This document shows, one piece after another, positions 1 through 51,254 of a stretch of 51,254 bases of DNA. The DNA is from an uncultured Deferribacteraceae bacterium. GTDB taxonomy: Bacteria > Chrysiogenota > Deferribacteres > Deferribacterales > Mucispirillaceae. The position numbers were made by a program, and so were the translations under genes. The notes below the pieces were generated by a model. It made no database searches, was not told the origin of the DNA, and saw only the letters and a list, made by a program, of their open reading frames with translations. Numbering within the stretch: the stretch's first letter is position 1; every line of letters starts with the position of its first letter. Location: NCBI GenBank assembly GCA_947041165.1, contig CAMRCY010000013.1:1-51254 (forward strand). Reading direction: 5' to 3'.

Positions 1-455
1 TATAGAGTATATAAAAATTTGGGTTGATTATAGAGTATTGATAGGTATTATCTAGTATAAAACTAACTGTAATAACCTATAAAACATAAAATTATGGATA
101 GTAATAGTTAAATTAAATATAAAATGTGTAAAAATTTGGGTTGATTATATCGTATTGATAGGTATTATCTAGCATAAAACTAACTGTAATGACATATAAA
201 GCATAAAATTATGAGTAGTAATAGTTAAGTTAAATATAGAATGTGTAAAAGCTTTGGATTGATTATAGAGTATTGATAGGTATTATCTAGCATAAAGCTA
301 ACTGTAATAACCTATAAAACATAAAATTATGAGTAGTAATAGTTAAGTTAAATATAGAGGTATATAAATGCTTTGGTTGATTATAGAGTATTTATATGGT
401 TTGCCGAGTACAAAACTAACTGCAATAACCTATAAAGCATAAAATTAAGGGTATT
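1..455. repeat. ~118-bp tandem repeat array, about four copies, open at the window edge
   Basis: The motif TTGGGTTGATTATAGAGTAT recurs with its GG at about 21, 138, 256 and 375, giving a period of 117-119 bp. Copies two and three are nearly identical and the fourth is more diverged. Each copy also carries the string CTAACTGTAATAACCTATAAA. Stop codons occur in all frames, so this is not coding. The array ends just before the stop codon of the minus-strand gene at 469 and may continue upstream of the window. Confidence 0.9.
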
Positions 456-468
456 TTAAGGAATAATA

Positions 469-1071
469 TTAGAAGTAATATTTAAATTCTAACGACGGTC
501 GACTTTCAATAAGTGAATCTGAATACTTTACAAAAAATACTAAGTTTTCTATAAACGCCATCTCAACTCTTAGTTCTGAATTAATATATTGCGTATCTAA
601 TCCATTTAGTCCTAACTTTAAATTCATCCAATAGACAGGTTTAATTCCGAAATCAACACCTAATCCAGCATCAGAGTTCAATGAGAGGAAAACGTTGTCA
701 CCTAAAACTTTCTTTATAGCTGATCCTAATAAAAAATTTGATATTACTAAACCAACATTCACACTTGTATCATCACCAAAATATGTAGATGAGTAACGCT
801 TATACGGATCGTTAGAGTCACTTGGTGATAATTTATCTTCATAATCATCAGGAGTAAACGATGTTAGAAGCATTATGCTTGGAGTAAAAGTAGCTTTTAA
901 ACTATCAAAACCTATTTTAGCACCGTTATAATCTTTCAAAATATTATTATTCATCAGCCCGTCAACATCGTAACTATTACGAAAAACTGGGACTTTAAAG
1001 GTATCTGCATAACCAACTGAAGTTATCGATACACAAACAAAAAATATTAAAAATACAAGTTTCTTCACCAT
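469..1071 (-). CDS. Hypothetical exported protein, possible outer-membrane beta-barrel
   Basis: This 200-residue protein begins with a clear signal peptide (MVKK, then a hydrophobic stretch ending near GYADTF). The mature part alternates polar and hydrophobic residues, and the chain ends in FKYYF; a terminal aromatic residue is typical of Gram-negative outer-membrane beta-barrels. I do not recognise the family. It lies 61 bp downstream of addA on the same strand and may be the last gene of that transcript. The ribosome-binding site is weak. The barrel assignment is inference from sequence pattern only. Confidence 0.65.
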   Translation of the reverse strand: MVKKLVFLIFFVCVSITSVGYADTFKVPVFRNSYDVDGLMNNNILKDYNGAKIGFDSLKATFTPSIMLLTSFTPDDYEDKLSPSDSNDPYKRYSSTYFGDDTSVNVGLVISNFLLGSAIKKVLGDNVFLSLNSDAGLGVDFGIKPVYWMNLKLGLNGLDTQYINSELRVEMAFIENLVFFVKYSDSLIESRPSLEFKYYF

Positions 1072-1132
1072 GTTTATAAATATGAGCCTATCCCCTTATA
1101 AAGTCAATGCTTAATTACAACAATATGATTTT

Positions 1133-4100
1133 TTATATATCATCTCTAATGCTGTATGTTCGTTCCAATATATTAAACAAAATAATAAACGACTTAACTT
1201 TTCGACTATACACCTCTTCCAATATCTTCGAATATGCATCTAACTGCTTCTTATATCTATCTATATTTGGAAAAGAGTTCTTACTGCTTTTATAATCTAT
1301 CAATATAATTTCATCATCAAAAACAGAATAAAAATCTATTCTAACCAATTTATCATTAGAAACAAATTTACTCTCTTTGAAAACTTTACCTTTATAAAAC
1401 GATCTATAACGATTATCTTTTGCCAACCGTTTAACTATCTCAGTTATACACTCTTTATATTCATCCGATATATCGATAAATACATTGTTGATCGCAGAAT
1501 TAAGCGCATAATCAATAACATTATCTATATCGTCCAAATCATCAATAAAATATAGCACAGCGTGTAAAAACTCACCTAACTGTGATGACTCATAATCAAT
1601 ATTTACCTCTTCAAACGGTAGAATAACTTTTTCTTCAAGTTCAGGATAACATAACGATTCAGTAGTTGACCTTTCAACAACAACTTCTTTTGACGATATA
1701 GAAACGAGTTCCCCTGATTGATAGTTACCTAGCGAAACCTCTGGCAAAAGATATTTAACATTATTGATATCTCCCACCCTACTCTTCTGCACTAATGAAA
1801 ACAGTATCAGCACTTCTTCAGCTCTAGTCATACCAACATATAATTTATTGAGAGAGTCAATTATTATTCGTTTGCGTTCTTCATTAACAAATAAATCGAA
1901 CTCATCATTTACAACTCTTAATTTATCACCATGATTAAATATCAACTTAGATTCACCAACTGTACCAGTATGACACATGAAAAAATCTTGACGTGATTTG
2001 AATACTGAAAATGAAAGTTCAAGTTTTGGTAACATAACAACTTTAAATTGTAAACCTTTAGACTTATTTATAGTCATTAATAAAACGCCCGATGACACGC
2101 TGTTTGCAGATATATTTATACCTGATGCTAACCGTTCTAACTCTTTTAAAAATCTACTTGGGTTAGATTCATTCGCTAAATATATTGAGATCACATCTAA
2201 CAAAGTGAAAAAATTCATATCGTTTTTAAAGTTAGAATATAAATTTTTCTTATCAACAATTTTAAGTATAACTTCAAAAACTGTAACATCAGTTGATACT
2301 AAAAACTCTTCTCTAAGTGAATTGATTATCGCATAAACTTTATCTAAATTATTATACTTGTTCATATCAGTTGAGATATCGAATATCGACACATAATTTA
2401 AAAATGATAAAACATCTTTAAAATAAATAGCTTTAATCAAACTTGATAACACAAGATATGTTTTGTCATTATTAAGCTTCAATGAAGTTTCTACAACTGT
2501 TGGAATATTTTTAAGTTTAAGAACAGAATTTAATGATGAGATATTGTCATTTGTAGGAAGAAGAATTGCAATATCAGAATAATTATACCCCTTAGATATA
2601 AGAAACTCAATCTGACTTATAACCTCTTCTTCATAATCACTCTCTTCAATTATCACAGATTTTACAAAACCTAAAGGAGCTGTATCTGTCACTTTTTGAT
2701 CTATACGAAAAACATCTAACTGTTCGATAGTTGGAAAATAATCTGCTAATTTATTAGAAACAAGATTTACAAAATCTACAACAGATCTTGATGATCTAAA
2801 ATTTCTCTCCAAACTCTCTCTATCGATCCTGTCACTATACTTATTATAAACCGATAAAAACAGATCAGAATTACTACCTCTAAAACGATATAAATTCTGT
2901 TTAGGATCACCTACATAAAAAAATGATCCACTTCTATCTTTCTGCCCAATACCACTCATCGCCTCTAATATTAACGGCTCTAAAATCTCCCACTGCATAT
3001 GAGATGTATCTTGAAACTCATCTATCAATATATGTGATATTTTTGAATCAAGACGAAAATACAGATAATCTCTATCAATATTTTTATCACCTAAATGAAG
3101 TATACGATACGCAAGATAAGTTATGTCATTATATGTTAAAGCATTCTCACGTGATTTTGCTCGCTGTAAATTATTGATAAAATACGAGCCTAAGATTAGC
3201 GATAAATTAATCGCAATCCTCTCTTTCATACTTAGATACTCTTTTATTTTATCAAGCACATCTCTATGTTTATCAATCTGCGAACTTTTAAAACTATACT
3301 TTTTAAACCATGAATGATTATTAATCAGATCATAATTCGCAAAAAGTTTTAACGCAAAAATATCCTCAGGAGATTTAGAACTTAACAAATCATCTATCTG
3401 CTTTCTCTTTCTATCACCCTCTAAAATATCATCAAAAAGCGAACCTAGACTTTTAAAATCATCTAAAATTTCTAACCTAAAACTTAAAACTTTTGCAAGT
3501 TCTAAATCTAAATCTTTAATTGTCATATCTATACTTTTGATAGCGTTTGATAAATTGAAACTATTCTCATTCACAAATAAAACATACTTTTTAACTAAGT
3601 CTAATATATTTCGGTTACTGCTTCTAAGTACAGTTATAGATTTACGAAGAATATCTTTCCACGTTTCATTATCTAAAATATCATCAATCGTATACTCAAA
3701 AACTTCATTCTCAAGTCGCTCATTATCGCCTGTACTTAATGTGTCGTAATCAGGTCTGATCGATGCTTCAAACGGAAACAGCTTTAATATAAGTGATGAG
3801 TATGAATCTATCGTTTTTATATTTAATGATGAGAACTCTCTAAGCAATCTATCTAACGCTTTGTTTGAAAGCTCCACTAATAATTTGTCGCTGAACTCGA
3901 TTTTATTTCTTAGAGCGTAACCCTTCACAACCTCTGTCAACATCTTATACTCAGTTGATGTCACATCAGGCGTTGTAGCAAGTTTAGTCAATTGACTAAC
4001 CACCCTTTCCTGCATCTCTCCAGTTGCTTTTTTCGTAAAAGTTAACGCTAATATATTTGACGGACTTATGCCTTGAATAAGCATAGAAATTATTCGTAAC

Positions 4101-4207
4101 GACAATTGGAATGTCTTACCAGTTCCAGCTGATGCTTCTAATGAAATATTTGTTTTTATATCAAGATTTTTATTCTCTACGTTTTTAATTTCTGTCTTAA
4201 TCTCCAT
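1133..4207 (-). CDS. addA: AddA/RecB-type helicase-nuclease subunit (UvrD superfamily 1)
   Basis: This 1024-residue protein is a superfamily 1 helicase with a C-terminal nuclease, acting with AddB to process double-strand DNA ends for RecA-dependent repair. Visible motifs in order: Walker A EASAGTGKT (residues 24-32), Walker B LIDEFQDT, GDPKQNLYRFRGS (motif III), TINKSKGLQFKVV (motif V region) and LYVGMTRAEE (motif VI). A PD-(D/E)XK nuclease follows, with LGEFLHAVLYFID and the catalytic strand IILIDYKSSK. The length fits AddA. It starts two bases after the addB stop codon, so the two are translationally linked. An ATG start fits. RecB is the alternative name, but the nuclease-bearing AddB partner favours AddAB. 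Confidence 0.92.
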   Translation of the reverse strand: MEIKTEIKNVENKNLDIKTNISLEASAGTGKTFQLSLRIISMLIQGISPSNILALTFTKKATGEMQERVVSQLTKLATTPDVTSTEYKMLTEVVKGYALRNKIEFSDKLLVELSNKALDRLLREFSSLNIKTIDSYSSLILKLFPFEASIRPDYDTLSTGDNERLENEVFEYTIDDILDNETWKDILRKSITVLRSSNRNILDLVKKYVLFVNENSFNLSNAIKSIDMTIKDLDLELAKVLSFRLEILDDFKSLGSLFDDILEGDRKRKQIDDLLSSKSPEDIFALKLFANYDLINNHSWFKKYSFKSSQIDKHRDVLDKIKEYLSMKERIAINLSLILGSYFINNLQRAKSRENALTYNDITYLAYRILHLGDKNIDRDYLYFRLDSKISHILIDEFQDTSHMQWEILEPLILEAMSGIGQKDRSGSFFYVGDPKQNLYRFRGSNSDLFLSVYNKYSDRIDRESLERNFRSSRSVVDFVNLVSNKLADYFPTIEQLDVFRIDQKVTDTAPLGFVKSVIIEESDYEEEVISQIEFLISKGYNYSDIAILLPTNDNISSLNSVLKLKNIPTVVETSLKLNNDKTYLVLSSLIKAIYFKDVLSFLNYVSIFDISTDMNKYNNLDKVYAIINSLREEFLVSTDVTVFEVILKIVDKKNLYSNFKNDMNFFTLLDVISIYLANESNPSRFLKELERLASGINISANSVSSGVLLMTINKSKGLQFKVVMLPKLELSFSVFKSRQDFFMCHTGTVGESKLIFNHGDKLRVVNDEFDLFVNEERKRIIIDSLNKLYVGMTRAEEVLILFSLVQKSRVGDINNVKYLLPEVSLGNYQSGELVSISSKEVVVERSTTESLCYPELEEKVILPFEEVNIDYESSQLGEFLHAVLYFIDDLDDIDNVIDYALNSAINNVFIDISDEYKECITEIVKRLAKDNRYRSFYKGKVFKESKFVSNDKLVRIDFYSVFDDEIILIDYKSSKNSFPNIDRYKKQLDAYSKILEEVYSRKVKSFIILFNILERTYSIRDDI

Positions 4208-4209
4208 AA

Positions 4210-6846
4210 TTATATCCTGCCTTCACAGATAAGTGCATACTCGCAATATGTACAGATTTTTTTATTCTCAGTTCTTGTAAACGGGATATTTATATCTTGA
4301 AGTTCTAGAAGTTTCGATCTTATCCATACCTCTGCTTCACCACTTAAATCAGTATCAAAAACTTTTATATATTGATACGACTCGCTAAGCGACACTTGAT
4401 ATAGTGAAGTCGGTTCTACGTTCTTATTTTTGCTGTATAAGAAATAATAAAATGGAAGTTGGAGATCATCATATTTATCTAATGTTGGCTTCATTACAGT
4501 TGATAACTTATCTGCTGATTTAAATTTGTAATCTATAATATCAATCTCACGGCTATCATGATTGAAATCAATTCTATCAATCTTACCATGCAGAATTAAA
4601 CCTTCTGCTTTATACTCATAACTTTTTTCAACCTCTATTGTTTCATAACCTTCTTTTTTTCTATCAAGTTCTACATCCAATATCTCTTTAAAAATATTAA
4701 TAATCTCATCTTGAATAAATCTTGATGGTCTTGAAGTTGTGAAAACATCGTAGCCAGATATTATCTCTTCATGTATAGATCTCACACTATTTAAATAATC
4801 TTTATCCTGCACTGATATATTTCTTTCGTGCAACACCTCTAAAATCTTATGTAGAATATTTCCGATCATCATAGGAGATACAACCGTTGCAATCTCCACA
4901 GTTTCACGAACTTTCATAATTCTTTTATAGAAAAATTTTAGTGAACAATTTATATAATCGTTAAATGCCGATGCAGATAATTTATTAGATTTAATTTTTT
5001 CAATAATTTTATCTGTTTTAAAAATTGTACCATCATTTATTGCAAGATTATTTTTATCTGTAAATTTGTCATATTTTTTAACATCAAATAAGTGATACTC
5101 TTTATTGAAATAATGCTTACTTTTAAGGTTGTATTTAAAAGTTAGTTCATTAATAAAACTGCTACTATTTCGAGTATCATCACTTTTAGTAAAAGACAAA
5201 ATACTTTTTTTAGATCTCGACATTATCTGCAATAGATAGTTTTTAATCAAACTCTCTCTATCTAAGTATGTTGGAAGTTTTAAATCTAGACGCATCTCAG
5301 TATTTAGAAATAGATCTTTCCTGCTTGTTGGAGGGAAAATATCATCGTTAAGTTCAGGCACAAAAACCACATCGTAATCTAACGCTCTTGATTCTAATAT
5401 TCCAGATACCGTTATCAAACCCCTTCCCGTATTAACCTTTAAAACTGAAATATCATTTAGGATTATATAAATACTATCCTCAAGCGACAACTTATCATCG
5501 ATAGTCGAATAGACAGATTTAATCTGATCTAATAGTTGAATAAGATTACTAAATATCTCAACTTCACTTTTTGACAGATGTCCTTTAATAGCTTTCAGAA
5601 AGTCTTTAATATAATCTATGATTTGAGGAATATAAATCTCGTCGTTCAACTTATTTATCAATCCAAAATAATGATTAAAAAACGGCAACTCTATCAACTC
5701 TGCAACAGGCACAAATATATTATTATCAGAAATTTTCTTATCAATTATTTTGCGAACATCATCTAAATTCTCTAGAGATGTTAAAAATATTTCATAATAA
5801 AATTCTTTTAACGCATCAAGAGTGATGACCTGCTTACTGTTTCTATCTATTATTAATTTGATATTTAGAATTGATTTTAAAAGTTGAAATACAGCTGTCT
5901 TATCTATATTTTCATTGGCTGTAATATTGAAAAGATTATATTTGTCGTATCGTAGAAAGTATGATTTCAAACTATCATCAACAAGCAAAATGCTCATTCT
6001 CTCATAAGGTATATTATTAACTTTATTATAGAATGCTGCTCTAAAAGTTATAAGTTCAATTTGTGATAAAAGAGAGTTAGCTCTCAAAATCTCGCAGTTA
6101 TCACGATTTAAAATCATATCCGCAGCATCAGGAATTTCTATATCTAAAAACTTTTCATACGATGTGTAATGACTATTTTTACTTCCAACAAAATTGAATA
6201 TAATTACGATGTCACTATTTTTTGCTAAATTTTTAATTTTGATAAGCTCGTGTTTACTAAGATATCCACCGATAAAAAAGATAAATTTATCGTATCGTTT
6301 AACAAAATGTCCGAGATCTTCATTTGAATATAAGTTCCATGGTTCAACAAGATTGCTATCATTTAACAGATCGTTATAACTGTACCATAAATTCATAAGC
6401 GACTGTGCTTGCTTCTCATAATCGGTATATTTACCTGCTTTATATAATTCATCAACTGAAATACATTCAGCAGATAACTCTCTAAAAAATGCAAGCAGAT
6501 TTATAGATATATTATCAAATGAACTATAATTGTTTAAGAAGATATCTTGATTATTATGGAAGATATTTTTGCTATCATCAACAGATAATGATGATGCAAC
6601 TTTTTTAAGATAAAACGATCTAAGACGTTTATCTATCTTTCTCTTGTTAGAGATTGATGTGAATTCTAAAAATTCTTTAATCGTAAAAAGGTCTACGTTT
6701 TGAAGTTTTAACGCAGCAACTTCTTTCAACGCTCTCGTTGTTGGAATGATTAATGCAGTACGATCATTTACAGACTCCTCTAATGCAGTACTATATATGA
6801 AATCTATTGCACTTGTATTAGTTGGAGCCCGTAAAACTTTTATCAT
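4210..6846 (-). CDS. addB: AddB-like nuclease subunit with C-terminal Fe-S cluster motif
   Basis: This 878-residue protein is the partner of AddA. Its C-terminal third is a PD-(D/E)XK nuclease: ILHKILEVLHERN, then KIDRIDF and IDIIDYKFKS, then LPFYYFLYS. Four cysteines in AddB spacing bracket the domain: C634 (DYINCSLKFF) and C865, C868 and C874 (CTYCEYALIC); this is the known AddB 4Fe-4S ligand pattern. The N-terminal helicase-like part (LRAPTNTSAIDFIYSTA) lacks a GKT Walker A, as in AddB proteins whose helicase is inactive. Its ATG overlaps the TGA of the oligopeptidase gene (ATGA), and addA follows after two bases. Confidence 0.9.
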   Translation of the reverse strand: MIKVLRAPTNTSAIDFIYSTALEESVNDRTALIIPTTRALKEVAALKLQNVDLFTIKEFLEFTSISNKRKIDKRLRSFYLKKVASSLSVDDSKNIFHNNQDIFLNNYSSFDNISINLLAFFRELSAECISVDELYKAGKYTDYEKQAQSLMNLWYSYNDLLNDSNLVEPWNLYSNEDLGHFVKRYDKFIFFIGGYLSKHELIKIKNLAKNSDIVIIFNFVGSKNSHYTSYEKFLDIEIPDAADMILNRDNCEILRANSLLSQIELITFRAAFYNKVNNIPYERMSILLVDDSLKSYFLRYDKYNLFNITANENIDKTAVFQLLKSILNIKLIIDRNSKQVITLDALKEFYYEIFLTSLENLDDVRKIIDKKISDNNIFVPVAELIELPFFNHYFGLINKLNDEIYIPQIIDYIKDFLKAIKGHLSKSEVEIFSNLIQLLDQIKSVYSTIDDKLSLEDSIYIILNDISVLKVNTGRGLITVSGILESRALDYDVVFVPELNDDIFPPTSRKDLFLNTEMRLDLKLPTYLDRESLIKNYLLQIMSRSKKSILSFTKSDDTRNSSSFINELTFKYNLKSKHYFNKEYHLFDVKKYDKFTDKNNLAINDGTIFKTDKIIEKIKSNKLSASAFNDYINCSLKFFYKRIMKVRETVEIATVVSPMMIGNILHKILEVLHERNISVQDKDYLNSVRSIHEEIISGYDVFTTSRPSRFIQDEIINIFKEILDVELDRKKEGYETIEVEKSYEYKAEGLILHGKIDRIDFNHDSREIDIIDYKFKSADKLSTVMKPTLDKYDDLQLPFYYFLYSKNKNVEPTSLYQVSLSESYQYIKVFDTDLSGEAEVWIRSKLLELQDINIPFTRTENKKICTYCEYALICEGRI

Positions 6847-8786
6847 AGCAAGCCAGTCGTTTTAAGTAACGCTTCAGGATCAGGTTTACGTCCTGCAAAT
6901 TTAAAAAATAAATTATCCATTGTTTCCTCAGCTCCTCTTGATAAAATATTATCAAAAAATTTGCGAGCTAACTCTTTATCAAATACTCCTGCTTCACTAA
7001 ATTGTAAATAAGCATCGGCTGAAAGCATCTCTGCCCACTTATAGCTGTAATATCCTGCAGCATATCCACCTGCAAAAACATGTGAGAAACCGTTCTCAAA
7101 AGTTGTGTAATCAGGAGGAAGTATAACTGCAACTTTCTCTCTAACTTTGTTTAATATCTCTCTCACTTCTTCATAACTATAATCTGACTCATGCACTAAC
7201 ATATCAAATAAAGCAAACTCTGTTTGACGTAAAAGTTGCATAGCTGAACCGAAATTTTTATTTTTAATTAACTTGTCAATCATCTCATCTGGGATAGCTT
7301 TGCCTGTATTAAAATCTTTAGCAAACAACTCTAACACTTTTTTCTCGTATGCAAAATTTTCTATAAACTGAGATGGAAACTCAATAGCATCCCACTCAAC
7401 TCCGTTAACTCCAGAGAAATATCCTTCTTCAACTTTACTTAAAATATGATGAATAACGTGTCCAGCTTCATGAAATAAAGTTGTCACATCTGAGTGTTTA
7501 AGTAGAGATGGTTTGCCATCTTTCGGTGGTGGAAAATTTGCAACGATAAACGCTGATGAAAAATATTCTTTCCCATCACCATCAAGGCGATATGTGTGCC
7601 AATCATTCATCCATGCTCCACCACGTTTAGATTTTCTATTATATAAATCTAAAAACAATCTTGCATGAGGGTTGTTATCTATCAGAAGATCGTATACTAC
7701 AACTCCATCATCCCATACATCAACATTTTCTACTTTCACAAATTTTATATCAAACAATTTAGATAGAAATTTTAACAACCCTTCAGTCACATTTTTAGAC
7801 TCGAAATATGGAAGATAATCCTCTTCAATAAATCCTAGTTTTTCTTTCTTAATAATATTGTTTATAAATGCTAAATCGTATGATTCAACATTCTCAATAT
7901 CAAACTTTTTACCGAACTCTTTAATCTCTTCTAACTCTTTTAATGCAAATGGTTTACCTTTAACAGCAAGCTCTTCTAAAAACGATATCACATCCTCTAC
8001 AGATTTTGCAGACATACATTTATTATTCATCACTGCATAGTTTTTATATCCTAAAATATCAGCCATCTCTTTTTTTAATGATAAAATTTCTTCAATCAAT
8101 TTAGAGTTATTAACCGCTCTTGTCATATATGCTTTATAAATCTCTTTACGTAAATCTCTATTATCACAATAAGTCATAAAACTTATAAATGATGGTGCTT
8201 GAAGTGTAAAAATATATGACTTATCTTTTTGTAAAGCTAAAGATTTATCAGATTCTGGCATAGATTTTATAGAGCTATCATCTTTCAATTTTAATTCAAA
8301 CTCATTTGTAGCATCTAAAAGGTTTTTAGAATATTGATCAGATAGTTCAGCTAATTTCAAACTAATATCTTTAATCCTATTTTTTTTATCACCTTCAAGA
8401 TGTACACCTAGCAGTTCAAATCTTAAAATATTATCATCAATAACTTTCTTTTCAATACTGTTTAACTCTGTCTTAGAAATCTCTTTCAACGCTAAATAAA
8501 TATCTTCTCTTTGTAAAAGTTCGGTGAAATATTTAGTCGTTTTCATAAGGACAAGAGGATAGATTTGACGTGAAACTTCCGAATCATTCACTAAGTTCAT
8601 ATGTGATACTGGAACAAAAAATTCATTTATAATAAATTGTAATTCCATAAATGGTTTCATAAAATTCTTATATGTTTTTGGAGTTAGTTTCAACAATTTT
8701 TCTAACTCTATATTATTTAGATATATTAATCCATCTAACTTTATCTCTGCATTATCTAAACAATCAACTGGAAATGATTTAAACAT
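6843..8786 (-). CDS. prlC: M3-family oligopeptidase (oligopeptidase A/PrlC-like)
   Basis: This 647-residue zinc metallopeptidase of the thimet oligopeptidase family would cleave short peptides in the cytoplasm. The zinc-binding HExxH motif is in TLFHEAGHVIHHIL, followed about 25 residues later by the supporting glutamate region (DAIEFPSQFIENFAYE). The C-terminal stretch VFAGGYAAGYYSYKWAEML is characteristic of M3 peptidases. No signal peptide is present. The length is close to the ~680 residues of PrlC. The stop codon overlaps the start of addB by four bases (ATGA), so the genes are cotranscribed, although no functional link between peptide turnover and AddAB is evident. Confidence 0.93.
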   Translation of the reverse strand: MFKSFPVDCLDNAEIKLDGLIYLNNIELEKLLKLTPKTYKNFMKPFMELQFIINEFFVPVSHMNLVNDSEVSRQIYPLVLMKTTKYFTELLQREDIYLALKEISKTELNSIEKKVIDDNILRFELLGVHLEGDKKNRIKDISLKLAELSDQYSKNLLDATNEFELKLKDDSSIKSMPESDKSLALQKDKSYIFTLQAPSFISFMTYCDNRDLRKEIYKAYMTRAVNNSKLIEEILSLKKEMADILGYKNYAVMNNKCMSAKSVEDVISFLEELAVKGKPFALKELEEIKEFGKKFDIENVESYDLAFINNIIKKEKLGFIEEDYLPYFESKNVTEGLLKFLSKLFDIKFVKVENVDVWDDGVVVYDLLIDNNPHARLFLDLYNRKSKRGGAWMNDWHTYRLDGDGKEYFSSAFIVANFPPPKDGKPSLLKHSDVTTLFHEAGHVIHHILSKVEEGYFSGVNGVEWDAIEFPSQFIENFAYEKKVLELFAKDFNTGKAIPDEMIDKLIKNKNFGSAMQLLRQTEFALFDMLVHESDYSYEEVREILNKVREKVAVILPPDYTTFENGFSHVFAGGYAAGYYSYKWAEMLSADAYLQFSEAGVFDKELARKFFDNILSRGAEETMDNLFFKFAGRKPDPEALLKTTGLL

Positions 8787-8813
8787 ACTATTACCTATCT
8801 TAATTAATTTTTA

Positions 8814-9656
8814 TTACTCTTCTGTGCTAATACTCTCTATTAGATTTATGCGTTCTTTATTTAATTCAGCACTTCTAAGTAGCAGAGATTTCATACGTGA
8901 ATATGATTCTGGTAGTTCAAATAATAGCACCTTATTGCCATTTGTTACCATAGTTTTTAATACGACCTCTATTTTAGATCTCTTACTGTTTTTGAGCAAC
9001 ACAATATCTTCGGCCGATACAGGAGCTATATCTACAAGTAATGTAAATCTATCATATAGAACGAATTTTGGATCAAAAGATAGATCAAAATCTTCTGATT
9101 TAAAAACGACATCGCTTTTATTGTCATAGATATTCACATACCCTGTGAGTTGCTTGATACTATCTCTTGAATGATTATTGATGGTAAACATTATTGATAT
9201 AGATGAAGGATTTAATACTAATTCTGGATTAGCGATAGGAAATTTACGAACACTTCTCTTATTTTTTTGATAATTTTTTAGAAGATCATCAAGTTGAGCT
9301 GATATTTGACTGTTTTTCTCCATATCTTTCTGTATGGCAGTCATCATATCTCCCTTATAAATAAGAGTTAATTCACGTGTAGTTTTATTGCTAAGCTTCT
9401 CATACAACAACTCTGCATTAGCTTTTTCATTATCTTTAACGACATAATTGCTATCTTTAGCATTAGGGAGTGACATTCTTATTAAAGCCCACACATGCTC
9501 GCAAAGAGTTTTATCATACGATAAGCATTGTGTTTCAATTTCTCTAAAAAGATCATTTATATTTTTACCAACGATAGGCTCTTCAACCTTCACCGTTTTC
9601 TCACACGCTATAAAAACAATAAAAGAAAGAATCATTAGTACTACTATTTTTCTCAT
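8814..9656 (-). CDS. Hypothetical lipoprotein
   Basis: This 280-residue protein starts with a lipoprotein signal peptide: MRKIVVLMILSF then a lipobox IACEK, with the modified Cys at about residue 18. The mature domain contains a region resembling an immunoglobulin-like or extracellular beta-sandwich layer (PELVLNPSSISIMFTINNHS ...), preceded by a helical, charged segment with KNYQKNKRSVRK. I do not recognise the family. It lies 27 bp upstream of the oligopeptidase gene and appears to be the first gene of the addBA transcript. Confidence 0.7.
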   Translation of the reverse strand: MRKIVVLMILSFIVFIACEKTVKVEEPIVGKNINDLFREIETQCLSYDKTLCEHVWALIRMSLPNAKDSNYVVKDNEKANAELLYEKLSNKTTRELTLIYKGDMMTAIQKDMEKNSQISAQLDDLLKNYQKNKRSVRKFPIANPELVLNPSSISIMFTINNHSRDSIKQLTGYVNIYDNKSDVVFKSEDFDLSFDPKFVLYDRFTLLVDIAPVSAEDIVLLKNSKRSKIEVVLKTMVTNGNKVLLFELPESYSRMKSLLLRSAELNKERINLIESISTEE

Positions 9657-9773
9657 TAATCAATCCTAAATCAAATATATCAAACTATAAAACATATTAG
9701 TTTAGCATTTTTATTTTAATAAATCAATAAGTGTGAATATTCTAACAACTCTTTCTTTTAAAAAACCTATATA

Positions 9774-11066
<1,293 letters not shown>

Positions 11067-11273
11067 TCAGCCTCCATTAGCAATATTTATATAACAAATT
11101 ACATTAAACCAAAATGTTAATTAAATGATACAGTAACCAGTAAGAAAAATCTAGATAATATAATCACTTAGTAGAAAATATAATAAATTTTATTACTTTA
11201 AATCATATTTTGCCGATAAGTTAATAAGAAATATAAGTAACGATTGTATCTGCTTTAGAAAGGATAAATATAA

Positions 11274-11729
11274 ATGATTAGAAAGATGTTGATAACTATA
11301 GTGATTTTCTGTATATCGGCTTTAAGCCTTTATGCAACACCCAATAACTATATGTACTCATTAAAATCTAAAACTTTTTTTGAAAAAACTGTGCAACAAT
11401 TAAAAAGTAGCATCATTGGAAACAATTTAACTATCTATAACGAACACCTACACTTTGAACATGCCCTTGATCAAAAAATTGATATACGTCCAATCACAAT
11501 AATCGAGTTCGGAAATATTAAAGATATAACAGCATTGATCCAAATAAATCAACTAATAGGACTTGAACTACCATTTAGAATTATGGTTTGGGAAGATCGT
11601 AAAGGAGATGTTAATGTGGGATTTATAAAACCTACATATATGGCAACAAAATACGGTTTATCAAAAAACAAAATAATCACATCAATGTATAACAAAATGA
11701 TAGAGATTGTTATCGCAGCTGCTAGATAG
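11274..11729 (+). CDS. Exported DUF302-domain protein
   Basis: This 151-residue protein has an N-terminal signal peptide (MIRKMLITIVIFCISALSLYA) followed by a small alpha/beta domain. SKTFFEKTVQQLKSSI, TIIEFGN, LELPFRIMVWED, VNVGFIKPTYMATKYGL and a C-terminal helix match the layout of DUF302 proteins, whose biochemical role is unknown. The start follows GAAAGGATAAATATAA, a good ribosome-binding site. It is divergent from enolase and has a terminator at 11839-11866. Confidence 0.8.
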   Translation: MIRKMLITIVIFCISALSLYATPNNYMYSLKSKTFFEKTVQQLKSSIIGNNLTIYNEHLHFEHALDQKIDIRPITIIEFGNIKDITALIQINQLIGLELPFRIMVWEDRKGDVNVGFIKPTYMATKYGLSKNKIITSMYNKMIEIVIAAAR

Positions 11730-11740
11730 ATTAATCGTAC

Positions 11741-11800
11741 AACTTCAATAACTCATTCGATAATTGCATAAAGTGATCGCATAACTTCAATAACTCATTC
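11741..11800. repeat. Short direct duplication in a convergent intergenic region
   Basis: The 18-mer AACTTCAATAACTCATTC occurs at 11741-11758 and again at 11783-11800, an offset of 42 bp. The preceding bases (TCGTAC / TCGCAT) are also partly shared. It starts about 10 bp after the stop codon of the DUF302 gene. Confidence 0.8.
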
Positions 11801-11838
11801 TCATAATAAAATCAAATTAGTTTTTATAGTAACGAAAA

Positions 11839-11866
11839 AAAGAGAGACTAAAAATAATCTCTCTTT
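11839..11866. terminator. Bidirectional rho-independent terminator
   Basis: A nine-base-pair perfect stem, AAAGAGAGA / TCTCTCTTT, encloses a ~10-base AT loop. A-rich sequence precedes it and T-rich sequence follows, so it could serve the plus-strand DUF302 gene and the minus-strand gene at 11981. Confidence 0.75.
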
Positions 11867-11980
11867 CTATAATGTTATTTAATACAATTAAATAATTTTA
11901 AATCTAATAAAATCCAATGTATATAAATATACAAACTCAATATCTATAAGCAACTATACTTAATAGATGTAACCAATTGA

Positions 11981-12295
11981 TTAATAATCTCTATATGGAC
12001 CGTCAACAACACCTGTACAAATATCAACTATGAAAATTAAATCAGGACCGAAACCTTGTTTCTCTGCTTCAACTTTATAAACAGTATACTCTATATCTAC
12101 ATCTTCAATATAATATTTTGGATGTTTCTTTTTCAATATCTCTTGCACTTTACCGATCGCAACAGCATACTCTACTTGCTTACCATCTTTACAAAATGAA
12201 GCAGCACTTTGATACTTCCCATAATCATCATCATCTGCATACACAAATCCTGCTGTCAATAATGAGAATATAACTAACATTAACATTTTTTTCAT
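11981..12295 (-). CDS. Small exported protein, possibly PepSY-like
   Basis: From the ATG at 12295 this is a 104-residue protein with a signal peptide (MKKMLMLVIFSLLTAGFVYA) and an acidic mature N-terminus (DDDDYGKY). GAGG lies nine bases upstream of this ATG, which is why I prefer it to the ATG at 12322. The mature part contains a helix (VEYAVAIGKVQEILKKKHP) followed by beta strands (YYIEDVDIEYTVYKVEAE, DLIFIVDICTGVV). That order resembles a PepSY-type domain, but no diagnostic motif is present, so the family is uncertain. Two cysteines remain in the mature protein. Confidence 0.7.
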   Translation of the reverse strand: MKKMLMLVIFSLLTAGFVYADDDDYGKYQSAASFCKDGKQVEYAVAIGKVQEILKKKHPKYYIEDVDIEYTVYKVEAEKQGFGPDLIFIVDICTGVVDGPYRDY

Positions 12296-12376
12296 AACTT
12301 CAAACCTCTTTATTATTACCATATCGATACTACCATCAGTATCTACGGTTTAAAATTATTATACCAAAAGAAAAAG

Positions 12377-12410
12377 AAAAGGTACAGCTCTAACTGAACC
12401 ATACCTTTTT
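12377..12410. terminator. Rho-independent terminator downstream of the beta-propeller gene
   Basis: The stem AAAAGGTA / TACCTTTT encloses a ~17-base loop. A poly-A tract on one side and a poly-T tract on the other make it able to act in both directions. It lies about 70 bp past the stop codon of the minus-strand gene at 12478. Confidence 0.75.
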
Positions 12411-12477
12411 ATAAAACTTTATTTATCTCAAAATTATATCAACGATTTAATCTCATAGCTTGAGATACTTAACAAAA

Positions 12478-14247
12478 TCACATCAATTCATTTGGACTTA
12501 ATTTCATATATTGAACATTACCTAATCGTTTTAACTCTTCTAACTGTTTAATGTACTCTTTATTATACTCATCAGACACTCGCTTTTCATCAAGATTTAC
12601 AAGAACATAATTCATACCGTTTGATGATCGCCATTTATTTCTCACATGCATAGCGTAATTAAGGTTTATTGCCGTTCCTGATGATATCATCCATATTAAT
12701 CTATTGCGTACTTTCGTATCTTGTATAGCCATTATATCTGGATCGTTAGCAAGTTTATACATTACAGATTTAACAACGTCATTTTTAATAATTAACTTAG
12801 CATCAATTATCGCTGTTGCTTCCTCTAAATTAGATTTAACAGTGTTAAGTGGTGGTAAATCATTACGCTTTATCACCCATGTTGGGATATTAGAATCTGC
12901 TAAAAGTTTCGCCTTATTAGGGATCTCTTTCACCCTAGGAGGTGCTTTAGGAACTACAATCTTAGGCACAATCGGTGCAATCGGAATAACTGCAACTGCG
13001 ACTACTTCTTCCACTTTTACAGGTTCTGTCACATTATCAACCTCTACAACAACAGGTACAACAGGTGCAACTGCAACAGGAATAACCTCTATAACCTCAA
13101 CAACTTCAACAGGCACTGCAACTACTTCTGGAATAACCGCTCGTGGTTGACTAACAATCAATTTAGGTGTTTCTTTAACATGATAAACCCCAGACACAAC
13201 AGATGAGAATGGTCCACATATTCTGTCCCAAGGCAGTGGCGATTCTGGATTTGATGCAAGAATATCTCTTATACCCTCATCGCCTGAATCGTTAATCAAT
13301 TTTACTACTGCATCAAAAATAGCACCTTTCTTAGTTAAACTTATCTTACCAACAAATGTACCCTCTTTTAGATCATATACCTTCATCGAATCGCCAGCAT
13401 AAAGAACTATCATATTCGACTCATCAATACCCGAAAAAGTGCTACCATTAAGTTCTATCTGATAAAGGAGTTGTTTGTTATTATAATCGTATATACTTAA
13501 ATCATTACCAGAAACTGTAAGCAATCTTGCAGCTCTTGAATCTAAATATACTTTATCTGCAAAAACTCTTATAAACATTTTTGCTTCAGTAAGATCTGCT
13601 TTTGCTTGATAAATACCACTGCGAGCATGTATCATTATTGAATCAAATCTGCTATCTAATATTAAACTGATGATCGGAACTTTTAGATCTGATATCTTAT
13701 CTAATCTACCAGAGAAACTCCAAACAGTTATAACGCCAGTTTTATCAGCAGAGTATACAACACGTCTATCACCATCAATTGCAACAGACACAACATCTAC
13801 TATAAAAGTTTTTTTGAATAACGGAATAATCTTCTCATCTAATAAACGATAGAATATAATAGATCTGCCATCAGCTGTTACAATATATTCGCCTGTTGAG
13901 TCTTGATAGATGTTTTTGATATTACCATCATGAGAATCAGATGATGAAACCTCATCACCAGTTACAGTGTTATAAAGCTTCAATGTTGATCCATCTGCCA
14001 ATATCAATTGATCAGTGTAATATTTTGATACCTCAAAAAACCTAGGAATAAATCCTATAGTATCAACTCTTTCAGCACTACAATCTCGCATAGATATCTT
14101 AAATATTGAGATATCTTTCTTATCAGTTGCTGCAACAAATAGCGATCTATTCAACGACAGATACTCAACAGCACGTATACTTACTGCATAACTACTTGAT
14201 GTAGCTAACAAAAAAAACAATGTTAGAAATAATAATTTGTTCATCAT
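12478..14247 (-). CDS. Exported beta-propeller-like protein with a Pro/Val-rich linker
   Basis: Starting at ATG 14247 this is a 589-residue protein. A signal peptide (MMNKLLFLTLFFLLATSSSYA) leads into repeated beta-strand blocks over roughly residues 25-310 (for example LFVAATDKKDISIFKI, YIVTADGRSIIFYRL, VVYSADKTGVITVWSF). These look like WD40-type blades. About 85 residues dominated by Pro, Val, Ile, Ala and Glu follow (for example VPVEVVEVIEVIPVAVAPVV), resembling a rigid periplasm-spanning linker. A helical C-terminal domain ends the protein. The family is not recognised. The upstream open frame could extend to 14301, but that would put 18 residues in front of the signal peptide. Confidence 0.7.
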   Translation of the reverse strand: MMNKLLFLTLFFLLATSSSYAVSIRAVEYLSLNRSLFVAATDKKDISIFKISMRDCSAERVDTIGFIPRFFEVSKYYTDQLILADGSTLKLYNTVTGDEVSSSDSHDGNIKNIYQDSTGEYIVTADGRSIIFYRLLDEKIIPLFKKTFIVDVVSVAIDGDRRVVYSADKTGVITVWSFSGRLDKISDLKVPIISLILDSRFDSIMIHARSGIYQAKADLTEAKMFIRVFADKVYLDSRAARLLTVSGNDLSIYDYNNKQLLYQIELNGSTFSGIDESNMIVLYAGDSMKVYDLKEGTFVGKISLTKKGAIFDAVVKLINDSGDEGIRDILASNPESPLPWDRICGPFSSVVSGVYHVKETPKLIVSQPRAVIPEVVAVPVEVVEVIEVIPVAVAPVVPVVVEVDNVTEPVKVEEVVAVAVIPIAPIVPKIVVPKAPPRVKEIPNKAKLLADSNIPTWVIKRNDLPPLNTVKSNLEEATAIIDAKLIIKNDVVKSVMYKLANDPDIMAIQDTKVRNRLIWMISSGTAINLNYAMHVRNKWRSSNGMNYVLVNLDEKRVSDEYNKEYIKQLEELKRLGNVQYMKLSPNELM

Positions 14248-14336
14248 ATCTCTAGATGTTACATTAAAAGTGAGATTTTTGCAATAAAAATAGCTACACA
14301 CTTCTCTGTTTCTAAATTTTTAAGAGGTATAATATT

Positions 14337-14822
14337 ATGAATTCAGTAAGCACTTCAAAAAAAGTTCTTTCATTGGTGATTATCACAGCTGTAATTCTTC
14401 TGCTTGGCTTTATAAACCCACTTGTATTCACTCCTATCAATATGGAATGGTATGATGCTCTAGATAAATCAAAACTAACCCCACCATCATTTTCGTTTGC
14501 CTATGTTTGGTTATTTCTTTATATAGTTCAGGCTATAGCTATTTGGCTTATATATATAAGTGAAAAAGTTGAACCACGCACAAAGGCTATAAATCTTTTT
14601 ATCGCACAGATGGGATTAAATGTGATATGGAGCTATCTATTTTTTGAGATGAAAAGTGTTGGCCCTTCATTAGTTGATATTCTTATTATGGATGTTTTAG
14701 TCGTTGTATGTATCGTGTTATTTTGGAAAATTAATAAAATTGCAGCAGCTCTACTATTTCCATATATCGGTTGGCTACTCCTTGCAACATACCTCAATTT
14801 TTATATTTTCATTAACAACTAA
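14337..14822 (+). CDS. tspO: TspO/MBR family membrane protein
   Basis: This 161-residue protein has five hydrophobic segments and TspO signatures: the loop EWYDALDKSKLTPPSFSFAYVWLFLY after the first helix, and NVIWSYLFFEMKSVGPSLVDI for the helix 3-4 region, with GWLLLATYLNFYIF in the last helix. TspO proteins bind porphyrins and cholesterol-like ligands, and in bacteria they affect tetrapyrrole or stress responses; the precise role here is unknown. It starts 35 bp after the divergent open frame of the beta-propeller gene, with AAGAGG about nine bases upstream of the ATG. Confidence 0.9.
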   Translation: MNSVSTSKKVLSLVIITAVILLLGFINPLVFTPINMEWYDALDKSKLTPPSFSFAYVWLFLYIVQAIAIWLIYISEKVEPRTKAINLFIAQMGLNVIWSYLFFEMKSVGPSLVDILIMDVLVVVCIVLFWKINKIAAALLFPYIGWLLLATYLNFYIFINN

Positions 14823-14948
14823 TTTGAAACAATAATTAATTTCAAACTGTTCTAGAGATAGAAATATAGGCTGAGCAATAAAATAACTTGTAAAAAAAGT
14901 TAAAATTGTTTAGCCTTATTCTATCAAATGTTTGAGGTTTTAAATAAT

Positions 14949-15800
14949 ATGAAGCGACTACACATATCACATAACGATCTTGACGGCGTTGGCTGTGGTA
15001 TATTAATAAAAAAATTCTTACCAGGAAAAACAGATACTGTCTACCTTTCATACGACGAAATTGATCCACTACTAAACTCAGATCTTGATCGTTACGATGA
15101 AGTTATTATCACTGATGTTTCTCCATCATATAAATCTGTTGCAAAAGTTATATCTGAGAAAGAACTCCTAATTATAGATCATCACCTATCTAGCGAATCT
15201 TTAAAAGATTTTCCGAACGTTTATCACGATATAAATTTTTGTGCAACGATGCTTACATATAAATATCTTGAAGATAACGGATATCCAGTAGAAGAGTATA
15301 AAGAGTTAGCTGAAGCTATAAATGATATTGATCTCTGGCATATGAAACGAAAAGATAGCTTAGAGATGGGTGTGCTTTTTAATGTGTTAGGAATATCTAG
15401 GTTTGAAAGTAGATTTCTTAAAACTCCGTATAACGGCTTTAACGAACTTGAAACAACTATTATCGAACTTGAAACTGAAAGAAAAGAAACATATATGTTT
15501 AAAGCGATGAAAAGACTTAATAGCTATGTCGATAAATCTGGTAAATCTGTAGCAGTTGTTTTTGCCGAAGCATACGCTTCTGAATTAGGTAATAAAATTA
15601 TTGTTGATAATGCGATAGATTATGTTGTTATAATAAATGCTCAAGCAAAAAGAGTATCACTACGTTCTGCTCCACATATTGATGTTAGATTACTTGCAGA
15701 AAAATTCGGTGGTGGTGGACATAAAAACGCTTCAGGATTTCAGTTAAAAGATAAAAGTGTTGATATTGAAAAGATTTTAACATCTATGGAGATAATTTAA
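14949..15800 (+). CDS. DHH/DHHA1-family phosphoesterase (NrnA/NrnB-like)
   Basis: This 283-residue protein carries the DHH superfamily metal motifs: HISHNDLDGVGCG (N-terminal aspartates), VIITDVSPS, LLIIDHHLSSE (the DHH motif itself) and a later NDIDLW. The C-terminal DHHA1 domain has the glycine-rich FGGGGHKNASGF, which binds the substrate backbone. Family members degrade nanoRNAs, pAp or cyclic dinucleotides; the sequence alone does not say which. The ATG at 14949 has GAGG 11 bases upstream and places the first motif right at the N-terminus as in homologues, so I prefer it to the ATG at 14928. It ends two bases before ysxC. Confidence 0.88.
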   Translation: MKRLHISHNDLDGVGCGILIKKFLPGKTDTVYLSYDEIDPLLNSDLDRYDEVIITDVSPSYKSVAKVISEKELLIIDHHLSSESLKDFPNVYHDINFCATMLTYKYLEDNGYPVEEYKELAEAINDIDLWHMKRKDSLEMGVLFNVLGISRFESRFLKTPYNGFNELETTIIELETERKETYMFKAMKRLNSYVDKSGKSVAVVFAEAYASELGNKIIVDNAIDYVVIINAQAKRVSLRSAPHIDVRLLAEKFGGGGHKNASGFQLKDKSVDIEKILTSMEII

Positions 15801-15801
15801 A

Positions 15802-16371
15802 TTGAATGTAAGTTTTATAAAATCAGCAGCTAAGCTTAATCAGTTTCCTGAGAGCGAACTGCCTGAAATATGTTTCTCTGGTAGAAGTAACGTCGGTAAA
15901 TCATCTTTACTTAACTTATTGACGGAAAGAAAATCACTCGCAAAAATAGGAAAAACACCTGGTAAAACAAGGTTAGTTAATTTCTTTAATATTGATAACA
16001 AATATATCTTCACAGATCTTCCTGGATACGGGTACGCTAACGTATCTAAAACAGAGAGAGCAAGCTGGGGTGCATTGATCGAAGGATATCTTCATAAACG
16101 TGGCAACCTTAAATTAGCTATTCAATTATTAGACTCAAGAAGAGTACCTAATGAAAGTGATATGCAAATGATTGATTTCTTCAACTGTATCAAATTAGAT
16201 ACATTAATCGTACTTACAAAATGTGATAAATTATCTAATAACCAGTTAACTAATCAGATGAAAATGATATCTGAAAAACTATCTATCTCTAAAGATAAAA
16301 TTATTCAAACAACTATTAGAAAGAGTAGTTCAAAAGATAAGATATTAGAGTATATAAACGAGCATTATTAA
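15802..16371 (+). CDS. ysxC: Ribosome-biogenesis GTPase YsxC/EngB
   Basis: This 189-residue GTPase of the YihA/YsxC family is needed for late assembly of the large ribosomal subunit. G-box motifs: G1 GRSNVGKSSLLN, G2 around TPGKTR, G3 DLPGYGYA, G4 TKCDKL and a degenerate G5. The DLPGYGYA sequence is specific to this family. It begins with TTG at 15802; the ribosome-binding GGAG sits inside the last codons of the DHH gene (ATGGAGATAATT), indicating coupled expression. The length is typical (~195 residues). Confidence 0.95.
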   Translation: MNVSFIKSAAKLNQFPESELPEICFSGRSNVGKSSLLNLLTERKSLAKIGKTPGKTRLVNFFNIDNKYIFTDLPGYGYANVSKTERASWGALIEGYLHKRGNLKLAIQLLDSRRVPNESDMQMIDFFNCIKLDTLIVLTKCDKLSNNQLTNQMKMISEKLSISKDKIIQTTIRKSSSKDKILEYINEHY

Positions 16372-16479
16372 ACGCTTAGATAAAATAAATGTATAAATAA
16401 AATTATTTATATAGTTCAATCCTATCAGATATTTTAATAGATATGTGGTGTAAAACATTCTATTTATACTATTTTTTAG

Positions 16480-16508
16480 TTGACTAAGTTAAAATATATG
16501 AGTAAAGT
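16480..16508 (+). promoter_or_regulatory. Candidate sigma-70 promoter for the Trp-codon leader
   Basis: TTGACT at 16480-16485 is followed after 17 bases by TAAAGT (16503-16508). It lies 41 bp before the leader ORF. The -35 is near consensus and the -10 is weak, so this is a moderate call. Confidence 0.4.
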
Positions 16509-16548
16509 ATTATTAACAAAATTTTAAAAGGACAGAGAGTAAATTATT

Positions 16549-16638
16549 ATGATAACAAATATCTACAACATGTATTGGTGGCAAATGTTATTAAATTTAT
16601 TCATGCTAAAAGGAGCAATGTCCGTGCATTCTAATTAA
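16549..16638 (+). CDS. 29-aa leader peptide with tandem tryptophan codons
   Basis: A short ORF begins at ATG 16549 with GAGAG about nine bases upstream and encodes a peptide containing MYWWQ: two adjacent TGG codons at 16576-16581, with TAT or TAC Tyr codons at positions 6 and 9. Tryptophan is the rarest residue in most proteins, and a WW pair early in a ~30-codon ORF placed before a terminator is the classical layout of a ribosome-mediated attenuator. A short stem (AACAT / ATGTT) has both Trp codons in its loop. It could instead be a small hydrophobic protein in its own right. No T-box consensus is visible. Confidence 0.5.
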   Translation: MITNIYNMYWWQMLLNLFMLKGAMSVHSN

Positions 16639-16686
16639 CTAAAATTATAATTATTAATTTATAATTATTTATAGATAGTAGATATC

Positions 16687-16718
16687 AACGTAGAGCTTTT
16701 TGGCTTTACGTTTTTTTT
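16687..16718 (+). terminator. Intrinsic terminator between the leader ORF and the transporter-like gene
   Basis: The stem AACGTAGAGC / GCTTTACGTT (10 bp, one G-T wobble) has a TTTTTG loop and is followed by eight T residues. It lies 49 bases after the stop codon of the Trp-rich leader ORF and 52 bases before the ATG of the membrane protein gene. That is where an attenuator terminator would be. A second AT-only hairpin lies between leader and terminator (ATAATTAT repeats around 16649-16670). Confidence 0.8.
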
Positions 16719-16769
16719 ATGCTCATTTTCAGAAAACGATATAAATATTTTTATCAAAGGGGTGTTATT

Positions 16770-17831
16770 ATGTCAAAGGTTATATCAAAAGAAGAGGTTA
16801 AAGTGTTCGTCTACAACATACTGAACGGACTTGGAATGGGTGTTATATTTGCATTAATCCCTGGCGTGTTGATAGGTGAAATTATGAGAACATTTATAGA
16901 TGTGTTTCCGTACGCAAATGAGATCTTAGCGATCACTACAATATCAACAAGAATTATGCCTGCGATCATAGGAGTATGCATTGCGATGCAATTTAAATTC
17001 TCACCGATGGCAACTGTTTCAATAGGAGCTGCCACGATGATAGCATCTGGTGTTGCAACATTTAATCCAAATAGCACCTTTACATTAGCAGGAACTGGCG
17101 ACGTTATAAACTCACTAATCACTGCTACAATCGCTGTGATTGTTGTTAAGATATTAAACACAAGATTTAGATCAATTCAAGTTATAATCCTTCCTATAAC
17201 CGTAATATTAGTAGCAGGTGGAATAGGCACATTGTTGCTCCCTTATGTATCATTAACAACTAGTTATGTTGGACAAGTTATAGTTTTATTCACTACCTTG
17301 CAACCAACTCTCATGTGTATATTAATTGCGATGTCGTTCTCAGTTATAATCGTTACACCGATCTCAACGGTTGGATTAGCGTTAGCTATAGAGCTTGCAG
17401 GAATAAGTGCTGGTGCTGCAAATTTAGGAGTTGTTGCCTCATCGTTCGGACTTGGAATTGCTGGACTTAAAGTTAATAATTTTGGACTTGTAATATCACA
17501 TTTTATAAGCTCACCAAAAATGCAGTTAGCAAATTTTGCAAGAAAACCAACTATCATATTACCTACCCTTTCAATCGCTGCGATATTAGGATTTGTATCA
17601 AGTTTTATAGGTATCAAAGGAACATCACTCAGTGCAGGATTTGGACTTGCAGGGTTTATAGGTCCTATCAATGCTTTCAACTTTATGGACTATAACACAG
17701 CAAATAAAATAATTATAATATCAGTTATGTATTTTATTCTACCACTTATTTTAGCGTTTATATTCAAATTTATTTATATGAATAAACTGAAAATAATCGC
17801 ACCCAATGATTATAAAATAAATTTAGATTAG
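16770..17831 (+). CDS. PfoR/PTS-EIIC_2-like integral membrane protein
   Basis: This 353-residue protein consists almost entirely of transmembrane helices with glycine-rich turns (VYNILNGLGMGVIFALIPG, LAIELAGISAGAANLGVVAS, FGLAGFIGPINAFNFMD). The pattern matches the PTS EIIC_2/PfoR family of putative transporters, whose substrate is not established. AAAGGGG lies seven to ten bases before the ATG at 16770; the open frame extends to 16719 but that would start inside the terminator region. The preceding Trp-codon leader suggests that its expression, and perhaps its substrate, relates to tryptophan or another aromatic amino acid. The next gene encodes a D-2-hydroxyacid dehydrogenase. Confidence 0.8.
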   Translation: MSKVISKEEVKVFVYNILNGLGMGVIFALIPGVLIGEIMRTFIDVFPYANEILAITTISTRIMPAIIGVCIAMQFKFSPMATVSIGAATMIASGVATFNPNSTFTLAGTGDVINSLITATIAVIVVKILNTRFRSIQVIILPITVILVAGGIGTLLLPYVSLTTSYVGQVIVLFTTLQPTLMCILIAMSFSVIIVTPISTVGLALAIELAGISAGAANLGVVASSFGLGIAGLKVNNFGLVISHFISSPKMQLANFARKPTIILPTLSIAAILGFVSSFIGIKGTSLSAGFGLAGFIGPINAFNFMDYNTANKIIIISVMYFILPLILAFIFKFIYMNKLKIIAPNDYKINLD

Positions 17832-17923
17832 GTTTAAGTTAATTCAGATTAGTTGATTAGTTACTTATAGAAATAATTTCACAACTAGCATGAAAATATT
17901 AAAAAAGTTTTAGGAGATAGATT

Positions 17924-18919
17924 ATGAAAATCATTATGTATGCAGTAAGAGATTATGAAAAAACAGCGATAGATTTAGCTGAGCAAAAATTTAATATCAT
18001 ATTAACAAAATGTCCAGATCTTTTATCTATCGACAATGTATATCTAGCAGAGGGACACGACGCTATTATTTTTACAGGAAGCTGTGATGCAGGTAGCGAG
18101 ATTTTAGAGAAACTTTCATCGTACAACATTAAATATATCACAACAAGAACAGCAGGTTACGACAATATAGATCTAAAAGTTTTAAAGCGATTAAACATGA
18201 AATCTGCACACGTTCCATTATACTCTCCGAACGCAATATCAGAGTTTACTGTTCTATCTATTTTATCAATTTTAAGAAAGTATAATATTATGATTAGTAG
18301 AGTTCAAAAACAAAATTACTCTCTAAATAACAATATTGGTAGAGAGATCAGAAATATGAATATAGGTGTGATAGGAGCTGGAAGAATAGGTTTAAAAGTT
18401 ATAGAAACGCTAGACGGTTTTACTCCTAAAAAAATCTTAGCAAACGATATTGTGATAAATAAAAATGTGGAAAAATATGCAACATACTCATCTCTTGAAA
18501 CTCTTTTAAAAGAGAGTGACATTATAACTCTTCACACAAATCTAACCGACTCAACTTATCATATCATTAATAAAGAAAGTATCAAACTTATGAAAGATGG
18601 TGTTGTGATTATTAACACTTGTAGAGGTGCTGTGGTTGATACGAAGGCTCTCCTTGATGGTATTGATAGTGGAAAGATTGCAGGTTATGCGACTGATGTT
18701 TATGAGTATGAAAAAAATATTCTCCATTATAATTTAGAGGGAAAAATTATTGATGATGAGCTATTTAATAGATTGAAAAATAACGACAAAGTTATTATAT
18801 CACCCCACTCTGCTTTTTATACAGATGAAGCTGTTGAAAATATGGTTGAATATTCTATAAAAAACATCTATGATTATATTGAAATCGGTAGCTCAGATAA
18901 TAATATTTCAACCGATTAA
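17924..18919 (+). CDS. D-lactate dehydrogenase-like NAD-dependent D-2-hydroxyacid dehydrogenase
   Basis: This 331-residue enzyme reduces a 2-oxoacid to the D-2-hydroxyacid with NADH. The Rossmann motif NIGVIGAGRIG is central. The catalytic set is present: Arg in INTCRGAVVDTKAL, Glu in ATDVYEYEKNI and His in ISPHSAFYTDEA. The N-terminal TRTAGYDNIDL and VPLYSPNAISEFTV are typical of D-lactate dehydrogenases. The substrate could be pyruvate, or an aromatic 2-oxoacid given the Trp-regulated gene upstream; the latter is only inference from neighbourhood. The ATG at 17924 has TAGGAG about seven bases upstream. Confidence 0.92.
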   Translation: MKIIMYAVRDYEKTAIDLAEQKFNIILTKCPDLLSIDNVYLAEGHDAIIFTGSCDAGSEILEKLSSYNIKYITTRTAGYDNIDLKVLKRLNMKSAHVPLYSPNAISEFTVLSILSILRKYNIMISRVQKQNYSLNNNIGREIRNMNIGVIGAGRIGLKVIETLDGFTPKKILANDIVINKNVEKYATYSSLETLLKESDIITLHTNLTDSTYHIINKESIKLMKDGVVIINTCRGAVVDTKALLDGIDSGKIAGYATDVYEYEKNILHYNLEGKIIDDELFNRLKNNDKVIISPHSAFYTDEAVENMVEYSIKNIYDYIEIGSSDNNISTD

Positions 18920-18963
18920 AGGATTTAGATATCACATTACGCAATTATATTTTTGTAGCAGGA

Positions 18964-19512
18964 GTGACTTGTGCATTAGTACTGCTCTCTACTGCGTACA
19001 TATATTCTAAGAGTAACACACATGATGCTCAAGTAACTTTTCTTGGTGATGAACAATATCTAACTGAAATAGTTAAAGATATTTATAGTGCGAAAAAATC
19101 TGTGTACTGCGGTAACTATATGTTTAAACTTGATGAAGAGTTGATAGGCACACCTAAAAATGAACCAGTAGCATTAATCGCAACGGCGTTAGTTAAAGCT
19201 AAAGAGAACGGAGTGGATGTTAAACTGTTACTTGATATTGAGAAGAAAACAGATAGACTAAGTCGGTATAATACCAAAACAGCCGACATACTTAATAAGC
19301 ATGATATCGAGATATATTTTGATAGCAGAAAGAAAAGGTTTCATCCAAAAATGTGCGTTATAGATAATAATATCGTATATATCGGTAGCCATAATTTCAC
19401 CTATTCAGCTATGAAACGCAACAACGAAGTGTCTGTTAAAATTGTATCAAAAGATATTGCAAAAGATAGTATTAAATATCTAAACGAGATAGATAAACAA
19501 CTTTACAAATAA
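18964..19512 (+). CDS. Membrane-anchored PLD-family protein with a single HKD motif
   Basis: About 182 residues from GTG at 18964. An N-terminal hydrophobic segment is followed by a phospholipase D-like domain with one HxKxxxxD motif in FHPKMCVIDNNIVYIGSHNFTYSA. Single-HKD proteins of this size (Nuc-like) act as dimers, usually as nucleases or phospholipases. The start is problematic: GTG 18964 has GGAG directly abutting it and cuts the membrane helix short. Translation from ATC at 18931, seven bases after AAAGGA, would give a complete anchor (LRNYIFVAGVTCALVLLSTA). It starts immediately after the dehydrogenase gene, so it is probably in its operon. Confidence 0.8.
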   Translation: MTCALVLLSTAYIYSKSNTHDAQVTFLGDEQYLTEIVKDIYSAKKSVYCGNYMFKLDEELIGTPKNEPVALIATALVKAKENGVDVKLLLDIEKKTDRLSRYNTKTADILNKHDIEIYFDSRKKRFHPKMCVIDNNIVYIGSHNFTYSAMKRNNEVSVKIVSKDIAKDSIKYLNEIDKQLYK

Positions 19513-19650
19513 TAATTTATCTTATATTTTGAACTGATGGATAATTAAATAATCCTCAAAATTTAATGAGCTTTAAGATAAATATAAAGTATAATGATTA
19601 AAGAATTTCATTATGATAGCAATATAGTTATAGATAGGAGAAGTTTTAAA

Positions 19651-20298
19651 ATGTTTGGTCCAAACCCTAATGATATATATCCAAATCCAAAATACAAATC
19701 GGTTATCTTTTTAAAAAATATAGTAAAAAATCCAAATATAGTTGTTGGTGATTACACATTTTATTCATCAGAAAAAGAGTGTCCAACACAGTTTGAGAAG
19801 CATGTTACGCATCATTATGATTGGGTTGGTGACAAATTGATTATAGGCAAATTCTGTGCGATAGGCGAAGGGATTGAGTTTATTATGAACGGTGCAAATC
19901 ATCGTATGTGTTCAATCACAACCTACCCGTTTGACATACTTGATGGTGGTTGGGAACTTAGTAAACCAGATTATCCTATCATGCCGTTTAAAGGCGATAC
20001 TGTGATCGGTAACGATGTTTGGATAGGACAAAATGTTACAATCTTACCTGGTATCAAAATAGGTGATGGTGCAATTTTAGGTGCTGGATCGCTTGTAACT
20101 AAAGATGTTGATGCGTATACTATTGTTGGTGGTAACCCTGCAAAAGCGATACGTAAAAGATTTACTGATGAGAGAATAGAGTATCTTCTTGATGTGAAAT
20201 GGTGGAATTGGGATATTGAAAAAATATCTAAGAACCTCAACCTATTATGCAGTTGCGATATTAATGTTGTCCAAAAAGGCGATATCAAACCAAAATAG
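19651..20298 (+). CDS. Vat/CatB-type xenobiotic O-acetyltransferase
   Basis: This 215-residue left-handed beta-helix acetyltransferase is very similar in pattern to streptogramin A acetyltransferases. Shared landmarks with VatD as I remember it: GPNPNDIYPNPKYKSV at the start, LIIGKFCAIGEGIEFIMNGANHRM with the likely catalytic His at residue 84, YPFDILDGGW, GDTVIGNDVWIG, VGGNPAKAIRKRF and the C-terminal WWNWDIEKI. Hexapeptide repeats run through the middle. TAGGAG lies eight to ten bases before ATG 19651, which matches the start of known Vat proteins; the open frame extends to 19594. Its natural substrate is not deducible. The stop codon lies within the first unit of the 51-bp array. Confidence 0.88.
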   Translation: MFGPNPNDIYPNPKYKSVIFLKNIVKNPNIVVGDYTFYSSEKECPTQFEKHVTHHYDWVGDKLIIGKFCAIGEGIEFIMNGANHRMCSITTYPFDILDGGWELSKPDYPIMPFKGDTVIGNDVWIGQNVTILPGIKIGDGAILGAGSLVTKDVDAYTIVGGNPAKAIRKRFTDERIEYLLDVKWWNWDIEKISKNLNLLCSCDINVVQKGDIKPK

Positions 20299-20707
20299 TA
20301 AAACTAGATGAATATAATAATTCGCAGTAAGCTACACGGCAGTAGATAGCAAAACTAGATCAATGTAATAATTCACAGTAAGCTACACGGCAGTAGATAG
20401 TAAAACTAGATCAATGTAATAATTCGCAGTAAGCTATACGGCAGTAGAAAGTAAAACTAGATCAATATAATAATTCGCAGTAAGCTACACGGCAGTAGAT
20501 AGTAAAACTAGATCAATATAGTAATTCGCAGTAAGATACACGGCAGTAGATAGTAAAACTAGATCAATGTAATAATTCGCAGTAAGATATACGGCAGTAG
20601 ATAGTAAAACTATATCAATATAATAATTCGCAGTAAGCTACACGGCAGTAGATAGCAAAACTATATCAATGTAATAATTCGCAGTAAGATATACGGCAGT
20701 AAGTGTT
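20296..20707. repeat. 51-bp tandem repeat array, eight copies, filling a convergent intergenic region
   Basis: AAAACTAGAT (or AAAACTATAT in later copies) starts at 20300, 20351, 20402, 20453, 20504, 20555, 20606 and 20657: eight copies with an exact 51-bp period and only scattered substitutions. Each carries CGGCAGTAGATAG and TAATAATTCGCAGTAAG. The array begins at the stop codon of the Vat-like gene, whose TAG is inside the unit, and ends two bases before the stop codon of the minus-strand heptosyltransferase gene. Frequent TAG and TAA codons exclude coding in the plus frames. Confidence 0.97.
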
Positions 20708-20708
20708 A

Positions 20709-21725
20709 TCACTTAGCTTTCGACAAAATCCCAATTGATTTATCTACAACCATTTCAGGTGTTGTACGAGTTAAACATTCATGCTCACATTTAGGATACA
20801 CGCATCTATTTCGGCACTCCATCTCATGTTCAAACACAATTATCCTCTCAGCAGAGTTCGCAGGCACCCAGTTAACTGAGCATTGTTTTGCAAAAAACAC
20901 TATAACTTTTATTTTCGTAGATACAGCTATATGAAATATCCCGTTATCATTACCTATATGTAATGACGCTCTCTCTATTACCGATCTCTGTTTTGCTAAA
21001 GAAAAAATCTTCCTATCATCTAATGTTTTATTTCTCATAAGGCTTCTAACTTTATCAGCGTACACATCTTCATTAGGTCCGTACAATATCAATATTTTCG
21101 CATCAATTTTATCAATTAATTCATCTGCAATTTTAGCAAAATAATCTAATGGATATCTTCGATACTCTCTTCTTGATACAACCGACATAGTTATCAGTTT
21201 GTCATTATTTGTAATATTCAGCTCTGTAAATAGATTCTCAGCATACTTTCTATCCTCATCAGATATATAAAAATCAAGAGCCACATCCTCTTCAAACTTC
21301 TTAATATCTACTAAGTTTTTTAATAATTGCATCTTATGGTTAGCCGCATACGGTTTAGATTCAAGTGCCGACAATGTTTCATTATATGATAAAAATCTAC
21401 CTTTACGATCAGCAGAAATTCTTCTTTTTGCACCTGTTAATAAAGCGATTGTACCTGTCATTAAATGACAATAAAAATCTATCACAATATCATATCTCTT
21501 CTTGCGTAATTTTAAACCGATCGCTATAACACTAAAATAAGAAGATAAAGGTTTGATGATTATAAGTTCATTGATATAAGGATTATGTCTAAATACATCT
21601 GCCGAAGGAAACTCTGTTAAGAAATCTATTTTTGCATCAGGATATGTTTCTCGAAGTGCCCTAACTGCTGGAGTTGTCATAATTACATCCCCAATTCGCT
21701 TTGTTTGTATCAATAAAATATTCAT
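20709..21725 (-). CDS. Glycosyltransferase family 9 (heptosyltransferase, WaaF/RfaF-like)
   Basis: This 338-residue GT-B glycosyltransferase probably transfers heptose from ADP-heptose to lipopolysaccharide core. The start is diagnostic: MNILLIQTKRIGDVIMTTPAVRALRETYP, with YDIVIDFYCHLMTGTIALLTGAKRRI following and the nucleotide-sugar site region RASLHIGNDNGIFHIAVSTKIKVIVFF. The ATG at 21725 has GAGGAAA upstream; the open frame extends to 21770 but that sequence does not belong to the family. Cysteines cluster near the C-terminus (CRNRCVYPKCEHEC), as in several heptosyltransferases. It is convergent with the Vat-like gene. Confidence 0.88.
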   Translation of the reverse strand: MNILLIQTKRIGDVIMTTPAVRALRETYPDAKIDFLTEFPSADVFRHNPYINELIIIKPLSSYFSVIAIGLKLRKKRYDIVIDFYCHLMTGTIALLTGAKRRISADRKGRFLSYNETLSALESKPYAANHKMQLLKNLVDIKKFEEDVALDFYISDEDRKYAENLFTELNITNNDKLITMSVVSRREYRRYPLDYFAKIADELIDKIDAKILILYGPNEDVYADKVRSLMRNKTLDDRKIFSLAKQRSVIERASLHIGNDNGIFHIAVSTKIKVIVFFAKQCSVNWVPANSAERIIVFEHEMECRNRCVYPKCEHECLTRTTPEMVVDKSIGILSKAK

Positions 21726-21766
21726 CTTTTCCTCGCAATAAAATATACTATGAAAGCTAATTGATG

Positions 21767-21790
21767 GCAATACTATTTAATTGGTATTGC
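21767..21790. promoter_or_regulatory. Inverted repeat between divergent genes
   Basis: GCAATAC / GTATTGC form a 7-bp perfect inverted repeat with a 10-base AT spacer, followed on the plus strand by TTTT. It lies between the divergent heptosyltransferase gene and the 752-residue protein gene, so it could be an operator or a weak terminator. I see no further evidence for either. Confidence 0.35.
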
Positions 21791-21830
21791 TTTTGCTAGA
21801 CTATAGTTGAAAATATATTTTAGGTGTTCT

Positions 21831-24089
21831 ATGAAAGTAATGAGCAATCAATTCACAAAAGGAATTGACAACGGTTTTAAAACATATGGATTAGAGGTCA
21901 AGGCTACTGAAGTTGGGGTTACAAGCTCGCTTTTTCGCCTTAAACTGCATGATCTTTTTCATGAGTCTGAAACGATAGGTTTAGCTATTAGCAATCCAGC
22001 TGGAGAAGATTTTAACTCTGACTGGAACACAATAATCAGCAACGATCTGATCCCTCTTCTTTATGAATGTAAAAGAGTTGACATGATGACTCCTGTTGCA
22101 CTCATAGTTCCATCAAGCGATCTTACAAAATTAGTTGCATACCTTAAACTTCTCAATATTGAAGTTAATGTCTATCAACTTTTTCAAGGCTACTCTGTTG
22201 CTGGAATTAAAAAAAGTTATATAGAAAAATTTTATAACAATTTTATGAATGAGAAAGCAAAACTTTCAGACACGGTAGATGAAGTTCCTCTAATTAATGA
22301 AAAGTCATTGAAAACTATTATAGCGAAAACACTCACTATCAATTATCAGCAAAGCAAACATTTAAGTGATATTGTAAAAAATAATAAAGTCATCTCTATG
22401 CCAGATCTTATGAAAGGTGCGAACCCATCTGTATCTGACAACAATGAGAGTAACGTAAATAATGATAGCACAGATAATAATAGTAATAAAAGAATGGCAA
22501 GCATTTCTAAAATTAACAATTTTGCTCATCTATATAAAAAAATTGCGGTAGCCTCTTTAGTTGGTATAACGATCGCCCTTCTAGCTTCTGTTTTAAAAGT
22601 TCTATATTTCTCTAATGTTACAGTTACAGAACCTGCAATTATAATTTCAGCAAAAACAGCTAATAAAGAGCTATATAGAGGGTTTAAGTTTTTTAAAGAA
22701 CCTAATACAAATCTTTTAAAAGTGCTTGCTAAAAACGAAAAAATATCAGGAAAATATCTAAATAAATTAGCTGAAACAGATCTATGGATTAATGTTGTTG
22801 AGAACCCTAAAAGTAACGCTGATTTTATTCTCTACGCATCTAACCATGATTTAGAAAGTGTGAGGATCAGTGCTGCATCTAATCCATCAACACCATCTAC
22901 TATATTAAATAAGTTAGCATTTGATAAATCTGTAAATGTTAGAATGGCTGTTGCTAAAAATCCATCTACTGCTGGAAGCGTGTTAAATGCACTTGCAGTT
23001 GATGTTAATGGTGTTAAAGAAAATTTATTAGAAAATATAAATCTAACTCCTAAACTACTTAAAAGTATTACAGATAGCACAACTCCTACCTGTTCGTTTA
23101 ACAGAAAACTTATGGCTAATCCATTGACTCCTCTTAACACGATTATGTACAACGAAAATAATCCTGATGATTGCGTAAGAGAAGGTATTGCCTTAAACCA
23201 AATCACTCCATCAGATATAGTTGAGCGTCTATCGAAAGATCCTAGTCAAAAAGTTAGATCAGCTGCTCTTATAAGTGATAAAATATCTAACGCTAGGTTA
23301 AATCAAATTTTTATAGATGATAGTGTGTTTCTTAATCGTGACGGTCACGACACCGATATGATGGCAGCGATACTTAATCCAAATATTAAGCAAAATATCC
23401 TTGAAAAAGCAGTGATTATAAATCCTACTATATTTAATTCGGTTGTTATAAATAATCCTGCGATATCAGAATCACTACTTTCAGATATCAAGATGCATGC
23501 TCAAGGTTCAGGTGGCGTAAATCAGTTTCTTCTATTATCTAAAGATATTCCTGCTGATACTGAAATATTAGGCAGAATTGCACAATCAGTTTTATCTGGA
23601 AAATCAACAATATTAACTGCATTAAAAAAAGAGTTAAATATAATATTTGCAGAGACAATTTATGATCCATATGTTTTGACAGATTATATGTTAAGATATG
23701 TTAATCTTAAAGATAAAAATGATGTTTCACGCTCGTCTTCTTTTAGCGATGACATTGATATCTCTATTGTAGATAACGATAATCTTGATTATACTCCAAC
23801 AAACTTTACCGATCAAACAGATATTCTAACTTATATTTTAAGCAAAAATAATGGTGAAAAAATTACTAAAGTTGCATTAAATGCTGCTGATAATATCGTT
23901 TATGAAATGCTAATTATCATGTTGCCTAAAGTTGAAATTGCTTTAGTTAATAGTAAACTCGTCGATAAAGAGTACACTGACAACTATGCTAAACCAGAAG
24001 AAGATTCATATCTATCTAGCGATGAAGTTTTCTTTCAAAACAGTTATAGAATGATTGATCAAGTAAATAATTTCTTTGACGAGGTCTAA
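21831..24089 (+). CDS. Membrane protein with variant leucine-rich/HEAT-like repeats
   Basis: 752 residues from ATG 21831 (AGGTG just upstream; the open frame extends to a TTG at 21807). Layout: an unrecognised N-terminal alpha/beta domain of ~150 residues, an Asn/Ser-rich linker (DNNESNVNNDSTDNNSN), one transmembrane helix near residue 240 (KIAVASLVGITIALLASVLKV), then a long repeat domain. Repeats such as VRISAASNPSTPSTILNKLA and VRMAVAKNPSTAGSVLNALA fit the variant leucine-rich repeat (LRV) pattern, in which two-helix repeats bear NP-x-TP turns. No enzymatic motif is visible. The next gene overlaps its stop codon (TAATG). Confidence 0.75.
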   Translation: MKVMSNQFTKGIDNGFKTYGLEVKATEVGVTSSLFRLKLHDLFHESETIGLAISNPAGEDFNSDWNTIISNDLIPLLYECKRVDMMTPVALIVPSSDLTKLVAYLKLLNIEVNVYQLFQGYSVAGIKKSYIEKFYNNFMNEKAKLSDTVDEVPLINEKSLKTIIAKTLTINYQQSKHLSDIVKNNKVISMPDLMKGANPSVSDNNESNVNNDSTDNNSNKRMASISKINNFAHLYKKIAVASLVGITIALLASVLKVLYFSNVTVTEPAIIISAKTANKELYRGFKFFKEPNTNLLKVLAKNEKISGKYLNKLAETDLWINVVENPKSNADFILYASNHDLESVRISAASNPSTPSTILNKLAFDKSVNVRMAVAKNPSTAGSVLNALAVDVNGVKENLLENINLTPKLLKSITDSTTPTCSFNRKLMANPLTPLNTIMYNENNPDDCVREGIALNQITPSDIVERLSKDPSQKVRSAALISDKISNARLNQIFIDDSVFLNRDGHDTDMMAAILNPNIKQNILEKAVIINPTIFNSVVINNPAISESLLSDIKMHAQGSGGVNQFLLLSKDIPADTEILGRIAQSVLSGKSTILTALKKELNIIFAETIYDPYVLTDYMLRYVNLKDKNDVSRSSSFSDDIDISIVDNDNLDYTPTNFTDQTDILTYILSKNNGEKITKVALNAADNIVYEMLIIMLPKVEIALVNSKLVDKEYTDNYAKPEEDSYLSSDEVFFQNSYRMIDQVNNFFDEV

Positions 24090-24631
24090 TGGAATCAAGC
24101 AAATTTCTTAATAATGTAAAAAGTGTGTTCTCGTCAATGGGGTTAAAAGTTTTTAAAGGAACAGAAGACTTTCCATACTCTAAACCAGAACTTATTGCAG
24201 TATATGAAGAGATAAAAAAATATTATGTTATTCAAGCGATCACTGAGAACAGTTTCATAGAACCTTATACCTCTGTTGATTTGAATGTAGCAGATGAAGA
24301 TTCTGTTAGATATTATCTTAATCTATTAGAGAGAGATAAATATTTAACATCAATAGCAATCTCTATAATGTTTGAACTAACTGAGGCTATCAGCAACACT
24401 TTAAACACTGGTGTTACGGATGAACTAAAACTTAATGACATGACTTGTTATGCAGGTATTGTTACAGATATTGCGTATTACGATTCAATAGAAAAGGTCT
24501 TAAATGTTTTGCAAATTGAAAACAAAAGCCTTGATATTATCGATCAGTTTCAACTTATTTTAATATCAAAAGAAGATACTATCAAACTTCAAAAAGGGTT
24601 TAATCAAAAAAGCCATACCACAAAGAATTGA
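24089..24631 (+). CDS. Hypothetical protein downstream of the LRV protein
   Basis: This 180-residue soluble protein has no signal peptide or membrane segment and I do not recognise it. Its N-terminus (FLNNVKSVFSSMGLKVFKG) loosely resembles the start of the preceding protein (FTKGIDNGFKTYGLEVKA), so the two could share a domain ancestor; that is a visual impression only. The start codon overlaps the upstream stop (TAATG), so the pair is translationally coupled and likely functions together. Confidence 0.7.
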   Translation: MESSKFLNNVKSVFSSMGLKVFKGTEDFPYSKPELIAVYEEIKKYYVIQAITENSFIEPYTSVDLNVADEDSVRYYLNLLERDKYLTSIAISIMFELTEAISNTLNTGVTDELKLNDMTCYAGIVTDIAYYDSIEKVLNVLQIENKSLDIIDQFQLILISKEDTIKLQKGFNQKSHTTKN

Positions 24632-24688
24632 TTGTCTAAACTCTTTTAACCAAACAGTAAAAATTATATTATTTATGGAAGTGTAGTT

Positions 24689-26011
24689 ATGTCAAGAATA
24701 CCAAATTTAGTTTATGCTGATGAAGATGGAAATATTTATCCTCACGAACATTTAAAAATGTCTGTCAGATCTGGTACATACGATATGCTTCCATATGATA
24801 CAGAACTTATCAAACTTCCACCATCATCAAGGCTTTATTTTCTACCACTTACAACAGCTGTTGCCTATGATGAAAACAAATCTACTATGGTTGATTTTGA
24901 AGAAGGATTAGCTGTATCAGTTTTTCTGCCACCTGGATATCTTCGTTTATTTCTGCCAAGTTATAAGAAAAAAACCGATTACACTATGCCTCTATTTGCA
25001 TATACTGCTGTTGGAGAGTTAGATGGTGATCTTGTTGTTCCTGCTATAAAAGTTGATGATGATTCTCATTGGCGTCCATCACTATACGATTTTAGCGATA
25101 ACTTTGAAAAGAAAGTTGATGAATTTTTAAGTAAAGTAAATAAAAATAATAGATTATATGAACAAATTAAAACATGTGCTTTAAAGTATCATTGTACTGC
25201 TGCTAAAAATATATTCTATCCTAGATGGGAGTGTCCAATTCCAACATCTCCATCGTGCAATGCAAGTTGTGTAGGTTGTATATCTTTACAAACAGATGGT
25301 TGTGTTTCATCACAAGATAGATTAAATTTTATTCCAACAGCTAGCGAAATAGCTGAGGTTGCATTAACTCATTATGAAATAGCTAAAGATCCTATTATAT
25401 CTTTCGGACAAGGCTGTGAAGGCGATCCTATACTTCAAACTGATGTTATAGTTGAAGCTGTGAAAATAATTAAAAGAGCTGTTCCAAACCTTACAGTAAA
25501 TTTCAATTCTAACTGTTCGATACCTGAAAATATAGATAAACTGATTAATGCTGGAGTTGATAGTTTCCGTGTATCAACAATATCGTTTATAGAAGATACA
25601 TATAACGCATATTATCGTCCTCGTAAATATACTCTTGATGATGTTAAAAAATCTATGGAGTATATTAGAGATGCTGGTAGATATTTACAGCTAAATCTTC
25701 TTACTTGTCCTGGACTAAATGATAGAAATTCTGAGGCTGATGAACTTATAAATGTTGTAAAAGAGTATAAAGTAAATCTAATACAAACAAGAAATCTGAA
25801 TATCGATGCTAATCTATTATTTAGTAAATTGGCTGTTAAATCTGATGAAATTTACGGTATTAAAAATATGCTTAAAAGAATTAAGAAAGAATCTCCTACC
25901 ACATTATTTGGATATTTTAATAGAATGAAAAAAGATTTTAATAAAGATAGAATGCTTCCAGATTTAAGGACTAAGAGATATGTTTCCGAAGACCCTCGTA
26001 AAAATATATAA
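24689..26011 (+). CDS. Radical SAM protein with an N-terminal beta-rich domain
   Basis: 440 residues. The CxxxCxxC motif for the 4Fe-4S cluster is in SCNASCVGCISLQ, about residue 190, and is followed by radical SAM core elements (ISFGQGCEGDPIL, VNFNSNCSIPENIDKLINAGVDSFRVS). An unusual ~180-residue N-terminal extension, rich in beta strands with YADEDGNIYPHEHLKMSVRSG, precedes the core. No SPASM-type cysteine cluster is apparent at the C-terminus. The substrate is unknown. GGAAG lies upstream of the ATG. It overlaps the next gene, a predicted methyltransferase, by 32 bp. Confidence 0.88.
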   Translation: MSRIPNLVYADEDGNIYPHEHLKMSVRSGTYDMLPYDTELIKLPPSSRLYFLPLTTAVAYDENKSTMVDFEEGLAVSVFLPPGYLRLFLPSYKKKTDYTMPLFAYTAVGELDGDLVVPAIKVDDDSHWRPSLYDFSDNFEKKVDEFLSKVNKNNRLYEQIKTCALKYHCTAAKNIFYPRWECPIPTSPSCNASCVGCISLQTDGCVSSQDRLNFIPTASEIAEVALTHYEIAKDPIISFGQGCEGDPILQTDVIVEAVKIIKRAVPNLTVNFNSNCSIPENIDKLINAGVDSFRVSTISFIEDTYNAYYRPRKYTLDDVKKSMEYIRDAGRYLQLNLLTCPGLNDRNSEADELINVVKEYKVNLIQTRNLNIDANLLFSKLAVKSDEIYGIKNMLKRIKKESPTTLFGYFNRMKKDFNKDRMLPDLRTKRYVSEDPRKNI

Positions 26012-26678
26012 CGATAAAAAAATCATAAGAACCAGCGATGGTTCTTTTACGTTATACTCATCTACATATAATGAAAGCTATAAAACAAAATCAACTGGTG
26101 CTTTCACCGAAACTTATCACAAATTTATAAAGCAATCAAATGTGGTTGAGAGATTAAAAAATAAAGACATACGAATTCTTGATATCTGTTTCGGACTCGG
26201 ACAAAATATCGCAACAACTATTCATGAAGTTGAAAAACATGATCTAAAGAATAGACTGCATATAGTATCTGTTGAGCTTGATCCACATTTAATAGAAATT
26301 GTTAGATCTTTATACATTTTATCACCTGTAAAATCATACTCTATATTAAGAAATCTACTTAATAATGGATCACATAAAAACTACTCACTTGAACTATATA
26401 TTAGAGATCTAAGAGATGTTTTATACAACCTAACTGGTAAATTTGATATAATTTACTTCGATCCATTTTCAAAAAAACATAACCCAGAACTATGGGAACC
26501 CCCTGTTTTTAAAAGACTTTATGACCTTTTAGAAGATGATGGTTGTATGATGACATACGCCTCATCAAAAATTATTACCGAAGATTTTAAGTCTGTAAAT
26601 TTTAAAGTTGAAAAAATAAACTCTATCGGTAGCAGACGACATCCTAGCATTAGATTATATAAAAATATCGATCAATAA
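25980..26678 (+). CDS. MnmC/MnmD-like SAM-dependent methyltransferase
   Basis: This 232-residue protein resembles the methyltransferase domain of MnmC (DUF752), which finishes mnm5s2U at the wobble position of tRNA. Family-like features: DGSFTLYSSTYNESYKTKSTGAFTETYHKFI at the N-terminus, the SAM loop ILDICFGLGQNIATT, VSVELDPHLIE, and FDIIYFDPFSKKHNPELWEP. The final GSRRHPSIRLYK is also family-like. There is no FAD-dependent MnmC1 domain, so it would be a stand-alone enzyme. The ATG at 25980 lies inside the radical SAM gene, with AAGGA about 10 bases upstream. Confidence 0.82.
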   Translation: MFPKTLVKIYNDKKIIRTSDGSFTLYSSTYNESYKTKSTGAFTETYHKFIKQSNVVERLKNKDIRILDICFGLGQNIATTIHEVEKHDLKNRLHIVSVELDPHLIEIVRSLYILSPVKSYSILRNLLNNGSHKNYSLELYIRDLRDVLYNLTGKFDIIYFDPFSKKHNPELWEPPVFKRLYDLLEDDGCMMTYASSKIITEDFKSVNFKVEKINSIGSRRHPSIRLYKNIDQ

Positions 26679-26770
26679 AAATTAATATTGTTTTTTTCTC
26701 ATAAATATCGGATAATTAAACATAAGTTATTTGGAAGTATAAAAATATAATTTTACTTGGAGGAACTTGT

Positions 26771-28411
26771 ATGTACGATAAGTGGAAAGCAGATTACGAA
26801 AAGACCCTAGCGAAAGCACCAGAGAGAAAGACACCTTTCAAAACTACCTCTGGATATGTAGTGAAACCTTTTTATTCTCCAGAAGATCTACCGAACTTTG
26901 ATTTTGAAAAAAGTGTAGGTTATCCTGGACAAGCCCCTATGACTCGTGGTGTACAACCAACGATGTATAGAGGAAGATTTTGGACAATGCGTCAATACGC
27001 AGGATTTGCAACAGCAGCTGAATCTAATAAAAGATATAGATACTTATTAGATCAAGGAACAACTGGTTTATCATGTGCGTTTGATTTACCAACTCAGATA
27101 GGTTTCGATTCAGATGATCCCATGGCTTCTGGTGAAGTTGGGAAAGTTGGAGTTGCTATCGACTCATTAGAAGATGTAGAAATGTTATTAGATCAAATTC
27201 CGTTAGATAAAGTTTCAACTTCTATGACAATAAACTCTACTGCAACATTTCTTTTAGCAGCTTATATGGCTGTTGGAGATAAACAAGGCGTTCCAACTGC
27301 AAAACTACAAGGAACTATTCAAAATGATATATTAAAAGAGTATATGGCGAGAGGAACTTACCGTTTCCCACCTGTACCATCGATGAGATTAATTACTGAT
27401 ATATTCTCATTCTGTAAAGATAATGTGCCTTTATGGAACACAATATCAATATCTGGTTATCATATCCGTGAAGCTGGATCTGATGCTGTTCAAGAAGTTG
27501 CATTTACTTTAGCTGATGGTATAGCGTACGTTGATGCTGCGATGAAAGCAGGATTAGATGTTGATGCATTTGCTGGTAGATTATCATTCTTCTTTAACTG
27601 TCATAACAATTTCTTAGAAGAAGTTGCAAAATTTAGAGCTGCACGTAGATTATGGGCTAAAATTATGACTGAACGTTTTAAAGTTAAAAACCCTCGTTCA
27701 GCGATGATGCGTTTTCATACTCAAACGGCTGGTTGTACGCTTACTGCTCAACAACCAATGAATAACGTTGTGCGTGTTGCATTACAAACATTGGCTGCTT
27801 GTATGGGTGGAACTCAATCACTTCATACAAATTCTTACGATGAAGCGTTAGCATTGCCAACTGAGGACTCTGTACGTATCGCACTTAGAACTCAGCAGAT
27901 TGTTGCTAATGAGTCTGGTGCTGCTGATACTATCGATCCATTAGGTGGAGCTTATATTATTGAGCATATGACTAATGATATCGAAAAAAGAGCTGAAGAA
28001 TATATAACTAAAATTGATGACATGGGTGGAATGTTAAGAGCTTTAGAGCAAGGATATCCACAGAAAGAAATTCAAAATTCTGCTTACCAATATCAAGTTG
28101 CAATCGATAAGAAGGAATTAATAATTATTGGACTTAACTCTAATATTATGGAAGAGCCACCTCTTAAAGGTTTATTAAAAGTTGATATAGCTGTTGAGAA
28201 AGCACAAGTTGAAAGACTTAAAAAACTAAGAGAGAGAAGAGATAACGATGCTGTTAAACGTGCTCTAATTGATCTTAAAAAATGTGCAGAAGGTACTGAC
28301 AATATTATGCCTAAAATGGTTGAAGCTGTTAGAGTTTACGCTACATTAGGTGAAACAATGAAAGAACTTGTTAGTGTTTACGGCGAATTTAAAGAGAATG
28401 TAGTACTGTAA
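26771..28411 (+). CDS. mcmA: Methylmalonyl-CoA mutase, large (catalytic) subunit
   Basis: This 546-residue TIM-barrel subunit of adenosylcobalamin-dependent mutase interconverts succinyl-CoA and methylmalonyl-CoA. It has the family's core motifs: [73 protein letters not shown] with the Arg expected for methylmalonyl-CoA, [15 protein letters not shown] and [16 protein letters not shown]. The C-terminal cobalamin-binding domain (DxHxxG) is absent, so it is the two-subunit form that requires a separate B12-binding subunit, which is not in the window. GGAGG precedes the ATG. Confidence 0.93.
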
Positions 28412-28484
28412 GAATCTCCTTAATTGGCTTCTTATAGAGAATGTATGTAAAAGATATTTTTAAGAAATATTTTAAATAGTTATT

Positions 28485-28760
28485 AAAGTGGTGGGGTAGG
28501 TTTTATATCTACTCTGCCATTTTTTTATGTTAATTTATGCAACGTGCTTAGCTAGATATATTAACTGTACGCAACCATAACAGATATAAACTTTATACTT
28601 ACATGTATTTTTTATATGTAAATTTACTGAGAGTATTTAATATTAGTAGTGGAAAGGTTTTATATTTACTCACTTTTTATGTGCTAATTTATACAACGTG
28701 CTTATCGTAAGCTTTTGATTATAAATATAATTAAAAGGTAAAGCTTTATAGATACTTTAC
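28485..28760. repeat. Diverged duplications of the terminator region, otherwise non-coding
   Basis: A block with GTGG...AGGTTTTATAT.TACTC...TTTTTATG followed by CAACGTGCTTA occurs around 28489-28550 and again around 28644-28704 (CAACGTGCTTA at 28540 and 28694, offset 154 bp). A third, weaker AAAGGTAAAGCTTTATAGATACTTTAC segment occurs near 28732. No ORF or RNA gene is visible in 28412-28876. Confidence 0.6.
28489..28527 (+). terminator. Terminator downstream of methylmalonyl-CoA mutase
   Basis: TGGTGGGGTAG (28489-28499) pairs with CTACTCTGCCA (28509-28519) through 11 base pairs including three G-T wobbles, and eight pyrimidine-rich bases mostly T follow. It lies about 80 bp after the stop codon. 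Confidence 0.8.
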
Positions 28761-28876
28761 ACCCTCACCTTTTTCATTTGACTACCGATTAATCTGTATA
28801 TTTTTAATTATAAATTAAATAAATGGAAGAAATTACGAAGGTGTGATAAGGTACGGTTGTAAGATAGGAGTTAAGA

Positions 28877-29242
28877 ATGCATGATGTTATAAAAATAAAT
28901 GAAGAAGCAAAAAGTTGCCAAACTAAACAAGTTAAAAACAACTCAATACAAATGATAAAGATAGGTAACGGCAACAGCAATGTGTTTAATTATAGTAAAA
29001 TCTTAGAAGTTTTATTATCTATACAAAAAACATCTAACAGTGATGAGTTTGCTATAGATTTTGGTGACAATACAGAAGAAATTAAATTGATGATTATTGA
29101 TACGATAGAGATGATAAAAAGAAAAGATACACCAACTAATATCAAAATAAATTTAGAGAAGATAAAAGTTTTTGCAAAGGGCGTATCAGAAAGCATTTTG
29201 GCAACTGGTATTTGTACTGAAATTACAAAGACAGTTAAATAA
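28877..29242 (+). CDS. Hypothetical 121-aa protein whose 3' end is the first unit of a tandem array
   Basis: This is an unrecognised soluble protein without a signal peptide. TAGGAG lies seven to nine bases before the ATG. The first ~20 residues are polar (EEAKSCQTKQVKNNSIQMIK), then come a Gly/Asn turn (IGNGNSNVFNYSK) and amphipathic helices with many Glu and Lys. The last codons, encoding EITKTVK and the stop, are the first copy of the 34-bp repeat that follows (compare AATTACAAAGACAGTTAAATAA in the gene with AATCACAAAGACAGTTAAATAA in the array). It may be part of a small interaction pair or effector, but nothing proves this. Confidence 0.55.
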   Translation: MHDVIKINEEAKSCQTKQVKNNSIQMIKIGNGNSNVFNYSKILEVLLSIQKTSNSDEFAIDFGDNTEEIKLMIIDTIEMIKRKDTPTNIKINLEKIKVFAKGVSESILATGICTEITKTVK

Positions 29243-29515
29243 ATATTGTGCCTCAATCACAAAGACACTTAAGTAAACATTGTACCTTTATCACAAAGGC
29301 AATTAAATAAATATTGTACCTCAATCACCATAGCAGTTAATTAGATATTATGCCTTAATCACAAAGACAGTGAAATAAACATTATGCATCAATCACAAAG
29401 GTACTTAAATAAATATTGTGCATCAATCACAAAGGCAGTTAAATAAACATTATGCGTCAATCACAAAGACAGTTAAATAAACATTATGCCTTAATCACAA
29501 AGGCACTTAAATAAA
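29221..29515. repeat. 34-bp tandem repeat array starting inside a coding sequence
   Basis: The string ATCAC ends at 29260, 29294, 29328, 29362, 29396, 29430, 29464 and 29498: an exact 34-bp period over eight-plus copies. Each unit reads roughly AAAGRCAGTTAAATAAAYAT then TRTGCCTCAATCAC. The first unit is the end of the CDS at 28877-29242 including its TAA. Every unit carries in-frame stops, so the array itself is not translated. Confidence 0.95.
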
Positions 29516-29562
29516 TTATTGCTTGTTTTTTAATAGCATATAAAGTTAGGTAACTATTAAAT

Positions 29563-29779
29563 ACTATTTATTAACAACCTTGATATAATTTTAAAACTAT
29601 TTTAAATAAACGATTTGAATAGATGTTAGTTAATTATTACAGACTATTTAACGACAACCTTGATATAATTTTAAAACTATTTTAAATAAACGATTTGAAT
29701 AGATGTTAGTTAATTATTACAGACTATTTAACGACAACCTTGATATAATTTTGGAACAATTTGAATAAACGATTTGAAA
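29563..29779. repeat. 80-bp tandem repeat, about 2.7 copies
   Basis: ACAACCTTGATATAATTTT is found after 29574, 29654 and 29734, an exact period of 80. The first two copies are almost identical over 70 bp (AAAACTATTTTAAATAAACG, then GATTTGAATAGATGTTAGTT); the third diverges. It follows the 34-bp array after a 50-bp spacer and lies ahead of the convergent thymidylate kinase gene. Nothing else is recognisable in 29780-29938. Confidence 0.93.
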
Positions 29780-29938
29780 TAATTTTGAGACAATTATCTA
29801 AAAACACTATTTGACAGTAACTTTAAAAACTAGGCTCTAAAAAAACCACCATGCACGCCACCACATACACAACAAACATAATAATTAAAAACCTTAAAAG
29901 ATCTAAAACCTATACCATACCTAGTAATCGTAAAAATT

Positions 29939-30619
29939 TTAGAACAAACCTCTTAGTGCGTTTTTGACATTAAGTGCGATATCCTCTTTACTCAGAAGTG
30001 TAGGCACAAAATCTATCTCACTAAAACAATCTATAACATTCCAACTCTCGTTCTTTGCAATTCGTAAATATTCATCATATACCAACTGCTGGTAACTGCT
30101 ATCTTTTTCATGGATATCAACTTTTTGCAAATCAATAGGAGTTGTGATATTTTCGTTTCGCATATGTATTAATTGTGATGTGATTTTTGGATGTGTATTA
30201 AGAAATAATATCTTATCAGGTTTTGGAATACCTAATCTATTATACTCTAAATCTGATACCCAATTGATAAATTCATCTTTCTTATCGTTTGGAAGTTTTG
30301 CAGCTTGATGAGCATAGTTTGATGACACATATCTATCTGCTATAACAACTTTATTTTCAGCAAGGGATGCTTTAATTTTATTGCTCATTTCAAATCTATC
30401 AAGTGAATATAATATAGCTGCAAATTCCGCAGGGATGCTTTTAAGATCACCAAACTCACCCGCTAAATATAACGAAACAAGTCTTGATGCTTCCGTTACG
30501 CCATACGACGGAAATGAGTACACAATGTTTTGTATACTTAAACTATCTAGATACTCAGAAAGTAGTTTAGTTTGAGTCTCCTTACCAGACCCATCTATGC
30601 CTTCTAAAACAATCAGCAT
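29939..30619 (-). CDS. tmk: Thymidylate kinase
   Basis: This 226-residue enzyme phosphorylates dTMP to dTDP with ATP. The P-loop GIDGSGKETQT is at residues 8-18; the unusual GKETQ version is found in a recognised subset of Tmk proteins. The DRYVSSNYAHQAAKL segment is the DR(Y/F)xxS motif that positions dTMP. LEYNRLGIPKPDKILFLNT follows. The length is slightly above the usual ~210 residues. The weak lid region (HEKDSSYQQLVYDEYLRIA) is complete. It lies downstream of the PpiD-like gene on the same strand with a 197-bp gap of C-rich non-coding sequence. Confidence 0.93.
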   Translation of the reverse strand: MLIVLEGIDGSGKETQTKLLSEYLDSLSIQNIVYSFPSYGVTEASRLVSLYLAGEFGDLKSIPAEFAAILYSLDRFEMSNKIKASLAENKVVIADRYVSSNYAHQAAKLPNDKKDEFINWVSDLEYNRLGIPKPDKILFLNTHPKITSQLIHMRNENITTPIDLQKVDIHEKDSSYQQLVYDEYLRIAKNESWNVIDCFSEIDFVPTLLSKEDIALNVKNALRGLF

Positions 30620-30816
30620 CTTACATCAAGAGCGCATATACACATATAAAACTATCCCTAACACATATCAATCAACAAAGCCTCTTATACATTCATAAAA
30701 CGACCCATTCACACATACACATCAATACAGTTTTATAAAATACACTCATCCCCTTTAAATTTATATCACACTATATCAAAATTGTTACAATCTACATTTT
30801 GCATTTAACTAAAATA

Positions 30817-32415
30817 TTAATGATTATGAGTGCCACCAACTCCCATCACTATATTACTAAAAATAATATCTTTACCTTCTCTCAAAGATTCAACATATGT
30901 AACAAGTGCCTCAGGAGCTTTAACAGATCTTATATATCCTACAATCTCTTCTTTTTCATCTTCAGTGATTTTTGCTTTAGATAAATTTTTCTTATCAACA
31001 CGAGTAACCACAACATAATTATTAACAAGATATGGTTGTGCAATCATCACTCCACCATCTGAAGTTAAGATACTTCTCTTCAGATCATTGTTATCAACTG
31101 CATTTAAATTGCTCTCAGCATTAAATCCATTATATTTATTAACTCTAACGCCATATTTTTTTGCAATAGTATTAATGTTTTTATCTACCATATATTTAGA
31201 CACTTCATCTAACGCAATACCGCCTGCAATACTTTTACTATAATCAGCAAGAACTTTATTTTTAATTGTATTAAATGCAGGAACAACAGCCTCTTTCACA
31301 TCTTCAATTTCGAACAGATATATATTGTCACCATCTTGAATAAGTTGACTAGTGTCTGACTTAGACAATTTAAATAATCTATTAATATTTATAAGATTAA
31401 CAAGTTTTAGAGGTATATTATTTTCATTAAAGAAACCAGTTTTATATGATCTTAAACCTTTACCTTTTTCAGTTTTAGCAAATGCAGTAATGTTTCCTGC
31501 AGATAAAACTTCTTTAAATTTTTCAAGAATATAAGTTCTATATAGTGAATCTAACTGCTCTTTTCTAAGTTCTGCAACGATCTCTTTTTTTACTTTATTG
31601 AGAGCCGTAACTGTGTCACCAACTGTATATTTAGCGATATTTTTTGCATATCTTTCTTCAACGTCTTTATCATCTACAGTGATATTATCTATATTAAATT
31701 CATCTTTTTTGAAAATAACATATTTCACTTTAATCTCTTTCACAGTTCTATAATTATCTTGATTGCTAGCTAAAAACTCTTTCAATTTTTCATCAGTTAT
31801 ATTATCTGGAATAAAGTTTGAAGTTGGGATTATAGCGTATGATATATTTCTTGTAGTTGTTCTTGCTTTATATTCAAGATCGATCTCTTGATCAGTCACA
31901 ACAAGTCCAGCAGAAGATATTAAATTTCTTACCTTGCTAAGATATAAATCATCTCTAATAGATTTTTCAAACGCAGTCGGCGACATTCTATTTGATGCCA
32001 AAATGTCTTGATATAGAATAGGATCAAATACTCCACCTGTCTGAAAGTTAGGAATAGATGCGACAAAACTGATAACTTCCTCATCAGATGCGATCACTCC
32101 TAATCTTTTAGCTTCCTCTATCAATAAATATCTATCAACAAAATCATTTTGGATAATTTCATCAACGTTATTATCTTCAGCAAACTGTTCAAACATAGGT
32201 CCATAACTCTCTTTCAATGTTGCCATAGAAGAGTCATAGAAATTTCTATATTCAGCATAAGGCAATGTTTCGCCATCAACTTTTACTGCAAAGTTACCTT
32301 CTGTTTCGTTAGGACCCAGTCCCCAAACAACAAATATAGTTGAAAGAAATGCAAGAATAACTATCCACAAAACAATAGTCAAAAATTTACGATTTCCTCT
32401 CATAGCGTTTAACAT
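30817..32415 (-). CDS. PpiD/SurA_N-type periplasmic folding factor
   Basis: 532 residues from ATG 32415 (TGAGG nine to twelve bases upstream; the open frame runs to 32460). One N-terminal membrane helix (FLTIVLWIVILAFLSTIFVVW) anchors a periplasmic domain with the SurA_N/PpiD pattern: FAVKVDGETLPYAEYRNFYD, VDEIIQNDFVDRYLLIEEAKRLGV and FDPILYQDILASNRMSPTAFEKSIRDDL. The following region lacks an obvious parvulin PPIase signature, so it may be an inactive chaperone-like relative of PpiD. The C-terminus ends GVGGTHNH. It lies upstream of thymidylate kinase. Function in outer-membrane protein folding is inferred from the family. Confidence 0.83.
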   Translation of the reverse strand: MLNAMRGNRKFLTIVLWIVILAFLSTIFVVWGLGPNETEGNFAVKVDGETLPYAEYRNFYDSSMATLKESYGPMFEQFAEDNNVDEIIQNDFVDRYLLIEEAKRLGVIASDEEVISFVASIPNFQTGGVFDPILYQDILASNRMSPTAFEKSIRDDLYLSKVRNLISSAGLVVTDQEIDLEYKARTTTRNISYAIIPTSNFIPDNITDEKLKEFLASNQDNYRTVKEIKVKYVIFKKDEFNIDNITVDDKDVEERYAKNIAKYTVGDTVTALNKVKKEIVAELRKEQLDSLYRTYILEKFKEVLSAGNITAFAKTEKGKGLRSYKTGFFNENNIPLKLVNLININRLFKLSKSDTSQLIQDGDNIYLFEIEDVKEAVVPAFNTIKNKVLADYSKSIAGGIALDEVSKYMVDKNINTIAKKYGVRVNKYNGFNAESNLNAVDNNDLKRSILTSDGGVMIAQPYLVNNYVVVTRVDKKNLSKAKITEDEKEEIVGYIRSVKAPEALVTYVESLREGKDIIFSNIVMGVGGTHNH

Positions 32416-32486
32416 ATATTCAGCCTCAAATAAAAATATTAGGATTTTAGTACCGATCAAAAAAAAATACTACCAGCATATAAATG

Positions 32487-32595
32487 AAGACCTGACGACG
32501 TCAACTACACATAGAAAGTATCGTTACCGTTGCTTCTGTTACGACCTGGCGGAGTTCACAAATTTAATATTGTAGTGTCAACCAGTCAGGCCATC
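32487..32595 (-). ncRNA. ffs: Signal recognition particle RNA (4.5S RNA type)
   Basis: Read on the minus strand, the ends pair through GGCCUGAC near 32593-32584 with GUCAGGUC near 32498-32488. The apical part contains CCAGGUC, then a loop, then GAAGCAACGG, matching the domain IV signature of bacterial small SRP RNA (E. coli GGUC-CGGAAG-GAAGCAGCC). Here the CGGAAG is replaced by GUAACA, a hexanucleotide loop. Conserved CAGG and AGCA bases of the Ffh-binding internal loops are retained. Size ~109 nt is as expected. The exact ends are approximate. It is located between the PpiD-like gene and a divergent lipoprotein gene. Confidence 0.83.
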
Positions 32596-32620
32596 ATAAA
32601 TATACTGATATAAGCAACTA

Positions 32621-32649
32621 ACTTTATACTCTAAACATATATATGTCAA
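32621..32649 (-). promoter_or_regulatory. Promoter for the SRP RNA
   Basis: On the minus strand TTGACA (32649-32644) is followed after 15 bases by TATAAA, overlapping TAAAGT at a 17-base spacing. It lies some 25-50 bases before the mature 5' end. Processing of a short leader is expected for this RNA. Confidence 0.5.
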
Positions 32650-32789
32650 ATAAAATAATTAATCTTTTGTAAAAGATATCCGAATAATAAAGAAATTAAT
32701 ATGTATCATTTGCAACTTTATGACATATATATAGATTGCCAGTTAATTATCATTTGGTGATTAATACTATCTTAAGAGAGAGAGAGAAG

Positions 32790-33371
32790 ATGAAAAAAAG
32801 AAATAGCTTATTTTCGACCATAACACTACTAATGTCACTTTTATTTATCGGGGGATGCTCTGTAGCCACAACTACAACTAATGCAAGTAGATCATTTTTT
32901 GAAGAAGGTAAAAGACAAATTATGCAAAAAGATTTTGTAAAATTTGAAGAGGTCGTAAGTAGTTATGCTAAATCTGCACCAACTCTTAATAGTTTTACTA
33001 TGAAAATAGCGAACGCTGATCCAAAAGCGAAAACTATCCTTGAATTTGAAATAATGTACTCATTTGTTGGTGGTTTTAGAAAAGATATCTATGACGAAGA
33101 AGTTGAAATGATGCTTGATAAATCAAAAATATTTGAAACATATCAAATATATTGCAACAGTAAAAAAGCTAAATTCATTAAAAGCACATCTTCTAAAAAT
33201 ATCTATGTTTGTACAAAAGGTAGTGGCAGAACAAGAGAGTATCTATTTGCAATAGATGATCCAGATGTTTCAACTGGTTACTATTATGGTAATCCAAGAT
33301 ACGCTAAAGCTTTCAATATTTACTCAGTTATTTTCTCTCGTAGTGAAAGAATGTTTAAAACTTCTTTCTAA
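32790..33371 (+). CDS. Hypothetical lipoprotein
   Basis: 193 residues from ATG 32790, preceded by AGAGAGAGAGAAG. A lipoprotein signal peptide (MKKRNSLFSTITLLMSLLF) ends in the lipobox IGGCS, with Cys at residue 24. The mature protein has an amphipathic helix (FFEEGKRQIMQKDFVKFEEVV) followed by beta-rich sequence with SYVGGFRKDIYDEE-like elements and a short disulfide-capable pair (CNSKKAKF, YVCTKG). The family is not recognised. A strong terminator at 33448-33484 ends the transcript, so it is probably monocistronic. Confidence 0.75.
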   Translation: MKKRNSLFSTITLLMSLLFIGGCSVATTTTNASRSFFEEGKRQIMQKDFVKFEEVVSSYAKSAPTLNSFTMKIANADPKAKTILEFEIMYSFVGGFRKDIYDEEVEMMLDKSKIFETYQIYCNSKKAKFIKSTSSKNIYVCTKGSGRTREYLFAIDDPDVSTGYYYGNPRYAKAFNIYSVIFSRSERMFKTSF

Positions 33372-33447
33372 TAAAAGTTGATTTATTAAGATAAAATATA
33401 TTTATTAATTTGAAGTTAAATTAATAAGATTAAATAAAAAATTTATT

Positions 33448-33484
33448 AAACCCCTATACCTTAATTGATATAGGGGTTTTAATA
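33448..33484 (+). terminator. Rho-independent terminator
   Basis: The stem AAACCCCTAT / ATAGGGGTTT (10 bp) with a 12-base loop is followed by T-rich sequence, 77 bp past the stop codon of the lipoprotein gene. It can be read in both directions, so it could also serve the minus-strand phage fibre gene pair. Confidence 0.9.
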
Positions 33485-33615
33485 ATTTAGATAATACATA
33501 TTTATAAACCAGAATAGGTTTATAGATGGTGTGTTGTTTAGAACAACTTAGATGTTACTTTTTAACACGAACTCTACTACTCTCAAGGTTATTACTAATT
33601 ATATTATGCCAAGTT

Positions 33616-33993
33616 TTACTTCACGTTAATTTCAGGCCAATTAATATTAGTTGGAAACCCATCTTGATTTGTGATATCTCTCAACTGCCTGCGATACTCT
33701 TTATACATCGCTTTACTATCTATAGATAATGGAGAGTCATCCATCTGTGTCCAATCTGTCTCAGATATCAACTGATCTCTTTTTAGACGCTCTATTTTTT
33801 CTATGCACGGATCTATAAATACATTTATAGAATTAAGTTCATCTCTAGTTGGTTTTGCTTTATCAGTTAAATTCCATTCAAGGATATCTATTGAGATACC
33901 TTCACTATTTTTTATAAACTTAACATCTTTCCATAAATTTATATATCGTCCCATATAGGTAACGATTTTTTCTTCTAAAGTTATTATCCCCAT
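33616..33993 (-). CDS. Phage tail fibre assembly chaperone-like protein
   Basis: This 125-residue protein has the C-terminal pattern of phage tail assembly chaperones: RLKRDQLISETDWTQMDDSP, then a polar gap, YRRQLRDITNQDGFPTNINWPE. The ERDxLLxxTDWTQ and YRQxLRDIPxQxGFP elements are widespread in genes directly 3' to tail fibre genes. The N-terminal part is variable, as expected for a protein matched to its fibre. Its ATG lies within the last bases of the upstream fibre gene (10-bp overlap). No other phage structural gene is present in the window. Confidence 0.85.
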   Translation of the reverse strand: MGIITLEEKIVTYMGRYINLWKDVKFIKNSEGISIDILEWNLTDKAKPTRDELNSINVFIDPCIEKIERLKRDQLISETDWTQMDDSPLSIDSKAMYKEYRRQLRDITNQDGFPTNINWPEINVK

Positions 33994-34964
33994 GCTTCAA
34001 AACACCTCACTTCTCTCCATAAACTATTTGCAAAACCTGCATTTTCTAAAGACACTCGATAACACATACCTATGTTTTTAGTCTTAATAACTATCTGTGC
34101 ACAATATTTATCACTGCGTAAATTAAATAGAAATCCATCACCAATCTCTCCTAAATACACACGAGTGTATGAACTCATGAATGAATGATCGCAAACAGTC
34201 ACATCATTATGATCTAAAGAGTTTTCAGGATGATGCTTAATATCTCCAAACATACCTATCATATCTTTTACATGTTTTGGAGCAACAATTTTATTCAAAA
34301 CAGTTGCAACACTTATCTCATCATCTGTTGCAAAAGTATTAGCGATAACATCACCTACCCCTTTAGGAGAAACGATTTTATCAGTCACAACACCAGCAAT
34401 AACCTCATCATCAGTTGCAAACTTATTACTAAGATCAGATGCTATCTCTGAAATCATAGCTGATTGTTCATTGATCTCAATTTTGATTGCAGCAATCGTA
34501 TCTTTATAACTTTTCGATTCATTATAAATATCAGTTATATCACTATACGATACATCCGAATCATCTAAATATAATGGTGGAAGTGGAAGTTTAGAGATTT
34601 TTGCCGATAAAATCAGATACAATTGTGTTAATTTGTCTAATGAGTTTTCAATATCTTTCTTATATAAAACATTATGCTCATCTGTCTTTAATTCCTGTAA
34701 TAAGTTAGGTGTTGCCAATATCCCTAACACGTCACCATTTGAAAATTTAATACACCCTGCATCTGTTAATGTAATATATCCACCGATCAGTTCATTGTAT
34801 TCTATTGAGTAATCAACATCATTAATCAATTTTACTTCAACATTATCTCTTACACCATATACATCTAATGAACTATCATCTAACAACTTAAAAGTAAAAT
34901 CATAACGCTTTATATCATCTTGATATAAATATTTATGCGATATATTGGTTGAAACTATTGCCAT
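33984..34964 (-). CDS. Phage tail fibre-like protein
   Basis: This 326-residue protein has an N-terminal domain typical of podovirus-type fibre attachment (STNISHKYLYQDDIKRYDFTFKLLDDSS, then DYSIEY). A helical segment follows, then two ~30-residue repeats (KFATDDEVIAGVVTDKIVSP and TFATDDEISVATVLNKIVAP) of the ATDxE-xA-G-xTxKxVxP type found in fibre shafts. The C-terminus (VEIGDGFLFNLRSD-like LGEIGDGFLFNLRSDKYCAQ) would be the receptor-facing tip. AGAAGGAGG precedes the ATG by 13 bases. It is paired with a fibre assembly chaperone but no capsid, tail tube, integrase or lysis gene accompanies them, so it is either a prophage remnant or a moved fibre cassette. Confidence 0.85.
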   Translation of the reverse strand: MAIVSTNISHKYLYQDDIKRYDFTFKLLDDSSLDVYGVRDNVEVKLINDVDYSIEYNELIGGYITLTDAGCIKFSNGDVLGILATPNLLQELKTDEHNVLYKKDIENSLDKLTQLYLILSAKISKLPLPPLYLDDSDVSYSDITDIYNESKSYKDTIAAIKIEINEQSAMISEIASDLSNKFATDDEVIAGVVTDKIVSPKGVGDVIANTFATDDEISVATVLNKIVAPKHVKDMIGMFGDIKHHPENSLDHNDVTVCDHSFMSSYTRVYLGEIGDGFLFNLRSDKYCAQIVIKTKNIGMCYRVSLENAGFANSLWREVRCFEAWG

Positions 34965-34997
34965 CTTTTAATATTAACCTCCTTCTAATTTAGTTGA

Positions 34998-35026
34998 ATT
35001 ATACTACACTTATCATATTTTGTCAA
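34998..35026 (-). promoter_or_regulatory. Perfect-consensus sigma-70 promoter of the tail fibre gene
   Basis: On the minus strand TTGACA (35026-35021), a 17-base spacer and TATAAT (35003-34998) match both consensus hexamers exactly at the optimal spacing. It lies about 35 bp upstream of the fibre gene start and is followed by a strong Shine-Dalgarno sequence AGAAGGAGG. Confidence 0.85.
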
Positions 35027-35181
35027 CTTTAAGTTTATTGAACTAAGTTAATAGTTGCTTTTCTACTAATAGAATTGATAAACATTTAATACATTTATAT
35101 TCTTTACAAAATAATAATTGTATTGGCAGTTAAAAAACAATACAATAATATTATTGCTTAGAAATATCTTTGGAGGTGTAT

Positions 35182-38100
35182 ATGTCAACTGTTAATAGTT
35201 TTATTAACAACGTAGGTACAAAAGTATCGACTACTAGAAGATCTTTTATTAAAGGTCTAACAGCGCTTGGACTGCTCACGGTTACAGTAGGTTGCGAGAG
35301 TAGAGATACAAGTTCTAGTAAGATGTCAAAAGGACTATCAGAAGATCCTTATTTTTCAGAACCAAACAAGATTTACAGATATGGTACAACGGCTCATAAT
35401 TGTGGTGGCAGATGTGTTACTCAAGCAGAAGTACATAACGGTAGAATAGTGAGATTTTTCACTGACAATTCTACAGAAGCATTTGATGGTTCAGATTTTG
35501 ATATCTCTGACAGAAATTCACCTCAAGCAAAAGCTTGTTCAAGATGTAGAGGTTATAAAGGAAGGCTATATCATCCAGGTAGATTAAAGTATCCGTTAAA
35601 ACAGACTAAACAACGTGGCGACATGAGTGGGTTTGTAAGAATATCTTGGGACGAAGCTTTAAAAGAAGTTGCTACAAAATTAAAAGCTGTACAACAAAAA
35701 TATGGACCTGAAGCATTTCATCCTGTATATGCTTGTGGAAACATATATTCAAACTTTCAATCATCTGGATATAAAGGGGTTCTATCTGTTGTAAGCCCTA
35801 ATGGAGTAGCATCAGGTGCTGCACCTGCAATAAAACTATTAGGTGGTGCTACATCATTTGTAGCTGATTACTCATATCATCAATATGAGTTTATGGGAGG
35901 CTACGGCGTATCTTATTCAGGATTTGATTCAGGCGATGGAGTTATGGCTGGACAGATAACAATACCACCTACTACAAATGATATCGCATCAAGCCAAAGC
36001 AGAATAGTTCTATGGGGAAGCAACATTGTTTCAACAGTTAATCCGTTAAGCAACTCATGGGTTAAATCTATGCAAGACATGAAGAAAAGTCGTCCTGATT
36101 CTATGGTTTATTATATAGGGCCTGAATTTTCTGACACTGGAATAACTGTTGCTGATGAGTGGATACAAACAAGACCTTACACCGATGTTTCGTTAATTTT
36201 AGCGATCATATACGAGCTTGTTGCCACTGATAAATTAGATATAGATTATCTTGATACTATGGTCTACGGTTTCTCAGGTTCGCCACAATATTGGCTACAT
36301 GGAAAAAATAGAACTATCCTTACAGAAACACCTGATGAGTCAGTTATAAAAGAGTATCTTAAAGTTGATGCAGTTCCAGCTGGAGAATCATTTCTATCAT
36401 ATCTTTTAGGTAACGGAAAACTACCTGCATCTACAAAAACTGATTGGGCAGATTATTCAGATGATAGTTCAACAAACTATATAGCAAAATCATTTGGTAC
36501 ATCAGATGATAGTAGAAAAAGATTTGCTGTGTGTTCATATAAAAACTCTCTTGGCACTAAAACAAAATACCTTACTAAGGCAGATTTTAAAACTCCTAAA
36601 ACTCCTGAATGGGCATCTAAAATCTCTGGTATTCCTGCATCTAAAATACGTGAATTAGCTTTACTTTATTCTGAAGCATCTCATCCTGGGAAACAAATTT
36701 GGAATGAGTGGGCTGGTGGACAATTAAAACAATCTGAAGGTTGTTCAACTATATTTGCTTTACAAGTTTTAAATATAGTTACTAAAAACTGGGGAGTAAC
36801 TGGAGCTGGTGTTGCACGTGGTGCGATTGCTAAAGTTCAAAAGGTTGATCCTAAAATGATTAATATAGAAGATGTTAAACCTAAATCGTGGAAAACTATC
36901 CCTCCTGCACCACAAACAATAGTAACAGGAGCTACGCAGTGGAACAGTGCTGTTAAGTTCGCATTTGGAGATATGTTAAAACATAACGGTTACAAACCGA
37001 ACACTCCTGACTGGTCTACTAGAGAGTTTGCAACTGGTAAAGCATATTATGACGATGGTGGCGTAAAAGGTTTAGTTAAACGTATATACGATGAAAACAA
37101 TCTACCTAAAACATTTAAAGATAAAGATAATAACGAATTTTATCAGTGGATCGCAACTGACGGAACTAATGTTGATTCTATGGCTAAAGGAGTTGGTAAA
37201 AAACCTGTATACTCTGGATTTAGATTTATATTAAACTCTGGTGGAAATATACCTGTTAATCAGCACGCAAACGCCCTTGACAGCGTTTCTATGTATGAAA
37301 ACCTACCTACCTATGGATACAGCAATAAACGTCTTAATGTGGCTAATATGTCTGATGCATTCTATCTTGTTTCATTTGACAACTTTATGTCAGCATCACC
37401 TAGATATTCAGATTATGTTCTTCCTGCTAAAACTTCTTGGGAGCAAGCAGATTTTAGAGATTTATTTTGGGGAAACACTATATATCAAGATGAAGCTATT
37501 GCAGGTCCTGGTGAGTCTAAATCTACATGGGATTTTGCAAGGGATCTTATAGTTGAATACGGCGGAGAAGAAGAAGCTAAAAAATTCGCACCTGAGCTTA
37601 TGTCGTTCAAAGAATATTTTACTGATTACTACAAAAAAAATGTTGAACCAAAAGATTCTGGATCAGCATATGAAGGAAAAACTTTTGAAGAGTTTTTAGA
37701 GAAACCGTTTCTAACTAATAAACCTAACAATCAAGAAAGCATACCTGTAATGTCTGACACAAGAATTGCATTAGAGGATTATTTATCGAACAAAGATAGT
37801 AATAAAAGTATACCGTTCACATTTAATGAAGGACTATATACATCTATTATCACACGAGATGCATACACATTATCATTTGGTGGTATAGGTGGTGATCAAT
37901 ACTCTAATCCTACCGAGTGTCCTAATCAATCTGGAAGATTTCATATCTACTCTGGATCACTTGTGTGGAGATATAAAAACGCATACAATAAATGGCATGC
38001 ATATTTAAGTGAAGATAATCGTGGACAAAATAAACTTGACGCTGAAGGTGATGACATCGTCTACCCTATCCCTATGTATTTTGCTTACGAAGATTATTTC

Positions 38101-38673
38101 ACTGATGCTTACGGATTAAAAAATAGTAAAGAACTTGATGGAAGATTTTTAGTTACAACAACTCATGATAAATTTAGAGCACACTCATCGCAATCTGAAA
38201 ATCCATATCTTAGAGAGCTTACAACAAGAACTGTTGGTGGCGAATTATACTCTGGAAATGATTCTGGAACATACGCAATCTCATCTAATCCTGATACTGA
38301 TATGAATGAGTTTCCTGCTATCAACTCGTTGATTGATAAAGATGGTAGATCTGAAGTTGATGCCTCTTATGCTCAGATACTTATTAACGATGAAGATGCA
38401 AAAGAGATGAAAATTGACAACGGTATGTTGTTAGATATCTATAATGAGATCGGGACTGTTCGAGTTGTTGCAAGCATAACAAGTCGTTGTGTAAAAGGAT
38501 TTTTAGGACTGCATCAAGGGTTCTGGTTTGATCCTCGTAACATATCTGGGAAAGTGATTGATGTTGGTGGAAACTGTAACACTATAATGGCATCTAAACC
38601 ATCAAGATACGATCACGGTAACGCTCAACAATCTGCGATGGTTATGATTAAAAAAGTTAAAACAAACTCATAA
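35182..38673 (+). CDS. Molybdopterin oxidoreductase, DMSO reductase family catalytic subunit
   Basis: 1163 residues. The N-terminus has a Tat signal (TTRRSFIKGLTALGLLTVTVG) with a Cys immediately after. The 4Fe-4S motif is AHNCGGRCVTQAEV ... KACSRCRGYKGRLYHPGRLKYPL. Downstream are family segments such as RISWDEALKEVATKL, RIVLWGSNIVSTVNP and NQSGRFHIYSGSLVW, and a C-terminal molybdopterin dinucleotide domain (EDAKEMKIDNGMLLDIYN). It is about 350 residues longer than E. coli DmsA. The substrate (S-oxide, N-oxide or other oxyanion) cannot be read from sequence. ATG 35182 follows GGAGG; an upstream TTG at 35170 is less likely. The genes for an Fe-S subunit and chaperone follow. Confidence 0.9.
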   Translation: MSTVNSFINNVGTKVSTTRRSFIKGLTALGLLTVTVGCESRDTSSSKMSKGLSEDPYFSEPNKIYRYGTTAHNCGGRCVTQAEVHNGRIVRFFTDNSTEAFDGSDFDISDRNSPQAKACSRCRGYKGRLYHPGRLKYPLKQTKQRGDMSGFVRISWDEALKEVATKLKAVQQKYGPEAFHPVYACGNIYSNFQSSGYKGVLSVVSPNGVASGAAPAIKLLGGATSFVADYSYHQYEFMGGYGVSYSGFDSGDGVMAGQITIPPTTNDIASSQSRIVLWGSNIVSTVNPLSNSWVKSMQDMKKSRPDSMVYYIGPEFSDTGITVADEWIQTRPYTDVSLILAIIYELVATDKLDIDYLDTMVYGFSGSPQYWLHGKNRTILTETPDESVIKEYLKVDAVPAGESFLSYLLGNGKLPASTKTDWADYSDDSSTNYIAKSFGTSDDSRKRFAVCSYKNSLGTKTKYLTKADFKTPKTPEWASKISGIPASKIRELALLYSEASHPGKQIWNEWAGGQLKQSEGCSTIFALQVLNIVTKNWGVTGAGVARGAIAKVQKVDPKMINIEDVKPKSWKTIPPAPQTIVTGATQWNSAVKFAFGDMLKHNGYKPNTPDWSTREFATGKAYYDDGGVKGLVKRIYDENNLPKTFKDKDNNEFYQWIATDGTNVDSMAKGVGKKPVYSGFRFILNSGGNIPVNQHANALDSVSMYENLPTYGYSNKRLNVANMSDAFYLVSFDNFMSASPRYSDYVLPAKTSWEQADFRDLFWGNTIYQDEAIAGPGESKSTWDFARDLIVEYGGEEEAKKFAPELMSFKEYFTDYYKKNVEPKDSGSAYEGKTFEEFLEKPFLTNKPNNQESIPVMSDTRIALEDYLSNKDSNKSIPFTFNEGLYTSIITRDAYTLSFGGIGGDQYSNPTECPNQSGRFHIYSGSLVWRYKNAYNKWHAYLSEDNRGQNKLDAEGDDIVYPIPMYFAYEDYFTDAYGLKNSKELDGRFLVTTTHDKFRAHSSQSENPYLRELTTRTVGGELYSGNDSGTYAISSNPDTDMNEFPAINSLIDKDGRSEVDASYAQILINDEDAKEMKIDNGMLLDIYNEIGTVRVVASITSRCVKGFLGLHQGFWFDPRNISGKVIDVGGNCNTIMASKPSRYDHGNAQQSAMVMIKKVKTNS

Positions 38674-38711
38674 TCAGTATTTAATAAAGAATGAATTAAG
38701 GAGATATATAT

Positions 38712-39332
38712 ATGCGTTACGCATTCTATTTTGATCAATCTAAATGTATCGCTTGCAATGCTTGCACAGTGTCATGTAAAGATTATAATCAAGTAAACCC
38801 TGGGCCTGTTAGATGGAGAAAACAAGAAACTCATGAAAATCAATCAATAGGCAGAGTGTATCAAAATTTTGTGATGAGTTGTAATCATTGCGAAACACCT
38901 GCTTGTAAAGATGCTTGTCCTGTTGAAGCTATCGTTAAACGTCCTGATGGGATAGTTATTATAGATAGAGATAAATGTGAAGGGATCACTGCTTGCATTA
39001 TGGCGTGTCCATTCTCTGCAATTCATATCGCATCTGATAAACAAGAGCCTACTAAAAAAGAGAGTTGGACGATTGAACACCCTGCTCAAAAATGTCATAT
39101 GTGTTATGAAAGAATAGATGCTGGACTTAAACCTGTGTGTGTTGATGCTTGTCCTGTTTATGCACTTGATTGTGATACAGATGAAAATCTTAAAGAGAAG
39201 TACGGCGATCCACATAGACTTAATAAAGAAAATTTCAGTTACGCTTACAGCAATAACGATGATGAAACAACTGGACCTAATTTTTATATTAAAGAGGGAT
39301 CATTATTAAAAATTACGAAGTTAGATAAATGA
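38712..39332 (+). CDS. DmsB-type four-cluster Fe-S electron-transfer subunit
   Basis: 206 residues with four ferredoxin-type Cys groups: CIACNACTVSC (C12-C22), CNHCETPACKDACP (C57-C69), CEGITACIMACP (C89-C99) and CHMCYERI ... CVDACP. The third group has Ile at position 92 where CxxCxxCxxxCP proteins carry Cys, so one cluster ligand is missing (see findings). It passes electrons to the molybdoenzyme. It starts 38 bp after that gene, with AAGGAG upstream of the ATG, and its stop overlaps the chaperone start (ATGA). No DmsC or NrfD membrane anchor is next to it. Confidence 0.93.
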   Translation: MRYAFYFDQSKCIACNACTVSCKDYNQVNPGPVRWRKQETHENQSIGRVYQNFVMSCNHCETPACKDACPVEAIVKRPDGIVIIDRDKCEGITACIMACPFSAIHIASDKQEPTKKESWTIEHPAQKCHMCYERIDAGLKPVCVDACPVYALDCDTDENLKEKYGDPHRLNKENFSYAYSNNDDETTGPNFYIKEGSLLKITKLDK

Positions 39333-40027
39333 GTGAGATAGAGCTTAATTCAATTCATGCTGGTAGAGAGATTGTGTACTCATCTTTTGCAGATATTTTT
39401 CTCTTTCAACCAACTGAGAAACAGTATGATATTTTAAAAGAGATTATCCCTCCACTAACTGAAATGAGTAGTTCAGCGGATAATGTGCTTATGAGTGAAG
39501 GCGTTGAATATCTTAATAAATTTTTAACATTACTTGACACATTAACTGGCGACCAGTTAGATGAATTTAAACTTAATCATCTAAGAAAATACACACGGTT
39601 ATTTTGTTTGAATGATGATATTCCTATCGCTGAGTCGTACTATACATCAACTGATAAACTGATGATGCAAGACTCTAGGGATAATGTTTTAAAACTGTAT
39701 AAAGAGAATGGTTTTGAGTATCAGTTAGAGTCAAATGAACCAGAAGATCATATCGGTATTGAATTACTATTTTTATCGTACCTATCTAACAAACTAGCAA
39801 CTAAAGAGTTTGCATCAGATGAGTATAACAAGATATTGGAACTACATATTGAGTTCTTAAACATCCACGTTTTAAGCTGGATACATGGCGTTCTTGATAA
39901 GTTAAAAGAGTTTAAAGAATCTAGTGACTTCTATCTTCCTATTATAAAATTTATTTTAGGATATGCTATTGAAGATAGAGCTTTTCTTGAAGATATATTG
40001 AAACAGATTAAGGATAACCGTAACTAA
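39329..40027 (+). CDS. TorD/DmsD-family molybdoenzyme maturation chaperone
   Basis: This 232-residue all-helical protein is similar to the TorD/DmsD/NarJ superfamily, which bind the Tat signal of a molybdoenzyme and help insert the cofactor. Segments fitting the family: AGREIVYSSFADIFLFQPTEKQYDIL at the N-terminus, FKLNHLRKYTRLFCLNDDIPIAESYYTSTDKLMMQDSRDNVLKLYKENGF and DHIGIELLFLSYLSNKLATKE. The segment EPEDHIGIELLFLS is close to the conserved ExPDHL motif. Its ATG overlaps the DmsB-type stop (ATGA), so A, B and D subunits form one operon. Confidence 0.88.
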   Translation: MSEIELNSIHAGREIVYSSFADIFLFQPTEKQYDILKEIIPPLTEMSSSADNVLMSEGVEYLNKFLTLLDTLTGDQLDEFKLNHLRKYTRLFCLNDDIPIAESYYTSTDKLMMQDSRDNVLKLYKENGFEYQLESNEPEDHIGIELLFLSYLSNKLATKEFASDEYNKILELHIEFLNIHVLSWIHGVLDKLKEFKESSDFYLPIIKFILGYAIEDRAFLEDILKQIKDNRN

Positions 40028-40064
40028 GTTTTTAAAAGAAAACAATTAGTAATAATTTTTATTT

Positions 40065-40116
40065 AGTGGGCGTGTGTATATTATTTTTATAGTATATATA
40101 TGTCCACTTTTTTTTG
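40065..40116 (+). terminator. Strong rho-independent terminator of the molybdoenzyme operon
   Basis: AGTGGGCGTGTGTATA pairs with TATATATATGTCCACT through about 16 pairs, five of them G-T wobbles, with a T-rich loop. Eight Ts follow. It lies 38 bp after the stop codon of the chaperone gene. Confidence 0.9.
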
Positions 40117-40159
40117 TATATAGTTAATAACTGTTAAACATTCTTATAATAAAAATATT

Positions 40160-40480
40160 GAACTAATTAACTGTAATTAGCTAACTGTAATTAGCTAACT
40201 GTAATTAACTAACTTCAATTAGCCGTAATTAATTCAATCAACTAATTTACAAACTAATCATAAGTAACTAGCTCAACGTAATTGATCTAAAAGTAATCTC
40301 GCTAACTGTAAGTAACTAGCTCACCGTAATTAATCTAAAAGTAATCTCGCTAACTGTAATTAATTAACTTCAATTAACCGCAAGTAATTCAATTAACTAA
40401 TTTACAAACTAATCATAAGCAACTAACTCACCGTAATTGATCTAAAAGTAACCTGTCGCTGTAATTGGTAAACTTGTCAC
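40160..40480. repeat. Nested repeats, 14-bp and ~155-bp units, in a convergent intergenic region
   Basis: CTAACTGTAATTAG repeats with a 14-bp period at 40167-40210. A larger unit starting TAACTGTAATTAA.TAACTTCAATTA, running through ACTAATTTACAAACTAATCATAAG and TCTAAAAGTAA, occurs at 40196 and again at 40351 (offset 155 bp) with a few percent changes. The sub-motifs GTAACTAGCTCA and TCTAAAAGTAATCTCGC occur within. No open frame covers it. Confidence 0.9.
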
Positions 40481-40524
40481 GACTTAATTGAACTCGCCAT
40501 AAATAACAAACTCCCATAATTACA

Positions 40525-41142
40525 TTACTCTTTCCACCAGTTCATATCGATATTTCCACGAATATTACACTCGATATTAGATATATTATTGAACGTATAA
40601 TCCACAAGTTTTTTCATATTCTCAATAGATCTTTTACCAGTCGCACTAGCTAACCATCTCTTGATTACACCTTGTCTATATATATCACCCTTTTTGACAA
40701 CTCTAAATATTTCAACCCGTACAGCACGATCATCTGATATAAACTCTCCAACAACTCCTTTGAGATATATATCATCACCAATTCTTGTAAGAGCAATTAC
40801 TGCAGATTTTTTCGGATTATCAGCATCTATTCTCTCGTAAACTTTATTCTCATTAGCATACAATTCTGGCAATGGTTGAAAAGACCAACCAGGTACTAAG
40901 GCATATAGTTTCACAATGTCAACCATATAACTTGCCATAGAAAGTTTGTATATTAATGCAAAATATTTTTCATTGCTCTCAACCTTAAGACTGTCATATC
41001 TGATCTGATTAAGAAACCCAACCTTTACACATGGATAATTGAGATCCTCAAGACTTTCTAGATCCACAATAGGTAAAACTGCTTTAGGTCCACAAGATAT
41101 CAACACAACTGATATAAACAGTAAACAAAAACTCTTAATCAT
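40525..41142 (-). CDS. Hypothetical lipoprotein
   Basis: This 205-residue protein has a lipoprotein signal (MIKSFCLLFISVVLISCGPK; lipobox LISC, Cys at residue 17). The mature part starts with a proline-poor acidic region (VDLESLEDLNYPCVKVGFLNQI) and then shows alternating beta strands and helices without a recognisable domain. The C-terminus ends MNWWKE. No enzyme motif is visible. It is transcribed divergently from the LRR protein gene, 76 bp away. Confidence 0.7.
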   Translation of the reverse strand: MIKSFCLLFISVVLISCGPKAVLPIVDLESLEDLNYPCVKVGFLNQIRYDSLKVESNEKYFALIYKLSMASYMVDIVKLYALVPGWSFQPLPELYANENKVYERIDADNPKKSAVIALTRIGDDIYLKGVVGEFISDDRAVRVEIFRVVKKGDIYRQGVIKRWLASATGKRSIENMKKLVDYTFNNISNIECNIRGNIDMNWWKE

Positions 41143-41218
41143 CTAAAACTCCACAGAAATACTTAGCTAAAATAATTATAATATATTAAATAGAATTAGG
41201 CTAATATTTTTTAATAAA

Positions 41219-42613
41219 ATGACGATTAAGTATATTATGATAAAGATAATCTCTAATACAATATTTTTAATATTTTTCTCGTTTATTACAGCGAATGCTG
41301 ATACAAAAATAGGTATTGCCCATCCAAATGAAGAACAAATTAAATTAAAAATTGAAGAAAGATTTACTGCTCAAGATTTAATGCCAGAATATAATTGCGT
41401 AAACCCATACGATTTAGTTAGGTTTCCTAATGACTCAAGATTATTAAACTGTCTTATAGAAAATAATGTGTATGAAAATTTTATACCAACTTGTGAAAAA
41501 GCGAAAGAAGTTAAAGCTCTTAACTGCACCGATAGCACGATAGAAAGTCTTGAAGGGCTTCAACAATTTCCTAATCTTGAATCATTGACGATTAGAGGGC
41601 TTGAAGATAATGGAAGTTTAGTGAAAGATTTAGCACCACTGCGTAACCTTGTTAATCTAGAATTTTTATCTATTCCATCTGCAAATATCGATGAGATTAT
41701 CTTTCTGTCAAAATTAACAAAATTGAGAACACTTGATTTATCTAATAACCATATTACAGATCTATCATATTTAATATTTATGGAAAAACTTCGGATACTA
41801 CGTCTTGATTATCAAGCACCTAATTTTATCACCGATATATCTCCTCTTACATATATCAGCAATCTGCAAAACGTATCACTTAGAGGAAATAAAATCACAG
41901 ATCTAACTCCATTTACTTCAAGCAGAAATCTCTACAATCTTAATATTAGAGATAATCGAGTTACATCTCTTCAGCCACTTATTAATCTAAAACAGATCTA
42001 TAACATAGATTTTTCAATTAATTTAATTCAAGATATAACTCCACTTGCATCACTAGGGAAATTATCTGGAGTGGCTGGCAGTTTGAATAAACTAACCAAT
42101 ATTACTGCATTAACTGAACTTAAAAATATCGTAGCTGTAGATTTTAGAGCTAACTATATTGTCGATGTTGCACCTTTTGGAAATATGAAAAATATCGCTG
42201 GATTACAACTTGATAGAAACTATATTACAGATATTGAGTCAATCAGTCAGATTAAACGCAATTCACATAAAATGAATTTATTAGGACTTTCTGATAACTG
42301 TATACCTCTTGAACAATTTGAAAATATTAGATTTAGTAATAAAATAAATACAAAACGATTCACTAGACAGTGTGGTGTATTAGATCCAGAAGAAACAACT
42401 CCAAACCTTATCGGTATCGTAAATAAAGATATAGTGCTTGATCGCATACCATCTATTATAGATGAAGGAACAGCCGAAGATTTAGAAGATCAATTAACAC
42501 AAGGTGGCTGTTCAATAGGTACTTCAAATAATACTGATGTGTTACTTATCCTTATTGCAATATCAATCATAACTAGATTATTTTATAGAAGATTTTTTAA
42601 TAGAATTAATTAA
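41219..42613 (+). CDS. Exported leucine-rich-repeat protein with a CTERM-like C-terminus
   Basis: This 464-residue protein has a signal peptide (IKIISNTIFLIFFSFITANA), a Cys-containing cap region, then about ten internalin-like leucine-rich repeats of ~22 residues over residues ~110-360 (for example LTKLRTLDLSNNHITDLSYL, LQNVSLRGNKITDLTPF). After a spacer the chain ends with QGGCSIGTSNN, a hydrophobic helix (TDVLLILIAISIITRLF) and a basic tail (YRRFFNRIN). That tripartite ending is like the CTERM sorting signals of Gram-negative bacteria (GlyGly-CTERM, Synerg-CTERM types), so it may be processed and anchored at the surface. The N-terminal start is taken at 41219 but no strong ribosome-binding site is visible. 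Confidence 0.82.
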   Translation: MTIKYIMIKIISNTIFLIFFSFITANADTKIGIAHPNEEQIKLKIEERFTAQDLMPEYNCVNPYDLVRFPNDSRLLNCLIENNVYENFIPTCEKAKEVKALNCTDSTIESLEGLQQFPNLESLTIRGLEDNGSLVKDLAPLRNLVNLEFLSIPSANIDEIIFLSKLTKLRTLDLSNNHITDLSYLIFMEKLRILRLDYQAPNFITDISPLTYISNLQNVSLRGNKITDLTPFTSSRNLYNLNIRDNRVTSLQPLINLKQIYNIDFSINLIQDITPLASLGKLSGVAGSLNKLTNITALTELKNIVAVDFRANYIVDVAPFGNMKNIAGLQLDRNYITDIESISQIKRNSHKMNLLGLSDNCIPLEQFENIRFSNKINTKRFTRQCGVLDPEETTPNLIGIVNKDIVLDRIPSIIDEGTAEDLEDQLTQGGCSIGTSNNTDVLLILIAISIITRLFYRRFFNRIN

Positions 42614-42720
42614 TATTATAATTAAAAAACTATGGCAATCAATTTCAAACAACAATGTTATAAAAATATCTAGACTATCTCAACCTAATAGCTATAAACC
42701 TGTAACAATATTTATAATAA

Positions 42721-42760
42721 AAATACAGCAGAGAATTATATTAATTCCACTACTGTATTT
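42721..42760. terminator. Bidirectional terminator candidate
   Basis: AAATACAG / CTGTATTT (8 bp) encloses a 24-base loop, which contains the further pairing AATT / AATT. A-rich sequence precedes and T-rich sequence follows. It sits between the convergent LRR and lysA genes. The remainder of 42614-42879 shows nothing else. Confidence 0.55.
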
Positions 42761-42879
42761 ATCTATTTTTTATCAAACAATTATCAATCAAATTCAGCCA
42801 AATAAAAACAAAACAAACACCCATTCAATTAATTAATAATCAATTAGGTATTGTCTATCCACTTAGCATAAATATAAAA

Positions 42880-44127
42880 TTAAAACTTTAATGTTGCAAA
42901 ATAATCTTCAACTGTTTCGGCTCTACGAATTTTTTTAACCTTACCAGTTTTCTTAAGTAACAACTCAGCAGATCTCAATTTACCGTTATAGTTAAATCCC
43001 ATTGCAGAGCCATGAGCACCAGCATCATGTATAACTACGACATCACCAATATCCACTCTTGGAAGCTCTCTATCTATTGCAAACTTGTCGTTATTTTCAC
43101 AAAGTGAACCTACTACATCATATGTTAATCTCTCTCTACTATCAACATCGGTATTAGCTAAAACAGATATATAATGATAAGCACCATAAAGTGCAGGACG
43201 CATTAAATTTGCCATACAAGAATCAAGTCCTACATATTTTTTATAGATATCTTTTTTATGAATAACTGTTGATACAAGATATCCGTATGGTCCAGTTATA
43301 GCTCTTCCTAATTCAAAACATAATTTAGGTTTCTTTTTCTCATTAGCAAAAAATGAATTATAACACTCTTCAATTTTTGAACCAAGATCAGACCACTCAA
43401 TTTTTTTATCCTCAGGTTTATAAGGGATACCAACTCCACCACCTAAATTAACAAACTCAATATTTATTCCAAGCTCTTCTTTTATCTCATGAACAAGTTC
43501 AAATAATATTCTAGCCGTCTCAACAAAATAATCTACATTCAATTCGTTCGATGCAACCATAGTATGTAAACCAAACTTACGAGCACCTTTCTTTTTAGCA
43601 AGAACATAAGCCTCTTTAAGTTGCTCTCTTGTTAAGCCATATTTTGCTTCCTCAGGTTTACCGATAATACTATTTCCTTTTTTTAACGATCCTGGATTAT
43701 ATCTAAACGATATAGTTTTAGGAAATGAAGATATACTTTTATCTAAATAATCTATATGGCTGATATCATCAAGGTTGATAATCGCATTAAGCTTATCCGC
43801 ATATTGATACTCATCTTGAGGAGTGTTGTTCGATGTGAACATTATCATCTCATCTTTTATACCAGCTTTCTTAGCAAGCATAAGTTCCGCAAGTGAAGAA
43901 CAATCTGCACCAAATCCAAACTCAGCTAAAAGTTTTAATATTGATGGATTAGGCAACGCTTTTACAGCAAAATATTGTCTAAAACCTTTAGACCAACTAA
44001 ATGCTTTTATAAACTCGTATGCATTTTCCTCTATCGCTTTTTCATCATATATATAAAAAGGTGTTGGATATTTTTTAATTATACTATCAAGCTTAGACTT
44101 ATCAAACGGCATTAATTTCTTATTCAT
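42880..44127 (-). CDS. lysA: Diaminopimelate decarboxylase
   Basis: This 415-residue PLP enzyme of alanine racemase fold type converts meso-diaminopimelate to lysine. The PLP lysine is K56 in YFAVKALPNP. Other landmarks are FGFGADCSSLAEL, SFRYNPGS, FVNLGGGVGIPY, ELGRAITGPYGYL and the substrate-site CENNDKFA followed by DAGAHGSAMGFNYNG. The close relatives carboxynorspermidine and ornithine decarboxylases lack this exact combination, so lysA is preferred. AAAGGAAAT lies upstream of the ATG. It ends close to the LRR gene, from which it is convergent. Confidence 0.88.
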   Translation of the reverse strand: MNKKLMPFDKSKLDSIIKKYPTPFYIYDEKAIEENAYEFIKAFSWSKGFRQYFAVKALPNPSILKLLAEFGFGADCSSLAELMLAKKAGIKDEMIMFTSNNTPQDEYQYADKLNAIINLDDISHIDYLDKSISSFPKTISFRYNPGSLKKGNSIIGKPEEAKYGLTREQLKEAYVLAKKKGARKFGLHTMVASNELNVDYFVETARILFELVHEIKEELGINIEFVNLGGGVGIPYKPEDKKIEWSDLGSKIEECYNSFFANEKKKPKLCFELGRAITGPYGYLVSTVIHKKDIYKKYVGLDSCMANLMRPALYGAYHYISVLANTDVDSRERLTYDVVGSLCENNDKFAIDRELPRVDIGDVVVIHDAGAHGSAMGFNYNGKLRSAELLLKKTGKVKKIRRAETVEDYFATLKF

Positions 44128-44394
44128 TTATATTTCCTTTATAAAATTATACTTTATCTTCTTATTAATCTTCACTAATATTGGATCTTTATAGTATGTA
44201 ATAAAAAGCAAAAAAATTCAACTGGATTTTCATCAAAATTAATCTTACTTAATATTTCGACAGTTTATTAAAGTAAATATTGTACTTTATATCGTTTTTT
44301 GCTATTCTAACATATAATAATTAATCGATAGAAATATTGTTATATGTTTGAAATTAGCTATATTGCTATTTTTATATATATTGGAGAGTAGATA

Positions 44395-45642
44395 GTGCCA
44401 TTTAGAATAGTAAAAATACCGATTCGTGATGTAAAACTTGGAATGATTGTTATCAAAACGGAACAACCTAATGTTGAATTTAAAGAATTTGGTATTCCAA
44501 TAACTTCTTTGACTAATATCGAAGCACTTAAATCTAAAAAAAATGAACATGTTTATATCTGGAAAGAAGATGTTGACGTATCAAAACCAAATCCAACTAT
44601 TGTTTCTCTTATCCAAACTGGATACACAGGAATTAGTCATAAAGTTGAACTTAATCAAAATCTAACCTCTGACAACTATAAATATAGTAATAAAATATTA
44701 CAAGAAGTTATTAAAATTATTGAACACTCTAAAGCTATATTTGTAGAGTCTTTAGCAAGTATTAGAAAACTTGATAGAAAAAATACTGTCGGCAATTTCT
44801 CTAAAGCAATAGAAAATGTTATCTTCATAGTAAGGAAATATCCGTACATCATGATGGATATACATAGATATAAAACCATCGGAACTGTTGATGATATACA
44901 CGCAATAAATGTTATGGCTATCTCATTAACCTTAGCACATGAACTAAAACTTAATACAACATCTCTTATAACTATTGCAATGGCAGCGTTGCTTCATGAT
45001 ATCGGGAATACGAGAATACCAGAAAGATTATTAAAAAAAGTTAATGATTTTACAGATGAAGAGTTCACCGTTATGAGAAAGCACCCTGAATGGGGAGAAA
45101 ATATATTATCTCGACATCTTTTTATTCCAGAAGAAGTTACAGCGATAGTAGGACTTCATCATGAAAGATTAGATGGATCAGGATACCCTAGCCGTTCACA
45201 TGGAAATTTTATATCTAAAGAAGCTCTGATTGTTGGGTTAGCTGAAGATTTTGATAATATGGTATCTGGTGGTGCTGTATGCTCTTATAACATAATCCAT
45301 GGTACTGAGGCTATTAAAAGATTATACGCTAATGCTGGCAAAAAATTTCCTGCAACTGATGTTAAAACGCTTATTAAAATTGTTGGTATATATCCACTTG
45401 AATCACTTGTGAAACTATCTGATGGTTCAGTAGCTATCGTATGTGAGGCTAATCAAACAACACCTATAAAACCTAGAGTAATATCTTATGGCGTTGATGC
45501 GAAAAATAAAGCTAAGTTTATCGATCTATCAAAAACAGATGTCACAATTTCATCACCTATAACTGATAACATCTATGGTATAGAAACATCTATTGTCATG
45601 AAAAACTATCTGAATGCTCGATTAAAAAGCGATACGAAATAA
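44395..45642 (+). CDS. HD-GYP domain protein, probable c-di-GMP phosphodiesterase
   Basis: 415 residues from GTG 44395 with GGAGAG nine bases upstream. An N-terminal ~150-residue domain (IPIRDVKLGMIVIKTEQPN...), often found in HD-GYP proteins as DUF3391-like, precedes the catalytic domain. The HD metal site is in ALLHDIGNTRIPERLL, the second His in MRKHPEWGENIL, and the GYP motif in VGLHHERLDGSGYPSRSHG. The last ~80 residues include a putative RNA- or ligand-binding beta region (VKLSDGSVAIVCEAN). It probably hydrolyses c-di-GMP to GMP. No regulator gene is adjacent. Confidence 0.92.
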   Translation: MPFRIVKIPIRDVKLGMIVIKTEQPNVEFKEFGIPITSLTNIEALKSKKNEHVYIWKEDVDVSKPNPTIVSLIQTGYTGISHKVELNQNLTSDNYKYSNKILQEVIKIIEHSKAIFVESLASIRKLDRKNTVGNFSKAIENVIFIVRKYPYIMMDIHRYKTIGTVDDIHAINVMAISLTLAHELKLNTTSLITIAMAALLHDIGNTRIPERLLKKVNDFTDEEFTVMRKHPEWGENILSRHLFIPEEVTAIVGLHHERLDGSGYPSRSHGNFISKEALIVGLAEDFDNMVSGGAVCSYNIIHGTEAIKRLYANAGKKFPATDVKTLIKIVGIYPLESLVKLSDGSVAIVCEANQTTPIKPRVISYGVDAKNKAKFIDLSKTDVTISSPITDNIYGIETSIVMKNYLNARLKSDTK

Positions 45643-45657
45643 AATTCTAACACCAAT

Positions 45658-46740
45658 CTAACTAGCTGATTTTCTATCACTAATAATTAAAACACTCACA
45701 ATAATAAATAAAAATATAGGTGAAAAATTTGCTATAAATGGTGATACAGCTCCCCTGTTACCAAATGATAACATCGCAGCTTGCACTACCCAAAACAGCA
45801 TTCCTGCTGAAAATGCCATAGCAACATTTTTAGTTATAGAGTAATTTCTTGAAAAATTTATAACGATAGGAAATGTCAAAATCATTAAAACCAAAACAGA
45901 TAACATGTTAGCTATTTTAGAGTATAATATCATCTGATAGTGATTAGTATTCAACCCTCTATCTTTAACAACTTTAATTATATTATAAATTTGAGATGGC
46001 GTTAAGGAAGTCGGATAATCTGTATTAACCTCTAAAAGTTCTTTAAAAAGCTTTGAAGGAATTTGATATTCACTATCGTTCGTAACTTTAGGTGGAGTTT
46101 TTGTTAAGTCTACAAACATCTTTCCTTTAGAAATAAAATCGTTATCTTTTTTAGTTATAGTATCTACTGACACATAGCTTTCAATCTGTCCGCTTTCGCT
46201 TATATTATAAAATTTAACGCCCTGTATAGAGTTGTTTAACACATCCATAAACTCTATATGAACCAACCGATTACTACCATCCATCATCCATATGTTCGAA
46301 TATTTTCTGCTGATAGTTACAGGAACTTCTTTGATATCGGCTAATAACTCTGATCTATATATTCTTGCTTTTGGAACACCTATATACTCTAAAAAAACCA
46401 TTAAAAGCACAACAACTATTCCAACTGAAACTAACGGTATTGAAACAGATGATACTCTTCCACCAAAAGATACATAGGCTAACATTTCATTTGAACGCAT
46501 CAACTGTACAATGGTCATCACCGATGCTATTGTGGTGGTTATGGGCATTGATATATTATTGTTTATAAATATCCAACAGAACTGGAGTTGGATAAACTCT
46601 ATTAATGTAAAATCATCATTAGTAAGATTTTTGAGTTCTCCCATTGTGGATGTGATAAGCGATAAGGTTATCACTCCGAGTTGAACGATTAATAGGTTCT
46701 TTATAAAATATTTTAGAATGTATCTATAGAAAAGTTTCAT
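45658..46740 (-). CDS. LptF/LptG-family permease (YjgP/YjgQ)
   Basis: This 360-residue protein has six hydrophobic segments in the LptF/G arrangement: three near the N-terminus, a ~120-residue periplasmic beta-jellyroll domain (SRKYSNIWMMDGSNRLVHIEFMDVLN ... YQIPSKLF), and three at the C-terminus (VLVLMILTFPIVINFSR, VAMAFSAGMLFWVVQAAMLSFGNRG). These are permease subunits that extract lipopolysaccharide from the inner membrane. Only one of the pair is in the window. The start lies 27 bp after the stop codon of the CnrX-like gene, so it may be part of that transcript. Confidence 0.9.
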   Translation of the reverse strand: MKLFYRYILKYFIKNLLIVQLGVITLSLITSTMGELKNLTNDDFTLIEFIQLQFCWIFINNNISMPITTTIASVMTIVQLMRSNEMLAYVSFGGRVSSVSIPLVSVGIVVVLLMVFLEYIGVPKARIYRSELLADIKEVPVTISRKYSNIWMMDGSNRLVHIEFMDVLNNSIQGVKFYNISESGQIESYVSVDTITKKDNDFISKGKMFVDLTKTPPKVTNDSEYQIPSKLFKELLEVNTDYPTSLTPSQIYNIIKVVKDRGLNTNHYQMILYSKIANMLSVLVLMILTFPIVINFSRNYSITKNVAMAFSAGMLFWVVQAAMLSFGNRGAVSPFIANFSPIFLFIIVSVLIISDRKSAS

Positions 46741-46767
46741 ATAATATTACTATATAATATATTTACT

Positions 46768-47178
46768 TTAATTTAAAGCACCATTTACTAATTCATGATA
46801 TCTGTTATTAGTCTTTATACGATGCTCTTCTATTGCTGAAAGATAATTGTTATATATATCATCTGATAATATATCACTTAAAGAGCTTAGATAGTCTTCA
46901 AATATATACTGCTTTTCTAGGCGAAAAAGTTCTAATGATGAGATATACTCATCAATTTTATTATTAAGAATAAGTTGAGCTTCTGCTTTATTTTCATTAG
47001 ATAGTTTATCCTGATCTAGCAGATCATTAAGGAAAATTCTATGAGCAATAACTTCCCTTGCAAATGGGTTTTTAAAACCACCTCTAAATTTAACTATACT
47101 CGTTGAAAAATGTCCTATCACAATACCTATCACAAAAACAGATATAAAAACAATTACCGCCTTACCGTTTCTAAACAT
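46768..47178 (-). CDS. Membrane-anchored periplasmic sensor-like protein (CnrX/ZraP-like)
   Basis: This 136-residue protein has one N-terminal membrane helix (AVIVFISVFVIGIVIGHF) followed by a helical, charged periplasmic part with heptad-like spacing (AHRIFLNDLLDQDKLSNENKAEAQLILNNKI) and two His-rich stretches near the end (EEHRIKTNNRYHELV). In size, topology and helical character it resembles periplasmic metal sensors such as CnrX or CpxP/ZraP-type four-helix proteins. It follows a one-helix anti-sigma-like gene and an ECF sigma gene, the same three-component order as CnrYXH. Ligands of the sensor are unknown. GGAG precedes the ATG. Confidence 0.65.
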   Translation of the reverse strand: MFRNGKAVIVFISVFVIGIVIGHFSTSIVKFRGGFKNPFAREVIAHRIFLNDLLDQDKLSNENKAEAQLILNNKIDEYISSLELFRLEKQYIFEDYLSSLSDILSDDIYNNYLSAIEEHRIKTNNRYHELVNGALN

Positions 47179-47198
47179 ATAACTTTACTCCAAAATAA

Positions 47199-47504
47199 TT
47201 AAAATGAAGATAGTAATGCAACTTCAGACATATACTCTTCAAATATGATAGGTGACGCATAGAAATAATTAAAAGTGAACACCGTAAACAAAAATAACGC
47301 CATCGCTGATGAGCCAAAAATAAATTTTAGAAAAAACTTATCCGCTATAAAAATATCGCTTAAAAAAGAACTTTTCTTAACTTGATCTTCTCTAATTCTA
47401 GCCATTACGTCACTGGTGAAAGATATTTTTAAAGATGATTTTTCTGATAGATCAACTTTACTTAAAATATTTTCTATATCTTTATCTTTAAATTTATAAC
47501 TCAT
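47199..47504 (-). CDS. Single-pass anti-sigma factor-like protein
   Basis: This 101-residue protein has a cytoplasmic N-terminal half rich in charged residues (FKDKDIENILSKVDLSEKSSLK, SDVMARIREDQVKKSS), a transmembrane helix near residue 65 (FGSSAMALFLFTVFTFNYFY) and a short periplasmic tail. Anti-sigma factors of ECF systems commonly have this layout. No zinc-binding HxxxCxxC motif is visible. Position directly after the sigma gene (41 bp) supports the call. ATAGGAGAG precedes the ATG. Confidence 0.65.
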   Translation of the reverse strand: MSYKFKDKDIENILSKVDLSEKSSLKISFTSDVMARIREDQVKKSSFLSDIFIADKFFLKFIFGSSAMALFLFTVFTFNYFYASPIIFEEYMSEVALLSSF

Positions 47505-47545
47505 AACTACTCTCCTATATTAAAATATACATAGCGATTAACTAT

Positions 47546-48220
47546 CTAGATTTTAAAAAACTTCTCTAACTGACTTTTCAGTTTCTTTCTAGCTCTAAAC
47601 GCTATAACCTTTATATTCGACTCTGACAAACTTAATAAAACAGCAGTTTCTTGAATAGATAACCCATCTGTGTAGATAAGATTGATAATATTACGCTCTT
47701 CTGGTTTTAATATTTTCATCGCTTTTTTAACTAAATCAGCACTCTCATTTGATAGAACTGTTTCCTCAGGAGAACCAAGTGATGCGAACTGATCTGCAAT
47801 ATTATCACTCGACTCTTTCTCTAGATCTGAAAATGAACACTCTTTTGATGAATATTTACTTCTCCAAAAATCTTTACAAGTTCTAACACTTATCACTGAA
47901 AGCCAATGAGAAAATGGTGCATCTTGCCTATATCTGTGAAGAGATTTATAAGCTTTAAAAAATATATCATTAGCTACTTCATTAAGATGTTCAACACCGA
48001 TATGATACATAACTATCTTCTCTACAACTTTTGAATATTTATTTATAAGCTTAGAGAAAAGATCTGTATCTCCACCTAAAACAGCTTTAATTGTTATATT
48101 ATCTTCAGTAATATCTTTCTCTTTTTGCGTTTCCAATACACATCCGTTTGAATGATTTACAATCACTCTTTTTGAACGAGAGTAACCTAATATAGGTTGT
48201 AGAATATCTTCTGTACACAT
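47546..48220 (-). CDS. ECF-type sigma-70 factor
   Basis: About 224 residues if ATG 48220 is used; the frame is open to a TTG at 48289. Region 2 is LFSKLINKYSKVVEKIVMYHIG ... ANDIFFKAYKSLHRYRQDAPFSHWLSVISVRTCKDFWR, and region 4 is KILKPEERNIINLIYTDGLSIQETAVLLSLSESNIKVIAFRARKKLKSQL, a typical helix-turn-helix. There is no region 1.1 or 3 of major sigma factors. The genuine start is uncertain because no good ribosome-binding site precedes any candidate. Anti-sigma and sensor genes follow, so release of this sigma factor probably depends on an envelope signal. Confidence 0.88.
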   Translation of the reverse strand: MCTEDILQPILGYSRSKRVIVNHSNGCVLETQKEKDITEDNITIKAVLGGDTDLFSKLINKYSKVVEKIVMYHIGVEHLNEVANDIFFKAYKSLHRYRQDAPFSHWLSVISVRTCKDFWRSKYSSKECSFSDLEKESSDNIADQFASLGSPEETVLSNESADLVKKAMKILKPEERNIINLIYTDGLSIQETAVLLSLSESNIKVIAFRARKKLKSQLEKFFKI

Positions 48221-48438
48221 ATTAAATAAATACAAAAAACTATAATTGTTTATAACAAAATCTAATCTCATAAATATTAGATAACCCAACTTGATATATA
48301 TTTAGAGTTTCAAACTATCTCTATACTATATTAGTCATCCAAACTTACAAAAGGTTACAAGATATTTTGATTGCAAATAGTTATAAACATCTTTATTATA
48401 TCAAAATACTAAAAAAGAGCAACAGGTGGATCGATTTT

Positions 48439-48999
48439 ATGACAGAATTTGAGAAAATGATAAACGGCGATGAATATGTTTTTGATAAAGAAGTTCATAA
48501 ATTATTTATTAGATCAAGAGAGCTTTGTAGAAAATATAATAAATCAAGTTTCAATCCTAAAAAGAGGAAAAAAATATTAGAGCAACTTTTTAAGCGTAAA
48601 ATTGAGTTAGGGGATATATATATTGAACCTCCTTTCTTCTCTGATTTTGGAATGAACACTACGATAGGCAACAATTTTTATGCTAATTTTGGTTTAACAA
48701 TTCTTGATTGTGGAAGAGTAAAGATCGGCAATAATGTTATGATCGGACCAAATGTTGATATCTATGCAGTGACACATCCGACTGATATTGCAACTCGTGC
48801 ACAAGGTAGACATATTTCATCAACTGGCGAAGTTAATATAGGTAACAATGTATGGATCGGTGGAAAATCTACGATTATGATGGGTGTGACAATCGGAGAT
48901 AACTCGATTATCGGTGCTGGATCAGTTGTGACAAAAGATATTCCTGCAAACGTGATCGCAATCGGTAACCCGTGCAAAGTGCTTAGAGAGATAACTTAG
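48439..48999 (+). CDS. Maltose/galactoside O-acetyltransferase-like protein (NodL/LacA family)
   Basis: 186 residues from ATG 48439 (AGGTGG nine bases upstream; the frame is open to 48367). The N-terminal MTEFEKMINGDEYVFDKEVHKLFIRSRELCRKYN and the following hexapeptide repeats (INIGNNVWIGGKSTIMMGVTIGDNSIIGAGSVVTKDIP) place it in the left-handed beta-helix Maa/LacA/NodL family. The catalytic His is in YAVTHPTD, and the C-terminus is AIGNPCKVLREIT. It acetylates a sugar from acetyl-CoA; the acceptor is unknown. The final ~54 bp recur 133 bp further on, outside the gene (see findings). It is transcribed divergently from the sigma gene. Confidence 0.93.
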   Translation: MTEFEKMINGDEYVFDKEVHKLFIRSRELCRKYNKSSFNPKKRKKILEQLFKRKIELGDIYIEPPFFSDFGMNTTIGNNFYANFGLTILDCGRVKIGNNVMIGPNVDIYAVTHPTDIATRAQGRHISSTGEVNIGNNVWIGGKSTIMMGVTIGDNSIIGAGSVVTKDIPANVIAIGNPCKVLREIT

Positions 49000-49142
49000 T
49001 ACATAAAATAAATTAACTTACTTTGGTATCGCATAAAATAGAAAGTTTATGAAAAGTGAAGTTGATGAAATTAATTAAGCAAACGTGATCGCAATTGGTA
49101 ACCCATGCAAAGTGCTTAGAGAGATAACTTAGTACATAAAAT
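48946..49142. repeat. Duplicated 3' end of the acetyltransferase gene
   Basis: The 64-bp segment 48946-49009 (GCAAACGTGATCGCAAT ... CTTAGTACATAAAAT), which includes the last 54 bp of the acetyltransferase gene and its stop codon, recurs at 49079-49142 with only two substitutions. The offset is 133 bp. The second copy is not in an open frame long enough to be a gene. The rest of 49000-49491 has a 9-bp inverted repeat near 49206-49234 and the terminator at 49359. Confidence 0.95.
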
Positions 49143-49358
49143 TATTTAGCATATAAATTACGTAATTTAATTATTATTAAAATTGAAAGTTGATAAAAAC
49201 ATACTCACAACTATTTCATAACATAATAGTTGTGCTGTGTGATGATTTAACTAACACAATCCAACTACACACCATTCACTCACGCAATCTAGGTGATGCA
49301 AAATCTTTTTAAGGTCATACAAATAACATAGTAAATCATCTACGGTAGCAGCACATAA

Positions 49359-49403
49359 AAAAGGATACCGTCCTATGCAATACACATAGTTCAATATCCT
49401 TTT
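49359..49403. terminator. Bidirectional rho-independent terminator
   Basis: AAAAGGATA / TATCCTTTT (9 bp) encloses a second internal stem CTATG / CATAG. A-rich sequence flanks one side and T-rich sequence the other. It lies between the acetyltransferase gene (plus) and the nifS operon (minus), 89 bp past the stop codon at 49492. Confidence 0.8.
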
Positions 49404-49491
49404 ATTATATTCTTTTAATCAATTAATTAACTTGCTAATCAATCAATAAATTTTTAAACTCTAAAACATTTTGTTCATTAATACCTAACAA

Positions 49492-49746
49492 CTAATAACT
49501 TTCAAGAACTTCTTTCACTTTTGCAGTTATATGCTCTTCATCTATTTCAATTCTTTTAAGGTTATCAACAACTACAGATATCTTATAATCATCTGTTGCT
49601 GCCGAGTCGATAATAATCATCTGTTTGCCACGATACTCGCACATACCACCACGTGCCTTAGTCTTCTCATATCGTACCTTAATACCTGATTTTAATGCGA
49701 CTTCCTCTAACTCCCTAAGTAAAAGTTTCTTGCTGTTTTTAGTCAT
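49492..49746 (-). CDS. Conserved-looking small protein downstream of cysteine desulfurase
   Basis: This 84-residue soluble protein has a helix (LLLRELEEVALKSGIKVRYEKTK), a glycine turn with Cys (RGGMCEYRGKQMIIIDSAA) and a final helical segment (VVDNLKRIEIDEEHITAKVKEVLESY). The pattern KVRYEK then GG-CxYRGK-xIIID resembles small proteins often seen near sulfur-related genes in delta-proteobacteria-like genomes, but I cannot name the family. It starts 20 bp after the stop codon of the desulfurase gene, so it is in the same operon, and its Cys could be relevant to sulfur transfer (inference). Confidence 0.7.
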   Translation of the reverse strand: MTKNSKKLLLRELEEVALKSGIKVRYEKTKARGGMCEYRGKQMIIIDSAATDDYKISVVVDNLKRIEIDEEHITAKVKEVLESY

Positions 49747-49765
49747 TATTTATTTCATCAAAACT

Positions 49766-50926
49766 TTATTTACTGTTTACAAGTGGCGACATAGCTCTTA
49801 ATTTATTAACCGAAGTTTTTAAAATTTCAACAGCTTGATCTACCTCTTCAAAAGTATTATTAATTCCAAAACTAAATCTTAACGTACCATGAAAATCTAC
49901 CTCGTCCATACCTATCGCACCTAATACATGTGATGGAGTTGATGATGTTGAGGTACAAGCTGAACCTGCTGAACAACATACCTCTCTTGCATATACCATC
50001 AATGCTTCGCCTTCTATAAAACGGAAAGTTGTACTAGAGATTGATGGAACTCGTGGAGCTGTTGTACAGTTAACATATGTGTCTGGTATCTCTTCTGCTA
50101 CTTTCTTCTCAAATCTATCTCTAACAGCTTTAAGATGCTCAATATTTTTATCTAAACTTTCATTTAAAAGTTCAAACGCTTTAGCTATACCTACTATGTA
50201 TGGTATATTTTCAGTACCAGGTCTAAGTCCAAACTCTTGATCGCCACCATTCATAAACGGCTTTAATTTCGTTTGAAACTCTTTATCAATATAAAGAACT
50301 CCAATACCTTTTGGAGCATAAATTTTATGTCCAGAAACTGTCAACATATCAACACCAAGATCTGAAACATCAACAGGCATCTTACCCATCGCTTGAACAG
50401 CATCTGTGTGAATAAATATTGAATTATCGTGTGCTAATTTAGCGATCTCTTTTATCGGTTGAATTGTTCCAATCTCGTTATTGGCAAGCATGATAGTTAT
50501 CAAAATAGTATCTTTACGTATTGCTTTTTTTACGTCATCAATGTTAATTAAACCGTTTCTATCAACATCTACGTAAGTTACTTCAAATCCTTCTCTTTCA
50601 AGAAAATGACACGGCTCTAATATAGCCTTATGCTCTATTGTTGATGTTATAATGTGCTTACCCTTATGAGCAAGTGATAACGCTGCCTGACAGATAGCTA
50701 TATTGTTAGCCTCTGTTCCTGATCCTGTAAAGATGATTTCATCATCATCTGCTTTTAAAACATCTGCTATAACTTTTCTTGAAGAATCAAGATGAGATCT
50801 TGCCTCTCTACCTAATGAATGAACAGATGACGGATTGCCATATATATCTTCAAAAAATGGAATCATAGAGTCTAAAACTCTTTTATCTACTTTAGTTGTT
50901 GCTGAATTATCAAAATAAATTGCCAT
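49766..50926 (-). CDS. nifS: Cysteine desulfurase (NifS/IscS family)
   Basis: This 386-residue PLP enzyme removes sulfur from cysteine for Fe-S cluster or other thiol biosynthesis. Motifs: MAIYFDNSATTKVDKRVLD at the start, FTGSGTEANNIAI, HTDAVQAMGK, the PLP-lysine VSGHKIYAPKGIGVLY, and the catalytic cysteine in CCSAGSACTSTSSTPSHVL. The extended loop around ACTS is typical of class I NifS/IscS proteins. Whether it is NifS or IscS cannot be decided here. GGGGGCG lies upstream of the ATG at 50926. The tandem array upstream may contain or displace its promoter. Confidence 0.95.
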   Translation of the reverse strand: MAIYFDNSATTKVDKRVLDSMIPFFEDIYGNPSSVHSLGREARSHLDSSRKVIADVLKADDDEIIFTGSGTEANNIAICQAALSLAHKGKHIITSTIEHKAILEPCHFLEREGFEVTYVDVDRNGLINIDDVKKAIRKDTILITIMLANNEIGTIQPIKEIAKLAHDNSIFIHTDAVQAMGKMPVDVSDLGVDMLTVSGHKIYAPKGIGVLYIDKEFQTKLKPFMNGGDQEFGLRPGTENIPYIVGIAKAFELLNESLDKNIEHLKAVRDRFEKKVAEEIPDTYVNCTTAPRVPSISSTTFRFIEGEALMVYAREVCCSAGSACTSTSSTPSHVLGAIGMDEVDFHGTLRFSFGINNTFEEVDQAVEILKTSVNKLRAMSPLVNSK

Positions 50927-50985
50927 ACTCTATCGCCCCCATATACTTATTTAAAATCTCGTAACCACTTCCATTCCAACCTAAA

Positions 50986-51254
50986 CATCAATACTTTTAG
51001 TTGATGAGTTCTTAATACTGTAACTACTCAATCTACTAAAGCATCAATACTTTTAGTTGATGGGCTTTTAATACTGTAACTACCCAATCTACTAAAATAA
51101 TTAATACTTTTAGTGATCTATTTTTCGTACTGTAACTGCTTAATCGACTAAAGCATCAATACTTTTAGTTGATGAGTTCTTAATACTGTAACTACCTAGT
51201 CTACTAAAATAATTAATACTTTTAGTGATCTATTTTTCGTACTGTAACTGCTTA
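50986..51254. repeat. ~56-bp tandem array with internal inverted repeats, open at the window edge
   Basis: ATACTTTTAG starts at 50991, 51047, 51104, 51159 and 51216, a period of 55-57 bp. Two sub-types alternate later on: GCATCAATACTTTTAGTTGATG, which contains the inverted repeat CATCAA / TTGATG, and AATTAATACTTTTAGTGATC, which pairs with the ACTAAAA upstream of it. The last two units (51104-51254) are an almost exact repeat of the preceding pair, a higher-order period of about 112 bp. It lies 60 bp upstream of the nifS start codon. Confidence 0.93.

Follow-up and report, generated by a model that had tools for sequence, protein, structure and literature searches.

The window, a stretch of 51,254 nucleotides that forms contig 13 of a 2.1-Mb genome, carries a short leader ORF and an intrinsic terminator ahead of the genes for a membrane protein and a dehydrogenase. 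The features on which our analysis bears are the following:

16480-16508, + strand: promoter-like site, TTGACT-17-TAAAGT, putative, from a consensus scan
16530-16623, + strand: hairpin 1 (1:2-like), GGACA (16530-16534) with UGUCC (16619-16623), in folds of all four species compared
16549-16638, + strand: leader ORF, 29 codons and TAA, MITNIYNMYWWQMLLNLFMLKGAMSVHSN, from the sequence and its conservation in four species
16576-16581, + strand: tandem Trp codons TGG TGG, codons 10-11, the proposed stall site, invariant in four species
16608-16701, + strand: candidate antiterminator, AAGGAGC..CCGU (16608-16625) with ACGUAGAGCUUUU (16688-16701), from folding of truncated transcripts
16687-16718, + strand: intrinsic terminator, AACGTAGAGCTTTTTGGCTTTACGTTTTTTTT, 11 pairs at 16687-16712 and T tract at 16711-16718
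16770-17831, + strand: PTS_EIIC_2 membrane protein, 353 aa, Pfam PF13303 (E 4.5e-94)
17924-18919, + strand: D-2-hydroxyacid dehydrogenase, 331 aa, PF02826/PF00389 (NAD-binding and catalytic domains)

An earlier note on this DNA had described a 29-codon ORF with adjacent Trp codons and, before the membrane protein gene, a terminator with eight Ts; we find the ORF exactly where it was placed and confirm the positions of the terminator and the gene. Tryptophan accounts for 0.61% of the residues in the long ORFs of the window and, given this share, the probability of finding WW in 29 residues is about 0.001. WW is present in 3 of the 981 short ORFs (10-60 codons) of the window, and the leader ORF is the only one of the 981 to combine it with an ATG start; the other two, at 35400 (+ strand) and 29875 (- strand), are both TTG-started and probably arose by chance. 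The leader peptide, of 29 residues, is hydrophobic. The Shine-Dalgarno sequence of the leader is weak in the window, and in folds this region is able to pair with leader codons. Transcription is estimated to start near 16515; promoter-like matches number 29, with 23.6 expected by chance. The leader/terminator block matches no Rfam family in a search of the window, and a T-box covariance model gave no match in the window or near homologues. A T-box or other regulatory Rfam element was rejected, none being found at the locus or upstream of the homologues.

Alignment of the region upstream of orthologous genes, the check proposed with the first description of the locus, reveals the WW leader ORF and the terminator in all four congeners, that is, in the window and three other species, the only four close orthologues. 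The order of genes (GTP-binding protein, leader, transporter, dehydrogenase) is also the same in the three other congeners. Across the four species, 87 of the 90 columns of the leader ORF are invariant (97%), as are 29 of 32 in the terminator (91%), 22 of 29 in the promoter-like site (76%) and 88% of those in the hairpin region between the ORF and the terminator, whereas the figures for the flanks are 42% upstream, 52% in the 5' UTR and 47% in the spacer from the terminator to the gene. Moreover, silent-site distances (dS) are 0-0.07 in the leader versus 0.37-0.87 in three neighbouring genes. Because of this column invariance and the near-frozen silent sites of the leader, the unit from promoter to terminator is under strong selection, at the RNA level as well as at the peptide level. 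The changes seen in the ORF (I5F, M13T and one silent change) are not by themselves proof of translation, and, with their common origin and synteny, the four orthologues provide just one event of WW conservation. The leader was not found elsewhere in 60 genomes covering the rest of the family and order, in further genera of the phylum or in a search of plasmids, and no second copy was found in the same genome; in every species it is single copy at a fixed locus. Weak matches to the leader (L019-L024) were rejected, as they lie inside other genes or contain stops.

The terminator is the sole one found in 15000-19000, where 1.3 are expected in shuffles; its presence alone is unremarkable, and what is remarkable, judging from the alignment, is its conservation (91%, as against 47% just downstream). 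In the fold of the full transcript at equilibrium it forms at P>0.98, together with hairpin 1 over the leader start and an AU-rich hairpin 2. Full-length equilibrium folding was set aside as uninformative: for the E. coli trp leader, even when a ribosome is stalled at Trp, it likewise yields the terminator alone. Hairpin 1 encloses a stem that covers the leader start and, if the leader were untranslated, would hold the 5' strand of the antiterminator. Without the terminator, the fold of the leader is no more stable than shuffles (z -1.2). We also folded transcripts that end just past the 5' arm of the terminator, with a ribosome masking part of the leader. Under these conditions the arm is paired upstream at P 0.42-0.58 in the four species when the ribosome is at W10/W11, versus 0.07-0.14 when it is at the stop codon; in the E. 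coli trp control the arm is sequestered at 0.56 at the stall and 0.00 at the stop. The upstream pairing is that of the candidate antiterminator, which encloses hairpin 2 (about 16630-16684). When the intervening sequence is shuffled, mean pairing of the arm at W is 0.54, so that the antiterminator is no stronger than in shuffles. The stall-versus-stop difference is equalled in 21, 88, 31 and 23 of 400 shuffles for the four species, which are not independent (5-22%), and in 4 of 400 for the E. coli trp control. In these models the one unusual feature is the stall-versus-stop difference, which is suggestive and falls short of proof; the antiterminator, which the earlier note had left undefined, can be folded as 16608-16625 with 16688-16701, though not clearly better than in shuffles or beyond chance. 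As stalls at most codons before codon 19 act like a stall at W10/W11, WW is not uniquely placed. An 8-bp pairing, AUAUCUAC/GUAGAUAU, between leader codons 4-6 and 16678-16685 was rejected, being broken on both sides in L006. By eye, a pairing of the terminator loop, GCUAAAAGG/CUUUUUGGC, is a further candidate.

The membrane protein scores 315.6 bits against PF13303 (gathering score, 28.9). Its AF2 model is of low confidence (pLDDT 65) and the best fold matches to it are PTS IIC proteins of the glucose superfamily, none of the matches passing E 0.001. The best solved relative of the dehydrogenase is the (R)-2-hydroxyglutarate dehydrogenase 1xdw (E 5e-68), followed by D-lactate dehydrogenases; in NCBIfam it falls below the cut-offs for every named enzyme, and its substrate is not predictable from sequence. 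The two genes are separated by 92 nt in which no terminator was found, and are probably co-transcribed. A tree of 49 PTS_EIIC_2 family members, with long branches and with C. perfringens PfoR left out, splits at a 100/100 branch into 21 PfoR-type proteins and 28 others, the transporter of the window among them. Going by this split, the transporter, first labelled PfoR/EIIC_2-like, is not PfoR proper. The PfoR-type clade consists of the 21 rows without a dehydrogenase neighbour (2-hydroxyacid dehydrogenase, 0/21). Of the 28 members of the linked clade, 14 adjoin a D-2-hydroxyacid dehydrogenase and 9 a PanE/ApbA-type reductase (together 23/28), 3 form the Fusobacteriota set described below and 2 are others; many rows are close relatives, and these counts do not represent independent events. 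PanE-like enzymes can act as D-2-hydroxyacid dehydrogenases. The transporter-dehydrogenase pairing is also seen in unrelated genomes. One of the 2 others in the linked clade, from Gemella bergeri (L036:1489-2538), adjoins both a PTA_PTB phosphotransacylase gene and a gene for a pyridine-nucleotide-disulphide oxidoreductase of the dihydrolipoamide-dehydrogenase type, neighbours that we read as those of branched-chain oxoacid clusters, suggesting branched-chain 2-oxo acids as substrates there. The strongest clue to the substrate is that the transporter is found again and again beside enzymes which are unrelated to each other but all convert between 2-oxo and 2-hydroxy acids. From the PTS_EIIC_2 loci surveyed (L009-L014 and L028-L073), members of the linked clade are probably misannotated when they are called sugar PTS or PfoR. 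Clostridial and some fusobacterial homologues of the transporter have no leader upstream. Ahead of the transporter-dehydrogenase pair in two species of Clostridium lies a gene for what resembles a MerR-type regulator (L009:4072-4890 and L014:4065-4883), with a TTGACAATGACCTTGGGTCA-like promoter region, so that regulation seems to have been replaced there. Literature searches returned nothing on the transporter-dehydrogenase gene pair.

In the genus, whose four genomes have a completeness of 93-98.6%, neither trpA (PF00290) nor trpC (PF00218) was found in any genome, whereas all 14 control genomes were positive. Since chorismate synthase and prephenate dehydratase are kept in all four while trpA and trpC are lost, Trp-specific auxotrophy is likely in the genus. 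The leader matches an auxotrophy of this kind: Trp codons occur in tandem in it, whereas those for Phe and Tyr form no runs. Both trpA and trpC are present in G004, from a sister genus of the same family. In the sister genus g3 (G005-G014), nearly all genomes are likewise without trpA, which one (G010) retains, and have neither the leader nor the PTS_EIIC_2 transporter of the window.

The best independent support for an attenuator in the window is found in another phylum. Three Fusobacteriota transporters (L071-L073) fall in the dehydrogenase-linked clade, and a leader, MSLRKVRAMFWFMYYFKTKVYI or close variants such as MSLRNFRAIFWFTYYFKTKVYI, lies upstream of each operon, with a strong Shine-Dalgarno sequence, alternative hairpins and an intrinsic terminator. 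Five copies of this type of leader, each before a terminator, were found in four Fusobacteriota genomes (the loci are L071/L074, 5968-6356; L075, 3140-3560; L076, 8140-8570; L079-L082; and L086). Codons F10, W11, F12, Y14, Y15 and F16 (FWF.YYF) are invariant in all five copies, while seven other codons change residue. In two of the genomes the leader heads an operon of genes for an Fe-ADH-family dehydrogenase, a class I aminotransferase and the transporter; in a third it occurs twice, before a lone transporter gene and, at another locus, before the dehydrogenase-aminotransferase pair. The Fe-ADH-family enzyme, which may be a hydroxyacid dehydrogenase, matches the glycerol dehydrogenase model and PRK10586, which we take to be E. 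coli YbdH, below the cut-offs of both. Folding of truncated Fusobacteriota transcripts revealed no stall-dependent change, and a conserved UCCCAA/UUGGGA complementarity, of the hairpin foot with the terminator, is only a candidate pairing. Literature searches returned nothing on an aromatic leader of the Fusobacteriota kind.

In view of the anatomy of the locus and its conservation, the loss of trpA and trpC, the gene linkage and the parallel aromatic leader of Fusobacteriota, we consider it probable, with real room for doubt, that the block at 16480-16718 is a leader-peptide transcription attenuator that responds to shortage of Trp. Transcription would begin near 16515 and the leader would then be translated. 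With ample charged tRNA-Trp, the ribosome would reach the stop codon and cover about 16620-16650, and the terminator at 16687-16718 would end transcription. If charged tRNA-Trp runs low, the ribosome would stall at codons 10-11, leaving the strand 16608-16625 free to pair with the 5' arm of the terminator and allowing read-through into the transporter and dehydrogenase genes. The induction at low charged tRNA-Trp put forward in the earlier note is strengthened by the ORF and terminator conserved in the four congeners, by the loss of trpA and trpC and by the Fusobacteriota leader, and we retain it in conditional form. Its choice of substrate, tryptophan or an aromatic precursor, is revised. Because the clade of the transporter stands apart from the PfoR type and goes together with 2-hydroxyacid dehydrogenases, the likelier substrate is an analogue of the 2-hydroxy or 2-oxo acid kind, and not tryptophan itself. 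The best account is attenuation, under Trp shortage, of an operon for the transport of 2-hydroxy/2-oxo acids, although we hold any exact substrate with less confidence than attenuation as such. The pair of proteins would import a 2-hydroxy or 2-oxo amino-acid analogue and interconvert both forms. In a Trp auxotroph, indolelactate or indolepyruvate is a plausible candidate; the last step of salvage, to tryptophan, could fall to a transaminase whose gene lies elsewhere.

The main rival, which we regard as unlikely, is that the block is a separate short unit with a terminator of its own, which yields either a functional hydrophobic protein of 29 residues or a regulatory RNA, and that the transporter is expressed from elsewhere. 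Such a unit would account for an ORF constrained at both amino-acid and silent positions, beyond the needs of an attenuator, and for conservation that covers the stretch from promoter to terminator and not the spacer to the transporter. That spacer, however, is just 51 poorly conserved nt and leaves little space for a conserved promoter; the unit was not found a second time in the genome, nor outside the genus, and the Fusobacteriota leader, which is duplicated ahead of two transcription units of related function, has the look of an element that controls the genes behind it. Less likely again is a nascent-peptide arrest switch of the TnaC type, in which free tryptophan or a related metabolite would be sensed in the ribosome tunnel and read-through would depend on arrest or release, and not on tRNA charging: the whole peptide is conserved to its last residue, and not WW alone, as arrest would explain, but constraint at silent sites implicates the RNA too, and the terminator is intrinsic, with no Rho-type region. 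We give very little credence to a type I toxin-antitoxin reading, in which a structured mRNA would encode a toxin-like small membrane peptide and be paired with an antisense RNA. The peptide is hydrophobic (29 aa), pairing is possible between its Shine-Dalgarno region and leader codons, and the minus strand has promoter-like sites; but promoter-like matches are no more frequent than chance, the minus strand has no terminator, and each species has the gene just once, always at this locus. An accidental ORF in an AT-rich intergenic region, beside an ordinary terminator of the upstream operon, is nearly refuted, for although short ORFs and terminators are common and the terminator count is not above shuffles, the silent sites of the leader are frozen while neighbours reach dS 0.87 and conservation drops sharply on both sides.

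To our knowledge, PTS_EIIC_2 proteins have no established substrate, as was stated in the earlier note and not contradicted by our literature searches. Aromatic leaders in two phyla, loss of Trp-specific biosynthesis and linkage to 2-hydroxyacid dehydrogenases, read together, point to a concrete and testable class of substrates. We tentatively suggest, as a possibility that we rate below even chances, that this orphan clade transports 2-hydroxy/2-oxo analogues of amino acids, that two unrelated phyla have independently placed it under leader-peptide attenuation by shortage of aromatic amino acids and that auxotrophic gut bacteria thus salvage aryl-lactates (indolelactate, phenyllactate) as precursors of amino acids. 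If so, other gut bacteria would obtain tryptophan from the aryl-lactates that gut lactobacilli, bifidobacteria and clostridia make, and these compounds would not be just end products.

Among known systems, the block resembles E. coli trpL in its short leader ORF with tandem Trp codons and a U tract, in three potential pairings (1:2-like, 2:3-like and a 3:4 terminator) and in a similar stall-versus-stop behaviour in truncated folds. Unlike trpL, it precedes transporter and dehydrogenase genes and not biosynthetic ones, in a host without trpA and trpC; its leader is double the length, WW being followed by 18 codons, its antiterminator is weaker against shuffles, and no sequence homology is claimed. 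With PTS_EIIC_2/PfoR proteins (PF13303) the transporter shares the family match (E 4.5e-94) and a low-confidence model that resembles PTS IIC folds, but it lies across the 100/100 branch from the PfoR-type members, in the clade linked to 2-hydroxyacid dehydrogenases. Whether pfoR regulates perfringolysin is itself a matter of dispute (PMC4448169). The dehydrogenase has both Pfam domains of the D-lactate, D-2-hydroxyisocaproate and (R)-2-hydroxyglutarate dehydrogenases, among which are its nearest solved structures, and differs from the named D-isomer-specific 2-hydroxyacid dehydrogenases in falling below all NCBIfam cut-offs. Finally, tnaC of the tryptophanase operon encodes a Trp-containing leader peptide that precedes genes of Trp-related catabolism and transport, and in having a leader peptide with Trp the block is similar; tnaC, however, acts through arrest and Rho with one critical Trp, whereas the block in the window has an intrinsic terminator and tandem Trp codons.
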